Shown piece after piece: positions 1 through 64,000 of a stretch of DNA of 64,000 bases. The notes beneath the pieces were generated by a model. That model was given only the letters and a program-made list of their open reading frames with translations. It ran no database searches and had not been told where the DNA came from. How positions within the stretch are numbered: position 1 is the stretch's first letter; every line of letters begins with the position of its first letter. The stretch comes from Myxococcaceae bacterium (GTDB taxonomy: Bacteria > Myxococcota > Myxococcia > Myxococcales > Myxococcaceae): positions 1 to 64,000 of the forward strand of contig RPRB01000007.1 of assembly GCA_003818285.1 (NCBI GenBank), in the 5' to 3' direction. The position numbers and the translations under genes are program-made.

Positions 1-23
1 ACGTCGTCCCGGAGGGTCTTCCG

Positions 24-548
24 ATGCGAAAGTCAGCAGCAGTGCTCGCGCTCGTCCTGGGCGCGGGCGCAGCGTGGGCGCTCACCCCGGGGGACCGGGT
101 GTACGTGCGTGGGCGCGACGTGGCCGTGCTCCAGAGCACAGCGACCAGCGCGGCGACCCTGGTCAAGCTCCAGCCCGGTGACGCCGTGGTCTGGCGCGGC
201 GCCGACAAGAAGAAGCCGACCTGGCACCGGGTGGAGACGGCCGGGAAGAGCGGCTTCGTCTACTTCGCCAACCTGTCGACCACTCCGCCGGCGTCCGAGC
301 TGCTCACCTCTCCGGCCGGGGCGAAGAAGGTCGACGCTCAGGCCTTCGCCAGCTCCGGCGCCGCCGGAAAGGCGCTCACCGAGGGAGCCATCCGCTACGG
401 CAACCAGGAGGAAAAGAACAAGGGTGAGCTGCGTCCCACGATGAAGGAGACGGTTCGCCAGACGCAGACGCTCGAGGCGATCGCCGCCCAGCGCACCGGC
501 GAGGAGATCGCTGCGCAGGCGGACCGGGTCACGGGAGAGCAGCGATGA
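24..548 (+). CDS. exported SH3-like domain protein
   Basis: A 174-residue protein with a Sec signal peptide (residues 1-19, cleavage likely after AWA). A beta-rich stretch follows at about residues 21-86 (VYVRGRDVAVLQSTAT ... GFVYFANLS) that looks like a bacterial SH3 fold, usually a cell-wall or protein-binding module. The rest is charged and helical. The start is supported by GGAGGG about 7 bases upstream of ATG. Its stop overlaps the start of the M48 protease by ATGA, so the two are translationally coupled, and the SH3-like protein may act with that protease in the envelope. The SH3 assignment is from sequence pattern only; no enzymatic motif is seen. Confidence 0.75.
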   Translation: MRKSAAVLALVLGAGAAWALTPGDRVYVRGRDVAVLQSTATSAATLVKLQPGDAVVWRGADKKKPTWHRVETAGKSGFVYFANLSTTPPASELLTSPAGAKKVDAQAFASSGAAGKALTEGAIRYGNQEEKNKGELRPTMKETVRQTQTLEAIAAQRTGEEIAAQADRVTGEQR

Positions 549-1627
549 GGCGCGCGCTCCTGTCCCTGAGCATGGTCGCGCTCGTGGCCTGTGCCGCGGC
601 CTCGGGCCTCATGCGGGGCGACACCAACTCGATCGTCAGCGGCGTCGCCGAGTCGACCGGCACCGTGGTGGGGCTGACCCAGGACCTGTCCAAGTGCGAC
701 CAGATCGGCGCGGCCGAGGTCACCTTCGACGAGGAGCGGACCATCGGCGGCGCGGTGGCGCTCAACTGGGTGCAGCTGGGGGGCGGGCTTCTGGTGGACG
801 TGCCCACCGGCGACGCGGCTGCGCTCGCGAATCCCAAGGCGCTCCGCATCCAGGACACGCCACGGAACCAGCTCCACAAGTACCTGAACGTGGTGGGGAA
901 GAACCTGGCCTCCCGCTCGACCCGGCCCACGCTGCAGTGGACCTTCGGGGTGCTCGACTCGGAGGTAGTGAACGCGGTCTCCGCCCCCGGCGGCTACGTC
1001 TTCGTGACTCGCGGGCTCCTGAAGCGGGTGAGCAACGAGGCGGCGCTGGCGGGCGTCCTCTCCCACGAGATCGCCCACGTCACGCGCAAGGACGCCTTCG
1101 CCATCTACCAGAAGACGAAGGTGGACCAGTGCAAGAGCCTCGCGTACGCCAAGGCCGGCCAGAAGGAGGGGGCGGCCGTGCTCCGCTCCTACACGCCGGG
1201 GTTCATCAACCAGGCCTACGCCGCGCTCCAGGCGTTCAGCGGCGGCGCGCTGGACCTGAACGCCGCGGCGAACAACGCGCTGCTCACCCTGTTCAGCGAC
1301 GAGTTCGTCCACCGCTACCTCGAGGGCGGCTACGCACGCGACCAGGAGATCCAGGCGGACGCCACCGGCCTCGAGATCACCGTGGCGTCGGGGTACAGCC
1401 CGCGCGGCTTCGTGGACTTCATCGGCGCGCTGCCCCCGGGGCAGAACTTCTTCGCCCACCACCCCGCGCCGAGTGACCGGGTGGCCTCGATGAAGCTGCT
1501 GCTCGGCAAGACGCGAATGGCGAGCATGAGCTCGCCCGCGCCCGGCTCACCGTTCTCGCCGTTCAACCAGGACGTGTCCCAGCTGCCGCTTCTCCCGCTG
1601 CACGACGAGCTCGCGGCAGCCCGCTGA
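545..1627 (+). CDS. M48-family metalloprotease, lipoprotein
   Basis: A 360-residue zinc metalloprotease. A lipobox (LVAC, Cys16) follows a short signal peptide, so it should be membrane-anchored on the periplasmic side. The zinc motif HEIAH is at residues 174-178. The third ligand is probably Glu268 in the EIQAD segment, as in M48 family members that cleave misassembled envelope proteins (BepA/LoiP type). The catalytic domain spans about residues 100-330. ATGA overlap with the preceding SH3-like gene indicates an operon. It converges with pomX, 73 bases away. Substrates cannot be inferred from sequence. Confidence 0.9.
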   Translation: MRRALLSLSMVALVACAAASGLMRGDTNSIVSGVAESTGTVVGLTQDLSKCDQIGAAEVTFDEERTIGGAVALNWVQLGGGLLVDVPTGDAAALANPKALRIQDTPRNQLHKYLNVVGKNLASRSTRPTLQWTFGVLDSEVVNAVSAPGGYVFVTRGLLKRVSNEAALAGVLSHEIAHVTRKDAFAIYQKTKVDQCKSLAYAKAGQKEGAAVLRSYTPGFINQAYAALQAFSGGALDLNAAANNALLTLFSDEFVHRYLEGGYARDQEIQADATGLEITVASGYSPRGFVDFIGALPPGQNFFAHHPAPSDRVASMKLLLGKTRMASMSSPAPGSPFSPFNQDVSQLPLLPLHDELAAAR

Positions 1628-1700
1628 GGGAATCCCCCGCCGGCGACCTCGAACGGAAGGCCGGCCCACGAACCGACATGCTGGACCGACCCTCCGTCGT

Positions 1701-3050
1701 TCAGCGCCGCGCGGCTTCGGTGAGCGCGCGGTGGACGGACTCGAGCGCCTTCCGGGCCTCGAGCAGCTCGGCGCGCTCGGCGGTGAGATCCGCCACCTGG
1801 CGGGCGAGGGTGTCCCGCTCGGTGCTCAGCACTTCCACGCTCTTGCGAAGCTGCGTCCCGTCGTCGCGAAAGCGCTCGAGCTCTCCGGCCAGCCGCTCCT
1901 CCTCGGAGAGACTGTCGGCGAGCTCCGCATCCTTTCGCGTCATATCGGCTGCCAGCCGCTCGCGCTGCTCTTGCTCCGCCGCCGCCTGCGTCCGCGCCTC
2001 CTGCACCGCGAGGAGCGCCTCGTCCCGCTCGCCCTCGACCGACTGCAGCTCGCGCTCCAGCTCCGACAGCAAACCCGCGCGCTCCTCCATCTGCGCGGCG
2101 AGCCGGCGTGCCTCCTCCACCCGCCCCCGAGCCTCCTCGGTCGCACGCTCGCAGGCGCGGCGGGCCACGTCGAGGTCGTGCTGGAGGGCCGCGTTGTGCT
2201 GCTTCACCTGGGTGAGCTCGGCCTGGAGATGGGCGATGCGCTCGACGGCGAGCACGCCGGCCGCGGCCACGCTGGTCGGCAACGGCTCGGGGCGCGGGTG
2301 CTCGCGAACTCCGCGGAGCCGCTCTCGCAGACGCTCACGCCGCGTGGCGGTGTCGTCCTGCGCGGCCTGGCGCGCGACGGGGGCGGAAGCCCCGGGCGGC
2401 GGAGCGACCACCGTCTCGGTGCGCACCGTCGTCGACGGACGGCGCTCCGCCATGGCCCCGGCCACCGGAGCGGCGGGGGCAGGCATCGGCGCTGGAGGTG
2501 CGGACCGGCTGGACGGGGGCGAGGCCGGGGGCGGCGAAGAGGCACGGCTCGGTGCCGACACGGTCGAAGGTGCCGACGAACTGCTCGAGGGCGGCGCGGC
2601 GGCGGGCGCGGCCCGACCGCTGGACCGGGAGTCCGCCCCCGCGCCGCCTCGCGCTGCCGGCGCAGGACCCGAGACGACGGTCGACGCGGACCCGTGCGCC
2701 GTGGCTCCCCGCCCCTTCGCCCCGACCGCCACGGTGACCCGTTCCTCCTCCTGGACCTCCTCGGGCTCGGCGACGGCCGCGGCCTCGCGCAGGGTCGCCT
2801 CGACCCGGCTCCGGGTGGAGACCTCCTCCTCCTCAGCCTCGCTCGCCCGCGCCGCGGCGGCGAGCACCTCGCGCGCCGTCGGTGCCTCGACCTCGGCGGC
2901 TCTGGACTGGCCGGCCACCTGGGCCGCGACCTCGTACACCCAGTCGTCCTCGGCACCGCGCGACTCGGAGGCCGCGGGGCCCGGCGGCGGCCCACCGAGC
3001 TTCAGCCTCGGCTTGGCGCGGGACACGTTCTGATCGAAGGCTTTCTTCAT
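1701..3050 (-). CDS. pomX: PomX, division-site positioning scaffold and PomZ ATPase activator
   Basis: A 449-residue protein. The N-terminus MKKAFDQNVSRAKPRLKLGG closely matches the M. xanthus PomX N-terminal peptide that stimulates PomZ ATPase activity, including Lys13 and Arg15. A Pro/Ala/Ser-rich disordered region (about 20-260) separates it from a long C-terminal coiled coil (about 266-449) expected to drive polymerisation. The chosen ATG has GGGAGAG just upstream and lies 10 bases past the pomZ stop; an in-frame ATG further upstream would sit inside pomZ and lacks support. Third gene of pomY-pomZ-pomX, the order seen in Myxococcus. In that system the complex sits on the nucleoid at midcell and promotes FtsZ ring formation. 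Confidence 0.93.
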   Translation of the reverse strand: MKKAFDQNVSRAKPRLKLGGPPPGPAASESRGAEDDWVYEVAAQVAGQSRAAEVEAPTAREVLAAAARASEAEEEEVSTRSRVEATLREAAAVAEPEEVQEEERVTVAVGAKGRGATAHGSASTVVSGPAPAARGGAGADSRSSGRAAPAAAPPSSSSSAPSTVSAPSRASSPPPASPPSSRSAPPAPMPAPAAPVAGAMAERRPSTTVRTETVVAPPPGASAPVARQAAQDDTATRRERLRERLRGVREHPRPEPLPTSVAAAGVLAVERIAHLQAELTQVKQHNAALQHDLDVARRACERATEEARGRVEEARRLAAQMEERAGLLSELERELQSVEGERDEALLAVQEARTQAAAEQEQRERLAADMTRKDAELADSLSEEERLAGELERFRDDGTQLRKSVEVLSTERDTLARQVADLTAERAELLEARKALESVHRALTEAARR

Positions 3051-3060
3051 CGGCTCTCCC

Positions 3061-4014
3061 CTACCCCGCCCGCGCGTCGGTTGCGGCCTGTACCCGGGAC
3101 TGATCCAGCCGGTGGAGCACTTCCCGGAGGAACGCATCCACGTCGTGGGCGCCCTTCGAGTCCCGCTCGGAGATGAACACCGGCACGCCCTCGCTCGAGG
3201 CCTGGGCGAACTTCGTGCACTGCCGCACCAGGGTGGTCAGTAGATATTCCGGGTAATGCTCTCGCAGCGCGGCTAGGGCTTCTTTGGCCAGCTTGAAGGT
3301 CTGGTTGAACGCGTTCACGACGATGAACACGTGGTCGAGCACGTGGTTCAGGTCCTCCTCGAGGCTCTGCACCGTCTCGAAGAGCAGCTTCAGTCCATGG
3401 AACGACAGGAAGTCGGGCAGCACCGGGACGAAGAGGTCCTCCGCCACCATCAGCGCGTTCAGGTTCAGCAGCCCGAAGGACGGTGGCGCGTCGAAGACCA
3501 TCACGTCGTAGCGGTCCTCGATCTCCTCCACCGCCTTGCGGAGCTTGAACTCGCGGCCCGCCATCGGCATCAACGCCAGGTCCACGGTGCTCATGCCCAG
3601 GTTGCTGGGGACGAAGTCGAGGTTGGGCAGCGGGGTGTGCTGGATCGCCTCGGACAGTGGTGCCTTGCGGACCAGCACATGGAGCAGCGTCTTCTCGAAG
3701 TCCTCGCCCTCGTACCCGAGGCACTTCGTGGCGTGGCCCTGACTGTCCAGATCCACCAGCAGCACCGAGTAGCCCAGCTCCGCCAGGCGATAGGCGTATG
3801 AGGTGGAGAGCGAGGTCTTCCCCGTTCCGCCCTTGAAGTTGAGGAACAGCTGCTTCCGGTGGCCGATCGGCCGCGGGTGGATCCGCAGCGCCTTGCGCAG
3901 CGCCCAGAGGTCCTGCGCAGAGTAGCTGTGCTGGTCCAGCGCCGACCGGAGCGCCTTCGACGGAATCCCGAGGAGCTCGGCCGTCGTCTTGGGGGTGTAG
4001 ATGGGAAGATCCAT
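3061..4014 (-). CDS. pomZ: PomZ, ParA/MinD-type ATPase for division-site positioning
   Basis: A 317-residue ParA-family ATPase with a ~50-residue N-terminal extension ahead of a deviant Walker A motif, KGGTGKT (61-67). Gly62 and Lys66 (nucleotide binding), Asp90 (hydrolysis; VDLDSQGH) and Lys268 (non-specific DNA binding) fall at exactly the residue numbers characterised in M. xanthus PomZ. Walker B-like VMVFDAPPS is at 171-179. ATP-bound dimers bind the nucleoid and are released when PomX, PomY and DNA stimulate hydrolysis. It is flanked by pomY (20 bases upstream) and pomX, with no ParB gene or parS site visible, which argues against a chromosome or plasmid partition role. Confidence 0.95.
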   Translation of the reverse strand: MDLPIYTPKTTAELLGIPSKALRSALDQHSYSAQDLWALRKALRIHPRPIGHRKQLFLNFKGGTGKTSLSTSYAYRLAELGYSVLLVDLDSQGHATKCLGYEGEDFEKTLLHVLVRKAPLSEAIQHTPLPNLDFVPSNLGMSTVDLALMPMAGREFKLRKAVEEIEDRYDVMVFDAPPSFGLLNLNALMVAEDLFVPVLPDFLSFHGLKLLFETVQSLEEDLNHVLDHVFIVVNAFNQTFKLAKEALAALREHYPEYLLTTLVRQCTKFAQASSEGVPVFISERDSKGAHDVDAFLREVLHRLDQSRVQAATDARAG

Positions 4015-4034
4015 CTCGTCAGTCCTCGTGCTCG

Positions 4035-5822
4035 TCAGGCGACGAACAGCTTCGCCCCGCGCCGGACCACCTGCCCGCGCGCCGTGAGAAGTGCTGCGGC
4101 CTCGATCACCCGTTCGTCTGTCACCCCCAGCTGGGTGGCCAGGTCCAGCACCGTTCGGCCCCGCATCGAGGTGCGGAGCTCGGAGGTGATCTGGAGGCAG
4201 AGGGCCTCGTCCGCATGAAGGCCGCCGGCGCCGAGCTCCCGGGGGGCCGCCGGCGGAAGCGCCACCTCGATGGGTGCGGGCCAGCCCGCCACCCCCGCGC
4301 CGGACGCCGCCGCCGGGTCCTCGAGCTCCGCCGGCAGCTCGATCTCGGGCGCTGGCTCGGGCGACGACGGCTCGGGCTCGGGCTCGGGGCGGGGTGGAGC
4401 ACGCGTGGCCAGGCCGAGGGGTCTCGCGCGCTGGGAGAGCGGCACTGGCGCCACGGTCGCCAGGCGCCGGACCTCGCGCCGGCGCTCCTCGTCGGAGAGG
4501 GTCGCGACGTGCCCCACGTCCATGCCCAGAAGCCCGGAGAGGCTCCGGGCGGCGGCGCGCCGGACCCCGAGGTGGGGATCCTCCAGCGCTCCGAGCAGCC
4601 GCGAGCGGGCCAGCTCGCCCCCGGCCGCTCCCGCGGCGAGGACCGCCAGCCGGCGGACCTCGGGATCCGGGTCCCGCGACACCTGCCGCTCCAGCTCGAG
4701 CATCCGCTCCGGCCCGAGCGACACCGCGAGGAGCGCCGTGCGCCGGCGGACCGAGGCGTCCGGGTCGTGCGCCGCTCGCGACAGATGCGCCGGGGCGGCG
4801 TCCGGATCCAGGTGGGTGATGGCCCGGAGCGCGGCGATGCGCACCACGGGCTCGGGCGCGCTCAGGAGCGGCTCGACCACCGCGGCTCCCTCGCGGCTGG
4901 CCAGCGCGCGGAATGCCTCCAGGAACGCCACCAGCACCGTTTCGTCCCGCTCCGCGTGGAGAGCCACCGCGAGCGCCGGCGAGGCGGCGCGATCTCCGAG
5001 CGTGCGGAGGCGCTCGGCAGCGCGGGAGCGCGCGGACGGGTCGGGGCTGGACAGCTCGCGGATGGAGAAGCCGAACAGGCTCTCCTCCCCGAGCCGCGGG
5101 CTGGGGGGGACGGCAAGGCGGCCCTGCTCGAACAGCCGTTCGGCCTCGCGGGTCACCGCGAGGAGAGCCGCCGCCGAAGGCACCGCTCCCTCCGCGAAGA
5201 GCGCCGGCCGCTCCCGCGCGGAGGCCCCTGCGGGCGGCGAGGAGGGACGCAGCGAGGGGCGCGCGGGGACCCCCGGAACCGGCGTTGCCCCGGGGGCGGA
5301 GAGTCCGTTCCGGGCCACGTCGCTGTGCACCGCCACCGTCTCCAGCGCGGGCGCCTCGGCTCGCACCGAGTCCAGCGACCCGGATGGTGCGGAGCCGCCG
5401 TCGAGGAGCCGGGAGGGAGGCGTCGCGACCTCGAGCGCCGGGGTTCGCAGCGCGATCGCCTCGGCCCGAAGGTCGGAGATGAATCCGGCGAGGTCGAAGT
5501 CGAGCCCGGCCGAGGTCCCCTGGATGCGTGACGCCTCCAGGACCTTCCCCATCAGGCCGGCCCGCTCGGCGCGCATCGCGTCGAGCACCCGGGCGCCCTC
5601 CTCGCGATCACGGTGGGCCCGGCCGAGCTCCACCTCCAGCTCGGCCACGCGGCGGCGGAGCTCGACCTCGCGCTGGGAGGCAGAGGCCAGATCGGCGCGC
5701 AGGGCGTCTGCCTCCGACCGGAGGGTCGCCGCATCCGCCTGGAGCGTCTCCGAGCGTGCCTCGAAATAGACGATCTTCTCGAGCGCACTCCGGAGGAGCG
5801 CCTCTGCCCGTCCATCGCTCAC
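4035..5822 (-). CDS. pomY: PomY, HEAT-repeat division-site positioning protein
   Basis: A 595-residue protein with an N-terminal coiled coil (about 5-100), a disordered linker, and HEAT-type helical repeats (about 250-440; units such as DPDASVRRRTALLAVSLG and DPDPEVRRLAVLAAGAAG). A Pro/Glu-rich segment (about 460-500) follows, then a compact helical C-terminus (about 530-595) resembling a winged-helix fold. Coiled coil, HEAT and Pro-rich order matches M. xanthus PomY, which bridges PomX and PomZ, stimulates PomZ hydrolysis and helps FtsZ nucleation. The start is GTG with a weak ribosome site. First gene of the pomYZX operon. The C-terminal domain is the least expected part. Assignment rests on architecture plus neighbours, since HEAT repeats alone are not diagnostic. 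Confidence 0.85.
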   Translation of the reverse strand: MSDGRAEALLRSALEKIVYFEARSETLQADAATLRSEADALRADLASASQREVELRRRVAELEVELGRAHRDREEGARVLDAMRAERAGLMGKVLEASRIQGTSAGLDFDLAGFISDLRAEAIALRTPALEVATPPSRLLDGGSAPSGSLDSVRAEAPALETVAVHSDVARNGLSAPGATPVPGVPARPSLRPSSPPAGASARERPALFAEGAVPSAAALLAVTREAERLFEQGRLAVPPSPRLGEESLFGFSIRELSSPDPSARSRAAERLRTLGDRAASPALAVALHAERDETVLVAFLEAFRALASREGAAVVEPLLSAPEPVVRIAALRAITHLDPDAAPAHLSRAAHDPDASVRRRTALLAVSLGPERMLELERQVSRDPDPEVRRLAVLAAGAAGGELARSRLLGALEDPHLGVRRAAARSLSGLLGMDVGHVATLSDEERRREVRRLATVAPVPLSQRARPLGLATRAPPRPEPEPEPSSPEPAPEIELPAELEDPAAASGAGVAGWPAPIEVALPPAAPRELGAGGLHADEALCLQITSELRTSMRGRTVLDLATQLGVTDERVIEAAALLTARGQVVRRGAKLFVA

Positions 5823-5884
5823 CAGCCGGGCAGTGTACAGGGGTGATCCGTCGTCGCCAGTCTTGTGACACCTGCGACAGGCAG

Positions 5885-7468
5885 CTAGCGGGCAGGCGTG
5901 GCCTGCTGAGGGGAAGCCTCCGTCATTCCGGGCCCCTGGGCCACGTTCTTCCCCGGGGTCGGCGGGGCTAGCGGGACGTACGCCTCGGCGAGGCTCACCG
6001 TGGTCTCGCCCACCTTCGGAGAGAGGCGCTCCACCAGGTCACCCATGCTGCTGGCCAGATCGGTCTGGGCGGCGGCGCCACGCCGGAGCTGTCGCTCGAG
6101 CTTGCCCATGTGCTCGTAGTGCTCGCGGTCCCGCGCGGCCAGCCCCTGCGCGGTCCGCAGCTCCAGGGCGAGCCCGGCGTTCGCCCGGAGAGCGTCCAGC
6201 ACGCGCTCGACCAGCACCAGGCCGTCGGCGTCCAGGCCGCCCTTCGGGTACGCCTTGAGCCCGAACCTGCCGCCCACCCAGACCCGGCCCAGCTCGCCGA
6301 ACCCCTCCGGCTGCCCCTCGGGGAGGTCCTCCAGCACCAGCGCCGGCGAGCTCCGGACCGGAAAGGCCGGTGACATCACCTCGAAGATCAGCGCACCGTC
6401 GGTCCGGGCCCGGGCGACGGCCACCGCCCCGTCGAAGGGGAAGAAGGGGTCGATGGCGCCCTCGAGGCCGGAGACCAGCCGGGTCCGCGCCTTGCGGTCC
6501 AGGGCGGAGACCTCGATCCGCTCCCGCCGCGGACTCTTCTTGAGGGTGGTCATCATGTCGCGCACCTGGTCGATGGCGACCACCACGTTGAGCGGCGTGT
6601 TGCCGGCGTAGCCCGCGTGGTACACGCCGACCAGCTCGAACTCGCCGGTGCGGCAGGAGACGCCGAGCACCGGTGACCCCGAGTTGCCGGGCGACAGCTG
6701 CGCGTCCACCACGAAGTCGACGTGGTCCCAGTCCTTCTCGTCGTCGTGGTCGTAGGTGGAGACCACCTTGCCCACGTTGGTGGCCTTGAACGCGCCGAGG
6801 GGGAAGCCGCGCACGTCGACCACGTTACGCTCCTTGAGGTCCGCCGAGCGCCCCACCTTCCAGGGCAGGATCGGCAGGAGCGCGTGCGCCTTGAGCACCG
6901 TCATGTCCATCGACTTGTCGGTGACCACCCGCAGGAGCGGGATGTCGTCGCGGTCGTAGGTGTCGCGCTCGGACTCGACGATCCTGACCGCGTCGGAGAT
7001 CCGCTTGCACCCGGGTGGCACGTCGTCGACCTTGTGCTCGTCGTCGGTGACGGCGGGCCACTCGGCCACGTGCTGGTTGGTGAGGATGTACGTCTCGCCG
7101 TTCTGTTGCCGGTAGCCGAAGCCGGTGCCGTGGGCGAGCGCCTTCCGGCGGACCCGCCGCACGTTGCCGTCGCCGGAGTAGCTGAGGCACTCGTAGGTCG
7201 CGGTGGTGCGGATGGCGTAGACCCACGATTGCGACTGGGGCTTCTGCTCGGCCTCGCGCGCGGCCGGCGACAGCGCGGCGAAGTCGTCGGCATACGCCCC
7301 AGCGCAATACGCGCCCTTGGTGAATCCGACCCCGCCCAGGCCACCCCGAGCGCGGACCCGCGGGGCGACGACGAGGGTCACCGCGACGAAGGTCAACGCC
7401 AGCCCCGCAACCGCCCCGCGCTTCATCCAGATTCGCCTCCGGGCGCCGGCCTCGGTCTCTTGGTCCAT
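5885..7468 (-). CDS. membrane-anchored trypsin-like serine protease
   Basis: A 527-residue protein with an N-terminal membrane helix (about 16-35), placing the rest in the periplasm. It has a trypsin/DegP-type fold with a complete catalytic triad: His133 (TNQHVA), Asp188 (SMDMTVLKA) and Ser263 (SPGNSGSPV). The C-terminal half (about 320-500) has no PDZ motif that I recognise and ends in a Pro/Gln-rich tail. ATG start; no good ribosome site. It stands alone between pomY and a divergent small exported protein. A role in envelope proteolysis is inferred from localisation; the substrate is unknown. Confidence 0.85.
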   Translation of the reverse strand: MDQETEAGARRRIWMKRGAVAGLALTFVAVTLVVAPRVRARGGLGGVGFTKGAYCAGAYADDFAALSPAAREAEQKPQSQSWVYAIRTTATYECLSYSGDGNVRRVRRKALAHGTGFGYRQQNGETYILTNQHVAEWPAVTDDEHKVDDVPPGCKRISDAVRIVESERDTYDRDDIPLLRVVTDKSMDMTVLKAHALLPILPWKVGRSADLKERNVVDVRGFPLGAFKATNVGKVVSTYDHDDEKDWDHVDFVVDAQLSPGNSGSPVLGVSCRTGEFELVGVYHAGYAGNTPLNVVVAIDQVRDMMTTLKKSPRRERIEVSALDRKARTRLVSGLEGAIDPFFPFDGAVAVARARTDGALIFEVMSPAFPVRSSPALVLEDLPEGQPEGFGELGRVWVGGRFGLKAYPKGGLDADGLVLVERVLDALRANAGLALELRTAQGLAARDREHYEHMGKLERQLRRGAAAQTDLASSMGDLVERLSPKVGETTVSLAEAYVPLAPPTPGKNVAQGPGMTEASPQQATPAR

Positions 7469-7656
7469 GGGTGCGTCCCGCGGCCGTTCAGTTTAGGCCC
7501 GACGGTCCCGCAACGCGCGCCCGGGGGTGAGTGTTCCTGCCCCCCCCCACGGCGTGACATCAGCCACTCGCTGCGTCATCGCCCAGGAGACGCTGCTTGA
7601 CACTCCGGTGCGGCTGCCGGAGCGTCCCGCGCCGTCCCACCTCAGGGGAGACCCGC

Positions 7657-7926
7657 ATGAACTTCCGCACCCTGGCCCTCGCCTCCGCGCTCGTGCTGCC
7701 TGCAGCCGCGCTCGCCGACCACACCTACCAGGTCACCGGTCCGGTGGTGTCCTCGACGCCGGAGTCGATCACCGTGAAGAAGGGCAGCGAAAACTGGGAG
7801 ATCGCCCGTGGCGACGACAAGACCGACGTCCAGCCCGGCGACAAGGTCACGGTCACCTACACGATGACGGCGAAGAAGGTCGAGGTGAAGGCGGCCTCGA
7901 GTGGCACCAAGAAGGCGAAGAAGTAG
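7657..7926 (+). CDS. small exported protein of unknown function
   Basis: An 89-residue protein with a clear signal peptide (residues 1-20, cleavage after ALA). The mature ~69-residue domain is predicted all-beta (DHTYQVTGPVVSSTPESITV ... KVTVTYTMTAKKVEVK) with a Lys-rich tail (KKAKK). GGGGAG about 7 bases before the chosen ATG supports it over an upstream in-frame ATG. The sequence pattern could be a small OB or DUF5666-like barrel, but I see no catalytic residues. Solitary gene. Confidence 0.75.
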   Translation: MNFRTLALASALVLPAAALADHTYQVTGPVVSSTPESITVKKGSENWEIARGDDKTDVQPGDKVTVTYTMTAKKVEVKAASSGTKKAKK

Positions 7927-8265
7927 CCGGACGGCTGCACGAGTCGCCGGAGCACTTGGTTGAGCGCTGCCTCTGTCGAGCAGCGCTGTCCGTGATGCGG
8001 GACCAGTCGCCGGCGTCGGTCGGTCGGCTCGGAGGAGAGGACAGCCTCGGCGAGGCGCAGCGCCTCCTCGAGAACCAGGGGGTGGAGAGCCGCCAGGCGA
8101 AGATGATCTTTGTGCACCTCGTCCGGGAAGGACCCGCCTGCCGGAGATGTGGTGCCGGCCTCGAGGGCTCCGGGCTGGTCCGGTGACCCGCGGCGAGGCC
8201 TCCTTCGCCGCGTCGCTGCGATGCGCCGAACCTCGTCTGGTGAGCAGGGACGGTCGCGACGCTCC
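7927..8265. other. gene-free stretch, about 340 bases
   Basis: No convincing coding frame on either strand; open frames here are Arg-rich shadows without ribosome sites. No RNA gene, palindrome or T-tract terminator stands out. It lies between two convergent genes, so factor-dependent termination is likely. Confidence 0.5.
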
Positions 8266-8547
8266 TCAGCGCCTGGCCGTCTCGAGCTCCCGGCAGCGGG
8301 ACCGCACCCACTCCATCGCGTTCATCAGCGAGTCCACCGGGCTGACTCCACCGAAGCACTGCACCCCGTCGGTGACGTCCTCCATCCAGACCGGGCAGAC
8401 CCAGTCGTCCTCGGGAACGTCGCTCAGATGGCGCGGCCGGCCGACCTTCACCCGGACCCGCTCGGAAACTCCCGACGCCGGGCGGAGGCGAACCTCGCCG
8501 TCCGCGATCACCTCGTCGACGTCGGCCATCGGCGTGAGCTCGGCCAT
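8266..8547 (-). CDS. small conserved-looking hypothetical protein
   Basis: A 93-residue soluble protein, charged N-terminus followed by VRVKVGRPR, a Trp/Cys-containing core (DWVCPVWMEDVTDGVQCFGGV) and a C-terminal helix (MNAMEWVRSRCRELE). AAGGAG about 8 bases upstream of ATG is a strong ribosome site. Composition is normal for a real protein, unlike the shadows around it. It lies 33 bases downstream of ettA on the same strand and may be cotranscribed. I do not recognise a characterised family. Confidence 0.7.
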   Translation of the reverse strand: MAELTPMADVDEVIADGEVRLRPASGVSERVRVKVGRPRHLSDVPEDDWVCPVWMEDVTDGVQCFGGVSPVDSLMNAMEWVRSRCRELETARR

Positions 8548-8580
8548 TCCCCGCTCCTTTCCCCAGTGAGGCAGCGCCCC

Positions 8581-10257
8581 TCAGGCCCTGACCAGCGGCT
8601 TGTACTTGATGCGCGTCGGCTGCAGCGCCTCGGCGCCCAGCCGCTTCTTCTTGTCCGCCTCGTAGTCCTGGAAGTTCCCCTCGAAGAAGAAGACCCGGCT
8701 CTCCCCCTCGAAGGCGAGCATGTGCGTCGCGATCCGGTCCAGGAACCACCGGTCGTGGCTGATGACCACCGCACAACCGGCGAAGGCCAGCAGCGCCTCC
8801 TCCAGGGAGCGCAGCGTCTCCACGTCCAGATCGTTGGTTGGTTCGTCGAGCAGGAGCACGTTCCCTCCGCTCTTGACCATCTTGGCCAGGTGGACGCGGT
8901 TGCGCTCTCCACCGGACAGATCCTTCACCCGCTTCTGCTGGTCGGCCCCCTTGAAGTTGAAGCCGGCCAGGTAGGCCCGCGACGGAACGATGCGCCCGCC
9001 GAGGTCGAGCTGGTCGAGCCCGCCCGAGACCTCCTGGAAGACGGTCTTCTCGCCATCGAGCGCGTCACGGCTCTGGTCCACGTAGGCCAGCTTCACGTTC
9101 TCGCCGATGCGCAGCTCGCCCGAGTCCGGCTTCTCCTGGCCAGTGATCATCCGGAACAGCGTCGTTTTCCCCGCCCCGTTGGCACCGATGACGCCCACGA
9201 TGCCGCCGGGCGGTAGCTTGAAGTTCAGGTCGTCGATGAGGAGCCGGTCGCCGTAGGCCTTGCGGAGCCCCCGGGCCTGCACCACCAGCCCGGAGAGCTT
9301 GGGGCCCGGCGGGATTGTGATCTCCCCGGAGGGATCGCGCTTGTCCGGGCCTGCCGCGAGCAGCTGCTCGTAGGCCGCGAGCCGGGCCTTGCTCTTCGCC
9401 TGCCGGGCGCGCGGGCTCGACCGGACCCACTCCAGCTCGCGCTTGAGCTGCTTCTGGCGGGCGGACTCCCCCTTCTCCTCCATCTCCAGCCGCTTCTGCT
9501 TCTGCTCGAGCCAGCTGCTGTAGTTCCCCTTCCAGGGCACGCCCTCGCCGCGGTCGAGCTCGAGGATCCACCCCGCCACGTTGTCCAGGAAGTAGCGGTC
9601 GTGGGTGATGCCGACGACGGTCCCGGAGTACTCCTGGAGCGCGCGCTCCAGCCAGGCCACGCTTTCCGCGTCCAGGTGGTTGGTGGGCTCGTCGAGGAGG
9701 AGCAGATCCGGCCGCTCGAGGAGGATCCGGCACAGCGCCACCCGGCGCTTCTCGCCGCCGGAGAGCTGCGTCACCGGCGCGTCCCCCGGCGGTAGACGCA
9801 GCGCGTCCATGGCCACCTCGAGCGTCCGGTCCAGCTCCCAGCCGTTCTGCGCGTCGATGGCGTCCTGGAGCTTGGCCTGCTCCGTGAGGAGCTTCTCCAT
9901 CCGCGCGTCGTCCATCGGCTCGCCGAGCTGGTTCGAGACCTCGTTGAACCGGTCGAGCACGTCCCGGAGCGACTTCACCCCCAGCTCCACGTTCCCCTTC
10001 ACGTCGAGGGACGCCTCGAGCTGCGGCTCCTGGGGAAGGAAGCCCACGCGGATGCTCGGGTCAGGCCGGGCCGTGCCGAAGAACTCGGTGTCCTGGCCGG
10101 CCATGATCCGCAAGAGCGTGGACTTGCCGGCGCCGTTCGGGCCGATGACGCCGATCTTCGCCCCCGGGAAGAAGGACAGGTAGATGCCCTTCAGGATGTC
10201 CTTGCCGCCGCGGACCTTCCGCAGATCCTGCATGGTGAAGATGAAGTTCTCGGCCAT
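8581..10257 (-). CDS. ettA: EttA, energy-dependent translational throttle ABC-F ATPase
   Basis: A 558-residue ABC-F protein, the usual length for EttA. It has two ABC domains, each with Walker A (GPNGAGKST near residue 40; GANGAGKTT near 355), LSGGE signature and Walker B with [10 protein letters not shown] / [11 protein letters not shown]. They are joined by the charged linker that carries the P-site tRNA interaction motif region, plus an EttA-like arm insertion in domain 1. The N-terminus [16 protein letters not shown] is typical. EttA binds the ribosomal E site and senses the ATP/ADP ratio to gate the first peptide bond. There are no membrane segments, so it is not a transporter. Confidence 0.95.
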
Positions 10258-10473
10258 TTGTGACGCGCGACAGTACAGCGCGGGTCGGGCCGGGCAAGCG
10301 CCGATGTCCTTCGTGACCTCGATGTACGAAAGCAGCCAGACGGTCAGCCCCCTGTGACACCGGCTGCCCTCTGGTGCACAGAAAGGGTGGTGTGGAGGGC
10401 CGCATCCGACCTAGACCGGCTCGGCGAACGCGGGGCCGATTACGACAGTCAGGCAGGCAGGCGCTGCTGACGA

Positions 10474-12546
10474 ATGACGAGCGACTTCGGATACCAGCTG
10501 CTGACCAAGCTCGACGAGGGCCCCTCCGGGACGGCCTGGCGCGCCCGCGCGCGCGTCAGCGGGGGTCGCGCAATGGTCCGGGTGTTCCACGGAACCCGCT
10601 GGGGTGACGAGGAGCTCCGGGGCGCCTTCCAGGAGCGGGCGAAGGCCCTGGGTCAACTGAACCATCCCCATCTGGCGCGCCAGCTCCAGGCAGGGTGCCT
10701 CGACGACGGGCGCCCCTACGTGGTGAGCGAGTACCTCGACGGGGAGGACCTGGGCTCGCACCTCCGGAAGGCGAACTCGCTGACCCCCGACGAGATGGCG
10801 CTGCTGCTGCTGCCGCTGTGCAGCGTGCTGGAGGAGCTCCGGGAGCGCGGCATCGTGGTCCAGGCCCTCCCGGCAGGGCAGGTGTTCCTGGTGGGGGGGC
10901 TCCCCCGCTTCGCCCCGAAGCTGATCGGACCAGGGCTGGATGACGACGGTCAGGGCTTCGATCCCCGCGGCGACGTGGTCGCGCTGGGCCGGCTCATCCG
11001 CGAGGCCTGCCCCGAGCACCTCGGCTGGCTGGATGGCGTGTACGCGGGCTGCGTCCTCGAGGAGGCGGAGGGTGGATTCATGTCTCCGGGCGAGGCGGCC
11101 CGTGCGCTGCTCGAGGCGCAGCCGCGGACCCAGCTCCTCCCGACCAAGGAAGGCTCCGAGCAACCGCCGCTCCTCCTGGTGGAGGAATCCGAGCGCGAGA
11201 AGCCGGGCGACGTCCTCGGGCAGTACCGGCTGGAGCGGGTGCTCGGCGAGGGGGCGATGGGCCGGGTCTTCCAGGCCCGGCACGTGAGCCTCGGCCGGCC
11301 GGCGGCGGTGAAGGTGCTCCGGGCCGAGCACACGAAGAACACCCACCTCATCCAGCGCTTCTTCCACGAGGCTCGGGCGGTCAACCAGATCAACCACGCC
11401 CACATCGTGGAGATCCTCGACTTCGTCGAGGAGACGTCGGACTCCGGGCTGGCGCGCGTCTACTGCGTGATGGAGATGCTCGAGGGCCAGAGCCTCACCG
11501 AGCTGCTGAGCAAGGAGCAGCCGGGAGTGGCGAGGGCGGTGGGCATCATCCGGCAGGTCTGCGACGCGCTGCAGGCGGCGCACGAGGTGGGGGTCATCCA
11601 CCGCGACGTGAAGCCGGACAACCTGTTCGTCCTCGAGCGGGACGGGCGCGACTTCGTGAAGGTGCTCGACTTCGGCGTGGCCAAGCTGGTGGCTCCGCTC
11701 GGCGACGTGCCGATGACCACCACGGTCGAGGGCACCATCGTCGGGACCCCGGCGTACATGGCCCCGGAGCAGGCGACCGGAGGGAACGCCGACGCGCGGA
11801 CGGATCTCTATTCGGTGGGCGTCGTCCTCTACGAGCTGCTGGCCGGGCATCCGCCCTTCCAGGCACCGGCGTTCGGGCAGCTCGTGGCGCAGGTGCTCTC
11901 CTCGCCCCCGCCGCCGCTGCCCGCGCAGACCCGGAGTGGCGAGCGCATCCCGCATGCCCTGTGGGCGGTGGTCAGGCGCTGCCTGGCGAAGAACCCCGAG
12001 GACCGGTATCCCTCGCTGCGCGAGCTGGCACGGGCGCTCGAGGTGGCCGCGCAGGCCCCGGTGCGGCGCGCGCCGCCGCGCTGGATGGTGGCGGGCGGAG
12101 CGCTGGCGGTGCTGGCGCTGGGGCTGGGGGTCGTGGCCGGGCGCTCGACGCTCCGGACCGCGGAGGTCGCGCCGGTGGTCACCGGAAAGCTCGTGCGCGG
12201 CCCGGCACCCGCGGCCGCCCCTGCGGCGTTGCCCGCAGTGCCCGAGGCGACGCAGCCCGCGGAGGTGGCAATGACCGTGGTGTCCGAGCCACCGGGCGCA
12301 CGCGTCGTCGAGCTGCCGTCAGGGCGTGCGTTGGGGACCACCCCGCTGACCGCTGCGGTTCCTCGCTCGAGCACTCCCAGCCGTCTGCGCCTGGAGCGCG
12401 CCGGACGCCGGGCCACCGAGGTCGAGGTCCTCCCGGACGCCGAGCTCGAGGTGCACGTTGCTCTGCCCCGCGCCGGCCGTTCCACGAGCCAGGCCCCGGG
12501 GAAGCTCGCCCGGAAGCAGAAGCACCCCGACCCGTTCAAGCTGTAG
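10474..12546 (+). CDS. tandem pseudokinase-Ser/Thr kinase, membrane-anchored
   Basis: A 690-residue protein with two kinase lobes in a row. Residues 6-210 align with a protein kinase fold but are degenerate: the VAIK lysine is Arg36, the HRD loop reads VVQALPAGQVF and DFG reads GPG. Residues 251-525 form a canonical bacterial Ser/Thr kinase: GEGAMGRV loop (258-265), Lys280, HRDVKPDN (376-383), DFG (399-401), APE. A membrane helix (about 538-556) is followed by a ~100-residue extracytoplasmic region with a PEGA-like beta segment (SEPPGARVVE ... LGTTPL). The pseudokinase likely regulates the active lobe or recruits substrate. It is divergent from ettA. Confidence 0.92.
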   Translation: MTSDFGYQLLTKLDEGPSGTAWRARARVSGGRAMVRVFHGTRWGDEELRGAFQERAKALGQLNHPHLARQLQAGCLDDGRPYVVSEYLDGEDLGSHLRKANSLTPDEMALLLLPLCSVLEELRERGIVVQALPAGQVFLVGGLPRFAPKLIGPGLDDDGQGFDPRGDVVALGRLIREACPEHLGWLDGVYAGCVLEEAEGGFMSPGEAARALLEAQPRTQLLPTKEGSEQPPLLLVEESEREKPGDVLGQYRLERVLGEGAMGRVFQARHVSLGRPAAVKVLRAEHTKNTHLIQRFFHEARAVNQINHAHIVEILDFVEETSDSGLARVYCVMEMLEGQSLTELLSKEQPGVARAVGIIRQVCDALQAAHEVGVIHRDVKPDNLFVLERDGRDFVKVLDFGVAKLVAPLGDVPMTTTVEGTIVGTPAYMAPEQATGGNADARTDLYSVGVVLYELLAGHPPFQAPAFGQLVAQVLSSPPPPLPAQTRSGERIPHALWAVVRRCLAKNPEDRYPSLRELARALEVAAQAPVRRAPPRWMVAGGALAVLALGLGVVAGRSTLRTAEVAPVVTGKLVRGPAPAAAPAALPAVPEATQPAEVAMTVVSEPPGARVVELPSGRALGTTPLTAAVPRSSTPSRLRLERAGRRATEVEVLPDAELEVHVALPRAGRSTSQAPGKLARKQKHPDPFKL

Positions 12547-12627
12547 ATCAGGCGTCAGGACCCTTGTCTGCTCGCTTGCTAGGCGTCGAGAGGCGATCTC
12601 ACTCGCTTCACTCGGCTGCTGACCAAC

Positions 12628-12644
12628 GAGGTGTTTGACACCTC
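12628..12644. repeat. 17-base palindrome of the GAGGTGT family
   Basis: Perfect 7-base arms GAGGTGT / ACACCTC around TTG, in the gap between the convergent kinase and efflux-pump genes. The same core (GAGGTGTCTGG with CACCTC) recurs near 34.5 and 38.6 kb, suggesting a dispersed REP-like element. It could also act as a hairpin in transcripts from either side. Confidence 0.6.
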
Positions 12645-12690
12645 GGAGATCGAGTGCCTGGTTGCCTGCATGGTGAGCTCACGGGAAGAA

Positions 12691-14238
12691 TCAGTGGGCC
12701 GCGGCCGCGATCTCGGCCGCGTTCTCCTTCGGCTTCCGGAGCAGGAAGACCAGGAAGAAGGACAGGGCGAACACCGCCGCCAGCACCAGGAAGCCGCTGT
12801 TGAACGCGCGGATCAGGGCCTGCGAGTCCAGCCGGGAGGCCATCAGCGCATAGCCGCTCTGGATGGGGTCGGGAAGCCGGGCCACCACGCCCTGGGCCTG
12901 CCGGAGTTGCTCCTGGAACACCGGGTTGTACGGGTCGGCGTAGCGGGCCAGGTCGGTCCGGAACTGATGGGCGTTGTTGGTGAGCATCGTGCTCATCCAC
13001 GCAGTGCCGATGGAGCCGCCCAGCTCACGGGTGAGGTTGAACAGACCGGCCGCGCTGCCCCGCTGGCGGGGGCTCAGCCCGGACAGCGCCACCACCGAGA
13101 GCGGCACGAAGGCGAAGCCCAGCGCCAGCGAGCGCACGAAGAGGGGCATGGTCAGGGCGTGGGTATCGGCGAGCTGGGTGAGGTGGCCGTTCAGCCAGAG
13201 CGAGGCCACCAGACCGATGGTCCCGAAGGCGATGAGCCCGCGGGTGTCCACCTTGCCGATCAGCCGTCCCACCAGGGGCATGATCAACACCTGGATCCAG
13301 CTGCCGCGAAGGAACAGCAACCCGATGTCCATCGCCTCGTAGCGGAGGACGGTTCCGCAGAAGAGCGAGTAGAGGAACGACCCGGCGAAGAGCGCGGTCC
13401 CGATGAGGAAGTTCAGCCCGCTGGCGGCGGTGTAGCTGATGTTCTTGAACACCCGGAAGTCCACCACTGGGTGCTCGATCTCCAGCTCGTGCACCACGAA
13501 GGTGACGAGGCAGATGGCCGCCGCACAGGCGAGGACCACGATCCGCGCGTCCTCGAACCACCCGTCGCGGTTTCCCTCCTCCAGCACGTACTGGAGCGAG
13601 ACCATGCCCACGGCGAGCAGCCCGATGCCCCGTCCGTCGATGGGCTCGCGTGCCGGGGTGAAGTTCGGCTCCTTGATGGCGATGAACGACACCCAGGCGG
13701 CGAGCAGGCCCAGCGGCACGTTGATCAGGAAGATCCAGTTCCAGCTGGCGACGTCGATGAGCTTTCCACCGATCGTCGGCCCGAGGAGCGGACCGGTGAC
13801 GGCCCCCAGCGCGAACAGCGCGCCGGCCATCCCGTGCTCCTTCTGCGGGTAACGGCCGAAGAGGATGTTCTGCGAGGTGGGGATGATGGCTCCCCCACCG
13901 ATGCCCTGCAGGATGCGAAACACCACCAGCGAGGGCAGGTTCCAGGCCAGCCCGCAGAGCGCCGAGGCGGCGGTGAACATCAGCAGCGAGCCGGCGAAGT
14001 AGTTCCGGAACCCGAAGCGCCGCTGCAGCCACCCCGACAGCGGGATGATGGTCACGTTGGCCATCGCGTAGCCGGTGGACACCCAGGCGATCCGGTCCAG
14101 CGGCGTGCCGAAGCTGGCCCGGATGTCGCCCAGCGCGACGTTGACGATGCTGATATCGATGACCGACATCAGCGCGCCGAGCATCGCGGCGATGGTGATC
14201 AGCAGCTTGTTGCCCTGGATGGGCGTCTGCTCGGCCAC
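12691..14238 (-). CDS. DHA2-family multidrug efflux permease (EmrB-like)
   Basis: A 515-residue major facilitator with about 14 hydrophobic segments. It has the MFS motif region GYAMANVTIIPLSGWLQRRFGFR and the motif-C-like stretch GALFALGAVTGPLLGPTIGG in helix 5, typical of proton-driven drug antiporters. Cytoplasmic C-terminus FLLRKPKENAAE. GTG start with GAGGAAG about 8 bases upstream, 11 bases after the HlyD-type partner gene. It forms an EmrAB-type inner-membrane pump; an outer-membrane TolC partner is not in this window. Probably repressed by the linked MarR protein. Substrate unknown. Confidence 0.92.
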   Translation of the reverse strand: MAEQTPIQGNKLLITIAAMLGALMSVIDISIVNVALGDIRASFGTPLDRIAWVSTGYAMANVTIIPLSGWLQRRFGFRNYFAGSLLMFTAASALCGLAWNLPSLVVFRILQGIGGGAIIPTSQNILFGRYPQKEHGMAGALFALGAVTGPLLGPTIGGKLIDVASWNWIFLINVPLGLLAAWVSFIAIKEPNFTPAREPIDGRGIGLLAVGMVSLQYVLEEGNRDGWFEDARIVVLACAAAICLVTFVVHELEIEHPVVDFRVFKNISYTAASGLNFLIGTALFAGSFLYSLFCGTVLRYEAMDIGLLFLRGSWIQVLIMPLVGRLIGKVDTRGLIAFGTIGLVASLWLNGHLTQLADTHALTMPLFVRSLALGFAFVPLSVVALSGLSPRQRGSAAGLFNLTRELGGSIGTAWMSTMLTNNAHQFRTDLARYADPYNPVFQEQLRQAQGVVARLPDPIQSGYALMASRLDSQALIRAFNSGFLVLAAVFALSFFLVFLLRKPKENAAEIAAAAH

Positions 14239-14249
14239 GACGCGCTTCC

Positions 14250-15506
14250 TCAGTTGGTCCGGACGGTGACCACGGCGCTCATCCCTGGACGGAGCGGGAC
14301 CTCCGGGGCCCTGTCGAGCCGGACCAGCACCGGGACGCGCTGAACGACCTTCACGAAATTGCCGCTCGCGTTGTCGGGCGGAAGCAGCGCGAACCGGGCG
14401 CCCGAGGCGCCGGCGAGGCTCTCCACGTGGCCCTGGAAGTCCTGCCGTCCGTAGGTGTCGACACGGACGGTGGCCTTCTGGCCCGGGCGCATCCCGCCGA
14501 TCTGGTCCTCCTTGAAGTTGGCCACCACCCAGATGTCCTGGAGCGGGACCAGCGCCAGCATCGGCCGGTCCGGCCCCACCAGCTGGCCCTGCTCCACGGT
14601 GCGGCGGCTCACGACGCCGTCCACCGGCGCGCGGACCTCGGCGTAGCTGCGGTTCAGCGCGGCGAGGTCATACGCCGCCTGCGCCTGGTCCAGGCGGGCC
14701 TGCGCGGCCTGGACGGCGACCTCGGCGGCCTTCACCTGCTCGGGCGCAGTCTCGGCCGCCGCGAGGCGACCCTGTGCGGTAGTCAGTCCGCCCCCGGACG
14801 AAGCGAGGTTGGCCTCGGTGCTGGCGAATCGTGCCCGGGCCTGCTCGAGTGAGGCACGGGCCTGCTCCGCGCGAGCACGGCGGGCGTCGATGTCCGACTT
14901 GGAGATCGCCTCGGCCTTCGCGAGCTCCTGCGCCCGCACCCAGTCCGCCTGGGCGAGGCGGTCGGCGGCCTCGGCCGCATCCACCTCGGCCTTCGACTGC
15001 GCGAGCGCGCTCCGGGTGGCCTGCACGCCGGAGCTGGCCTGGGTGAGCCCGCCGCGCGCCTGCCGGAGCGACGCCTCGGAGTTCACCTGCGTGAGCCGGA
15101 GATTGACCTGGGCGGAGGCGAGGGTCGCCCTGGCGGTCTCGACGTCGGCACGGGCCGAGGCGAGCTTCGCGTCCAGGTCCCTGGTGTCGAGCTGGACCAG
15201 GAGATCGCCCTGCTTGACCTGCTGGTTGTCGATGACCAGCACCTTCTCCACCTGACCGGAGACACGCGGGCTGATGCTCACCACGCGGCCCTCGACCTGG
15301 GCGTCGTCGGTGCTCTCCTTGCCGTGCCCGATCACCCAGGCCCCGAGGGCGCCGACGGCGGCGAGCGCGGCGAGACCTGCGAAGACCTGGGTGGAGCGGC
15401 GCTGGCGGAAGCCGGGCCGGGCAGGCGCGGCGGCCGGGGCCTCCGGCGCGGGAGCCGGGACCTCGCGGGGAGCGTGCTCACGAAGCGCGGCGGTGGGGGT
15501 GGACAT
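14250..15506 (-). CDS. HlyD/EmrA-type periplasmic adaptor
   Basis: A 418-residue membrane-fusion protein with a Pro/Ala-rich cytoplasmic N-terminus, one membrane helix (about 43-63, AGLAALAAVGALGAWVIG), a barrel-sandwich half-motif (GRVVSISPRVSGQV), a long coiled-coil hairpin (about 110-260) and a C-terminal barrel (DGVVSRRTVEQGQLV). It links the DHA2 permease to an outer-membrane channel. Second gene of the marR-emrA-emrB-like operon. ATG with AGGA upstream. Confidence 0.93.
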   Translation of the reverse strand: MSTPTAALREHAPREVPAPAPEAPAAAPARPGFRQRRSTQVFAGLAALAAVGALGAWVIGHGKESTDDAQVEGRVVSISPRVSGQVEKVLVIDNQQVKQGDLLVQLDTRDLDAKLASARADVETARATLASAQVNLRLTQVNSEASLRQARGGLTQASSGVQATRSALAQSKAEVDAAEAADRLAQADWVRAQELAKAEAISKSDIDARRARAEQARASLEQARARFASTEANLASSGGGLTTAQGRLAAAETAPEQVKAAEVAVQAAQARLDQAQAAYDLAALNRSYAEVRAPVDGVVSRRTVEQGQLVGPDRPMLALVPLQDIWVVANFKEDQIGGMRPGQKATVRVDTYGRQDFQGHVESLAGASGARFALLPPDNASGNFVKVVQRVPVLVRLDRAPEVPLRPGMSAVVTVRTN

Positions 15507-15568
15507 GGTGGATGGTTCCTCGGAGATGGGAATCGAAGTCGTGAGGGAAGGGGTTGGCTCCGTCGCCG

Positions 15569-16078
15569 CTACTCGTGACGGAACACGTGCACCCGGCTGC
15601 GGAGCTTCTCGATGAGCTCCACGAAGGTGTCGCGCTCGGCCGGCGTGAGCGCGTGCATGAGGTCCTGCATCCGGCGGAGGTGATCCGGGAGCACGGAGGC
15701 GAGGAAGTCGGTGGCGCGCGCCGTGAGGCGAACGCGATAGGTGCGGCGGTCCTCGCCCGCGTCGCCGCGGGTCACGTGGCCGGACTCGACCAGCCCATCG
15801 ACGAGGCCGGTCATCGCCGCACGGGTCACGCCCGTGAAGTCGGCCAGCTCGGCGGGGGTGAGGCCGTCCTCGCTCGGCGCCTTGTAGAGCGCCATCAGGA
15901 CCTGCCAGCGACCGCGGGAGAGGCCGTAGGCCTGGTAGTGCTGCTCGAGGGCCGCGTCGAACTCCTTGTAGAAGTAGAGGAGCGGGACGCAGGCCGAGAC
16001 GGCGTCGCGGTCGAGACCGGGGATGGTCCGCGAGAGTTGCTCGAGCTTCTCGAACCGGGGGCAGATGGATGACTTCAT
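15569..16078 (-). CDS. MarR-family transcriptional regulator of the efflux operon
   Basis: A 169-residue winged-helix regulator with the MarR core (LSRGRWQVLMALYKAP ... LTPAELADFTGVTRAAMTGLVDGLVESGHVTR ... DRRTYRVRLT), including the conserved Asp-Arg-Arg wing. I place the start at the ATG at 16078 because a near-perfect 22-base palindrome ends just upstream of it; an in-frame ATG at 16114 would put this operator inside the gene. AAGG lies almost against the chosen ATG, so the message may be nearly leaderless. As is usual for the family, it should repress its own operon until a drug-like ligand binds. Confidence 0.9.
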   Translation of the reverse strand: MKSSICPRFEKLEQLSRTIPGLDRDAVSACVPLLYFYKEFDAALEQHYQAYGLSRGRWQVLMALYKAPSEDGLTPAELADFTGVTRAAMTGLVDGLVESGHVTRGDAGEDRRTYRVRLTARATDFLASVLPDHLRRMQDLMHALTPAERDTFVELIEKLRSRVHVFRHE

Positions 16079-16083
16079 GCCTT

Positions 16084-16105
16084 GATGGTTAAGGCGTTGA
16101 CCATC
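16084..16105. promoter_or_regulatory. probable MarR operator, 22-base palindrome
   Basis: Arms GATGGTYAA and TTRACCATC flank four bases; only two of nine arm pairs mismatch. The position, immediately 5' of marR and between it and the divergent cupin gene, is typical of MarR autorepression and could also control the cupin. Confidence 0.8.
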
Positions 16106-16197
16106 ACCCGTCAAACGAAAGGGCTGTCCTGCCGGTTTTGCCCTCCAGTGTCAGGGGGTTGCGCGATGTTCCGGCCCCTCCGGCACGCGCCGGCTTC

Positions 16198-16707
16198 ATG
16201 TCGGGACCTGTGCGCAAGCTCAATCTGTCCGAACTCGAGTGGCTTCCCTACGCGATCGCGCCGGGGGTGGGTGGTGACGTCCGGGACGTCGGCCGGGCGG
16301 TCGGGACCCGAAACGTGGGGCTGCGCATCCAGCGCATCCCGCCGGGCGCGCGGGCGTCTCGCCGGCACCGCCACCTGTTCCAGGAGGAGCTCCTGGTCGT
16401 CGTGCGCGGTGAGGGCACGCTGGTGCACGGCGACGAGCGTGTCACCGTGCACTCGGGCGACTTCGTGAGCTACCACGCCGGCGACCCGGAGGCGCACACC
16501 CTGGAGAACACGGGCCAGGGCGTGCTCGAGGTCTGGGCCTTCGGTGACCGGGTTCCGCACGAGGTCTGCGTCTACCCGGACGAGCAGGTCGCTTACGTCG
16601 AGGCCCTGGGCGGTGACGTGCCGCTCTCCGACGTCGAGGCCTGGGCCACGCTGGCCGGACGAGGCACCGGGATCGAGCCCGCCGCGCCCGACGAACCCGA
16701 GGAGTAG
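16198..16707 (+). CDS. cupin-domain protein
   Basis: A 169-residue single-domain cupin. The metal-binding motif 1 region is present (RHRHLFQEELLVVVRGEGTLVHG, with two His and Glu) and motif 2 is recognisable (GDFVSYHAGDPEAHTLENTG). The C-terminal tail is acidic. The start at MSGPVRKLNLSELEW is preferred over an upstream ATG because the preceding 20 residues are Pro/Arg-rich and unlike the family. Divergent from marR with the operator between them, so it may be in the same regulon. Substrate or sugar-binding role not predictable. Confidence 0.82.
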   Translation: MSGPVRKLNLSELEWLPYAIAPGVGGDVRDVGRAVGTRNVGLRIQRIPPGARASRRHRHLFQEELLVVVRGEGTLVHGDERVTVHSGDFVSYHAGDPEAHTLENTGQGVLEVWAFGDRVPHEVCVYPDEQVAYVEALGGDVPLSDVEAWATLAGRGTGIEPAAPDEPEE

Positions 16708-16755
16708 AACGGACAGTTCCCGCAGGAGACGAGCAGGGACCCGCGCGCCTTTGTT

Positions 16756-17703
16756 ATGCCGCGCGCACCGGTGAGTTCCCCGCCCGTCCTCGAGGTCGAG
16801 CAGCTGGTCAAGCGCTACCGCGACGTCACCGCGCTCGCCGGGGTGTCGCTCACCATCGGCGCGGGGGAGATCTTCGCCCTGCTCGGCCCCAACGGCGCGG
16901 GGAAGACGACGCTCATCGGCGCGGTCTGCGGGCTGGTGAAGAAGACCAGCGGCACCATTCGCCTCTTCGGCGTGGACCTGGACCAGGACCCGCTCCGGCC
17001 CCGCTACGACGTGGGCCTCGTCCCGCAGGAGCTGAACTTCGATCCGTTCTTCACCGTGAGCGAGTCGCTGCGGATCCAGCTCGGGTACTACGCCCGACCG
17101 CCGGACGAGGACCGCATCCGCGAGGTGCTGGAGGCGCTCAGCCTGAGCGAGAAGGCCAACTCGCAGACCCGCGCGCTCTCGGGGGGGATGAAGCGGCGGC
17201 TGCTCATCGCGAAGGCGCTGGTGCACCGCCCGAAGCTCGTCTTCCTCGACGAGCCCACCGCAGGGGTGGACGTGGAACTCCGGCGCGACCTCTGGGCCTA
17301 CGTCCGGCAGCTCCGGAGCGAGGGAACCACGGTCATCCTCACCACCCACTACCTCGAGGAGGCCGAGGAGCTCGCCGATCGGGTGGGGATCATCAACTCG
17401 GGACGGCTGCTCCTGGTGGAGGACAAGGTCGCCCTGCTCCGGCGCATGGGCGAGAAGCGGGTGCGGATCACCTTCTCCGCAGCCGTCGGTCCGCTGCCGG
17501 TGACGCTGGACGGGAAGGCGGAGCTGGCCGAGGACCGTCGCTCCCTCGTGGTCACCGAGCGCAACGGACAACCCAGCGCCGGCGAGGTGCTCGGGCAGCT
17601 GTACCGGGGCGGCTTCCCGGTGGTGGATGTCGACACCCGGGCGAGCCGGCTGGAGGACGTGCTGATCGAGATTCTCCGGGGCGGGGGTGAGGACCCGGCA
17701 TGA
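16756..17703 (+). CDS. ABC-2 exporter ATP-binding protein
   Basis: A 315-residue ATPase with Walker A (GPNGAGKTT), Q-loop region (GLVPQELNFDPF), signature (ALSGGMKRR), Walker B (LVFLDEPTAGVD) and H-loop (TTHYLEEAEELADR). A ~90-residue C-terminal extension is typical of ABC-2 exporters such as the YadG/YhiH group. The stop overlaps the permease start (ATGA), so the pair forms one transporter. The substrate (drug, polysaccharide or lipid) cannot be told. Confidence 0.93.
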   Translation: MPRAPVSSPPVLEVEQLVKRYRDVTALAGVSLTIGAGEIFALLGPNGAGKTTLIGAVCGLVKKTSGTIRLFGVDLDQDPLRPRYDVGLVPQELNFDPFFTVSESLRIQLGYYARPPDEDRIREVLEALSLSEKANSQTRALSGGMKRRLLIAKALVHRPKLVFLDEPTAGVDVELRRDLWAYVRQLRSEGTTVILTTHYLEEAEELADRVGIINSGRLLLVEDKVALLRRMGEKRVRITFSAAVGPLPVTLDGKAELAEDRRSLVVTERNGQPSAGEVLGQLYRGGFPVVDVDTRASRLEDVLIEILRGGGEDPA

Positions 17704-18461
17704 ACACCACGGGGCTGCAGACTCTCTTCGTGAAGGAGGTGCGCCGCTTCCTCCGGGTGCCTGGCCAGACGGTGCTCAGCCCGCTCATCTCCACCACCCT
17801 CTACTTCGTCGTGTTCGGGGTGAGCCTCGGCGGGAGGATGGAGGAGGCCACGGGGCAGCCGTACCTCCCGTTCATCGTCCCCGGCCTGGTGTTCCTCGGG
17901 CTGGCGAACAACGCCTTCCTCAACACCAGCAGCTCGCTCTTCATCATGAAGATCCAGGGGACCATGGTGGATCTCCTGGTGGCGCCGCTCGGACCCTGGG
18001 AGCTGCTGCTCGGATTCGTGGGCGGCGGGATGGTGCGCGGCCTCACCGTCGGCCTGCTCACCTGGGCCGCGGCCCTGGTGTTCTCCGGCTTCCAGCTGGC
18101 CCACCCGCTGGTGACGTTCGGCTTTCTCCTGGGGACCGCCTACGTCTTCTCGGTGCTCGGGCTCATCGCGGCGGTGTGGGCCGAGAAGTTCGAGCAGATC
18201 AACTTCTTCCCGACCTTCGTGATGCTCCCGCTGACGTTCCTCGGCGGGGTCTTCTACAGCATCAGCCGGCTGCCCGAGCCGTGGCGAACCCTCAGCCACT
18301 TCAACCCGATGGTCTACATGGTGGAAGGGCTGCGCTACGGGATGCTCGGGACGGCCGCGCTCCCGCCCGGAATCGGCGCGCTGATGCTCTTGCTGCTCGC
18401 GTTGACCTCGACCGCGGTGACCTACGCCCTGCTCGCGGGCGGCTACAAGCTCAAGCAGTGA
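17700..18461 (+). CDS. ABC-2 type exporter permease
   Basis: A 253-residue membrane protein with six predicted helices and the ABC-2 signature near its C-terminus (PLTFLGGVFYSISRLPEPWR ... HFNPMVYMVEGLRYG). Very similar in layout to E. coli YadH. ATG overlaps the stop of its ATPase gene. Converges with the hydrolase gene 21 bases downstream. Confidence 0.93.
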   Translation: MNTTGLQTLFVKEVRRFLRVPGQTVLSPLISTTLYFVVFGVSLGGRMEEATGQPYLPFIVPGLVFLGLANNAFLNTSSSLFIMKIQGTMVDLLVAPLGPWELLLGFVGGGMVRGLTVGLLTWAAALVFSGFQLAHPLVTFGFLLGTAYVFSVLGLIAAVWAEKFEQINFFPTFVMLPLTFLGGVFYSISRLPEPWRTLSHFNPMVYMVEGLRYGMLGTAALPPGIGALMLLLLALTSTAVTYALLAGGYKLKQ

Positions 18462-18482
18462 CCGCTCGCGACGGAGACGCCG

Positions 18483-19262
18483 TCAGGCGCGGCGGCGGTC
18501 CACGTCGGCGAGGAACCGGCGGAGGATGGCGGCGACCTCGTCCGGCTGGTCGAGCTGGGGCCAGTGGCTGGTGTCCTCGACGAAGACGTTGGGCAGCTCG
18601 GGCACCGCGGCGCGCATTGCCATCGGCCCGTCGAGCTCGCGCACGGTGATGAGCAGCTTGGGCCCCGGAAAGCGGCGCACGACGGTGGGGTCGTACCCGA
18701 GCATGGACTCCATCGATTCGACGTAGGTCTCCCGGACGGTGAGGCCGAGGGTGGCCAGCACGTGCTGCCGCGTCTCGGGCCGGGCGTCGTGCAGGATCTG
18801 CTCGAACCATCGACGGCTCGAGGCACGGAAGCGGTCGGGAGCCATCCCGGCGCGCCACTCGGCCAGCTCCGTCTCAGGGAGGCCTCGGATGTCGCCGGCG
18901 GCATCGAGGAAGACCGCCCCGGAGAACCGGTCGGGGAAGCGAGCCACCGCCTCCCCGGTGACCGCGCCCCCAAAGCTGTGGCCGACGACGACGGGCCGGT
19001 CCAGCCCGGTGCCGATGACAACGGCAACCACGTCCGCCGCCATCGCCGCCAGGTCGCGGCGCCCGTCCGCCGGAGCTTCGGATTCCCCGTGGCCGCGCTG
19101 GTCGAAGCAGACCACCGTGCGGTCGGCCGCGAGGAACGGAGTCAGCGCGTGCCAGTGGCTGCGGTCGGCCCCGCCGCCGTGGACCAGGAGCACGGGAGCG
19201 CCCGGTCCGCTCCCGCTGGTCTCCACCCGCAGCCGTCCGGCGCCTCCGGCGACCCAGTCCAT
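18483..19262 (-). CDS. alpha/beta-fold hydrolase
   Basis: A 259-residue hydrolase with oxyanion-loop HGGG (LLVHGGGADRSHW), nucleophile elbow GHSFGG (Ser near residue 94) and late catalytic His in DTSHWPQLDQPD. The sequence FDQRGHGESEAP is typical of esterases, haloperoxidases and lactonases of this fold. No cap-domain feature identifies the substrate. Divergent from queE. Confidence 0.88.
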   Translation of the reverse strand: MDWVAGGAGRLRVETSGSGPGAPVLLVHGGGADRSHWHALTPFLAADRTVVCFDQRGHGESEAPADGRRDLAAMAADVVAVVIGTGLDRPVVVGHSFGGAVTGEAVARFPDRFSGAVFLDAAGDIRGLPETELAEWRAGMAPDRFRASSRRWFEQILHDARPETRQHVLATLGLTVRETYVESMESMLGYDPTVVRRFPGPKLLITVRELDGPMAMRAAVPELPNVFVEDTSHWPQLDQPDEVAAILRRFLADVDRRRA

Positions 19263-19335
19263 GCAGGCGGCACGCTACGCCTGGAGAGCCGGCCCCCGCC
19301 ACAGCCATGAGGAGCGTGTTACAGGACGCACGGCG

Positions 19336-20028
19336 ATGCTGGCTGCACGTCCGCACATCGAGCCCCGGCGCGTGTCGGGCGCCGACTCCGTGGTGGTGAG
19401 CGAGATCTACCTCTCGCTCCAGGGTGAGTCCTCACACCAGGGGCTGCTCTGCAGCTTCGTGCGGTTGACGGGATGTCACCTTCGCTGCCGGTGGTGCGAC
19501 TCGGCGTTCGCCTTCCGGGGCGGGACGCGCATGTCGGTGACCGAGGTGGTGGAGCGGGTGAAGGCGCTCGGGTCCCCCCGGGTGGAGGTGACCGGGGGAG
19601 AGCCGCTCCTCCAGCCCGGGGTGTATCCCTTGATGGAGGCGCTGCTCGACGCGGGTCTGACGGTGCTGCTCGAGACCTCCGGAGCGATCGACGTGCGGCT
19701 GGTGCCGACGGGGGTGCACAAGATCGTCGACGTGAAATGCCCCGGGTCGGGCGAGGCGGATCGCAACGACTGGCGCTGCCTGGAGAGCCTCACCGAGCGG
19801 GACGAGCTGAAGTTCGTGCTCGCCTCGAGGGAGGACTACGACTGGGCGAAGGCGTGCATCGCCGAGCGCGCTCTCGAGCGCGGCCCGGCCGGGCTCCTGT
19901 TCTCCACCGTGCACGGCGAGCTGTCCCCGACGACGCTCGCCGAGTGGATCATCGCCGACCGGCTCCCGGTGCGCTTCCAGCTCCAGCAGCACAAGGTCCT
20001 CTGGGCGCCCGACGCCCGCGGCGTCTGA
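19336..20028 (+). CDS. queE: 7-carboxy-7-deazaguanine synthase QueE
   Basis: A 230-residue radical-SAM enzyme with the [4Fe-4S] motif CHLRCRWC (CX3CX2C), QueE N-terminal VSEIYLSLQGES and TGGEPLLQ and KIVDVKCPGSGE motifs. It ring-contracts carboxytetrahydropterin to CDG for queuosine or other 7-deazapurines. The ATG chosen lies ~20 residues before the conserved VSEIYLS, with only a weak GGA upstream; a GTG nearer the motif is possible. QueC and QueD are not in the window. Confidence 0.93.
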   Translation: MLAARPHIEPRRVSGADSVVVSEIYLSLQGESSHQGLLCSFVRLTGCHLRCRWCDSAFAFRGGTRMSVTEVVERVKALGSPRVEVTGGEPLLQPGVYPLMEALLDAGLTVLLETSGAIDVRLVPTGVHKIVDVKCPGSGEADRNDWRCLESLTERDELKFVLASREDYDWAKACIAERALERGPAGLLFSTVHGELSPTTLAEWIIADRLPVRFQLQQHKVLWAPDARGV

Positions 20029-20088
20029 GTCGCGGCGTCGAGGCCGATGATGATCTGGGTGGGATGAGGCGGAGCCTCAGGCTCCACC

Positions 20089-20439
20089 TCAGATCACGAC
20101 GCGCGGGGCCGCCGTTGCTGCATCGCCGGTGTTCGGTGTTCCGGATCGTTCGATGAGCAGGATGTGTGCCTCGTCGTCGGCTACCGGGCGATGCTCGACA
20201 CCCTTCGGCACGACGTACAGCTCGCCTGGGCCGAGCTCCACGTTCCCGTCGCGCAGCTCGATCCGGATCCTCCCCTTCAGCACGAGAAAGAAGTCGTCGG
20301 TGTCCTCGTGGCGGTGCCAGACGAACGGCCCCTTCACCTTCGCCACCATCAGGTCGTGGCCGTTGAACTGGCCGACAGTGCGCGGCCGGTAGTGTTCGGA
20401 GAAGGTGGCCAGCTTCTGAGCCAGGTCTACGCCGTTCAT
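20089..20439 (-). CDS. small cupin-domain protein
   Basis: A 116-residue cupin. The core VWHRHEDTDDFFLVLKGRI contains two His and a Glu/Asp-rich motif 1; GELYVVPKGVEHRPVADDEA is motif 2, with the final metal His. It resembles the mannose-6-phosphate isomerase-like cupins. The start at MNGVDLAQKL has GGAG 8 bases upstream; an ATG 18 codons earlier lacks support. Convergent with queE; function unassigned. Confidence 0.83.
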   Translation of the reverse strand: MNGVDLAQKLATFSEHYRPRTVGQFNGHDLMVAKVKGPFVWHRHEDTDDFFLVLKGRIRIELRDGNVELGPGELYVVPKGVEHRPVADDEAHILLIERSGTPNTGDAATAAPRVVI

Positions 20440-20660
20440 GCGGTGCTCCGTCGTGAGCGGCCGCCCGTGGGCGCCGCGACTGGGGAGCTTCACCGGCCGC
20501 GCGTGCCGGCGCCAGCACAGTTCCGCTCCTCCGATGTCCTCGCGAGCCGTCCCTACCTCGAGGGCGATCGGAGCGACGTGGCTGCCGCGGTCCGTGCCCT
20601 CCCGTGAGAACGAGGGAAGCCGCCTCGAATCCGGCCCGCGGCCGCCGGGCGCTCAGCGCG

Positions 20661-21707
20661 TCACTTCTTCAGGCTCGCCAGATCGATCGAGAACCGGTAC
20701 TTCACGTCGCTCTTCAGCGTCCGCTCGTAGGCCTCGTTCACCTTCTGCATCGGGATGATCTCCACGTCGGCCACGATCCCGTGCTTGCCGCAGTGGTCGA
20801 GCATCTCCTGGGTCTCGGCGATGCCGCCGATGAGCGAGCCCGCGAGCCGCTTGTTCCCAGCGACGAGCGAGAACGCGCTGAGCTTCAGCCGCTCGGGCGG
20901 CACGCCCACCATCACCATCGTGCCGCCAGGGCGGAGCACCGACAGGTAGGCATTGACATCGTGCTCCGCACTCACGGTGTCGAGGAGGAAGTCGAACTTC
21001 CCGGCCTGTGCCTTCAGTGCCGCAGGATCCGCGGTCAGGACGAATCCGGTGGCCCCGAGCCGCTCGGCGTCCTTCTCCTTCGAGGGCGAAGTGCTGAACA
21101 TCGTGACCTCCGCGCCCATCGAACGCGCGAGCTTCACGCCCATGTGGCCGAGCCCTCCGAGGCCCACCACGCCCACCCTCTGCCCGGCCTTCACCCCCCA
21201 CTGCCGCAGGGGCGAGTAGGTGGTGATCCCGGCACAGAGCAAGGGCGCGGCCCCCGCCGGGTCCAGCCCCGCGGGAATGCGCAACACGAAGGACTCCCTG
21301 ACCACGATGGAGGTCGAGTACCCGCCGTGGGTCGGCGTGGTCCGGTCCATCTCCGTGCCGTTGTAGGTCCAGGCCGCGGTCTGGGTGCAGAACTGCTCGG
21401 TGCCCCGACGGCACGGGTCGCAACGGCCGCACGAGTCCACCATGCAGCCGACCCCCGCCAGGTCCCCCACCTTGAACTTCGTGACCCCCGGGCCCACGCG
21501 TGTGACCCGACCGACGATCTCGTGGCCGGGCACCATCGGGAAGGTTGCCCCGCCCCACTCGTCACGCGCCTGGTGGATGTCTGAATGGCAGATGCCGCAG
21601 AACAGGATGTCCAGCTGCACGTCGTCGGGGCGGGGGTCACGGCGTTCCACGGTGAAGGGAGCGAGAGGCGCACCGGCGGAGCGCGCTGCATAGGCGGGAA
21701 CGTTCAT
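20661..21707 (-). CDS. zinc-dependent alcohol dehydrogenase (YahK/CAD type)
   Basis: A 348-residue MDR-superfamily enzyme. Catalytic zinc ligands lie in CGICHSDIH and GHE, the structural zinc cysteines in CGRCDPCRRGTEQFC, and the NADP-binding Rossmann motif is GLGGLGHMGVK. Length and motifs fit NADP-dependent aldehyde reductases related to E. coli YahK. AGGAGG 7 bases upstream of ATG is a strong ribosome site and decides the start over an open frame extending 79 codons further. Confidence 0.93.
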   Translation of the reverse strand: MNVPAYAARSAGAPLAPFTVERRDPRPDDVQLDILFCGICHSDIHQARDEWGGATFPMVPGHEIVGRVTRVGPGVTKFKVGDLAGVGCMVDSCGRCDPCRRGTEQFCTQTAAWTYNGTEMDRTTPTHGGYSTSIVVRESFVLRIPAGLDPAGAAPLLCAGITTYSPLRQWGVKAGQRVGVVGLGGLGHMGVKLARSMGAEVTMFSTSPSKEKDAERLGATGFVLTADPAALKAQAGKFDFLLDTVSAEHDVNAYLSVLRPGGTMVMVGVPPERLKLSAFSLVAGNKRLAGSLIGGIAETQEMLDHCGKHGIVADVEIIPMQKVNEAYERTLKSDVKYRFSIDLASLKK

Positions 21708-21971
21708 GGGGTGGCCTCCTCGAGGGTGGACCGGCGCGACACCGGACAGCGTGGTCAAGTAACCGCCAGCACCGGGACTCGTCCAGCTTGCAACCCGGTC
21801 CTCGCCCCCGGGCGCGCCGTGACCTGCGGACGCACTAGGGGTCACGGGCTGGTCGCCACCAGGGGCCCACGACGCGATCCGCTCGGCCGGCCGCTTTGCC
21901 CGACTTGACCTTTGCGCTCGAAGCGACCGCCGTCTCGCGAGCACCCGCTGTCCCCGCGGTGGAGCTGGCGT

Positions 21972-22244
21972 TCAGCGCACCGGCGCGAGCAGGTCCGCCA
22001 GGTTCACCCGCGTGACGTGCACGCCCAGGCACACCGCCGCGAGGCCCACGCAGGCGAACCACGCCGGGACCAAGAGCGCCTTGCGCCGGTGCTCGAACTG
22101 CCCCACCGCGAACCAGGCCACGTAGGCCGGAATGAGCAGCACCATCAGCCCGGTCCCCAGGCTCCTGCCGAAGGCGTGCCGGAGAATGGGCACGGTCAGC
22201 GCCGCGGCCGCGATCGCGAAGAGTGCACCCGTCCAGGCCAGCAT
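21972..22244 (-). CDS. small membrane protein
   Basis: A 90-residue hydrophobic protein with about three membrane segments (residues 2-22, 30-48 and 63-83), separated by FEHRRKA. Nothing enzymatic. Start chosen at the ATG immediately before the first helix; the upstream frame is Arg/Gly-rich and implausible. It is divergent from another small membrane protein 33 bases away, so the two may share a promoter region. Unrecognised family. Confidence 0.6.
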   Translation of the reverse strand: MLAWTGALFAIAAAALTVPILRHAFGRSLGTGLMVLLIPAYVAWFAVGQFEHRRKALLVPAWFACVGLAAVCLGVHVTRVNLADLLAPVR

Positions 22245-22277
22245 CGTGCAAAGGTTCCTTGCGGGGAGGTCTCTACC

Positions 22278-22580
22278 ATGAGCGCAGTCCGCAGCGTCCT
22301 CTTCTGGGCCGTCTTCGGCGGCCTGGCCGGAACCTGGGCCGGAGGGCTCATCTCGCGTGCGTTCCTGCCCTGGTTCAACACGCCCGGGGCCGGAATCATG
22401 TCTCAGTGCGCCTGCGAGCCGCTGGCCATCAGCACGGTGTCGCACACGCTCCAGATCGAGCTCGGGGGGCTCTTCACCGGCGCCGTCGTGTTCTCGGTGC
22501 TGGCGATCGTCCTCGGGGCCGGACGGAAGCGGAAGGTCGAGCCCTCCGCCCCGGCAACGCCACCGGCCGCCGCCGTCTGA
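22278..22580 (+). CDS. small two-helix membrane protein
   Basis: A 100-residue protein with two membrane segments (about 3-27 and 62-82), a Cys pair between them (QCACEP), and a Lys/Pro/Ala-rich C-terminal tail. GGGGAGGT 8 bases before ATG is a strong ribosome site. Its last 107 bases overlap the GIY-YIG gene on the other strand. Family unknown. Confidence 0.65.
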   Translation: MSAVRSVLFWAVFGGLAGTWAGGLISRAFLPWFNTPGAGIMSQCACEPLAISTVSHTLQIELGGLFTGAVVFSVLAIVLGAGRKRKVEPSAPATPPAAAV

Positions 22581-22815
22581 CGAGGGCGAGCTTCTCCGGC
22601 CGGGTGAGCTGCTTGAGGGCCCACTCGCGCCGGAGCGCCGTTCCCCGGTCCGCCGCCGGCTCGGCGTAGACCAGGCGCACCGGGAGCCGGCTTCGAGTGT
22701 ACGCCGCCCCGCGCCCGCGCCGGTGGACCCGCAGGCGCGCCTCCAGGTCGTTGGTCGCCCCCGTGTAGAGGGACCCGTCGCCGCAGCGGAGCATGTACAC
22801 GCACCAGTCGTCCAT
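22474..22815 (-). CDS. GIY-YIG domain endonuclease-like protein (UPF0213/YhbQ type)
   Basis: A 113-residue protein beginning with the GIY-YIG hallmark (VYMLRCGDGSLYTGAT) and continuing with NDLEARLRVH and RLVYAE as in the YhbQ-like stand-alone family, normally 80-100 residues. The last ~35 residues are Arg/Pro-rich and overlap an opposite-strand gene, so this end is unusual. YhbQ-like proteins have DNA-nicking activity in vitro; cellular role unclear. Confidence 0.82.
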   Translation of the reverse strand: MDDWCVYMLRCGDGSLYTGATNDLEARLRVHRRGRGAAYTRSRLPVRLVYAEPAADRGTALRREWALKQLTRPEKLALVRRRRPVALPGRRARPSASVRPRGRSPAPRTRRRR

Positions 22816-22872
22816 GGAGAGGGGGAAGGCTGGTCAGCCCGGGTGGGGCCATGCTACGGCACCGGGCCGCCC

Positions 22873-23931
22873 ATGGCTCGTTTCCTCCTCTCCTCGCTCG
22901 TCGTCGTCGCGCTCCTTGGCTGCCAGAAGGGCAGCTCGGCCGACCGCATCACCCTCGACCTCGCCCCGAAGCCGAAGGAGGGCACCCCTCTGGTCAAGTT
23001 CAACGGAGGCGCCCTCACGGTGGAGGAGGTCAATCGCCAGCTCTCGGCCCTCCCCCCCATGGTCCGGATGCGGCTGCAGACACCTGCGGCGCGGAAGGAC
23101 TACGTGGAGGGGCTGGTCCGGGTGGAGCTGCTCGCTCGGGAGGCCATCCGTCAAGGCCTGCAGAACGACCCCGAGGTGCAGGAGACGGTGAAGAAGGCTC
23201 TGGCCCAGAAGGCTCTCCAGCACGCCCTGGAGAAGAACGCGCCCCAGCCGTCCGACGACGAGGTGAAGGCCTGGTACGACAGCCACCCGGCGGACTACCA
23301 GCGACCGGAGAGCATCCAGCTCCAGGACCTCTTCCTCGCCGCCGACACCCAGGACGCGGCCAAGCGCAAGGCCCGCGCCGCGGAGGCCGAGAAGCTCCGC
23401 TCGAAGGCGCGCGCCTTGAAGCCGGCCGACGAGCAGGGGTTCGCCGCCCTGGTCAGGGCCAGCTCGGACGACGCGCTCACCAAGAACGTGGGAGGTGATC
23501 TGCGTCCAATGACCCTCCCCGAGCTCGAGGCCCGCTACGGCACGGAGATCGGCGCGACGGCGAAGGGCCTGCAAGCGCCCGGGGACATCTCGCCGGTGGT
23601 GGCCACCGGGAAGGGATTCCACGTGCTCCGGCTGAAGGCCCGCACCCCGGCCCGGGTCCTTTCGCTGGACGAGGTGAAGATGCAGATCCGCAACCGCCTC
23701 TACAGCGAGCGGCGGACCGCGGCGAGCGACGAGCTGATGAAGCGGCTGAAGTCCGAGGCCAGTTACACCCTGGACGAGGCGGCCCTGGCCCAGATCGCCC
23801 CTGCGCCTTCCGCGCCCGGCATGCCGACGATGGGACACCCCGGAATGGGCGGACCGCCCGGAGCCATGCCCGGTGGCCCGGCCCGCCAGCCGACGGGCTC
23901 GCCGCCACCGGGCCCACCCGAGACGAAATGA
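22873..23931 (+). CDS. parvulin-type peptidyl-prolyl isomerase, lipoprotein
   Basis: A 352-residue envelope foldase with lipoprotein signal (LLGCQKGSS, Cys16), a SurA-N-like helical region (about 35-130), a parvulin-type domain (about 145-265; ESIQLQDLFLAAD ... GGDLRPMT ... GFHVLRLKA) and a Met/Pro/Gly-rich disordered tail. ATG directly follows a Gly/Pro-rich untranslated stretch. First of three overlapping PPIase genes; the next begins at its stop (ATGA). Together they probably handle outer-membrane protein folding. Confidence 0.9.
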   Translation: MARFLLSSLVVVALLGCQKGSSADRITLDLAPKPKEGTPLVKFNGGALTVEEVNRQLSALPPMVRMRLQTPAARKDYVEGLVRVELLAREAIRQGLQNDPEVQETVKKALAQKALQHALEKNAPQPSDDEVKAWYDSHPADYQRPESIQLQDLFLAADTQDAAKRKARAAEAEKLRSKARALKPADEQGFAALVRASSDDALTKNVGGDLRPMTLPELEARYGTEIGATAKGLQAPGDISPVVATGKGFHVLRLKARTPARVLSLDEVKMQIRNRLYSERRTAASDELMKRLKSEASYTLDEAALAQIAPAPSAPGMPTMGHPGMGGPPGAMPGGPARQPTGSPPPGPPETK

Positions 23932-24917
23932 GGCAGCACCCCCTGTTCCAGGCGGGGATTCTCCTGGTGGTCCTCGCTGCCGGCTGCAACCGTCGACCCC
24001 CCGAGGACCCGAGCGCCGCCCCCGTGGCCTGGGTCAACGGACAGGTCCTCACCCGGGCGGAATTCGAGCGGGAGCTCACTCGTTCCCTGGAGTTGCCCGA
24101 TGGGACCAGCGCGCCCGCTCCCGACCAGCTCGCCACCCTGCGCCGCACCGTGCTCCAGGCGCAGTTGGACCGGCTCCTCTTCGTCCAGGAGGCGGCCAGG
24201 CGCGGACTGGACGTTCCCGCCGAGGACGTGGCGAAGCGGCTCGAGCGCATGCGCGCCGACTGGCCTCCCCAGGAGTTCGAGGCTCTCCTCTCCCAGAGAC
24301 ACCAGACGCTGGACGAGCTCCGGGCCGAGCTTCGCGCCCAGCTCGTCCAGGAGCGGCTCTTCCACGAGCTGGTGTACCCGCGGGTGGCGGTCACCGAGGA
24401 GGAGATCCGGGCCGAGCTGGAGGCGCATCCCGCGCTGCTCCAGGACCCGGAGCAGGTGCACGCGGCGCAGATCGTCGTGAAGGAGCTGGACCAGGCCAAG
24501 GAGATCCGCGCCCGGCTGCGGGAGGGAGCGAAGTTCGCCGACCTCGCCCGCGAGCGCTCGCTCTCCGCCGACGCCAAGGATGGGGGGGATCTGGGGTGGT
24601 TTCCCCGCGGGGTGATGCCGCCGGAGTTCGACGCGGTGGCTTTCTCGCTCGGGCCGGGGCAGATCTCCGAGGTGGTGAGCACCGACTACGGGTTCCACAT
24701 CTTCAAGCTGCTCGAGCGCCGCCCGGCGCGGAAGAGGGACCTGGCCGGCGTCCGGGGCGAGGTCGAGCGCCGCCTGCTTCGCGCGAAGCAGGAGCAGGCC
24801 CAGACGGAGTTCGTGACCCAGCTCCGCTCCAGGGCGGACATCCGCATCAACGAGCCCCTGGTGGTGCAGGTCATCCCCCGCGCTCCGGCCGGCCAGGCTC
24901 AGGAGAATCAGCGATGA
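23928..24917 (+). CDS. parvulin-type peptidyl-prolyl isomerase, lipoprotein
   Basis: A 329-residue lipoprotein (lipobox LAAGC near residue 18). A SurA-N-like chaperone segment (WVNGQVLTRAEFERELTRSLE) comes first, followed by one rotamase domain (about 185-280: VHAAQIVVKELDQAKEIRARL ... DGGDLGWFPRGVMPPEFDAVAFSL ... YGFHIFKLLE), the standard parvulin sequence. It overlaps both neighbours by ATGA, so expression is tightly coupled. Confidence 0.93.
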   Translation: MRQHPLFQAGILLVVLAAGCNRRPPEDPSAAPVAWVNGQVLTRAEFERELTRSLELPDGTSAPAPDQLATLRRTVLQAQLDRLLFVQEAARRGLDVPAEDVAKRLERMRADWPPQEFEALLSQRHQTLDELRAELRAQLVQERLFHELVYPRVAVTEEEIRAELEAHPALLQDPEQVHAAQIVVKELDQAKEIRARLREGAKFADLARERSLSADAKDGGDLGWFPRGVMPPEFDAVAFSLGPGQISEVVSTDYGFHIFKLLERRPARKRDLAGVRGEVERRLLRAKQEQAQTEFVTQLRSRADIRINEPLVVQVIPRAPAGQAQENQR

Positions 24918-25882
24918 GACGTTCCATCCGGACCGGGCTCGCTGCCCTCGTGCTGCTCGCGGGCCTGGTGGCCCGGGCGGAGCTGGTCGACCGCGTGGCC
25001 GCGGTGGTGAACAACGAGGTCATCACCCTCTCCGAGGTGGAGAGGCGCGCCGCTCCCGAGCTGGCCCGGGTCGATCAGGAGGCCACCGGACCCGAACGGG
25101 GGCAGAAGCGAGCCGCCGCGATGAAGAAGGTCCTGGACACGATGATCGACGAGAAGCTGGTGGACAACGAGCTCAAGGAGCTCAAGGTCACCATCAGCGA
25201 CAAGGAGGTCGACGCGGCGGTCGAGGAGGTGAAGAAAAGCTACAACCTCACCGACGAGCAGCTGCAGCAGGCGGTCTCGCGCGAGGGCTTCACCGTGGCC
25301 GAGTACCGCGAGCAGATGCGGAAGCAGATCGGCCGCTACAAGCTCATCAGCGAGAAGGTCCGGAAGAACGTGAAGGTGTCCGAGGCGGACGTCCAGAGCG
25401 AGTACGACCGGATGACCCGATCCGAGGGCGAGGACTACGAGGTCCACGTCCGTCACATCCTCATCGCGGTGCCCCGCACCGCTCCCCAGGCCGCGGTCGA
25501 CGAAGCGAGGCGCAAAGCGGTGGCGCTGGCGGTGGAGGCCCGCCAGCCGGGCGTGGACTTCGCCGAGCTGGCGAAGAAGCGCAGCGAGGGCAGCAGCTCC
25601 TCGGATGGCGGCGACCTCGGCTTCTTCAAGCGCGGGACGATGGTGCCGGAGTTCGAGCGGGTGGCCTTCAATCTCAAGACCGGCGAGGTCTCCGAACCGG
25701 TACGCACCCAGTTCGGCTGGCACGTCCTGAAGCTGGAGGAGATCCGGAAGCTGGGCATGAAGCCGATTGCCGAGCTCCGTCCGGAGATCGAGGAGCGTCT
25801 TCGCCGCCAGCAGGCCGACCGGCTGACGTCCCAGTACATGGAGACGCTCCGCAACGCCGCGGTGGTGGAGAAGAAGATCTGA
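24914..25882 (+). CDS. SurA-like periplasmic chaperone/peptidyl-prolyl isomerase
   Basis: A 322-residue protein with a cleavable signal peptide (residues 1-22, after ARA), the SurA N-domain start (ELVDRVAAVVNNEVITLSEVERR) and a single parvulin domain (about 180-285: VRHILIAVP ... DGGDLGFFKRGTMVPEFERVAFNL ... FGWHVLKLEE). Of the three PPIases here this is closest to SurA, though E. coli SurA has two parvulin domains. Immediately followed by pdxA, the neighbourhood of surA in E. coli. Confidence 0.93.
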   Translation: MRRSIRTGLAALVLLAGLVARAELVDRVAAVVNNEVITLSEVERRAAPELARVDQEATGPERGQKRAAAMKKVLDTMIDEKLVDNELKELKVTISDKEVDAAVEEVKKSYNLTDEQLQQAVSREGFTVAEYREQMRKQIGRYKLISEKVRKNVKVSEADVQSEYDRMTRSEGEDYEVHVRHILIAVPRTAPQAAVDEARRKAVALAVEARQPGVDFAELAKKRSEGSSSSDGGDLGFFKRGTMVPEFERVAFNLKTGEVSEPVRTQFGWHVLKLEEIRKLGMKPIAELRPEIEERLRRQQADRLTSQYMETLRNAAVVEKKI

Positions 25883-26913
25883 GCGCGGCTCCCGCGGCCG
25901 GCCGTCCGCGGGTCGGCATCTCGCTCGGGGACCCCTCCGGCATCGGCCCGGAGATCGTCGACCGGGCGCTGGCGCACCCGGGCGTTCGCCGGGCACTGGT
26001 GCCGGTGGTGTTCGGGGACGGCCCGACCCTCGAGCGTCTGCCGTCGGTCCGGCGGCTTCCTCTGATGGAGCGCCAGGCGGGGCTGCCCCCGGAAGGGCCG
26101 GCGCGGGTGGCGGTGTCCGAGCTGGCAGCGAAGGATCGCGCCCCCGGGAAGCCCACCCGTGCCGGCGGCAAGGCCCAGCTGGCGTACGTCACCGCTGCCG
26201 TCGAGGCCGCGCTCCGCGGCGAGCTGGACGCGCTCTGCACCGCCCCGGTGTCCAAGGAGCAGATCACCCGCGCCGGGGTCCGCTTCATGGGTCACACCGA
26301 GTTCCTCGCCAAGGCGTTCGGGCGCGAGGTGCTGATGCTGATGGATGGCCCCCGGGTGAAGGTGGCGCTGGCGACGAACCACCTCGCGCTCCGGGACGTG
26401 CCCCGCGCCCTGGAGAAGAACCGGCTCGCGGCGCAGCTTCAGCTGCTCTCCGCCTCGCTGCAGCCGGTGCTCGGACGGCGGCCGCGCATCGCGGTGTGCG
26501 GGCTGAACCCCCATGCCGGGGAGGGCGGGCTGCTGGGAGACGAGGAGGTCCGCACCATCGCTCCGGCGATCGCCCTGGCCCGCCGCCGGGGAGTCGACTG
26601 CACCGGTCCCTGGCCGGCGGATGGCCTCTTCGCCCGGCCCGACCGGATGCCAGCCGACGTGGTGCTGGCGATGTTCCACGACCAGGCGCTGGTGGTGGCC
26701 AAGGCCCTGGACTTCGACCGGACGGTGAACGTCACGCTCGGGCTCCCGGTGCCCCGCACCTCACCCGACCACGGAGTGGCCTACGCGCTCGCCGGGAAGG
26801 GGAAGGCCAGCGCCGAGCCGATGATCGCCGCGCTGCTCAAGGCCGCACAGCTCGCGGCGCCTCGCGGACGGTTGCCCCGCCGGGGCGCTTCCGCTCTCCG
26901 CCCGCGTGCCTAG
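25879..26913 (+). CDS. pdxA: 4-hydroxythreonine-4-phosphate dehydrogenase PdxA
   Basis: A 344-residue enzyme of pyridoxal phosphate synthesis, oxidising 4-phosphohydroxy-L-threonine. It has the PdxA N-terminal GISLGDPSGIGPEI, GHTEFLA with zinc-binding His, HDQALVVAKALDF and the end motif TSPDHGVAYALAGKG. No ATG, GTG or TTG lies in frame upstream of the conserved start; the only candidate is CTG at 25879, which overlaps the stop of the SurA-like gene as CTGA with GGAG 8 bases upstream. A first ATG at 25999 would delete the conserved N-terminus. The CTG start is my inference. Confidence 0.9.
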   Translation: MSAAPAAGRPRVGISLGDPSGIGPEIVDRALAHPGVRRALVPVVFGDGPTLERLPSVRRLPLMERQAGLPPEGPARVAVSELAAKDRAPGKPTRAGGKAQLAYVTAAVEAALRGELDALCTAPVSKEQITRAGVRFMGHTEFLAKAFGREVLMLMDGPRVKVALATNHLALRDVPRALEKNRLAAQLQLLSASLQPVLGRRPRIAVCGLNPHAGEGGLLGDEEVRTIAPAIALARRRGVDCTGPWPADGLFARPDRMPADVVLAMFHDQALVVAKALDFDRTVNVTLGLPVPRTSPDHGVAYALAGKGKASAEPMIAALLKAAQLAAPRGRLPRRGASALRPRA

Positions 26914-27041
26914 GGTCCAGCGCCGGCGAGCCGCCGGGTGCTGCCTCAGGGGACTGAAGGGCGTCGTCACCCGGACCGGGATGCCCGCCGGCGAGCACGG
27001 CCACATCGACGTGCATCACTGACTCCCCGGACGGCCTCGCG

Positions 27042-28211
27042 TCAGGCCGCCGGGGTCAGGGTGATCTCGGCGATCTCCGGCGTGGAGAAGAGACGCATCG
27101 GAGGGCCCCAGAACCCGGTTCCCCGGTGGGCATACACCCAGACTCCGAGCAGCTTGCGGAGCCCCCGGACGACGGGCTGCTGCAGCCGGACGAAGAAGTG
27201 GAAGGGGAAGATCTGCCCGCCGTGGGTGTGGCCCGAGAGCAGGAGGTCCACCCCGTGCGGCGCAGCCCGGGTGACGGCGCGCGGCTGGTGGGCGAGGAGC
27301 ACCCGCGGGGCGCCCGCCGGCGCTCCGGCGAAGGCCAGATCCGGGCGACTCTCGTGGTCGGCGAAGAACTGGCCGCCGTGGAGGTCCGGGATGCCGCCGA
27401 TGACCACCGACCCACCGTCCCGCTCGACGACGCGGTGCTCGTTGTGGAGCACCGTCAGGCCGAGCGCCTCGACCATCCGCACCGACTCGCGACCGCCCCA
27501 GTAGTACTCGTGGTTGCCGGTCACGAAGTACACCCCGTGCGGCGCGGCCAGGTCCGCGAGCGGCCTGAGCGCCTGCTCGACCACGTGTGCCGGGCCGTCC
27601 ACCAGGTCACCGGTGATGGCCACCACGTCCGGACGCAGGGCATTCACCCGGTCCACCACCCGCCGAAGGAAGTCCTCGCCGAGCCGTGCTCCGATGTGGA
27701 GATCGCTGATCTGCACGATGCGGAGCCCGGCCACCCCGGGAGCGAGCTTCTCCAGCGGAACGCGGACACGGCTCAGCACCAGCCGGACGCGCGCCGTCCA
27801 CATCGCGAACGGCACGAGGAGCGCCGTCCCCAGCACGATCGCACCCGCCTGCAGCCGCGCCTGGTGCAGCGCCGCAACGGCATCGGGCCAGCCGTGCAAC
27901 AGCCCGTACAGCAGTCGTCCCAGATCCGTGACGACGGTGACCGTGAGCAGGACGCCCGAGGCTCCCAGCCAGCCGATGGCCAGGGGCGGGAAGACGCGAC
28001 TGGGCCAGCCGCGGTCCCGCCGACTGAAGACGAATCCCACCGGTACCAGCACCACCAGCAGCGCGAGCAGCACGCAACCCGCGGCCGCCAGCACAGGCGG
28101 CAGGCCGGTGTCCAGGAACAGCCGGCGTGCAACGTACACGTGAAGAAGCGCGAACACCGCGAGCGCAGTGAGGAAGGGTGCGAGGAAGCCGGACCGGCGG
28201 CGTGGGCTCAT
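27042..28211 (-). CDS. membrane-anchored calcineurin-like phosphoesterase (YkuE-like)
   Basis: A 389-residue protein with four N-terminal membrane segments (about 8-28, 34-56, 67-90 and 105-125) and a cytoplasmic- or periplasm-facing metallophosphoesterase domain. Its motifs are complete: ISDLHIG (D-x-H), GDLVDG, GNHEYYW, H in LLAHQPR and SGHTHGGQ. This is the architecture of YkuE/LpxH-like membrane phosphoesterases; the substrate is probably a nucleotide or phospholipid. ATG follows a stable hairpin (28220-28248) instead of an SD sequence. Confidence 0.9.
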   Translation of the reverse strand: MSPRRRSGFLAPFLTALAVFALLHVYVARRLFLDTGLPPVLAAAGCVLLALLVVLVPVGFVFSRRDRGWPSRVFPPLAIGWLGASGVLLTVTVVTDLGRLLYGLLHGWPDAVAALHQARLQAGAIVLGTALLVPFAMWTARVRLVLSRVRVPLEKLAPGVAGLRIVQISDLHIGARLGEDFLRRVVDRVNALRPDVVAITGDLVDGPAHVVEQALRPLADLAAPHGVYFVTGNHEYYWGGRESVRMVEALGLTVLHNEHRVVERDGGSVVIGGIPDLHGGQFFADHESRPDLAFAGAPAGAPRVLLAHQPRAVTRAAPHGVDLLLSGHTHGGQIFPFHFFVRLQQPVVRGLRKLLGVWVYAHRGTGFWGPPMRLFSTPEIAEITLTPAA

Positions 28212-28219
28212 ACAGTGGC

Positions 28220-28248
28220 GGAAAGGGCTAACGGGTACAGCCCTTTCC
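28220..28248. promoter_or_regulatory. 10-base-pair perfect hairpin 5' of the phosphoesterase gene
   Basis: Arms GGAAAGGGCT and AGCCCTTTCC, perfectly complementary, with a 9-base loop. On the minus strand the hairpin ends nine bases before the start codon of the membrane phosphoesterase, so it would sit in its leader and could affect translation. It lacks a T-tract and is poorly placed to be a terminator. A regulatory role is a guess. Confidence 0.45.
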
Positions 28249-28397
28249 TGCATGCGTCGCGGGCGAGCGCCGAGCAAGTAAATGCCCGGAAAGGAACCCT
28301 TCCCGGGGCCCCAGGCAATCGCCGGAGACGGTGGTCGTCTCCAGGGCACGGTGGGCGGCTGGATGCCACCGCTGAGGGAAGGAACGGAAGAGCAGTC

Positions 28398-28583
28398 ATG
28401 AACTCGATCATCTCGGAAAAGCGATTCGCCTTCGTCGCGTTGCCGCTGCTGCTCGCGACCCTCGCGCTGTTCTACGTGCTGGGGGCGGCCGCACTGTTCG
28501 CCGAGGCGGCCCAGGCGCACCACGACATCGCCCGCCACGGGCGCAGCGCGCTGGTCTCGGACGTCATCGAGATCCGCGGTTAG
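28398..28583 (+). CDS. 61-residue single-pass membrane protein
   Basis: A short protein with one membrane helix (residues 11-34, FVALPLLLATLALFYVLGAAAL) and a ~25-residue soluble tail ending in DVIEIRG. Two purine-rich ribosome-site candidates (AAGGAACGGAAG) lie 8-18 bases before ATG. Divergent from the phosphoesterase, and its last 20 bases overlap a convergent gene. No family recognised; too short for function prediction. Confidence 0.55.
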   Translation: MNSIISEKRFAFVALPLLLATLALFYVLGAAALFAEAAQAHHDIARHGRSALVSDVIEIRG

Positions 28584-29052
28584 TCGCCGGGACGAGGGCG
28601 GAGAGCCGGGCTCGGTTCTCCGCCTGGAAGAACGGCGCGCGGAGCAGGGAGGACAGCGCGCGCTTGGGGATGCACCAGAGCTGAAGTGAATCCTCCCACT
28701 CGCCGAGCACCGCCACCGCGCGCGACTCGGCGTCGTCCCGGAACTCCTCGTTGCAGCGCTCGACGAGGTCGCGCGGCTCCCGAACCTCCCAGCTCTCCTC
28801 GCCGTTTCCGGCGTCGACGATGAGCGCGACCTCCGGATCGTCCCGGACGTCGAGCACCTTGAGGAGGCGGGCAGACCCCCCGATGCGCTCGCAGAGCGGG
28901 CCGATCAGCTCGTCGGGCCGGAGGTCCAGGGCAATGGTGAGCCCGCCGTCGAGGACGCCGGCGTCGCAGAGCGCGAGCAGCTGCTGCCCCGGTGGGACGT
29001 GCGCGTCGTCCGCGAGCAGTCCCAGACGCTGGAGCTCGGCCTTGAGGCTCAT
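28564..29052 (-). CDS. hypothetical soluble protein
   Basis: A 162-residue protein of normal amphipathic composition (QRLGLLADDAHVPPGQQLL ... ELIGPLCERIGGSARLLKVLDVRDDP), no signal peptide and no membrane segments. The ATG start lacks an obvious ribosome site. The distinct acidic/hydrophobic pattern and codon use look like a genuine protein and not a shadow. I do not recognise a domain. It lies downstream of the diguanylate cyclase on the same strand. Confidence 0.6.
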   Translation of the reverse strand: MSLKAELQRLGLLADDAHVPPGQQLLALCDAGVLDGGLTIALDLRPDELIGPLCERIGGSARLLKVLDVRDDPEVALIVDAGNGEESWEVREPRDLVERCNEEFRDDAESRAVAVLGEWEDSLQLWCIPKRALSSLLRAPFFQAENRARLSALVPATNRGSR

Positions 29053-29146
29053 GGGCAGGTAGGTGTGCCCCCGGGGACGGGCAGGCGCAACTCCTCCGCC
29101 TCGAAGGCGGGGTCTGCAACCGCCACCAGCACACGGTCGGCCGCCA

Positions 29147-30337
29147 TCAACCGAGTGGCCCCGCAGAAGTCCCCGGCGGTGGCTCGCGCGGTGGTGGAGG
29201 GTCGAGGAACGGGTTCTCCGGCGCGACGACCCTGTTCTTTCCTCGCCGCTTGGCCTCGTAGAGCCGGGCGTCGGCGCTGGTCAGCACCGCGTCGAAGGTC
29301 TCCCCGTCGGCGGGCCAGCTCCCGAGCCCGGCGCTCACGGTGACCTGCCGCTGCTCGCCCCGGCCCACCTGGATGCTGACCCGCGCGAGCTGCTCACGGA
29401 TGTGCTCCACCCGCTGCCGCGCCTGCTCCACCGCGGTCTCCGGGAAGGCGACCACGAACTCCTCGCCTCCGAACCGTGCGACGAGGTCGCTCTTCCGCAC
29501 CGAGGAGCGGAGGCGGGTGGCGACCGCCTGTAGCGCCCGATCACCCACCGGGTGGCCGAAGGTGTCGTTGAAGGCCTTGAATTCGTCCAGGTCGAGGATC
29601 GCCACGCTGAGCGGAGCTCCGCGTCGACGGGCCCGCGCCAGCTCCTCGTCGATCCGCTCGACGAAGGGAGCCCGCTGCGAGAGGCCGGTCAAGTGGTCCA
29701 CCCCCACCATCAGCCGAAGGCGTTTCGCTCGCTGCGCCACCGCGGCCATGACGATTCCTCCGAGCGTCAGCAGCACGAAGCGCACCGTCTGGCCGGTTGG
29801 AGCAAGTGCGCCCTGAACCGGGACCTCGAGCCCGAGCGGGTGCGCGAGCGCGAAGAGGAGCAGGCCGAGCTCGAGGATGCAGAGCCCCGCGGTCCAGATG
29901 CAGAGGCGCCAGTCGTAACGCAGCCCCGCGCTCATGATGACCAGGAAGTACAGCTCGTAGAACGTCAGGGCGTTGGCGACCGCCGTGACGCCGCCATGGC
30001 GGAGAACGAAGACCATCCAGGCGGTGGTGATCGTCACGTCCGCCGCACAGCTGAGCCACGGCACCCAGGGCTCGGCGACCCGGAACGCGAGCCAGGCGAG
30101 CAGCAGCGCATGCAGGAGCCCCACCAGCAGCAGGAGCGTCAGTCCCGTCCAGCGCTGCGCGGGCGCCACTCCGACGACGAGCGCGCTCAGCCCCGCGAAC
30201 AGGAAGAGCCGTACCGCTGCCACCCAGCGCTCGCCGGACTCCCGGGCACGCAGGATCAGCTGGTCCGTCTCGGGACCGATCTGTCCGATGAGCGCGGCGA
30301 ACGCGCGCCGCACCCAGGCCGTGTCGGGGAGCGCCAC
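29147..30337 (-). CDS. membrane-bound diguanylate cyclase
   Basis: A 396-residue protein with about six membrane helices (about 42-205) followed by a GGDEF domain. The active-site motif GGEEF is at 290-294 and the metal-binding DLDEFKAFNDTFGHPVGD is intact, so it should make cyclic di-GMP. An RxxD inhibitory site (R281-K-S-D284) lies five residues before GGEEF, allowing product feedback. A Pro-rich tail follows. GTG start. The membrane sensor region matches no named sensory domain that I recognise. Confidence 0.93.
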   Translation of the reverse strand: MALPDTAWVRRAFAALIGQIGPETDQLILRARESGERWVAAVRLFLFAGLSALVVGVAPAQRWTGLTLLLLVGLLHALLLAWLAFRVAEPWVPWLSCAADVTITTAWMVFVLRHGGVTAVANALTFYELYFLVIMSAGLRYDWRLCIWTAGLCILELGLLLFALAHPLGLEVPVQGALAPTGQTVRFVLLTLGGIVMAAVAQRAKRLRLMVGVDHLTGLSQRAPFVERIDEELARARRRGAPLSVAILDLDEFKAFNDTFGHPVGDRALQAVATRLRSSVRKSDLVARFGGEEFVVAFPETAVEQARQRVEHIREQLARVSIQVGRGEQRQVTVSAGLGSWPADGETFDAVLTSADARLYEAKRRGKNRVVAPENPFLDPPPPREPPPGTSAGPLG

Positions 30338-30584
30338 CGGGCGACGGACTGTACGACCCGGCCAGGGCGCGTGCGAGCACGATCGACCGGCCTCACGGGG
30401 GCCCGAGCCGGGTCAGCGACACCCCCGAACGTTCGGTCACGTTGACGAAGGCCTGCTCACGAGGGCAGACGGCCCGGTTGCCAGGGCTCGAGGAGCAGGA
30501 GACAGAGGCGCTCGAAGAACGTCGGGCTCACCTCGCCCTGGGAGAACGGATGGCCCTCCCCGAGCCAGCCGACAGCCGGCGACC

Positions 30585-31694
30585 TTACACGTTGAAACGG
30601 AAATGCATGCAGTCGCCGTCGCGGACCACGTACTCCTTGCCCTCGATGCGCAGGAGTCCCCTCTCCCGGACGGCGGCCTCGCTCCCCAGGCGGATCAGGT
30701 CCTTCCAGTCGAAGACCTCGGCCTTGATGAAGCCGCGCTCGAAGTCCGAGTGGATGACGCCCGCCGCCTCGGGCGCCTTCGCGCCCCGGTGGAAGGTCCA
30801 GGCGCGGCACTCCTGCTCGCCCACCGTGAAGAAGGTCTGCAATCCCAGCATCCGGTAGCCGGCGCGGACCACCTTGTGCAGCCCGGGCTCGGAGAGACCC
30901 ACCGAGGCGAGGAAGCCGGGCCGCTCCTCGGGCGGAAGCTGCTGGATCTCCGCCTCGATCCCCGCCGCCAGCGCCACCATCTCGGCGCCCTCGGCCTTCG
31001 CCAGCTCGCGGACCGCCACCACGTGCGGATCGGTGTCCTCCTTGCCGAGCTGCGACTCGCCGATGTTCGCCACGTACAGCACCGGCTTGTCGGTGAGGAG
31101 GAACAGCTCCCGGAGCTGCTTGTGCTCGTCCGAGGTGAGCTTCTGCGCGCGCACCGTGATGCCCGCGTCGAGGCCGGCCTTCACCTTGTCCAGGAGCGCC
31201 AGCTCGGCCTTCGCCTCGTCACCCGCCTTGCCTCCGGCCTTGGCGTTCCGCTGGGCACGCTCCCGGCGCTTGTCCACGGTCTCGAGGTCCTTGAGGCACA
31301 GCTCCGTGTCCACGATATCCCGGTCGCGCTTCGGGTCGATGCCGCCCTCGACGTGGGTGACGTTGGGGTCCTCGAAGCAGCGCAGCACGTGCAGCACCGC
31401 GTCCACCTGCCGGATGTTGGCCAGGAACTGATTGCCCAGACCCTCGCCCTTGCTCGCGCCCCGGACGAGCCCGGCGATGTCCACGAACTCGAGGGAGGTG
31501 GGGATGGTCTTCTGGGGCTTCACCAGAGCCGAGAGCTGGTCGAGCCGCTCGTCCGGCACCGGCACCACACCCACGTTGGGCTCGATGGTGCAGAACGGGT
31601 AGTTCGCCGCCTGCGCGCCCGCCGACGACAGCGCGTTGAAGAGCGTGGACTTGCCCACGTTGGGCAGTCCGACGATGCCGATCCCGAGAGCCAC
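30585..31694 (-). CDS. ychF: YchF/OLA1-family redox-regulated ATPase
   Basis: A 369-residue universal P-loop ATPase of the Obg family with G1 GLPNVGKST, the family start MALGIGIVGLPNVG, a coiled-coil insertion (about 130-205) and a C-terminal TGS domain ending DGDCMHFRFNV. Binds ATP rather than GTP and associates with ribosomes. Length and ends are exactly as expected. GTG start with AAGAG upstream. Separated from atpF by 26 bases. Confidence 0.96.
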   Translation of the reverse strand: MALGIGIVGLPNVGKSTLFNALSSAGAQAANYPFCTIEPNVGVVPVPDERLDQLSALVKPQKTIPTSLEFVDIAGLVRGASKGEGLGNQFLANIRQVDAVLHVLRCFEDPNVTHVEGGIDPKRDRDIVDTELCLKDLETVDKRRERAQRNAKAGGKAGDEAKAELALLDKVKAGLDAGITVRAQKLTSDEHKQLRELFLLTDKPVLYVANIGESQLGKEDTDPHVVAVRELAKAEGAEMVALAAGIEAEIQQLPPEERPGFLASVGLSEPGLHKVVRAGYRMLGLQTFFTVGEQECRAWTFHRGAKAPEAAGVIHSDFERGFIKAEVFDWKDLIRLGSEAAVRERGLLRIEGKEYVVRDGDCMHFRFNV

Positions 31695-31720
31695 GACTCT
31701 TTAGCTTCTCACGCGCCGAA

Positions 31721-32266
31721 CTAGCCCCTGGTCTCGGGTCGGCCGCTGCTTCCGGCGGTCCGCGAGATCTCGGCCAGGTACTGGCTGGCGAGCTCCTTCT
31801 GCTTCGTTGCGTCCAGCCGCTCGTTCAGGAGCCGCTCGGCGATCTGGATCGCGAGCTCGGCCGCGATGTTCTTCACCTCGTTCACGGCCTTCGCCTTCTC
31901 GTTCTGGATCTCCCGAAGCGCGTCGGTCTTCTGGGCCTCCGCCTCCGCCCGCGCCTTGGAGATCAGCTCGTTGCGGAGCTTCTCCACGTCCTCGGCGTTG
32001 CGCCGCATCATCTCCGCCGCTTCGGCCCTCGCCTTCTGGATGGCGTCCTTCTGCTCGGCGAGGAGCCGCTCGGCCTCGGCACGCTCGCGCTTCGCCGATT
32101 CGATCGACGCGGCGATGGCCTTCTCCCGCTCGTCCACCACCTTGAGGATAGGCCCCCATGCCACGCGACGCAGCAGCAGGGCCACCAGGAAGAAGGTGAC
32201 CAGCGTCCAGAAGATGAGGCCGGGACGGACGTCGACGAGGCTGGAGGCGGCGAGGATGATGGGCAT
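31721..32266 (-). CDS. atpF: ATP synthase F0 subunit b
   Basis: A 181-residue peripheral-stalk subunit with an N-terminal membrane helix (about 14-33, PGLIFWTLVTFFLVALLLRR) followed by a long charged amphipathic helix (about 40-165), characteristic of the b subunit. The second stalk b' gene is not seen. Last gene of the F0 cluster; delta (atpH) and F1 genes do not follow, unlike most bacterial atp operons. Confidence 0.94.
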   Translation of the reverse strand: MPIILAASSLVDVRPGLIFWTLVTFFLVALLLRRVAWGPILKVVDEREKAIAASIESAKRERAEAERLLAEQKDAIQKARAEAAEMMRRNAEDVEKLRNELISKARAEAEAQKTDALREIQNEKAKAVNEVKNIAAELAIQIAERLLNERLDATKQKELASQYLAEISRTAGSSGRPETRG

Positions 32267-32344
32267 GGCGCTTTGATTCCGTTGGAGGTCAGGGCCCGGG
32301 GAGCGACGACTGCAGCGGTCCCCGGGCGTCCGTGTCGACCGGTC

Positions 32345-32578
32345 TCAGCCGGCCTTGGTCGCGAGGAGGATGCTCACCACGAGGCCGAACAGACCGACGC
32401 CTTCGATGAGCGCCGCGGCGATGAGCATGGTGGTCCGGATGTCGCCGGTGGCCGCGGGCTGACGGCCGGTGGCGTCGAGCGCCGAGGCGGCGAGACGACC
32501 GATGCCGAGGCCAACGCCCAGCACGCAGAGACCCGCGCCGATGCCGGCGGAGAGGAAGGAGTAAGCGAGGTTGGTCAT
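32345..32578 (-). CDS. atpE: ATP synthase F0 subunit c
   Basis: A 77-residue proteolipid forming the c-ring. It has two membrane helices; helix 1 is Gly-rich (GIGAGLCVLGVGLGIG), the polar loop has RQP (GRQPAATGD), and helix 2 carries the ion-binding Glu (AAALIEGVGLFG). The Na+-type ligands (Gln in helix 1, Ser after Glu) are absent, which favours proton coupling. ATG start with little SD sequence, preceded by a 115-base leader containing GC-rich stems. Confidence 0.95.
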   Translation of the reverse strand: MTNLAYSFLSAGIGAGLCVLGVGLGIGRLAASALDATGRQPAATGDIRTTMLIAAALIEGVGLFGLVVSILLATKAG

Positions 32579-32693
32579 GACTTTCTGTTTGTAACTTTCG
32601 ACGTCTGGACCCGCTTGTGGGGGGGTCGTGGATGCCCTTTTGGACGACCTCCCGCGAGCCGCATCCGGCCGCGGGGTTCGTTATGAAAATCGT

Positions 32694-33788
32694 TTACCCC
32701 GGCGCGTTCGCCGGATTGACCGCCAGCTCCGGCTTGCCGTGGACCGCCTCGTGCGGCTCGGTGTGCTCCTCGTGTCCGTGCTCGTCGTGGTGACCCATCG
32801 CCACCCCCATCCCGATGAAGAGCGCCGAGAGCATGGTGAAGATGTACGCCTGCAGGAAGGCCACGAAGAGCTCCAGCAGGTAGATGAAGACCGCGAACGG
32901 CACCGCGACGACCGACACCGCGACGTTCCCGATGATGAAGATCAGCCCCAGCAGGCTGAAGAGCACGATGTGCCCTGCCAGCATGTTGGCGAAGAGTCGG
33001 AGCATCAGGGCGAAGGGCTTGGTGAAGAGACCGAGGATCTCCACCGGCACCATGATCGGCCAGATCCACCAGGGCGCCCCGCCGGTCATGTGCTTCAGGT
33101 AGCCGCCCAGGCCCGCGGCCCGGATGCTGGCGATCTGGGTGAGGACGAAGGTGATCAGCGCGAGCGCCAGCGTCACGCCGAGGTTGCCGGTGGCCGTCGA
33201 CGCCCAGGGCACCAGCCCGAGAAGGTTCAGGGTGAGGATGAAGAAGAAGACCGAGAGGAGGTACGGGGCGTAGCGCGGTCCCTCCTCCTTGCCGATGTTG
33301 GGAATGGCGATCTCGTTGCGGACGAAGATCACCAGCATCTCCAGCAGATTCTGCCGCGGCCCGTGCGGCACCGGCTGCTTCGGGTTCCGGTTCGCGCCGA
33401 AGACAAAGAGCAGGACCACGAACACCGAGCCGATGAGCATCCAGAAGGTGTGCTTGGTGAGGCTGATGTCGAGGCAGCCCGCGGAGAGGCTCGCCGGCTC
33501 CTCGGCGCTGGCTGGGCAGGCGCCGGCTTCAAGCGGGATGCGCCACACCGGGAAGTGGAGGATGAACTCCTTGTCCGAGAGCGGGACCTGGAACTCGACC
33601 TCGGGCGAGTCCGCCACGTGCTCGAGGATGTAGGTCGAGGTGTCGACCTTCTCGTGCTTGGCACCCTCCTGGGCCCGGGCCGCGTGCTCGCCGGAGGCAG
33701 GCTCGGCGTCGTGGCTTCGCGCATGACCCTCCTGGGCCCGCGCGACCATCGACACCGCCAGCACTGCGCACCACAGCCACCGCCGCAT
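32694..33788 (-). CDS. atpB: ATP synthase F0 subunit a
   Basis: A 364-residue subunit a forming the proton half-channels. Membrane helices begin near residue 115; the essential Arg is in the segment PFALMLRLFANMLAGH. An unusually long N-terminal part (about 110 residues) begins with a signal-peptide-like segment and a His/Glu/Lys-rich region, and the C-terminus is His-rich (GHHDEHGHEEH). The ATG overlaps the stop of the AtpI-like gene (TGATG). Long His-rich subunit a ends are seen in related deltaproteobacteria. Confidence 0.94.
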   Translation of the reverse strand: MRRWLWCAVLAVSMVARAQEGHARSHDAEPASGEHAARAQEGAKHEKVDTSTYILEHVADSPEVEFQVPLSDKEFILHFPVWRIPLEAGACPASAEEPASLSAGCLDISLTKHTFWMLIGSVFVVLLFVFGANRNPKQPVPHGPRQNLLEMLVIFVRNEIAIPNIGKEEGPRYAPYLLSVFFFILTLNLLGLVPWASTATGNLGVTLALALITFVLTQIASIRAAGLGGYLKHMTGGAPWWIWPIMVPVEILGLFTKPFALMLRLFANMLAGHIVLFSLLGLIFIIGNVAVSVVAVPFAVFIYLLELFVAFLQAYIFTMLSALFIGMGVAMGHHDEHGHEEHTEPHEAVHGKPELAVNPANAPG

Positions 33789-34144
33789 CACGTCGCTCCT
33801 CGCCGCTGGCCCCTCGCGACGACCAGCACGTACGTCATTTCCAGGCACAGGGCCACCACGAACACCCCGAAGAACGCGAGGGTGTAAGCCCCCACGTCCT
33901 CGTGCTGCGCCCGTACCCACCTGTAACCGACGAACCAGGCCGCGACCCGCAGCACCAGCCCCGCCACGCTCACCCCCAGGGCGACCTGGATGCTCCTCCG
34001 GACGGCGATGGACTTGCCGACCAGCACCACCGCGCTCGCCAGCACCGAGGCCACCACGCCCGTCCGGGTCGCCGGCGTTCCCGTCGCCCACCATCCGACC
34101 GCGCCGATCAGGAGCAGCGCGCCCATGAACCCGAGCAGCCTCAT
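33788..34144 (-). CDS. atpI: AtpI-like small membrane protein of the ATP synthase cluster
   Basis: A 118-residue protein with four hydrophobic segments (about 3-22, 27-46, 53-73 and 85-109). It is in the position, size and topology of AtpI/ATP synthase I, which assists c-ring assembly or Mg2+ handling. Sequence similarity is too weak to be sure. Tight TGATG overlaps with both neighbours support operon membership. Confidence 0.7.
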   Translation of the reverse strand: MRLLGFMGALLLIGAVGWWATGTPATRTGVVASVLASAVVLVGKSIAVRRSIQVALGVSVAGLVLRVAAWFVGYRWVRAQHEDVGAYTLAFFGVFVVALCLEMTYVLVVARGQRRGAT

Positions 34145-34392
34145 CGCTTGTTCATCGAGCTCAGGCCCTTGATCATCGCGTAGAAGCCCGCGCCCATTCC
34201 GAGGAACAGGCCGACGATCAGGCCCCAGGGCGAGCTGTGGAACCTCTCGTCGATGAACCATCCCGCGCCGCCACCGACCAGCACCCCGCCGACCATTCGC
34301 CAGACCGCGCTGATGTACGGCGCCGCCGCGCGCTGCGCGCGGGCCTCGGGGCTCAGCTCGCTCCCGTCCTTGTCTTTCCGCCCGTCTTCCAA
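34141..34392 (-). CDS. atpZ: AtpZ-like membrane protein
   Basis: An 83-residue protein with a charged N-terminus and two helices with the AtpZ/AtpI pattern (VGGVLVGGGAGWFIDE ... GLIVGLFLGMGAGFYAMIKGL). AtpZ proteins accompany F0 genes and with AtpI form a Ca2+/Mg2+ transporter or c-ring assembly factor. First gene of the F0 cluster, preceded by the repeat-bearing gap downstream of hemL. Confidence 0.8.
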   Translation of the reverse strand: MEDGRKDKDGSELSPEARAQRAAAPYISAVWRMVGGVLVGGGAGWFIDERFHSSPWGLIVGLFLGMGAGFYAMIKGLSSMNKR

Positions 34393-34473
34393 AGAACCGG
34401 CGCGCGTCTAGCACCGGGGCCAGGGGGGCGCAACAGCGCAGGAAGACTGGGCTCGAGAGAGTCTTCTGGCCCT

Positions 34474-34541
34474 GACGAGGTCGTAACGAGGTGTCTCGTA
34501 ACGAGGTGTCTGGCACCTCGCGGGCGGCACCTCGCGGGCGG
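34474..34541. repeat. tandem and palindromic repeat element, copy A
   Basis: Contains a 15-base unit TCGTAACGAGGTGTC twice in tandem (34481-34510) and a 14-base unit CACCTCGCGGGCGG twice (34514-34541). Together they form GAGGTG/CACCTC palindromes. The reverse complement matches the repeat at 38.5-38.7 kb over most of ~48 bases (both have GACACCTCGT-ACG spaced twice, then ACCTCGT). It lies in the gap upstream of the F0 genes and after hemL. Confidence 0.7.
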
Positions 34542-34576
34542 AGAGGCGCCTGGGCGTCCCGCGTTGGCTCGGCCGC

Positions 34577-35866
34577 CTACAGCGCCCGGAAGGCCTGGCG
34601 GGCCGCGGCCAGGGTGTGCTCCACCTCGCGCTCGCCCATCGCCAGGGAGACGAACGCGGCCTCGAACTGGCTCGGCGGGAGGTACACCCCCCGGTCGAGC
34701 AGCGCGTGGAAGAAGGTCCCGAACTTCCTCGTGTCCGCCCGCTTCGCGCTGGGGTAGTCGAACACCGGCCCCTCGGTGAAGAAGAGCGTCCACATGCTGC
34801 CGACCCGGTTCAACGTCACCGGAATCCCTGCCGCCCGGGCCTCCGCCACCAGGCCATCGGTGAGCCCGCGGGAGATGCTCTCCAGCTTCTCGTAGACGCC
34901 CGGCTCTCCGAGCGCCCCGAGGCAGGCGAGCCCCGCCGCCACGGCCAGCGGGTTCCCAGAGAGCGTGCCCGCCTGGTACACGGGCCCGGCCGGGGCGACG
35001 GTCTCCATGATGGAGCGGCGGCCCCCGAACGCACCCACGGGGAGGCCCCCACCGATGACCTTTCCCAGGGTCGTCAGGTCAGGGGCGAGCCCGAACAGCT
35101 CCTGTGCCCCACCCTTCGCGAGGCGGAACCCGGTCATCACCTCGTCGAAGATCAGCAGCGCACCATTCTCACGGCAGAGGTTCGCGAGGCCTTCGAGGAA
35201 TCCAGCGCGCGGGACGAGCACGCCCATGTTCCCGACCACCGGCTCGACGATGACCGCGGCGACCTCCTTGCCCTTCTGCGCGAACAGCGCCCGAGCAGCG
35301 GCGAGGTCGTTGAAGGGCAGGGTCAAGGTGAGCGCCGCCAGCGCCTTCGGCACCCCTGGCGAGTCCGGCAGCCCGAGCGTCTCCACCCCGCTGCCCGCCT
35401 TGACCAGGAACGGGTCGCCGGCGCCGTGGTAGCAGCCCTCGAACTTCACCAGCGCCTCGCGGCCCGTGTACGCCCGGGCGACCCGGAGCGCGGCGAGCGT
35501 CGCCTCGGTCCCGGAGGAAGTGAGGCGCACCTCCTCCACCGCCGGCATGCGCTGGCAGATGAGCTCGGCCAGCTCGACCTCGCCCGGGTGGGACGCGCCG
35601 AAGCTGGTGCCAGCGTGGGTGGCCGCCGTCACGGCCTCGACGATGGGCGGATGCGCGTGGCCGAGGATCAGCGGCCCCCAGCTGCCCACGTGGTCCACGT
35701 AGCGATGGCCGTCGACGTCGGTGAGCCAGGCGCCTCGCCCCTCCTTGAAGAACACCGGCGTGCCCCCCACGCCACGGAAGGCGCGGACCGGCGAGTTCAC
35801 GCCTCCGGGGATGACTTTCCTTGCGCGGTCGAAAAGGCGCTGGCTGCCGGTTCGCTCGACGGTCAT
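34577..35866 (-). CDS. hemL: glutamate-1-semialdehyde 2,1-aminomutase
   Basis: A 429-residue PLP enzyme of tetrapyrrole synthesis converting glutamate semialdehyde to 5-aminolevulinate. Family start [26 protein letters not shown] phosphate contacts in SSGTEA; Asp in [10 protein letters not shown]; catalytic Lys in [18 protein letters not shown]. Length is exactly as expected for the family. The upstream metallo-hydrolase gene ends at its start with TGATG overlap, so they are coupled. Confidence 0.97.
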
Positions 35867-36720
35867 CAGAGCTCCAGGGTCTCGCGGAGCTGCAGCGGCT
35901 GGTACCGGGCCAGCAGCCCCTTGGACTTCAGCGCGGCGGCGAACTGCGCCGGCGTGCCGGTCAGCACCGGGAAGGTCCCGTAGTGCATTGGAGAGACCTT
36001 CTCGGGCTGCGCCATCGCGACGGCCTCGGCGGCGCGGTCGGGGCCCATGGTGAAGTGATCGCCGATGCAGGCCAGCATCAGGGTGATCTTCATCGACTTG
36101 AGCAGCTGCATGTCGGTGAACGCGTCAGTGTCACCGGTGTGGTAGATGGTCGGCCCGTTCCGGACGGCGATGACGAAGCCCATCGGATTGCCGGCCGCGT
36201 AGGGCGCGTCGCCGCCCTTCTCCTTGGCAGTGAGGGTGGAGCCGTGGATGGCGTTGACGAAGGTGATCTTCACCTCGCCGTCGAAGAAGCTCAGCGTTCC
36301 CCCGACGTTGCCCACCGAGTCAAGGCCGAACTGCTCGGACGGGAACCCGAGGTGACGCGCGTACGCCTGCGCCTGGTCGAAGCTGGTGACCAGGCGCGCC
36401 TTGGTGCGCTTCGCGATCTCCACCGAGTCTCCCACGTGGTCGGCGTGACCGTGGGACACGAGGATCAGATCGACCTTCTTCAGATCTGCGAGGTCGTGCT
36501 TTCCGTTGGGGTTCAGGGGATTGGTGATCCAGGGGTCGAGGAGCAGCACCTTCCCCGACGGGGTCACGAGCTTGAACGCGGCGTGCCCGTACCAGGTGAG
36601 CTGGGTCTTCGCGGCACCGGCCACCTGGGGTGGCACCGAGGACGAGGCGGTCTGGGCAGCAGCGACGAGCGAGGTGGAGCAGAGCAGGACGGTCAAGACG
36701 CGAGCCAGGTGTCGCTTCAA
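35866..36720 (-). CDS. exported metallo-beta-lactamase-fold hydrolase (UPF0173-like)
   Basis: A 284-residue protein with a signal peptide (about 1-22, ends VAAAQ) and an MBL fold: HGHADH zinc motif, [25 protein letters not shown] and MHYGTFPVL. This pattern is that of UPF0173/UlaG-like hydrolases, which are usually cytosolic; a signal peptide is unusual. The start is a TTG with GGAGG 10 bases upstream; an in-frame ATG 14 codons earlier has no support. Coupled to hemL by TGATG. Confidence 0.83.
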
Positions 36721-36797
36721 GGTGCAATTCCTCCCTGTCGATGGACGTCTCGCGCCAGGCATAGCAGACCGGGGCCAGCGGACGCTCTGCGGAATTG

Positions 36798-37745
36798 CTA
36801 GTCGCCGTGCTCGCGCGCGGCCTGCTCCGCCGTGCCTCCCGCCGCCTCGAGCGAGGTGCGGGCCTGCACCACGCGATGAGGCGCGGGGCGCTGGAACGCC
36901 TCCCGGACCCCCACGCCGCGGGGGGTGGTCGCCCCGATGCGCTTGCGGGTCCGGGCGATCGCGTTCTGCACGATCTGTGGATCCGGGTGACGCTCGAGCG
37001 CCTGGACCCATGCCTGGATGGCTCCCGCGTCGTCGGCCGACTCTCCGCGCAGCTTCCCCAGCTCGAACAGCGCGTGCGGCACCAGCTCCGAGCCGGGGAA
37101 CTTCTCCACCAGGGTGGTGAAGGCCTTCATCGCCTCGGCTCGCATCCCCTCCCGCATCGAGAGCGACTGGCCCACGAGCATCCACGCGTCGTCCAGGAGC
37201 GGGCTGGAGGCGAACTTCTGGATCAGCGTGCGCGCCTCGAGCTCTGACTGCTGGTAATCCCCGAGCTCGAAGTAGAGCTTCGCCACGTGGTAGCGCAGAT
37301 CCGGGGCAGTGGGCGGGTCGCCGGCCAGAGCAGCGGTCAGCTCGGAGATGGCGCCTCTCAGATCGCGGTAGTGCGACTCGAGGATCCCGGCGAGCACCAC
37401 GTGCGCCTCGGCCGTCTCCGGGGCATCGGGTGCCTGGGCCACGAGCTCGCGGTACACGCTCACCGCCTTGGGAACGTCGTGCAGCTCGAGCCAGTACACG
37501 TCCGCCGCGCCGCGCAGCGCCGCGGCGCGCACGTGCGCGGCCTCGGGCCTCTCGGACTTCTCCACCGCGTCCAGCGCCGAGCGGTACTCGTGGAGCGCGG
37601 CCTGCGGTTTCCGCGCGTAGACCAGCTCGCGAGCGCGGGTGAGATGCTCCGGCCCCGAGCGCGAGCACCCGGCGGCGAGTACGATCAGCGCCCCTACTGC
37701 GAGCAGGCGTACTTCACGCAGAGGGTCTGCTCGCAGCGCACGCAC
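36798..37745 (-). CDS. TPR-type repeat lipoprotein
   Basis: A ~315-residue lipoprotein (lipobox LAAGC) with tetratricopeptide-like helical repeats through about 30-260 (VYRELVAQAPDAPETAEAHVVLAGILE; ISELTAALAGDPPTAPDLRYHVAKLYFELGDYQQSELEARTLIQKF). These resemble outer-membrane lipoproteins such as BamD/YfiO-like TPR proteins. No ATG is near the lipobox; GTG (37745) or CTG (37721) are candidate starts and both overlap the preceding Cys-rich gene. Last of three successive lipoprotein genes. Confidence 0.75.
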   Translation of the reverse strand: MRALRADPLREVRLLAVGALIVLAAGCSRSGPEHLTRARELVYARKPQAALHEYRSALDAVEKSERPEAAHVRAAALRGAADVYWLELHDVPKAVSVYRELVAQAPDAPETAEAHVVLAGILESHYRDLRGAISELTAALAGDPPTAPDLRYHVAKLYFELGDYQQSELEARTLIQKFASSPLLDDAWMLVGQSLSMREGMRAEAMKAFTTLVEKFPGSELVPHALFELGKLRGESADDAGAIQAWVQALERHPDPQIVQNAIARTRKRIGATTPRGVGVREAFQRPAPHRVVQARTSLEAAGGTAEQAAREHGD

Positions 37746-37969
37746 GACTGGGTGGGCAAGTTCGGCTCGCTCGTGTCGGCGCAGATCGCGAGATTCCCGG
37801 TGAGCGGGCAATCCTCGGGCCGCACGCAGCGGACCTGCCCTGCATCCAGGCCGGTGACGGCCGACACGGTCGCCTTGCACGGGCCGCCATCACAGCTCAG
37901 GAGGACGACAGCGGCAAGGATTGAGGCCGGGACCACTCGGCGAGGTCGCACCGCCCGCCACTTGAGCAC
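37694..37969 (-). CDS. small Cys-rich lipoprotein
   Basis: About 91 residues: a basic N-terminus, a membrane segment and a lipobox (VLLSC), then ten cysteines in a short mature part (GGPCKA, VRCVRPEDCP, AICAD, SCVRCEQTLCVKYACSQ), suggesting disulfide-bonded small domains. The start is uncertain among GTG codons at 37990, 37987 and 37969; the last has GAAGGG about 10 bases upstream. It lies between two other lipoprotein genes with overlapping or near-overlapping ends. No named family. Confidence 0.6.
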   Translation of the reverse strand: MLKWRAVRPRRVVPASILAAVVLLSCDGGPCKATVSAVTGLDAGQVRCVRPEDCPLTGNLAICADTSEPNLPTQSCVRCEQTLCVKYACSQ

Positions 37970-37991
37970 GAAGCGTGCGCCCTTCACCACA

Positions 37992-38363
37992 TCAGCGCGG
38001 GTCGACGAGCAGCACGCGCGGGCCGCCGATTCCGCCGGGCGCCTCGCCGGCGTTCGCCCAGCCACGTGCCCGCCGGATGCCCCGACCCTTCTCCGCTTGC
38101 TCCTCGAAGAGCCGCGCCATGTCCTGGAAGTGGGAGTCGCCGACGCGGCAGGCGACCTCCGAGATCTGCTGGTGGCGCGCCGCGAGCTCGTGCCACACCG
38201 CGAGCCGCGCCTCGCCTGCGAGCAGCCTCGCCTCGACCGTGTCGGCGGCCAGCTCGAGCGCGCGCCCCTCGGCAGCCAGCGCCTCGCGGCGAGCGCGCTC
38301 CTCCGCGGGGGAGATCCCGCAGGCGGCGCACAGGGCAAGGACGGCGAGGACGACGGTTCGCAT
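37992..38363 (-). CDS. small lipoprotein of unknown function
   Basis: A 123-residue protein with lipobox LCAAC (Cys15) and a largely helical Ala/Glu/Arg-rich mature part (AEERARREALAAEGRALELAADTVEARLLAGEARLAVWHELAARHQQI). Ordinary ATG start. First of a lipoprotein trio on the minus strand; the next gene begins about 2-20 bases after. Function not predictable; the helical region might act in the periplasm as a packing or assembly factor. Confidence 0.7.
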   Translation of the reverse strand: MRTVVLAVLALCAACGISPAEERARREALAAEGRALELAADTVEARLLAGEARLAVWHELAARHQQISEVACRVGDSHFQDMARLFEEQAEKGRGIRRARGWANAGEAPGGIGGPRVLLVDPR

Positions 38364-39002
38364 GGCTTGCTCGGAAAGCTAGGAACCACTCTGGCGCTTC
38401 GCACCCCACCTCGTAGCTCGAGGTAGCAGGCGTGTAACTCAGGGGACTTCCAACGTTGTGCAGTCGACGGCCCGGCCGTTCGCCCGCGCGGGCCGCCCGA
38501 GCGGTGCGCCCGAGCGGTGCCAGACACCTCGTCCTCGAACGGTGCGCCCGCGGTGCCGTGACGGTGCGCCCGCGGTCCCCCCCGCGGTACCAGACACCTC
38601 GTGACGCGGACACCTCGTGACGCGACCTCGTGACGCGACCTCGTGACGCGACCTCGTGAAGCGCGTGGTCCAGGAGCGTCCGAACAGCTGGCTCGAGCCA
38701 GGGCCCGAACAGCCGCCGTCCGTGGCGCCGGCGACGGCAGGACTCGGCGACGCTGGCCACCGACCGACCGTTCGTGAGTTTCGCTTCGGTCGACGAGTCG
38801 CCGGTCCGTGGCTCGGAAACTTCCACTCGAGGTGTCGAGAACGCACGGAGTTGCGCCTCGCCCGGGCGATCCGAACTCGTCATGTGCCGGCGAGGTGCTA
38901 AGCCTCTCGCCGCGCTGGTGGTCGGTCCCCCCAGCAGGCCGCTGGGCCGGCAAAGGGAAAGCGCGGCGTGATGGCGGGGACCGACCCCACGCGACGTCTA
39001 CC
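38364..39002. other. gene-free stretch of about 640 bases holding repeat copy B
   Basis: No supported coding frame on either strand; open frames are Arg-rich or lack start signals. The central part carries the tandem repeats (38495-38663). No RNA gene recognised. Lies between a lipoprotein gene and the MXAN_5187-like gene. Confidence 0.6.
38495..38663. repeat. tandem repeat cluster, copy B of the ACACCTCG family
   Basis: A 13-base unit GCCCGAGCGGTGC twice (38495-38520), then CAGACACCTCGT. A second CAGACACCTCGTGACG begins near 38591, followed by the 13-base unit ACCTCGTGACGCG five times from 38596 to 38663 (one three-base insertion after the first copy, one mismatch in the last). The core resembles the reverse complement of the 34.5 kb element. 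Slippage at this array is plausible. Confidence 0.75.
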
Positions 39003-39728
39003 TCAGACCTTGGGCACTGCCCGGAGGATCGCCTTCCCGTCCTTCACGAAGACCCGGTACTCCACGTCCCGAGCGTTGTGGCGCTCGAGCAGCTCCGGCA
39101 CCTGGCGCTTGAGGCTCGCGACCACCGCGTCGAACGAGAGCCGCGTCGTGTCCTCGTTGCAGCGGCGCTTGGCCTCCACGTAGGCGCGGTACACGCTGCG
39201 CAGCCGGTTCTCGGAGAGCGGATCCACCGGAGGCGTCCCCGCGATGTGGATCTGCGGCTCGGGCGGGGGCGGCGCGGGTGCTTCGGGGTCGGCCCCCTTC
39301 GCCGACGCGGCCTTCTTCGCCCCGGGCGCGGGAACCCCCGCGGCCGGCGTCCCGGGCGCGGAGCTCTTCCGGCGCAGGCGGGCCTTGAACACGTCGCGCC
39401 GGTACGTCCCATCCTCCATCTCCTGGAGGGTGCGCGACCAGAGCCGCTCGTAGGTGGCAGCGGTCGCCTGGAGGGACTGGATCCGGAACGAGAGGGCCGA
39501 GTTCCGGGCCGGGATCGTCTTCAGCGACGCGAGGCGCTTCTTGAACTGCTCGTGGGCCTTGACCGGGGGGCGCTTCTCCATTCCCAGGAAGAACTGGTCG
39601 TAGTGGCCGCGCAGCGCGTGGAGGAGGGCCTCCACCGAATCGACCTCCTGCGCCACCTCCGCCCAGCTCGCGGACGCCGCGGCGGCGCTGGCCTTCGCTC
39701 GGTCCTCGGGGCGCGTCGGAGGAGGCAT
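39003..39728 (-). CDS. MXAN_5187-like conserved myxobacterial protein
   Basis: A 241-residue protein. The N-terminal half (about 30-115) matches the pattern of the MXAN_5187 C-terminal-domain family: HYDQFFLGMEKRPPVKAHEQFKKRLASLKT, SALSFRIQSLQATAATYERLWSRTLQEMEDGTY. A Pro/Ala/Lys-rich linker (about 120-165) follows, then a C-terminal domain (about 170-241, ENRLRSVYRAYVEAKRRCNED). No enzyme motif; function unknown. Solitary, minus strand. Confidence 0.75.
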   Translation of the reverse strand: MPPPTRPEDRAKASAAAASASWAEVAQEVDSVEALLHALRGHYDQFFLGMEKRPPVKAHEQFKKRLASLKTIPARNSALSFRIQSLQATAATYERLWSRTLQEMEDGTYRRDVFKARLRRKSSAPGTPAAGVPAPGAKKAASAKGADPEAPAPPPPEPQIHIAGTPPVDPLSENRLRSVYRAYVEAKRRCNEDTTRLSFDAVVASLKRQVPELLERHNARDVEYRVFVKDGKAILRAVPKV

Positions 39729-39841
39729 GGAGACGCCTCAGGATTCCAAGTCACCCACGCGATGCGCAAGTCGTACAGGTAAGCATCCCCGCACCGGTCT
39801 CGAGTGCCGGTCACCTGCCTCGCGGCCCGAGGCCGGCGCCC

Positions 39842-41101
39842 TCAGGCCGGCTGGGCACCGGAGGCCGACGGCAGCCCGCGCCTTGCCGACGCCCGGCGAA
39901 ACAGGAGGATCACCCCGAGCGCGAACATCACCAGCGAGATGCCCTGGCTGATGGAGATGTTCCACCAGGCGTCCAGCGGCACCGCGTCGATGACCTTGTG
40001 GAGCGTGCCCCGCTCGAAGTCTCCCCGGAACAGCTCGACCGTGGTGCGGATGATGGAGTAGCCAATGAGGTAGAGCGCAAAGATCTGCCCGTGGAAGCGG
40101 CGGTACCGGCGGGCGATCATCAGGAGGACGAACAGCAGCAGTTGCGCCAGCGACTCGTAGAGCTGCGTCGGGTGGATGGGCAGCGTGGTTCCGTGCCGGG
40201 CGACCCACTCCGAGATGCGGATCGCGCCGGGCACCGGGTGATCGAACACCTGGCCGGTGGACTCGACGACCCAGCGCCGCAGCTCCTGCGACTGGCTGTC
40301 CCAGGCGATGGCCCCCGAGGTGGAGTGTCCGAAGAGGTCCAGCGCTCGCGATGCACCCGGGAAGCGCACCGCCCAGGGCAGATGCAACGACGCCGGCTTC
40401 CCCCAGCAGCAGCCCGCGGCAAAGCATCCCAGCCGCCCGAAGGCCTGGCCCAGCGCCACCGTGGGGGCGATGACGTCGGCGAACCGAAGGAAGGGGATCT
40501 TCCGCTCGCGACAGAACCACCACACGGCGAAGGTGGCGCCGATCAGCCCTCCGTAGAAGACGAAGCCGCCGCCGAGAGCGCCGAGGATCTTCCATAGGCT
40601 GCCGCTCCCCAGCGCGGTGAGGAAGTCCTTCGGGGTCACGAGGATGAAGAGGATCTTCGACCCGACGATGCCGCCGATGACCACCCACACCGCCAGGTCC
40701 ATGACGTCGTTGCGCCGGCGGGCGCCCTCGGCGCCACCCCACTCGCGCTCGGCGAGCCGGGCCGCCACCAGGATCGCCGCGGCGAACCCGCCCATCAGCA
40801 TCAACCCGTAGGTGTGAAGCGGAAAGCCCTCGCCCTTTCCCCCGAGGACCGCCGTCGGCGGAAGCGCGTAGTGGAGCCCGAGCCAGATCAGCACCACGAA
40901 GAGGACTCCGTAGAGGCCCGCCCGCTGGATCCGCTGGTCCCGGGTGGGTGGCCGCTCCTTGCCGGTCTTGGGGTCCATCGAGCCAGGCGCGTTCCGCCAG
41001 CCGGCCCAGACGCCGTAGCCGAGCACCAGGACGGCCACGAGGTACAGCACCAGCTGGGAGAACGGGGTATCGAAGCGAATCTCGATCAGCGTCGGCAGCA
41101 C
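39842..41101 (-). CDS. lgt: prolipoprotein diacylglyceryl transferase Lgt
   Basis: A 419-residue integral membrane enzyme that attaches diacylglycerol to the lipobox cysteine. Family motifs: HTYGLMLMGGF in the first core helix, GQAFGRLGCFAAGCCWGKP (signature GRxxxF region), HPTQLYES. It is about 130 residues longer than E. coli Lgt: the extra N-terminal ~95 residues hold two additional helices. GTG start with AGGAG 9 bases upstream. It follows lspA by 13 bases, so lipoprotein acylation and cleavage are co-expressed with ileS. Confidence 0.95.
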   Translation of the reverse strand: MLPTLIEIRFDTPFSQLVLYLVAVLVLGYGVWAGWRNAPGSMDPKTGKERPPTRDQRIQRAGLYGVLFVVLIWLGLHYALPPTAVLGGKGEGFPLHTYGLMLMGGFAAAILVAARLAEREWGGAEGARRRNDVMDLAVWVVIGGIVGSKILFILVTPKDFLTALGSGSLWKILGALGGGFVFYGGLIGATFAVWWFCRERKIPFLRFADVIAPTVALGQAFGRLGCFAAGCCWGKPASLHLPWAVRFPGASRALDLFGHSTSGAIAWDSQSQELRRWVVESTGQVFDHPVPGAIRISEWVARHGTTLPIHPTQLYESLAQLLLFVLLMIARRYRRFHGQIFALYLIGYSIIRTTVELFRGDFERGTLHKVIDAVPLDAWWNISISQGISLVMFALGVILLFRRASARRGLPSASGAQPA

Positions 41102-41114
41102 TGCGAAGCTCCTC

Positions 41115-41783
41115 TCACGACGGCGTGGGCGTGGCCTTCCGCTCCCGGCGGACCAAGCCGTCGATCAGCAGGAGGATGACACCCACCACGATGGCGCTGT
41201 CGGCGACGTTGAAGGACGGCCAGGTGTAGACGTCCTTCCAGTGCGCCTCGATGAAGTCGATGACGAACCCGCGCGCCAGCCGGTCCACCCAGTTTCCGAT
41301 GGCCCCCCCGAGCACCAGCGGCAGGCCGATCAGCGCCCATCGCTCCTCCTTCGTTCCCCGGAGCCGCAGGTAGTAGATGGTGATGAGCACCACCGCGCCG
41401 ATCGACACCAGGTGGAACAGCGGCCCCCGAGCGCCGGGCGGCAGCCGCCGGAAGAGCCCGAACGCCGCACCGGGGTTCTCCGCGTAGCGGAGCATCAGGA
41501 AGTCGTCGCTGAAGACGATGGGCCGCTTCGGGCGGAAGTGCAGGCCGTCCCCGCCCGGGGCAGGCGCCGGACCGTAGAGCGCCTCCAGGCGCGCGCTCAC
41601 CGAGGGGAGCCCATCGAAGCGGGCGGTGAGGCGCTCGACCATCTCGTACTTCACCCACTGGTCCACCAGCACCAGGGCCAGCGCGCTCACGTAGAGCACG
41701 ACCAACTTCCGGATCAGCGCCGGATCCCGCGCCAGCGCGCCCGGTGCCCCGGGTGCCGCGACCTGCCCCAGGGGACCGGTCAC
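41115..41783 (-). CDS. lspA: lipoprotein signal peptidase LspA
   Basis: A 222-residue aspartic protease of the inner membrane that removes lipoprotein signal peptides. Family motifs: VDQWVKY in helix 1, NPGAAFG, GNWVDR with the first catalytic Asp, and FNVADSAI with the second. Between helices 1 and 2 there is a ~50-residue periplasmic insertion (about 55-105) that is longer than in E. coli. GTG overlaps the ileS stop (GTGA) with AGGAGG ahead of it. Confidence 0.95.
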   Translation of the reverse strand: MTGPLGQVAAPGAPGALARDPALIRKLVVLYVSALALVLVDQWVKYEMVERLTARFDGLPSVSARLEALYGPAPAPGGDGLHFRPKRPIVFSDDFLMLRYAENPGAAFGLFRRLPPGARGPLFHLVSIGAVVLITIYYLRLRGTKEERWALIGLPLVLGGAIGNWVDRLARGFVIDFIEAHWKDVYTWPSFNVADSAIVVGVILLLIDGLVRRERKATPTPS

Positions 41784-44728
41784 GAGAGTGCCTCCTGGCA
41801 CTTCGGACACACGTCCGCGCCGGCGGCGACCTCCGGGGCGTAGGTCCAGCAGCGTGGGCACTTGGCGCCGTCCGCCTTGCGGATCTCGATCGCGAGATGC
41901 CCCGCGCCCGGGAGCGCGGCGGGGGTGCGCACCATCCGCTCCGTGGGCTCCTTCTCCAGCACGACCTGGCTCACGATGAGCAGCGTGGGCAGCTCGCGGA
42001 GGTGCTGGACGAGGAACTCCCGCCCCTCGACGTCGGCGTGCAGGATGACCTTCGCCTCCAGGGAGCTTCCGATGAGCTTGTCCCGCCGCGCCGCCTCGAG
42101 CTGCTGCTGCACCGCCGAGCGCACCGAGAAGAGCCGGTCGAACGTCTCCATCAGCACGGGGTCGCGACGGCCCGTGGCCACGGGCAGGCCGGCCAGGAAG
42201 ACCGATGGCGCGGGCCGGGCCGGCAGGTGCTCCCAGACCTCCTCCGCGGTGAAGGAGGTCACCGGCGCGAGCAGCCGGGTGACGTCGAGCAGCACGCGGT
42301 GAAGCACCGACTGCCCGCTCCGCCGCGCATGGCCGCTCGCCTTCCAGGTGTAGAGCCGGTCCTTGGAGATGTCGAAGTGCAGGGCGCTCAGGTCGCTCCC
42401 GCAGAAGTCGACCAGCGCGTGGTACACGAGATGGAAGTCGTACTCGTCGTAGGCGCGCCGCACCCGGGCCACCACGTCGTCGAGCCGCGCCATCACCCAC
42501 CGGTCCAGTGGGAGGAGCTCGGGCTCGGGCACCGCGTCCTTCGCCGGGTCGAAGTCGTAGAGATTGCTGAGCGCGTAGCGGAGCGTGTTTCGGATCTTCC
42601 GGTACCCCTCGGCCAGGTTCCGGAGGATGGACTCGGAGAGCCGGACGTCGTCCCGGTAGTCCGCGGCAGCCACCCAGAGCCGGACGATCTCCGCCCCCAT
42701 CTGCTGGATGAGCTTCTCGGGCTTGACCGTGTTGCCGACGGACTTCGACATCTTCCGTCCCTCACCGTCCACCACGAACCCGTGGGTGAGCACCTCGCGA
42801 TACGGGGCGTGCCCCCGGCTGGCCACGCTCACCAGCAGGCTCGACTGGAACCAGCCGCGGTGCTGGTCCGAGCCCTCGAGGTACAGGTCGCCGGGAAGCC
42901 CCATGTCTGGCCAGCGCTCGCTCACGGCAGCGAAGGCGCAGGCCGAGTCGAACCAGACATCGACGATGTCGGTCTCCTTGCGGAGCGCCGGCCCCCCGCA
43001 CGACTCGCACTTCAGTCCGGACGGTGCGAAGCGCTCGAGCGGTGCCGAATACCAGACCCCGGTCCCCTCCTTCTCCACCGCGTCCGCCACCCGCTCCATG
43101 AGCTCGGGGCTGACCACCGACTCGCCGCACCCTTCGCAGAGGAGCACCGGGATGGGCACCCCCCAGGTGCGCTGACGACTGATGCACCAGTCCGGACGGT
43201 TCTCCACCATCCCCCGGATGCGCGAGCGGCCCCACTCCGGGACCCAGGTCACGGTCTGGTCGATCTCGCTGAGCGCCATTCCGCGCAGGGTGGCATCCAG
43301 ACCGCCGGTCGTGTCCAGCGGCCGGTCCATGGCGATGAACCACTGGGGCGTGGCGCGGAAGATGATGGGGTTGTGGCACCGCCAGCAGTGCGGGTAGCTG
43401 TGCTCGACCGTGTCGGTCGGCTTGTTGAGCAGCACCCCGCGATCCACCAGGAGCTGCACGATTCTCGGGTTGGCGTCGAAGACCTTCACGCCGCGCAGCC
43501 CGGGCGGCTCGACCGTGTCGTCGTACCGGCCATCGGCGCGGACGGGATTGTAGATGTCGAGCCCGTACTGGACCCCGATGTCGTAGTCCTCCTGGCCGTG
43601 CCCCGGCGCGGTGTGGACGAGGCCTGTGCCCTGCTCGAGCGTCACGTGCTCGCCGAGCACCACCACTCCCTGCCGGTCGACGAACGGATGCCGGTAGGCG
43701 AATCCCGCCAGATCCTTTCCCGCGGCGTAGCCGAGGATGCGACGCGGCTCGACCAGCGCCGCCGACGAGACCTCCCCGCCCGCGGCGGCCAGCGTCTTCA
43801 CCGCGAGGTGATCCGGCGCGATCTCGCCGAGAACGCGCGCCAGGAGGTCCTTGGCCACCACGATGACCCGGGCCCCGAGATCGTAGAACACGTACTCGAG
43901 GGTCGGATGCGCCGCGACCGCCAGGTTGGCGGGGAGCGTCCAGGGCGTGGTGGTCCAGACGACCAGGTCGACCTCGCGGCCACGGAGGGCCGGGAAGGCC
44001 TCGGAGAGCGGCTCACGGCGCCGCTCGGGCAACAGGCCCGGGGTGCCGGGCCCGGTGCGGAAAGCCACGTAGACCGATGGGCTGCGGTGGTCCTCGTACT
44101 CGACCTCGGCCTCCGCCAGCGCCGTCTGGTCGGTGATGCACCAGTACACCGCCTTCTTGCGCCGGTAGATGAGACCGCGACGGGCGATGCGGGCCAGCTC
44201 CCGGAGCTCCTGGGCCTCGTAGGGGAAGTCGAGCGTGCGGTAGGGCTCGTCCCAGAGCGCGAAGTTGCCCATCCGCTTCCGCACCACCGCCTGGATGCCG
44301 ATGTACTCCGTGGCGTACTCGCGACAGGCGGCGAGGAACTCGTCCCGGGAGAGGCTGCGCCGGTCCACCTTCCGCTCGCGGAGGCGCTTCTCGACTGCCT
44401 GCTCGATCGGGAGGCCGTGACAGTCCCATCCGGGGCGGAACGCGCACAGGAGCCCGGCCATGTTCCGCGACTTCACCACGATGTCCTTCAGGACGTGGTT
44501 GAGAGCGTGCCCGGCGTGAAGCTCGCCATTGGCGTAGGGAGGACCGTCGAGGAACACGAAGCGCGGGCCGTGCGCGTTCTTGCGTAGCAGCGTCCGGTAC
44601 GTGTCCTCGGCTTCCCAGCGAGCGAGGATGCGCGGCTCGAGCTGGGTGAGGTTCCCCTTCATGGGGAAGTCGGTGCGGGGGAGGTTGAGGGTCTGCTTCC
44701 AGCGGCTGTCGCCCGAGGCGTCGGACAT
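41780..44728 (-). CDS. ileS: isoleucyl-tRNA synthetase
   Basis: A 982-residue class I aminoacyl-tRNA synthetase charging tRNA-Ile. HIGH-equivalent at 71-74 (HAGH) after PPYANGEL; KMSKS intact near residue 657; editing domain with GTGLVHTAPGHGQEDY; C-terminal zinc finger CPRCWTY ... CPKC. This is the bacterial type with C-terminal zinc motif. The ATG was chosen at MSDASGDSRWKQTLNLPRTDFPM by analogy with family N-termini. First gene of the ileS-lspA-lgt operon. Confidence 0.97.
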   Translation of the reverse strand: MSDASGDSRWKQTLNLPRTDFPMKGNLTQLEPRILARWEAEDTYRTLLRKNAHGPRFVFLDGPPYANGELHAGHALNHVLKDIVVKSRNMAGLLCAFRPGWDCHGLPIEQAVEKRLRERKVDRRSLSRDEFLAACREYATEYIGIQAVVRKRMGNFALWDEPYRTLDFPYEAQELRELARIARRGLIYRRKKAVYWCITDQTALAEAEVEYEDHRSPSVYVAFRTGPGTPGLLPERRREPLSEAFPALRGREVDLVVWTTTPWTLPANLAVAAHPTLEYVFYDLGARVIVVAKDLLARVLGEIAPDHLAVKTLAAAGGEVSSAALVEPRRILGYAAGKDLAGFAYRHPFVDRQGVVVLGEHVTLEQGTGLVHTAPGHGQEDYDIGVQYGLDIYNPVRADGRYDDTVEPPGLRGVKVFDANPRIVQLLVDRGVLLNKPTDTVEHSYPHCWRCHNPIIFRATPQWFIAMDRPLDTTGGLDATLRGMALSEIDQTVTWVPEWGRSRIRGMVENRPDWCISRQRTWGVPIPVLLCEGCGESVVSPELMERVADAVEKEGTGVWYSAPLERFAPSGLKCESCGGPALRKETDIVDVWFDSACAFAAVSERWPDMGLPGDLYLEGSDQHRGWFQSSLLVSVASRGHAPYREVLTHGFVVDGEGRKMSKSVGNTVKPEKLIQQMGAEIVRLWVAAADYRDDVRLSESILRNLAEGYRKIRNTLRYALSNLYDFDPAKDAVPEPELLPLDRWVMARLDDVVARVRRAYDEYDFHLVYHALVDFCGSDLSALHFDISKDRLYTWKASGHARRSGQSVLHRVLLDVTRLLAPVTSFTAEEVWEHLPARPAPSVFLAGLPVATGRRDPVLMETFDRLFSVRSAVQQQLEAARRDKLIGSSLEAKVILHADVEGREFLVQHLRELPTLLIVSQVVLEKEPTERMVRTPAALPGAGHLAIEIRKADGAKCPRCWTYAPEVAAGADVCPKCQEALS

Positions 44729-44820
44729 GGTTGACGAGGGGAAAGTCCGTTCGGCTAGCACCCTCCGTGCCGCCGCGCAAACCGCCCGCTTCCCGGCGGT
44801 GCTAGCGTCCGCGGCCCGCC

Positions 44821-45801
44821 GTGACCCCGCCCAGGAGACAGCGTCCCAAGTCGCGGGACCGTCGCCCACCCCGGAGCGCCGCTCCTGCCCCGCGCCGAGT
44901 GGTGGCCATCCTCAGTCGCAAGCGCTCGCTCTATTCCACCCGACGCCTGGTGGAGGCCATTCGCGCCAGGGGACACCGCCCGCTGGTTCTGGACACCCTG
45001 CGCTGCAACCTGGTGCTGACCTCGGCCGGGCCCCGGATGGTCTTCCGCGGCGTCGATCTGCGCGGTCTCGACGTGGTCATCCCCCGAATCGGAGCCTCGA
45101 TCACCGGCTATGGCCTCGCGGTGGTCGAGCAGCTGGAGATGATGGGCGTGCCGGCACTCAACGGAGCCCAGGCCATCGCCCGGAGCCGGGACAAGCTGCG
45201 CTGCCTGCAGCTGCTCACCCGTTCGGGGCTGCGGATTCCCCGGACGGTGATGGCCCGGGATGCGAGCAACGTCACCCGCCTGCTCGACGAGGTGGGCGGC
45301 CTCCCTGCCGTCGTGAAGCTGCTCCGCGGGACCCAGGGCGTGGGGGTGATGCTCGCCTCCACGATCCCGGAGCTCCAGGGAATTCTCGACACCCTCCAGG
45401 GACTCGGTCAGGAGTTCGTGCTCCAGGAGCTGGTGGCGGAGTCACGGGGCCGTGACATCCGGGCGCTGGTCGTCGGCGGGCGGGTGGTGGGTGCGATGCG
45501 CCGGCGGGCCAAGCGGGGCGAGTTCCGCAGCAACGTCCACCGCGGCGGGCGGGGGCGGCCGGTCGAGCTCGAGCCGGCGTACGTGGAGGCGGCGCTCCGG
45601 GCGACCGCGGTCGTGGGGCTGGAAGTGGCAGGGGTCGATCTGCTCGAGACAGGCGAGGGCCCGACGCTTCTGGAGGTGAACTCCAGCCCCGGCTTCGAGG
45701 GGCTCGAGCGGGCAACCGGGCTGGACGCCGCGGGCGCCATCATCGACCGGGCGCTGGCGCTGTCCGGCCCCGGGAATGTCGCGACGCGGCGCGCGCTCTG
45801 A
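44821..45801 (+). CDS. rimK: RimK-like ATP-grasp ligase
   Basis: A 326-residue ATP-grasp enzyme related to RimK, which adds glutamate to ribosomal protein S6 or makes polyglutamate. N-terminal AILSRKRSLYSTRRLVEA, DVVIPRIGASITGYG, PAVVKLLRGTQGVGV (ATP-binding Lys), RDIRALVVGGRVVGAMRR, LLEVNSSPGFEGLE. The ~25 Arg/Pro-rich residues at the front suggest the true start may be a GTG nearer the AILSR motif. Divergent from ileS. Confidence 0.88.
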   Translation: MTPPRRQRPKSRDRRPPRSAAPAPRRVVAILSRKRSLYSTRRLVEAIRARGHRPLVLDTLRCNLVLTSAGPRMVFRGVDLRGLDVVIPRIGASITGYGLAVVEQLEMMGVPALNGAQAIARSRDKLRCLQLLTRSGLRIPRTVMARDASNVTRLLDEVGGLPAVVKLLRGTQGVGVMLASTIPELQGILDTLQGLGQEFVLQELVAESRGRDIRALVVGGRVVGAMRRRAKRGEFRSNVHRGGRGRPVELEPAYVEAALRATAVVGLEVAGVDLLETGEGPTLLEVNSSPGFEGLERATGLDAAGAIIDRALALSGPGNVATRRAL

Positions 45802-46055
45802 GCCTGGACGCCGGCGCGCCTTCGCGCGCTTCCTCAGGCGTCCCCCTGATGCGGGGGGCTGAGCCTCGACCCTGGTGCGCGGAGCCCGGCCTCAACGCCG
45901 GCATCCAGCCGAGCGTGGTGTGGAGTCCAGGGTGTGTGCTCCACGACGACGTGAATGCGGTTGCGGGCCAGCCTGGATGCTTTGCGGCGGGGCGTCAGCG
46001 ACACCGTTGTGGACCCGCGGCCGCGTTCTCTACAGTTGCGCCTCCTCCCACACGA

Positions 46056-46721
46056 ATGAGCCGAGCCCCCAAGCAGAGTCAGGTGGTGGTTTACCAGGAC
46101 GTGCTCTGCCCCTGGTCCTGGCTCGCCGAGCTGCGCCTGTCGCAGCTGCAGCGCGAGCTGGCCGCCGTCCTCCGCTTCGTTCCTCGTCCGTATCCGCTGC
46201 GCCCGATGGAGTCGCTTCCGAGCGAGGACGAGATCGTCCGCGCGGTGAAGGACCTCGCTGCCGCCGCGCGGGAGCGCGAGTCGCTGCCGCTGCGATCCGA
46301 TCTCTGGACCTCGGGCGACCCGCCGCGGTCGAGCATGGAGCCTCTCGCCGCGCTCGAGGCGGCGCGGCTGCAGGGTGAGCCGGCACGCCTGCAGCTCCAG
46401 ACCCGCCTCCGTCACGCGGCGCTGGAGCAGGGTCTCAACGTGACCCGGCCAGACATCGTGCTCGAGCTCGCCGAGCGTGCCGGGCTCCAGATGAATCGCT
46501 TCACGGCGGCCTTCGGCTCGTCGCAGACCCGCCGGCTGATCCGCGAGGAGTATCGGCTGGCGCGAGGACGGGGCGTGAGCCGGGTGCCGACCCTGGTCAT
46601 CGGCAACCGCTGGATGATCTCCGGGCTTCGCGAGACCGGCGAGTACCGCGAGCTGCTGCTGGCCGCCGTGGGCAAGCTCGAGCATGCGCGGACGCCGGTG
46701 CTCGAGCGCGTCGTGCACTGA
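46056..46721 (+). CDS. DsbA/FrnE-type thioredoxin-fold protein
   Basis: A 221-residue protein with the DSBA-domain outline: VVVYQDVLCPWSWLAE at the front, helical insertion (about 40-160) and GVSRVPTLVIGNRWMISG at the back. The active site reads CPWS, so only one redox cysteine is present, as in FrnE-like and hydroxychromene isomerase-like members rather than classical disulfide oxidases. No signal peptide, so it is probably cytoplasmic. ATG start; upstream frame of 69 codons not supported. Confidence 0.82.
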   Translation: MSRAPKQSQVVVYQDVLCPWSWLAELRLSQLQRELAAVLRFVPRPYPLRPMESLPSEDEIVRAVKDLAAAARERESLPLRSDLWTSGDPPRSSMEPLAALEAARLQGEPARLQLQTRLRHAALEQGLNVTRPDIVLELAERAGLQMNRFTAAFGSSQTRRLIREEYRLARGRGVSRVPTLVIGNRWMISGLRETGEYRELLLAAVGKLEHARTPVLERVVH

Positions 46722-46764
46722 CGCCCACCAGAGAACATCCCCGGCGCGCTGGACGTGCGCTGAC

Positions 46765-46995
46765 CGACAGCCCGGTCCCGTCCTCCCCGCGGCCGCCGAG
46801 GGACAGGTCGCCCCGGACCTCGCGGGGATCGCCGATCGCTCGTCCCTGGCCGGTCGACTGGAGAACACGCCCACCCGGATGATCCGCTGGTTCCGGCACC
46901 GACAGGCGATCGTCCCCGAGAACGTGATGCCCGAGCCGGGCATCCCCGAGCAGGAGGCCGGTGACATGGCCACCTACCTCAACCCCTTGCGGTGA
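46765..46995 (+). pseudogene. cytochrome c-domain remnant (cytochrome oxidase subunit II-like)
   Basis: The final ~70 codons read GQVAPDLAGIADRSSLAGRLENTPTRMIRWFRHRQAIVPENVMPEPGIPEQEAGDMATYLNPL, the distal half of the c-type domain fused to oxidase subunit II (GxVxPDL, LENTP, MP, axial Met). No CXXCH haem motif lies in frame upstream; the preceding codons are Arg/Pro-rich. Looks like a truncated gene. Its stop overlaps the TonB receptor GTG (GTGA), which could still couple translation. Confidence 0.7.
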
Positions 46996-49211
46996 GCGGC
47001 CTCGTCGTCGCGCTCGCTGCAGCGCTGCTTGCCGCCGCGCACGACCCGGTCGACGGGGCCGTCGGCGTCACGGCACTGGCACAGGCGGATGCGCCGGGAG
47101 CGGGCGCCCCTCCCTCCGGGCCGGCCCCGCGCGCGGACGGCGAGCCATCCACCGGGGGCGACGCGGCGCCCGGGGCCGATGCCGGCACCACACCCGTGTT
47201 ACCCGCGGGCGATGCAGGAGCGGACGAGGCCCCGCTGGTCGGCGAGACGGTGGTCACCGCAAGCCGAGCGCCGCGGCTGCGGAGCGAGGTCCCGGCCGAC
47301 GTGACGGTCCTGGACCGGACCGATCTCGAGCAATCCGCGTCGCCGCTGCTCGATGACGTGCTCCGCAAGGTCCCGGACGTGGGGACGTTCCGCCGCTCCT
47401 CGAGCCGCGTGGCCGACCCGTCCAGCCAGGGTCTGAACCTCCGGGGGGTGGGACCCTCGGGCGTGTCGCGCGCTCTCGTCCTGCTGGACGGCCTCCCGCT
47501 CACCGACCCGTTCGGGGGCTGGGTCTACTGGCAATCGGTCCCGGGCCTTTCGATCGGAACGGTGGAGATCGTGCCGGGCGGCACCTCGGCGCTCTACGGA
47601 ACGGCGGCGCTGGGCGGGGTCATCAACGTGCGCTCGAGGCCGCTCGACCCGGCGAGCATCGAGGCCGACGTGTTCGGCGACACCCTGCCCTCGCTCGGGA
47701 TCGGGCTGAGGGGTGTCCAGCGAGCCGGCCCGGTGGCGGTCGAGCTGACCTCGGAGTTCCTGGGAAGCAACGGATACAACGTCGTCGCTCCCGAGCAGCG
47801 CGGACCCATCGATGTGCCGGCCGGCAGCACCCACGTCACGCTCCAGGGCCGCGTCCTGGCCGACCTCTCGCCGAGAGCGCGCATGGGGGTGAAGCTCGGC
47901 TTCTTCGACGAGCACCAGAACGGCGGGACGCAGTACACCAACGCCGCGGCACAGGTCCGCTCGCTCGCGCTGACCCTGGAGCTCGGGAGTCCGGGCGCGC
48001 CGGACCTCGAGCTCGCAGCGTGGTTTCGCAACGAGGTGTTCCGCCAGCAGCGGGCGCGGGTGGGCGACAACCGGGCAACGGAAGCGCTCGCCGGCGAGCA
48101 GCGGGTCCCAGCCGACGACGAGGGCTTCTCGGTGGTGTGGCACTCGCCACGATGGGGTGCACAGAGGTTCGACATCGGGGCGGACCTGCACCGCATCTCG
48201 GGCACGTCCTACGAGCGCCTCTTCCCCCCACCCGGTGCGGTGAATCCCACGCTGGAGCGCGACGGGGGCGGACTCCAGCTCTCCGCCGGCGTGTTCGTCC
48301 AGGACACCGTGCAGCTCGGGCCGGTGACGCTCGTTCCCGCGCTGCGGCTCGACCACTGGCACAACGAGCAGGGGCAGCTCCGGATCACCACCCCGGCCGG
48401 GGAGAACGTCCAGGACTTCGAGTCCCGCCACGAGACCCAGCTCAGCCCGCGCCTCGGCGTGCTGTGGCGGGTGCTGGACACCCTCGCCCTCCGTGGTTCG
48501 GTGAACCGCGCCTTCCGTGCGCCGACCCTCAACGAGCTCTACCGCCCGTTCCAGGTCGGAACGGTGCTGACCCAGGCGAACCCGCAGCTCGGCGCCGAGG
48601 CGCTGGTCGGAGCGGAGCTGGGCATCGAGTGGTCGCCGGTTCCTGCGCTTCGCTCCCATGCCACGGGCTTCTGGAACCGCCTCGAGAATCCCATCATCAA
48701 TGTCACGCTTTCCCCACCGGGCGCTCCCGTGCTGCGACAGCGCCAGAACGTGGGTGTCGCGCGCGTGCAGGGGGTGGAGCTCGGGCTGGAGGTCCGACCC
48801 CTCCGGGGCTGGGAGCTGCGCGCGGGGTACACCCTGGTCGACTCGCGCGTGCTCGAGGCGGACCTGGCGCCGCTGACGGTCGGGAAGCGGCTGCCCCAGG
48901 ATCCGGTGCACCGCGTCGGAGGCGCGGTCGAGGCGCGGCCCGCTCCGGGCTGGACGGCGCGGGTCGAGGGCATCGCCGCCTTCGTTCAGTACGAGGATGA
49001 CCAGAACACGCTTCCACTCGGGACGCAGTTCCGGCTGGACGCCTACGTGGCCCGTGCGCTCGGTGCGGTGGAGCTGTATGCCGCCGTGGAGAACATCCTG
49101 GACCGGCGGGACCTGGTGGGCCGGGCAGGGGTGAACACCATCTCCGGTCCCTTCACTGTCAGGCTGGGAGTCCGGCTGCGGAGCTGGGAAGCAGCCAACA
49201 GCGCACCCTGA
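46992..49211 (+). CDS. TonB-dependent outer-membrane receptor
   Basis: A 739-residue receptor. A weak signal-like N-terminus and a Pro/Ala/Gly-rich stretch (about 30-80) precede the TonB box-like ETVVTASR (about 83-90), a plug domain (about 90-205: LDDVLRKVPDVGTFRRSSS ... DGLPLTDPFGG ... EIVPGGTSALYGTAALGGVINVRS) and the 22-strand barrel with C-terminal aromatic-rich strands. The GTG start overlaps a cytochrome c remnant. The substrate (iron chelate, vitamin B12 or other) is not inferable; no Fur box or cobalamin element recognised upstream. Confidence 0.9.
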   Translation: MSGLVVALAAALLAAAHDPVDGAVGVTALAQADAPGAGAPPSGPAPRADGEPSTGGDAAPGADAGTTPVLPAGDAGADEAPLVGETVVTASRAPRLRSEVPADVTVLDRTDLEQSASPLLDDVLRKVPDVGTFRRSSSRVADPSSQGLNLRGVGPSGVSRALVLLDGLPLTDPFGGWVYWQSVPGLSIGTVEIVPGGTSALYGTAALGGVINVRSRPLDPASIEADVFGDTLPSLGIGLRGVQRAGPVAVELTSEFLGSNGYNVVAPEQRGPIDVPAGSTHVTLQGRVLADLSPRARMGVKLGFFDEHQNGGTQYTNAAAQVRSLALTLELGSPGAPDLELAAWFRNEVFRQQRARVGDNRATEALAGEQRVPADDEGFSVVWHSPRWGAQRFDIGADLHRISGTSYERLFPPPGAVNPTLERDGGGLQLSAGVFVQDTVQLGPVTLVPALRLDHWHNEQGQLRITTPAGENVQDFESRHETQLSPRLGVLWRVLDTLALRGSVNRAFRAPTLNELYRPFQVGTVLTQANPQLGAEALVGAELGIEWSPVPALRSHATGFWNRLENPIINVTLSPPGAPVLRQRQNVGVARVQGVELGLEVRPLRGWELRAGYTLVDSRVLEADLAPLTVGKRLPQDPVHRVGGAVEARPAPGWTARVEGIAAFVQYEDDQNTLPLGTQFRLDAYVARALGAVELYAAVENILDRRDLVGRAGVNTISGPFTVRLGVRLRSWEAANSAP

Positions 49212-49265
49212 CGGAGTGGAACGGTGGTGCTCGTCCTGGCAGCCGGTGCTATCACTTGGGAACCC

Positions 49266-49799
49266 ATGGAACTCCCCGACCCCACCACCGGAACCCTCCA
49301 GGCACTGAGACGCCTGGTGCGTGCCCTCCGGCTGGCCGACAGGGCCGCCGAGTCGCGCCTGGGGCTCAGCGCGGCGCAGCTCTTCGTGCTCGAGCGGCTC
49401 GCCGAAGGGCCGGTGAGCTCGATGGCCGAGCTGGCCGGCCGGACGCTGACCGACGCGAGCTCGGTCTCGGTGGTGGTGCAGCGGCTCGCCGAGCGCGGTC
49501 TGGTGGTCCGCGCCACCTCGCACGACGACGCCCGCCGAACGACGCTGCGGCTGGCCTCGGCCGGCAAGCGGCTCCTCGCCTCTGCTCCGCGCTCGCCCCA
49601 GGCGGACCTTCTCGTGGCCCTCGCACAGCTGAGCGCCGGGGAGCGGAAGGAGCTGGAGCGCCTGCTGGAACGGGTGGTGCGGGGGATGGGGATCGACGAG
49701 AGCACCCCGCCGCCCATGCTGTTCGAGGGCGAGCCGCGGGTCGCCCGCCGGCGGCCACGGGCGCGCGTGCCCGGAAGGAGAGCCCTCAGCCGCGGCTGA
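49266..49799 (+). CDS. MarR-family transcriptional regulator
   Basis: A 177-residue winged-helix regulator: LGLSAAQLFVLERLAEGPVSSMAELAGRTLTDASSVSVVVQRLAERGLVVR followed by the DARRTTLRL wing. The Arg/Pro-rich C-terminal tail is unusual. Start taken at MELPDPTTG; a GTG at 49224 is possible but adds a hydrophobic stretch. Follows the TonB receptor by 54 bases, so it may regulate it. Confidence 0.88.
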   Translation: MELPDPTTGTLQALRRLVRALRLADRAAESRLGLSAAQLFVLERLAEGPVSSMAELAGRTLTDASSVSVVVQRLAERGLVVRATSHDDARRTTLRLASAGKRLLASAPRSPQADLLVALAQLSAGERKELERLLERVVRGMGIDESTPPPMLFEGEPRVARRRPRARVPGRRALSRG

Positions 49800-50221
49800 G
49801 GGGCCGACGAGTACCGGGCACGGAGGCGCAGGTGCGCCGTGCTAGCCTCGGCGAGGCAGCCGCGCGGGGGGAACGATGCTCTCGATCGCGCTCACGGGGC
49901 TGCAGCTCACCACCAGCGGGGAGCCCTGACCGGTGAGTTCGGGCTTCGCCGGCCGGGACTCGGGCTCGAAGTCAACGGCTCGGTCGCCATGCAGTCCGCC
50001 AGCAGCACCCTGGAGGGCCGGGGCATTCTCCTCGGGCTGTGGGAGGTGGGGCTGCGGCCCCATCGGCCTCGGCAGCAGCCATGACCTCCCTCCCCCCAGG
50101 GAGCTCGGTCCTGGTGACCTACCTCCTCGGGCTCAGGGTGAGCACCGCAAGCCTCTGAGCGCTCCGGCGCGCGACGTCTTGGGTTGCCGGGCGCTCCCGT
50201 CCTAGGGTGCGACGCTCGTCC
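49800..50221. other. gene-free stretch, about 420 bases
   Basis: No supported coding frame; only short Arg/Pro-rich open frames and small ORFs without ribosome sites. No RNA gene or clear hairpin terminator. It separates marR from the phosphoesterase and could hold promoters for both the phosphoesterase and the oxidoreductase. Confidence 0.5.
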
Positions 50222-51016
50222 ATGCGCCTCTTTGCCATCGGAGACACGCACCTCCCATCCACGCGTGGGAAAACCATGGACCGCTTCGGATGGACGGGGC
50301 ACCCGGGCCCGCTGGCCGAGGCGTGGGACCGGACGGTCAAGGCGGACGACGGGATCATCGTCGCCGGCGACATCTCCTGGGCGACGAAGCCCGCGGAGGT
50401 GACGGAGGACCTGGCGTGGCTCGACGCCCGGCCGGGGAAGAAGGTCCTCCTCCGCGGCAACCACGACTACTGGTGGGGGGACTCGGCGGCGAAGCTCCGG
50501 CGGCTCCTCGAGCCGTACCGCTCCGTCGTGGGCTTCCTGCACAACTCGGCGGTGACGGTGGGTCCGTACGTCGTCGCCGGCTCGCGGCTGTGGACGACCC
50601 CGCAGGCTCCGCCGATGCCGGGAGGCGAGATGGGGGACGAGCGGGCGGACGGCGGGTACGTCGAGCGCGAGGCCCGGCGGCTGGCGCTCTCCATCGAGGA
50701 CGCGAAGAAGCGGCTCCAGGCGACGCCTGGCCTCACGCGGGTGGTCGCGGTGCACTTTCCCCCGCTGTACGCGACCGCCACACCGACCGTGTTCTCGGAG
50801 CTCATCGAAGGCTTCCGGCCCGCGGTCTGCGTCTATGGTCACCTCCACGGCGCCGAGGGCATCGCGGCCGGCTTCCAGGGGGAGCACGGCGGGGTCCGCT
50901 ACGTGCTGGCGTCGTGCGACGCGGCCGGCTTTCGCCCGGTGCTCCTCCTCGACGGTCCCAGAAGCACGGCTTCCATCGCCGCCGTTGCCGAGCCGGGTGG
51001 CTCTCCCGTAGGTTGA
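50222..51016 (+). CDS. metallophosphoesterase
   Basis: A 264-residue calcineurin-fold hydrolase with all five motifs: GDTHLP (D-x-H), GDISWA, GNHDYWW, VAVHFPPL and YGHLHG. No signal or membrane segment, so it is cytosolic. The GDIS-W pattern resembles a deltaproteobacterial/clostridial serine/threonine phosphatase-like group whose substrate is unknown. The ATG sits five codons after another ATG but begins the conserved RLFAIGDTH. Confidence 0.88.
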   Translation: MRLFAIGDTHLPSTRGKTMDRFGWTGHPGPLAEAWDRTVKADDGIIVAGDISWATKPAEVTEDLAWLDARPGKKVLLRGNHDYWWGDSAAKLRRLLEPYRSVVGFLHNSAVTVGPYVVAGSRLWTTPQAPPMPGGEMGDERADGGYVEREARRLALSIEDAKKRLQATPGLTRVVAVHFPPLYATATPTVFSELIEGFRPAVCVYGHLHGAEGIAAGFQGEHGGVRYVLASCDAAGFRPVLLLDGPRSTASIAAVAEPGGSPVG

Positions 51017-51034
51017 TTTCCGAGTCGGGGAACC

Positions 51035-53140
51035 ATGAATCCGCTCATCACCAGCCTGCTGGTCTTCGTCGGGCTCACCGTCTTCGTCTACATCATGTAC
51101 GGGCGCACCTCGGTCCTCCTGGCCATGAAGCCGGTGAACCGGCTCGACCACGTGGCCGAGCGTACCCGCGCGCTGATCCGCTTCGGCCTCGGGCAGAAGC
51201 GCATGGTGGACCCGGAGGAGCGTGGGCCGGGCATGGCCCACATCCTCATCTTCGTGGCCTTCATGGTCCTGGCGGTCCGGACCCTGATGCTGTTCGCGAT
51301 GGGCTTCTCGGAGACGCTGCTCGACGTCCTCTCCACGCCCAACGATCCATTCTGGAGCGGGCACCCCACCGGCGCGGCGGTGTTCGAGCTGTACCTCCTG
51401 GCGAAGGACCTGGTGGCGCTCGGCGCCCTGGCGGGCGTGGGCTACTTCTTCTGGCTCCGGCTGAAGGTGAAGCCGGACCGGCTCACCCGCTCCTGGGAGG
51501 CCTATCTCATCCTCGGATTCATCGCCGGGCTGATGGTGAGCGAGTACGTGTTCGGCGCCTCGCGTCTCGTGCTCCAGCAGCACGGGTTCACCCCCTGGGA
51601 GCCGGTGACCTCGGCGGTGGCGATGCTCCTCTCAACACTCCCGAGGAGCGTGGTGTGGGTCCTGGGGACGGTGGGCTTCTGGACCCACCTCACCATCATC
51701 CTCACGTTCCTGAACTTCCTCCCGCTGGGGAAGCACTTCCACGTCATCACCGCGCTCCCCAACGTCTTCTTCCAGAAGCTGGACGGCAGCAAGGTGCTGC
51801 CCACGCCGAATCTCGAGGCGGAGCAGTTCGGCACGCGGACCGTCCGCGACCTCAGCTGGAAGAATGGTCTGGACCTCTACAGCTGCACCGAGTGCGGCCG
51901 ATGCCAGACTCACTGCCCCACGTACATCACCGGCAAGCCACTGACTCACAAGGGCGTCAACCAGGACCTGAAGCACTGGATCTGGGCCCACCAGGAGCAG
52001 GTGGCGAACGACCATCTCGCCCCGGGCACCGACGCCGCCCTGCCGCCGATCATCGGCAGCGCGCTCAAGGCGGAGACGGTCTGGGCCTGCACGACCTGTG
52101 GCTGGTGCGAGCGCGCCTGCCCGGTGTTCATCGAGAACGTCCCCCGGCTGATCGACATGCGCCGCTACCAGGTGCAGGTCGAGGCGGACTTCCCGCAGGA
52201 GATCCAGCGGGTCTTCGAGGGCATGGAGCGACAGGGCAACCCCTGGGGCGTGGGCCAGGACCGACGAGACGAGTGGGCAGAGGACCTGTCGCTGCCGCTC
52301 TGGGACGGTCCGGGCAAGTACGAGTACCTGTTCTTCGTGGGCTGCGCGGGCAGCTACGACGATCGGCAGAAGAAGGTCAGCCGGGCGCTGGTGCGCATCC
52401 TCAAGGAGGCCAACGTCTCCTTCGCCATCCTCGGCAAGCAGGAGATGTGCAACGGGGACTCGGCTCGCCGGCTGGGGAACGAGTACCTCTACCAGACGCT
52501 CGCCAAGAACAACGTCGAGGCCTTCAACGGGTTGGGGGTGAAGGCGGTCATCACCCAGTGCCCGCACTGCTTCAATACCATCAAGAACGAGTACCCGGCG
52601 TTCGGCGGGGAGTACCGGGTCCTCAGCCACACCGAGCTGATCAGCGAGCTCATCCGTGACAAGCGGATCAAGCTGTCACGGGTGAAGGACGCGACGCTGA
52701 CCTACCACGACCCCTGTTACCTCGGCCGGCACAATGGCGTGTACGACGCGCCGAGGCAGGCGCTGGCGGCCATCCCCGGACTTGAGATTCACGAGATGCA
52801 GCGCAGCCGGCGCGAGTCCTTCTGCTGCGGCGCGGGCGGCGGGCGGATGTGGATGGAGGAGCACATCGGCACGCGCATCAACCACAACCGGATGAACGAG
52901 GTGGCACTGACCCTGGCCCACGCCAAGGACCCCTCGGTACCCGTCCCCTCGGCCACGGACAGGGAGCGGCCGGGGAAGGTGGGCGACTACAAGGGGCCGG
53001 GCGAAGGAACCGTCGCCGTGGCCTGCCCGTTCTGCAGCACGATGCTCCGCGACGCCGCGAACGACACCGGGCGGAACATCGTCGTCAAGGACGTCGCCGA
53101 GCTGGTGGCCGACTCGATGGACAGCGCCACGGCGAGCTGA
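51035..53140 (+). CDS. membrane FeS oxidoreductase, ETF:menaquinone oxidoreductase (EMO)-like
   Basis: A 701-residue protein with about six N-terminal membrane helices of the nitrate-reductase-gamma/cytochrome b type (about 1-230). Two [4Fe-4S] clusters follow (CTECGRCQTHCP from 284; CTTCGWCERACP from 352), then two CCG domains (VGCAGSYDD, QCPHCFNTIKNEYP, DPCYLGRHNGVYD, CCGAGGGRMW). This is the EMO/FadF architecture that passes electrons from acyl-CoA dehydrogenases via ETF to menaquinone; heterodisulfide-reductase-like enzymes are the alternative. No etfAB nearby. ATG with GGGGAA 7 bases upstream. Confidence 0.87.
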   Translation: MNPLITSLLVFVGLTVFVYIMYGRTSVLLAMKPVNRLDHVAERTRALIRFGLGQKRMVDPEERGPGMAHILIFVAFMVLAVRTLMLFAMGFSETLLDVLSTPNDPFWSGHPTGAAVFELYLLAKDLVALGALAGVGYFFWLRLKVKPDRLTRSWEAYLILGFIAGLMVSEYVFGASRLVLQQHGFTPWEPVTSAVAMLLSTLPRSVVWVLGTVGFWTHLTIILTFLNFLPLGKHFHVITALPNVFFQKLDGSKVLPTPNLEAEQFGTRTVRDLSWKNGLDLYSCTECGRCQTHCPTYITGKPLTHKGVNQDLKHWIWAHQEQVANDHLAPGTDAALPPIIGSALKAETVWACTTCGWCERACPVFIENVPRLIDMRRYQVQVEADFPQEIQRVFEGMERQGNPWGVGQDRRDEWAEDLSLPLWDGPGKYEYLFFVGCAGSYDDRQKKVSRALVRILKEANVSFAILGKQEMCNGDSARRLGNEYLYQTLAKNNVEAFNGLGVKAVITQCPHCFNTIKNEYPAFGGEYRVLSHTELISELIRDKRIKLSRVKDATLTYHDPCYLGRHNGVYDAPRQALAAIPGLEIHEMQRSRRESFCCGAGGGRMWMEEHIGTRINHNRMNEVALTLAHAKDPSVPVPSATDRERPGKVGDYKGPGEGTVAVACPFCSTMLRDAANDTGRNIVVKDVAELVADSMDSATAS

Positions 53141-53268
53141 GGCGACGCCGGCATCCGGCGTCACTTCGGCGCGGGAGCAGCCGCCGAGGCGCACCTCTTG
53201 AGCCCCACCTTCTCCATGTCCATGCGCCAGACGATGGCAAGAACCGTCACCCGACCCGGAGGCGACTC

Positions 53269-54321
53269 TCAGCTCGGGAGCCCGAGCTCACGCCAGCGGA
53301 CGAGCCCTCCGGCGAGGTTGGCCACGCGGGAAAGACCCGCCTTCCGGAGGATGGTGGCGCCCATCGCGGACCGCTTCCCGGTCTGGCAGACGAGAACGAC
53401 GGGTCTGCACGCGGAGATCTCGTCCATCCGCGACCGCAGCTCTTCCAGCGGCAGGAGCTTCGAGCCCTGGAGGTGCCCGAGCTCGCCGTCGAACTCGGCT
53501 CGCGAGCGGACGTCCACCACCTCGACCTCGGCCAGGTGGCGCGCCAGCCACTCGGGGGCGATCTCCAGAACACCGGCATACGTCTGGACGACGGGCCCCC
53601 AGCCCGGGGCGGCCGGCTCGGCGCCCGGCGCATCTCGACCACAGCTCATGTTGGCGGGGACGGCCACCGCGAGCAGCTTCGGGTGGGGCAGCCCGAGGTT
53701 GTCCATATAGCCGACGAAGTCCTCCAGCTTCGCTCCACCGCCGAGCCGGGGGTTGAGGCGCCGCTCCTCGCCGATCGTGCTCGAGGTCCGGCCCTCGTAG
53801 TCGTGGGCCGGGTACACCACGCAGTCGTCGGGCAGGCTGAAGAGCTGGGTATGGACCGACTCGAAGAGTCGGGCCGCGCTCCCCTGCTGGAAGTCGGTCC
53901 GGCCCGCAGCCCGGACCAGCAGCGCGTCCCCGGTGAAGACGACGCAACGGTCCGCGCTCACGAACGAGAGACAGCCCGCCGTGTGCCCCGGAGTCGCCCT
54001 GACCTCCAGCGCCTCGGCACCGAACCGCACCACCATCCCGTGTCTCAGCGGCAGGTCGACGTTCGTTGCGCCGTAGGCCTCGGCGAGGCCGATGCGGCAT
54101 CCGAAGACCTGCTTCATCGCCCAGGCGCCGGTCACGTGGTCGGCGTGGCAGTGGCTGTCCAGGGTGAACAGCAGCCGGACTCCGAGCTCACGGATCAACG
54201 CCGCATCGCGCGAGTGCTGCTCGAGGACGGGATCGATCAGCACCGCGTCACGAGATTGCGGATCGAACAGCAGATAGCTGTACGTGCTCGAGACGGGGTC
54301 GAAGTGCTGGCGAATGACCAC
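53269..54321 (-). CDS. persulfide dioxygenase (ETHE1-like) fused to rhodanese
   Basis: A 350-residue protein. Residues 1-240 are an ETHE1-type metallo-beta-lactamase domain: HCHADH (57-62), His113 in TPGHTAG, Asp132 in TGDALL, His173 in PAHDYEG. Residues 250-350 are a rhodanese domain with active Cys312 (CQTGKR). The fusion oxidises glutathione persulfide to sulfite and exchanges sulfane sulfur. GTG start with GAGG upstream. Solitary, minus strand. Confidence 0.93.
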   Translation of the reverse strand: MVIRQHFDPVSSTYSYLLFDPQSRDAVLIDPVLEQHSRDAALIRELGVRLLFTLDSHCHADHVTGAWAMKQVFGCRIGLAEAYGATNVDLPLRHGMVVRFGAEALEVRATPGHTAGCLSFVSADRCVVFTGDALLVRAAGRTDFQQGSAARLFESVHTQLFSLPDDCVVYPAHDYEGRTSSTIGEERRLNPRLGGGAKLEDFVGYMDNLGLPHPKLLAVAVPANMSCGRDAPGAEPAAPGWGPVVQTYAGVLEIAPEWLARHLAEVEVVDVRSRAEFDGELGHLQGSKLLPLEELRSRMDEISACRPVVLVCQTGKRSAMGATILRKAGLSRVANLAGGLVRWRELGLPS

Positions 54322-54527
54322 GGCCGCTACCTCGCTTGTGCGCGGGACCCTACCCTCTTCCGCAGCACGCGTCCTCGACGCGCTGCGCTCAGCATCATCG
54401 CGACCGGTCGAGGGCGGCGCCTCGGCTCACCCCCGGCGACGACGCGGGAGTCCTCCGGAGCGGGCCAGCGAGGCGAGCGTATCCAGCTGGAGCTGCGTCG
54501 ATCGTTCGCCACTGCATCCGGTGCTGC

Positions 54528-54941
54528 TCAGGGAGGCGAGACCGGCTCCTCCGTGAGCTCCTGCATCGTACGCCAGAACGCGAGCCAACCCTCGGGCCGG
54601 CGTTCGAGCGCCCACAGTTCGATGCCGTGCGAGCGCCAGTCTCGTCCTCCCCGGGAGTAGGTCATGTCGAAGGCGATCTCCGCGAGGGCGGCGGAGCTCC
54701 CCCCCTCGATGCTCAGGCGATCCTCGCGATAGGAGCCCAGCCGGGTCCCGGCGAGGAAGTCCCGGTAGCTCTCGATCAGCCGGTCGCGCCCGGTCAGCCG
54801 CATGCTGAAGCCCGGGAAGACGAAGGTGATGTCCGTCGCGAGCACGGCGGACATCTCCTCCGGACGCCCTTCGCGCCAGGCACGCTGGATGCGATCGAGC
54901 ACACGCTGCACGGCAGTCTCGGTGTCCGGTGGAGCGGACAT
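54528..54941 (-). CDS. SnoaL/NTF2-like fold protein
   Basis: A 137-residue protein with the SnoaL-like pattern: helix VLDRIQRAWREGRPEEMSAVL, DITFVFPGFSMRLTGRDRLIESYRDFL, then a beta sheet ending GIELWALERRPEGWLAFWRTMQEL. NTF2-like folds host diverse small enzymes or are non-catalytic. Start at MSAPPDTETAV with a GGGGG run upstream, not the ATG 14 codons earlier. Confidence 0.8.
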   Translation of the reverse strand: MSAPPDTETAVQRVLDRIQRAWREGRPEEMSAVLATDITFVFPGFSMRLTGRDRLIESYRDFLAGTRLGSYREDRLSIEGGSSAALAEIAFDMTYSRGGRDWRSHGIELWALERRPEGWLAFWRTMQELTEEPVSPP

Positions 54942-55053
54942 GACGTACCCCCGACGAAGGGCGCGCACCGTAGCAGCGGCCACGCGTGCGGTTCCAGCGG
55001 CCCCGTCCCGAGCGCCGGCGGCTCACACCGCCCGAGAACCCCGGACGTGCCCT

Positions 55054-55908
55054 TCAGGCGTGGGGCCGGTGCTCGAGCCCCCGCTCCAGGACGGCGAGAC
55101 GGGCCATCGTCTCGGCGTAGAGGGTGTCCACCTTGGTGTGGAGCTGCGTCACCTCGAGCCCGGCCTTGATGTTGGCCGCGTACTCCACGTCGCTGCGGAT
55201 CCGGTCGCTCGCTGCCTGCCGGTTCTGGGCGATGAGCACGAAGCAGGCGAGGAAGATGCTCTCCAGCGAGGTGGCCATGGTCAGGAAGCCGAAGGGGAAC
55301 GGGTCGAAAGGCCGAACCCAGTGGAACAGCCCCAGGTTGAGCACCACCCAGCTCAGGAAGACGAGGAAGTGGAGCCCGAGGAATCGCAGGCTCCCGCTGA
55401 ACGCGGCGAGACGCTCGGCGATTCGCTCGATGGCGGTGGTCTGCTGAGCCACCTCCTGGTTGGGTGAGACGCTCGAGGCCGTTCGCAGCAGCCGGTCCGC
55501 TTCCCGGAGCCGCCGGCCGAGCACGGTGAGCACGTCGAGCGCGGCGCCCGGATACTTCCGGAACAGTGCCTCCAGGGCCGTCCGATCGACCTCCATCGTT
55601 CGCGTTTGCTCGACGGCCACGGCGTCTGCGGCCCGCTCCAGGCCGTCGAGCAGCGACAGCTCGCCGAAGAAATCCCCGCGGCCGAGGAGCCCGAGGAGCA
55701 CCTGCTTCCCGGTGGTGGTGTCGACGGAGATCTCCACCGCTCCCCGGGTGATGACGTGCAGCGCGGAGCCAGGGTCTCCCCGTCGGAAGATGTGAGCCCC
55801 GGCCGGGAACTCACGGAGCTGCATGCCCGAGGCGAGCGTGGCTCGCTCGGCAGGGTCCAGGCCCTGGAACAGCGGGACTTCGGCCAGCAGTGATTCCTCG
55901 GCGGGCAT
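55054..55908 (-). CDS. cyclic-nucleotide-binding domain fused to DUF1003 membrane protein
   Basis: A 284-residue protein with a cNMP-binding beta roll (about 5-130: HIFRRGDPGSALHVITRGAVEIS ... GDFFGELSLLDG). It is followed by a DUF1003-type unit with two membrane helices (about 180-200 and 215-240: SLRFLGLHFLVFLSWVVLNLG ... FGFLTMATSLESIFLACFVLIAQNRQA) and a coiled-coil end. The phosphate-binding Arg and Glu are approximate. Probably a ligand-gated membrane module; transport or signalling role unknown. ATG with AGGA 8 bases upstream. Confidence 0.85.
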   Translation of the reverse strand: MPAEESLLAEVPLFQGLDPAERATLASGMQLREFPAGAHIFRRGDPGSALHVITRGAVEISVDTTTGKQVLLGLLGRGDFFGELSLLDGLERAADAVAVEQTRTMEVDRTALEALFRKYPGAALDVLTVLGRRLREADRLLRTASSVSPNQEVAQQTTAIERIAERLAAFSGSLRFLGLHFLVFLSWVVLNLGLFHWVRPFDPFPFGFLTMATSLESIFLACFVLIAQNRQAASDRIRSDVEYAANIKAGLEVTQLHTKVDTLYAETMARLAVLERGLEHRPHA

Positions 55909-55954
55909 GGGGCGCGTCCTCCTGGCCCCGTTCTGCCACGGCTCGACTCCGCTG

Positions 55955-56278
55955 CTACGGGGGATCCAGCGGCCCGAGGCCCGGTGGGGGCCGCGATCGG
56001 CTGGGCGCTCCCGCGAGTCGCCTTCCCCGGGCGTAGACGAAGGAGGCAGAGAGCGCGGTGAGCATCCCCAGGAAGCCGGCGAGATCGATGCCCCCGGCGT
56101 CCGCGGCAGCCACGGCGATCGGCGCCGCCTCGACCGGTTGCATCTCCGCCGGCTCGGCCCTCGAGCTCGCGGTGCGGATCCGCGCCGCGCGTCGGTCCTC
56201 ACGAGGAGGGCCGGCGAGCGCCGGGAGAGAGAGGAGCACGAGAGCGAGCGCGCAGCGACGGAGCCGGAGAGAGATCAA
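55955..56278 (-). CDS. small membrane or exported protein, uncertain
   Basis: A 107-residue frame with a TTG start, a signal-like N-terminus (LRRCALALVLLSLPALAG), a charged stretch and one hydrophobic helix (about 64-82), then a Pro/Arg-rich tail. No ribosome site is visible and the codon pattern is weaker than in neighbours. It could be a genuine short membrane protein or a fortuitous frame. Confidence 0.4.
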   Translation of the reverse strand: MISLRLRRCALALVLLSLPALAGPPREDRRAARIRTASSRAEPAEMQPVEAAPIAVAAADAGGIDLAGFLGMLTALSASFVYARGRRLAGAPSRSRPPPGLGPLDPP

Positions 56279-56430
56279 TGCCGGCTCGATTGTCGCCGAC
56301 GGCCGGCGGGTCCGTCACTCGTCCCGCGGTCGCGTCCGATGTGGGGACGATGTCGCCGATGGCGGCGGCTGAGCGGCGTGGTCGGATGATCACGCCGCGA
56401 GCGCACGGCAACGGCCCGCCCGGTTTTCGT

Positions 56431-56955
56431 CTAGCGAGCGAGCTTCACCAGCTCGTTGCGGCAGATGTGACAGAGCGACGGTTGCTGGCGGTCCACGTCG
56501 GCCAGCGAGGTGGCGGCGAACATCGCGCAGCGCGCGTCCTCGCAGTAACTCAGCCCCACCAGGTGCCCGGCCTGGTGCAGCCCCTGGATCTGCACCCGCC
56601 GGCGAAAGGTCGCGTCGTCGGCTCCCTGCCTCAGCCGCGCGACGGAGAGGATGGCCACGCGGGACTCCCGATCGGCCTCTCCGAAGACGAAGGGGCTGTC
56701 GGGGACGAAGAGGTCCACGTCGGTCACGCCCAGGACGGTGCTGTCCCGATCCACGAGCGGGACCAGCCTCCGCATGATCGCGTTGGAGTGGTACTGATTG
56801 CGGTCCTTGTTGAAGGCGTAGGCAGGCGAGGTCAGCGCAGGCTTGCCGTAGCCGACCGTGAGGCCGAGCTGGGTGTTCAGGGGCGCCTCGAGCTCCCGCA
56901 GCAGGCTCAGCGGGGCGTTGCCGATGGCGACCAGCTGCAGCAGTCGGGGGCCCAC
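56431..56955 (-). CDS. archaemetzincin-like protein with substituted active site
   Basis: A 174-residue protein of the archaemetzincin family by overall layout: GLTVGYGKPALTSPAYAFNKDRNQYHSN, GVTDVDLFVP and the terminal zinc region. The normal catalytic HEXXHXXGXXH is HQAGHLVGLSY here: Gln128 replaces the catalytic Glu and Tyr137 the third zinc His. The structural cysteines Cys138, Cys143, Cys162 and Cys165 are kept (C-x4-C-x-M ... C-x2-C). GTG start with AGGAGG 8 bases upstream. Probably a pseudopeptidase. Follows tRNA-Gln by 30 bases on the same strand. Confidence 0.85.
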   Translation of the reverse strand: MGPRLLQLVAIGNAPLSLLRELEAPLNTQLGLTVGYGKPALTSPAYAFNKDRNQYHSNAIMRRLVPLVDRDSTVLGVTDVDLFVPDSPFVFGEADRESRVAILSVARLRQGADDATFRRRVQIQGLHQAGHLVGLSYCEDARCAMFAATSLADVDRQQPSLCHICRNELVKLAR

Positions 56956-56985
56956 GGACAGATCCTCCTACGGACGGTGGCGAGG

Positions 56986-57056
56986 CTGGGGCGCAAGGAT
57001 TCGAACCTTGATAGTCAGATCCAAAGTCTGACGTCCTGCCGTTAGACGACGCCCCA
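56986..57056 (-). tRNA. tRNA-Gln (anticodon TTG)
   Basis: A 71-base cloverleaf on the minus strand: acceptor TGGGGCG pairs with CGCCCCA, anticodon stem TCAGA/TCTGA with loop CTTTGGA (anticodon TTG), T-loop GGTTCGAATCC. The 3' end continues GCC and lacks an encoded CCA, so CCA must be added. No intron. Sits between smr and the archaemetzincin-like gene. Confidence 0.95.
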
Positions 57057-57134
57057 GTACGGTCGAACACCCCGTGGCCCGAGCATAAGGTGTTCCCCTG
57101 CCCGTCCCAACCAAAGCGAACGGCGGTGCGTCCG

Positions 57135-60834
<3,700 letters not shown>

Positions 60835-60954
60835 GCGGTCCGGGGCGGTCGGAGACGAGCATCCTCCGTCACCGTCCCGGCGTCGACCGCAGCGAGAGCG
60901 GCGGCGGACGAGCCGCTCGACTTGTCGACGGTCCTCGCCTGAGCCAGCGGCGCT

Positions 60955-62085
60955 TCATGCAGTCCGGGCCGGGCGCAGTCGAGCGTCTTCGGAAATTTCG
61001 CCGGCCTCGACTCGCAGCCAGAGCGTGTCGGGACCAGCGGCGCGAGCCACCAGCGAGGCATCGGTGGTGGTGAGCAGAACCTGTGCTCGGCTCTCGGCGA
61101 CGGTGTGCATGAGGAAGGCGTTGCGCTCGGGATCGAGCTCGCTGGACACGTCGTCCAGCAACAGCAAAGGCGGACGACCGAACGCGGCGCGGACGTTCTC
61201 GATCTCGGCGATCTTCCACCCCAGCACCAGCGCCCTCCCCTGTCCCTGCGAGGCATAGGCACGGGCGCTGCGGCCGCCGAGCGTCAACTGGAGATCGTCC
61301 GCATGCGGGCCCACCGAGGTGAAGCCGCGGTCGCGATCGCGATCGAGGCGCTCGACCAGCGCGTGCAGCAGCGCCTGCTCGAGGCCTTCCTCGGTCTGCG
61401 GATGGTGCGCACCGAGGTGGAGCGCGGTGTAGCCAACACCCACGTCGGGCAGCTGGGAAATCGCCCGGACGGCAGAGACGGCGCGGGGACCGAGCTCGTC
61501 CAGGAGCTCGCGGCGGCGGACGAGCACCCGCGCGCCGGTCCGGGCCACGGCCTCGTCGTAGGCCTCGACGTAGCTCGCAGGAGCATGCTCCTTGAGCAGA
61601 CGGTTCCGGCTCTTGAGCGCTCGCTGATAGGCGCGGTGCTCGCGGAGGTACGCCGGGAAGCGGTTGAACACCGCGCGATCGAGAAACGCCCTTCGCACCT
61701 CCGGGCCGCCCTTCACCACCGCGAGGTCGTCCGGGGTGAAGGCCACGACGCTCACCCCGCCGAAGTAGTCCTCGAGCTTCGCGGCCTTCTTTCCGTCCAC
61801 GAAAGCCTGCCGGAGGCCCGCGGCGACCTGAACGGAGATCTCCCGCTCCGCGCCGCCCAGGGTGAACCGGCCGGCGACCGTGGCCTGCTCTGTCCCGAAG
61901 CGCACCAGCTCGGAGAGCCGGTTCGCCCGGAGGGGGCGCAGCGTGCAGAGGAAGTACACCGCCTCGAGTAGGCTTGTCTTTCCCTGGCCGTTCGCGCCCA
62001 CCACCACGGTCGCGTGCGGCGACGGGCGGACGTTGACCGCGTGGAGGTTGCGGAAGTCGGCGATCTGGAGTTGCTCGAGGAGCAC
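60955..62085 (-). CDS. recF: DNA replication and repair protein RecF
   Basis: A 376-residue SMC-like ATPase of gap repair. N-terminal LEQLQIADFRNL, Walker A GANGQGKTS, RecF arm, signature SQGQGRALVLGWKIAEIE, Walker B PPLLLLDDVSSELDPERN. The GTG start overlaps the dnaN stop (TAGTG), so expression is coupled. Loads RecA with RecOR at single-strand gaps. Confidence 0.97.
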   Translation of the reverse strand: MLLEQLQIADFRNLHAVNVRPSPHATVVVGANGQGKTSLLEAVYFLCTLRPLRANRLSELVRFGTEQATVAGRFTLGGAEREISVQVAAGLRQAFVDGKKAAKLEDYFGGVSVVAFTPDDLAVVKGGPEVRRAFLDRAVFNRFPAYLREHRAYQRALKSRNRLLKEHAPASYVEAYDEAVARTGARVLVRRRELLDELGPRAVSAVRAISQLPDVGVGYTALHLGAHHPQTEEGLEQALLHALVERLDRDRDRGFTSVGPHADDLQLTLGGRSARAYASQGQGRALVLGWKIAEIENVRAAFGRPPLLLLDDVSSELDPERNAFLMHTVAESRAQVLLTTTDASLVARAAGPDTLWLRVEAGEISEDARLRPARTA

Positions 62086-63191
62086 TACACCCGCATCGGC
62101 ATGACCACCGCGGTGTAGGTGCGATCCCCGGGAGCGTGGACGACGCCGGGACTGTGGTCGTCTCCGAGCTCGAAGGAGACCTCGTCGGTCTCGAGCACGG
62201 AGAGCACGTCGGTCAGATACCGGGCGTTGAAGCCGATGGTGATGTCTCCACCGTCGTAGTGGACGTCGAGATCGTCCTTGGCCTCGCCGAGGTCCGGGTT
62301 CTGCGAGCTGATCCGCAGCTGGTTCGACGTGAGGCCGATCTTCACCGCGTTGGACTTGTCCACGCTGAGGAGCGCGATGCGCTTGAGCGCCTCGATGAAG
62401 CGCACCCGGGGGATCCGCACCTTGCGCTCGCCTTCCTTGGGGATGACGCGCTGGTACTCGGGGAACTGCCCGTCGATGAGCCGCATCACCATGGTGAGGC
62501 CCGGCTTCCTGAACAGCGCCGAGTTCTCGGCGAACCCCAGGGCGCACTCGGCATCGGGCGCCTCGTCGAGGAGGCGGCGGAGCTCGTGCAGGCCCTTCCG
62601 CGGGATGATGACCCCGCCCTTCAGCTTGAAGTCACCGGCGAGCTCCCGCTCCACCAGCGCCAGCCGGTGGCCATCGGTGGCAACCATCCGGACCTTCCCA
62701 CCCTCGCGCGGCTCGAAGAAGACGCCGTTGAGGATGTACCGGGTCTCGTCGGTGGAGATCGCGAAGGCGGTCTTGCGGATCATCTCCAGCAGGACCGGGC
62801 CGGGCACCGACACCAGGCTTGCGCTCTCCTCCTTGGGGAGCTTCGGGTACTCCTCGGGGGACATCCCCACGATCTTGAAGTGCGCGCTGCCACTCTGGAG
62901 CTCCGCGTACTGATTGGGGAGCTTGCGCACCGTGACCTGCGGCTCGGGCAAGTTCTGGACGATGTCGAAGACCGTCTTGGCCGAGAGGGTGAGGCTGCCG
63001 GGCTTGGTGACCTCGGCGGGGTGCTCGCTGACGATGCCGACGTCGAGATCGAAGGCGGTGATCTGCACGCCCGACTTCGTCGCATTGACCAGCACGTTGG
63101 AGAGGATGGGCATCGTGGTCTTGCGCTCCACGATCCCCTGGGCTCGGTACAGCGCTCGCTTCAGTTCCTCCGCAGCGATGCGGAATTCCAT
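62085..63191 (-). CDS. dnaN: DNA polymerase III sliding clamp, beta subunit
   Basis: A 368-residue clamp with three repeated domains of about 120 residues. N-terminal MEFRIAAEELKRALYRAQGIVERKTTMPILSNVLV, ATDGHRLALVERE near the middle, and the C-terminal end TYTAVVMPMRV of the family (MPMR-L/V). The ATG has AGGAG 12 bases upstream and begins the conserved helix; a frame extending 27 codons is rejected. Upstream dnaA is not seen on the minus strand within the window. Confidence 0.97.
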   Translation of the reverse strand: MEFRIAAEELKRALYRAQGIVERKTTMPILSNVLVNATKSGVQITAFDLDVGIVSEHPAEVTKPGSLTLSAKTVFDIVQNLPEPQVTVRKLPNQYAELQSGSAHFKIVGMSPEEYPKLPKEESASLVSVPGPVLLEMIRKTAFAISTDETRYILNGVFFEPREGGKVRMVATDGHRLALVERELAGDFKLKGGVIIPRKGLHELRRLLDEAPDAECALGFAENSALFRKPGLTMVMRLIDGQFPEYQRVIPKEGERKVRIPRVRFIEALKRIALLSVDKSNAVKIGLTSNQLRISSQNPDLGEAKDDLDVHYDGGDITIGFNARYLTDVLSVLETDEVSFELGDDHSPGVVHAPGDRTYTAVVMPMRV

Positions 63192-63420
63192 GTGCCCATC
63201 GTCTCCTGCGGAGGAGACATCCGCCCGCTCCGCCAGGGCGTGCGGTGTAGCCCGCACAGACAGGTGCGTCAAACGTGCCGGACCGCCGAGGCACCGGTGC
63301 GACCGAGCCCCGGAGAGGCCTCGTTGCCGGGCGCCCGATTGCGCAGATGGCTGGAATGACAGGAGCTACCACGGGCGAGATTGAATTTGCGAGGCGTTCT
63401 CAGTAAGGCGTGAGACGCGC

Positions 63421-63825
63421 ATGCCCAGCCGCCTCATCCTCGGTTCAGCCGTGCTCGGCACGGTGCTCGTTCTCGCCTGCGCGCACGCCGGATTCGTCCC
63501 GCAGCCCACGCCGATGGACGTGGAGCGGATCCAGCCGGTCGACCCCGGACTGACCCTCGGGGAGATGCAGGCGGGCCGGGCGGCGTACGTCCAGCGCTGC
63601 AGCAGCTGTCACCCGGTCCACGGGCCCGGCGAGTACCGCGGAGACCAGTGGGGTCCGCTCATCGCGCGGATGCAGCGAGAGAAGAAGCTCCGCATCCCCG
63701 AGCATGACCGGGTGGTGATGGAGCGGTACCTGGTGGCGTTCAGCTCGACGGCTCCGAAGCCACCGGACGCAGGTGTGGGTGGAGCGGGTCTCGTCGAAGG
63801 TGCGAGCCGCGCGTCGGTCCACTGA
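63421..63825 (+). CDS. small haem c lipoprotein
   Basis: A 134-residue protein with a lipobox (LVLAC, Cys20), one CSSCH haem c motif (about 60-64) preceded by AGRAAYVQRC, and a possible axial Met in ARMQREKKL. Typical mono-haem periplasmic cytochrome c anchored to the membrane; the C-terminal tail is Gly/Ala-rich. Divergent from dnaN. Role in electron transfer inferred only. Confidence 0.85.
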   Translation: MPSRLILGSAVLGTVLVLACAHAGFVPQPTPMDVERIQPVDPGLTLGEMQAGRAAYVQRCSSCHPVHGPGEYRGDQWGPLIARMQREKKLRIPEHDRVVMERYLVAFSSTAPKPPDAGVGGAGLVEGASRASVH

Positions 63826-64000
63826 TTCCCTTTTCCTCCAGGCAGCAGTCGGCGCGCGACCACGTCTGTGGCTTCTGAAGAGTTAGATCCTGGATCTATT
63901 GGGGTAGTGGAAGCGGGTCTCCCAAACTTGGGGAGAGAGAAACAAACCCCCGCGCCGCCTCGTGAATCCTGTTCCTCCGGTTGTGGAGAATCGCCGGAGT
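63826..64000. other. non-coding end region, palindromes, possible replication-origin flank
   Basis: No gene. Contains TAGATCC-T-GGATCTA (63884-63898) and CCCAA-AC-TTGGG (63921-63932). One near-match to a DnaA box (TGTGGAGAA, consensus TGTGGATAA) lies near 63981. The proximity to dnaN, recF and gyrB makes an origin flank conceivable, but a single degenerate box is weak evidence. Confidence 0.35.
63884..63898. repeat. 15-base perfect palindrome
   Basis: TAGATCC and GGATCTA arms around one T, in the non-coding end region past the haem c lipoprotein gene. Locally A+T richer than its surroundings. Could be a protein-binding site (regulator or origin factor) or a short hairpin. Confidence 0.4.

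Follow-up and report, generated by a model that had tools for sequence, protein, structure and literature searches.

Myxobacteria use the genes pomX, pomY and pomZ to place the division site at midcell and, as known from Myxococcus xanthus, the Pom system stimulates Z-ring formation, whereas Min inhibits it. ParABS systems require ParB and parS, and move their cargo over the nucleoid. The co-occurrence of PomX, PomY and PomZ in Cystobacterineae has been published (PMC7993993). In M. xanthus, residues 496–682 of PomY carry an ATPase-activating function that requires both a basic part of the linker and the globular domain, and a nine-residue helix (alpha5) has been modelled into a groove of the PomZ dimer (PMC13170346). 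This recent model of PomZ activation by PomY leans on alpha5 and on the conservation of its groove in PomZ; the alpha5 logo draws on nine orthologs with a predicted helix, which implies that other orthologs lack it (PMC13170346).

We are highly confident that the Myxococcaceae bacterium described here, an uncultured relative of Myxococcus, encodes PomXYZ orthologs that most likely make up a working system, in which activation of PomZ would proceed as in M. xanthus for PomX and would be altered in detail for PomY.

Gene Cluster and Distribution

The window (the whole stretch of 64,000 nucleotides that was analysed) belongs to a 5.77 Mb genome in 502 contigs, reported as 100% complete and 3.5% contaminated. 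It contains three adjacent minus-strand genes in the order pomY-pomZ-pomX (Table 1), and the complete cluster claimed in the preliminary description is correct in location, order and residues, with all three products aligning to the M. xanthus proteins. The genes are separated by 20 bp (pomY/pomZ) and 10 bp (pomZ/pomX), and the third-position GC of the three frames (0.89–0.91) is as high as in real genes. The start of pomX is the ATG at 3050, not the first ATG of the open frame (3137), and from there the protein opens with the peptide MKKAFDQNVSRAKPRLKLG. A scan for sigma-70 promoters and terminators gave no match, such a scan being uninformative in a GC-rich host.

Table 1. Positions in the window of the pom genes and of the protein regions that they encode.
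Feature	Position	Strand	Description
pomY	4035..5822	-	595 aa, GTG start at 5822; similar to M. xanthus PomY
pomZ	3061..4014	-	ParA/MinD-superfamily ATPase, 317 aa; G62, K66, D90, K268
pomX	1701..3050	-	449 aa, ATG at 3050
PomX N-terminal activating peptide, aa 1-22	2985..3050	-	K13 and R15 present
PomX conserved C-terminal region, aa 230-449	1704..2363	-	coiled-coil part by M. xanthus homology, alignment
PomY coiled-coil helix, aa 3-101	5520..5816	-	AlphaFold2 model, pLDDT mostly >90
PomY HEAT repeats, aa 217-455	4458..5174	-	Pfam HEAT_2 2.1e-16 and AlphaFold2 model
PomY linker, aa 456-535	4218..4457	-	disordered, acidic (net -6), without alpha5 helix
PomY C-terminal globular domain, aa 537-594	4041..4214	-	three helices and two strands; 47% identity to M. 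xanthus

Convergent with pomX are genes for a small exported protein (24–548, plus strand) and an M48 metalloprotease (545–1627, plus strand), a pair that lies near the pom cluster in 27 of the 80 fetched loci, M. xanthus included. An HtrA-like serine protease gene (5885–7468, minus strand) is situated immediately upstream of pomY and, among the fetched loci, is common only to the congener Myxococcaceae bacterium Chersky_276 (L009).

Across 147 genomes of the class, most members of the order have a PomZ ortholog (1e-70 or lower); the next matches are ParA-type proteins (about 1e-39 to 1e-33, 30–36% identity), and these are the only matches in some genomes, many of them incomplete, and in both genomes of the other order. 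PomZ lies between PomY and PomX in nearly every locus with sufficient contig and with proteins detectable by a single sequence. With a PomZ ortholog in most genomes searched in the order, the single-copy cluster is unremarkable for this organism, and in itself it adds one more myxobacterium to the known PomXYZ system. The nearest relative by PomZ is Chersky_276 (94% identical); the class-wide search found one other genome of the genus (PomZ identity 93%). The record of locus L039 is titled Comamonas sp. KCTC 72670, and its PomZ is 99% identical to that of M. xanthus; it is most likely a mislabelled Myxococcus-type genome.

PomX and PomZ

PomX is 54% identical to its M. xanthus counterpart over residues 161–449 (4e-74), and its C-terminal coiled coil is judged by this identity, not by structure prediction. 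The linker consists of 26% Ala and 13% Pro. The N-terminal peptide is conserved across the order; over residues 1–19 the sole differences from M. xanthus are D6/E and K17/R, and the alignment bears out the earlier claim that K13 and R15 are kept. The genome contains no second PomX-like protein. A match of PomX to SMC is a coiled-coil cross-hit, far below cut-off.

PomZ carries the AAA_31 domain (Pfam, 3.6e-45) and is 71.5% identical to M. xanthus PomZ (locus L033) over 312 aa (2e-152). Positions 62, 66, 90 and 268 are G, K, D and K, at the same numbers as in M. xanthus, as the preliminary description had read them, and the residues modelled as touching the PomX peptide are kept save for E248A and F257Y. 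The N-terminal extension of PomZ (aa 1–55; 3850–4014, minus strand) looks helix-turn-helix-like; no Pfam family passes for this segment, and a weak MerR-type resemblance is below cut-offs in M. xanthus, with nothing in the window protein. In several more distant PomZs, the alignment begins only at about residue 23–31. The DNA-binding Lys268 is replaced by Arg in a large group of Myxococcaceae (L015-L019, L021, L038, L045, L046, L048-L052, and L057) and by Gln in L085.

PomY Architecture and Tail

PomY matches its M. xanthus ortholog in two blocks, over residues 1–465 (45%, 5e-73) and over the last 57 aa (47%, 6e-11). An AlphaFold2 model built from 39 orthologs shows a long helix (3–101), HEAT repeats (217–455), and an H-H-H-E-E domain (537–594), with pLDDT mostly >90 and disordered joins; coiled coil, HEAT repeats, and C-terminal domain are the architecture described for M. 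xanthus PomY (PMC13170346). A match to phycobilin lyases is a HEAT cross-hit, far below cut-off.

The alpha5 helix of M. xanthus PomY was located as PVQAALVAM. The window PomY lacks it: there the best profile score (-5.1) is no better than that of shuffled sequence, and AlphaFold2 predicts no helix in residues 466–536. Strict alpha5 (27.8 bits) is present in 18/18 sequences from Myxococcus, Corallococcus, Pyxidicoccus, and Citreicoccus (one of them titled Comamonas and Myxococcus-like), a divergent form occurs in Hyalangium and a relative (SARVALAAMG, SVRTALAIMG), and the taxa with either form make up one group on the PomZ tree. Two profile candidates for a hidden alpha5 in other tails, PVKAKLVAS in L015-L021 and PVQAAAVAR in L057, were rejected as weak and far from the globular domain. 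This clade pattern, with the strict form in the Myxococcus–Corallococcus group only, is a result of the present analysis; alpha5 is a feature of some orthologs only, and so is not defining for PomXYZ.

Of 39 orthologs, the PomYs of the window and of the congener have the lowest net charge in the linker that joins the HEAT repeats to the globular domain, each at -6 (80 and 82 residues, respectively); values in the other 37 run from -2 to +13, the latter being that of M. xanthus, whose linker has 210 residues. The pI of whole PomY is 5.7 in the window vs. about 9.3 in M. xanthus (PMC10307791), and PomX has an acidic pI in either organism (5.5 and 4.9, respectively). Because PomY is acidic here like PomX, the contrast in charge between the two proteins of M. 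xanthus is not a general feature. Elsewhere, L016 has a PomY (6076–7989 in that locus) whose linker consists largely of AQQSVAQ-type tandem repeats, and a segment is duplicated in L021, suggesting repeat expansion as a route to changes in linker length.

The preliminary description had considered the PomY tail free to vary. The difference in the tail is real, but "free" is too simple, as this segment is the ATPase-activating region of M. xanthus PomY (PMC13170346); with alpha5 restricted to a single clade and the sign of the linker charge reversed, the difference may be functional.

Activation of PomZ by PomY

The PomZ residues modelled as contacting alpha5 (L139, L146, A147, F180, L182, L185, L210, and D221) are all identical in the window PomZ. 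Among 58 PomZs from lineages that have neither strict nor divergent alpha5, 6/8 of these groove residues are invariant, and L146 and A147 are kept in 97 and 71%, respectively. The groove is thus almost equally conserved without alpha5, and its conservation lends no specific support to alpha5 binding. It is only modest evidence for another ligand, because conservation is just as high at 41% of PomZ core positions and the chance of the six Leu/Phe groove residues all being conserved is about 0.03. Given that alpha5 is clade-limited and the PomZ contact residues are kept, the way in which PomY activates PomZ probably differs between lineages.

A motif of the type R-x-AVAV-x-E is situated about 20–28 residues before the PomY globular domain in Anaeromyxobacteraceae and several genera of Myxococcaceae. 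It is present in 24/36 PomYs that lack alpha5 (2.8 expected from shuffling, maximum 8) and in 0/20 PomYs that have it. Because the motif was first spotted by eye, it was tested on sequences not used before, and 5 of the 14 non-redundant tails without alpha5 carried it, compared with a mean of 0.7 and a maximum of 4 in 1000 shuffles; related sequences are not independent, so these counts overstate the evidence somewhat. Our guess is that the motif contacts PomZ. Only I-E-V stands at this place in the PomYs of the window and of its congener.

An alternative, which we consider unlikely, is that PomX is the sole activator of PomZ, with PomY keeping its scaffold, condensate, and FtsZ roles and tail activation having been lost. 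The missing alpha5, the exceptionally low linker charge shared with the congener, and the need of M. xanthus PomY for both basic linker region and globular domain (PMC13170346) would all fit such a loss. However, the globular domain and the PomZ groove residues are kept, and many orthologs are without alpha5, for which a different contact is more likely than a loss of PomY activation in every one. We are similarly doubtful of the broader proposal, by which PomY of this genus lost PomZ activation, leaving PomX as the single activator, and an R-x-AVAV-x-E motif, the ancestral PomY contact with PomZ, gave way at least once within the order to alpha5 (in Myxococcus–Corallococcus) on a conserved PomZ surface.

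The reading that we prefer is that PomY still contributes to activation and, having neither alpha5 nor a basic linker, must do so in a manner that differs in detail. Since the surface for it on PomZ is kept, a contact may yet be made by another segment of the PomY tail or by the globular domain. With a shorter, oppositely charged linker and alpha5 gone, the two-activator mechanism of M. xanthus is not transferable unchanged.

Other Positioning and Partition Systems

MinC and MinE are absent from the genome (with positive controls in E. coli and others), and none of the four further ParA/MinD-type proteins scanned scores above the cut-off for MinD, the best reaching 75 bits against 213; the genome being a draft in 502 contigs, this absence of Min genes is strong, not absolute. 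There is one FtsZ and a single ParB_N protein, so that no Noc-type paralogue is left. It is very improbable that a further, unrecognised division-site system does the work despite the pom cluster: the PomY tail is divergent, but MinC, MinE and a Noc-type paralogue are missing, and PomX, PomY, and PomZ are intact and conserved in the congener.

In the PomZ tree, a branch with support 96 divides 54 PomZs from three other members of the ParA superfamily encoded in this genome; as the branches to this outgroup are very long, the tree shows separateness only. PomZ does not group with chromosome-partition ParA. A pattern search found no parS-like site in the window, and the only ParB of the genome adjoins a ParA on contig C171. 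That the ATPase is instead a chromosome- or plasmid-partition ParA with unrelated neighbours can be practically dismissed: although the fold is ParA-type and the best solved-structure relatives of PomZ are ParA/Soj proteins, PomZ belongs to a separate clade, neither parB nor parS adjoins pomZ, the genome has its own ParA–ParB pair elsewhere, and orthologs of pomX and pomY lie on both sides.

Proposed Mechanism and Meaning

An orthologous system is supported by gene order and by the similarity of all three proteins, as well as by the PomZ clade, the kept PomX peptide and contact residues, the PomY model, the absence of MinC and MinE, and the cluster of the congener. From this it can be soundly inferred that the organism divides by the PomXYZ mechanism; all dynamics, condensation, and FtsZ recruitment in the following outline are carried over from work on M. 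xanthus (PMC7993993, PMC10307791, PMC13170346). PomX would self-assemble via its C-terminal region into a single scaffold, which PomY would coat via its coiled coil and HEAT repeats, forming a condensate and recruiting FtsZ. The ATP-form PomZ dimer would bind the nucleoid (K268), and the PomX/PomY assembly would stimulate hydrolysis, by which PomZ is released and the assembly moves to midcell. The PomX N-terminal peptide (K13, R15) would activate PomZ, as in M. xanthus; activation of PomZ by PomY would be altered in detail or lost.

For the activation model of M. xanthus, the wider sample places strict alpha5 in one clade only, with the groove almost equally conserved without it. The acidic, alpha5-less PomY of this genus is a natural variant that makes PomY activation of PomZ directly testable. 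Specialist interest lies in the lineage restriction of alpha5 and in this PomY as a natural test of the model.

Comparison With Known Systems

Chromosomal ParABS, present in this genome as its own pair (C171), shares a ParA-type ATPase with the Pom system; PomZ forms a separate clade, and ParABS operates without PomX or PomY. MinCDE likewise positions the division site by an ATPase of the ParA/MinD superfamily, but its MinC and MinE are missing here. M. xanthus PomXYZ (MXAN_0634-0636) differs from the present system in a shorter PomX (404 vs. 449 aa) with a different linker sequence, and in a PomY linker that is about 210 aa long, basic, and with alpha5, compared with 80 aa, acidic, and without alpha5 here; the two agree in gene order, key PomZ residues, the PomX K13/R15 peptide, the PomX C-terminal region, and the PomY domains. 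The system of the congener Chersky_276 is closest: although the PomY linker sequence itself is divergent, the two share PomZ (94%) and PomY (77%), an acidic linker without alpha5, and the same flanking genes.
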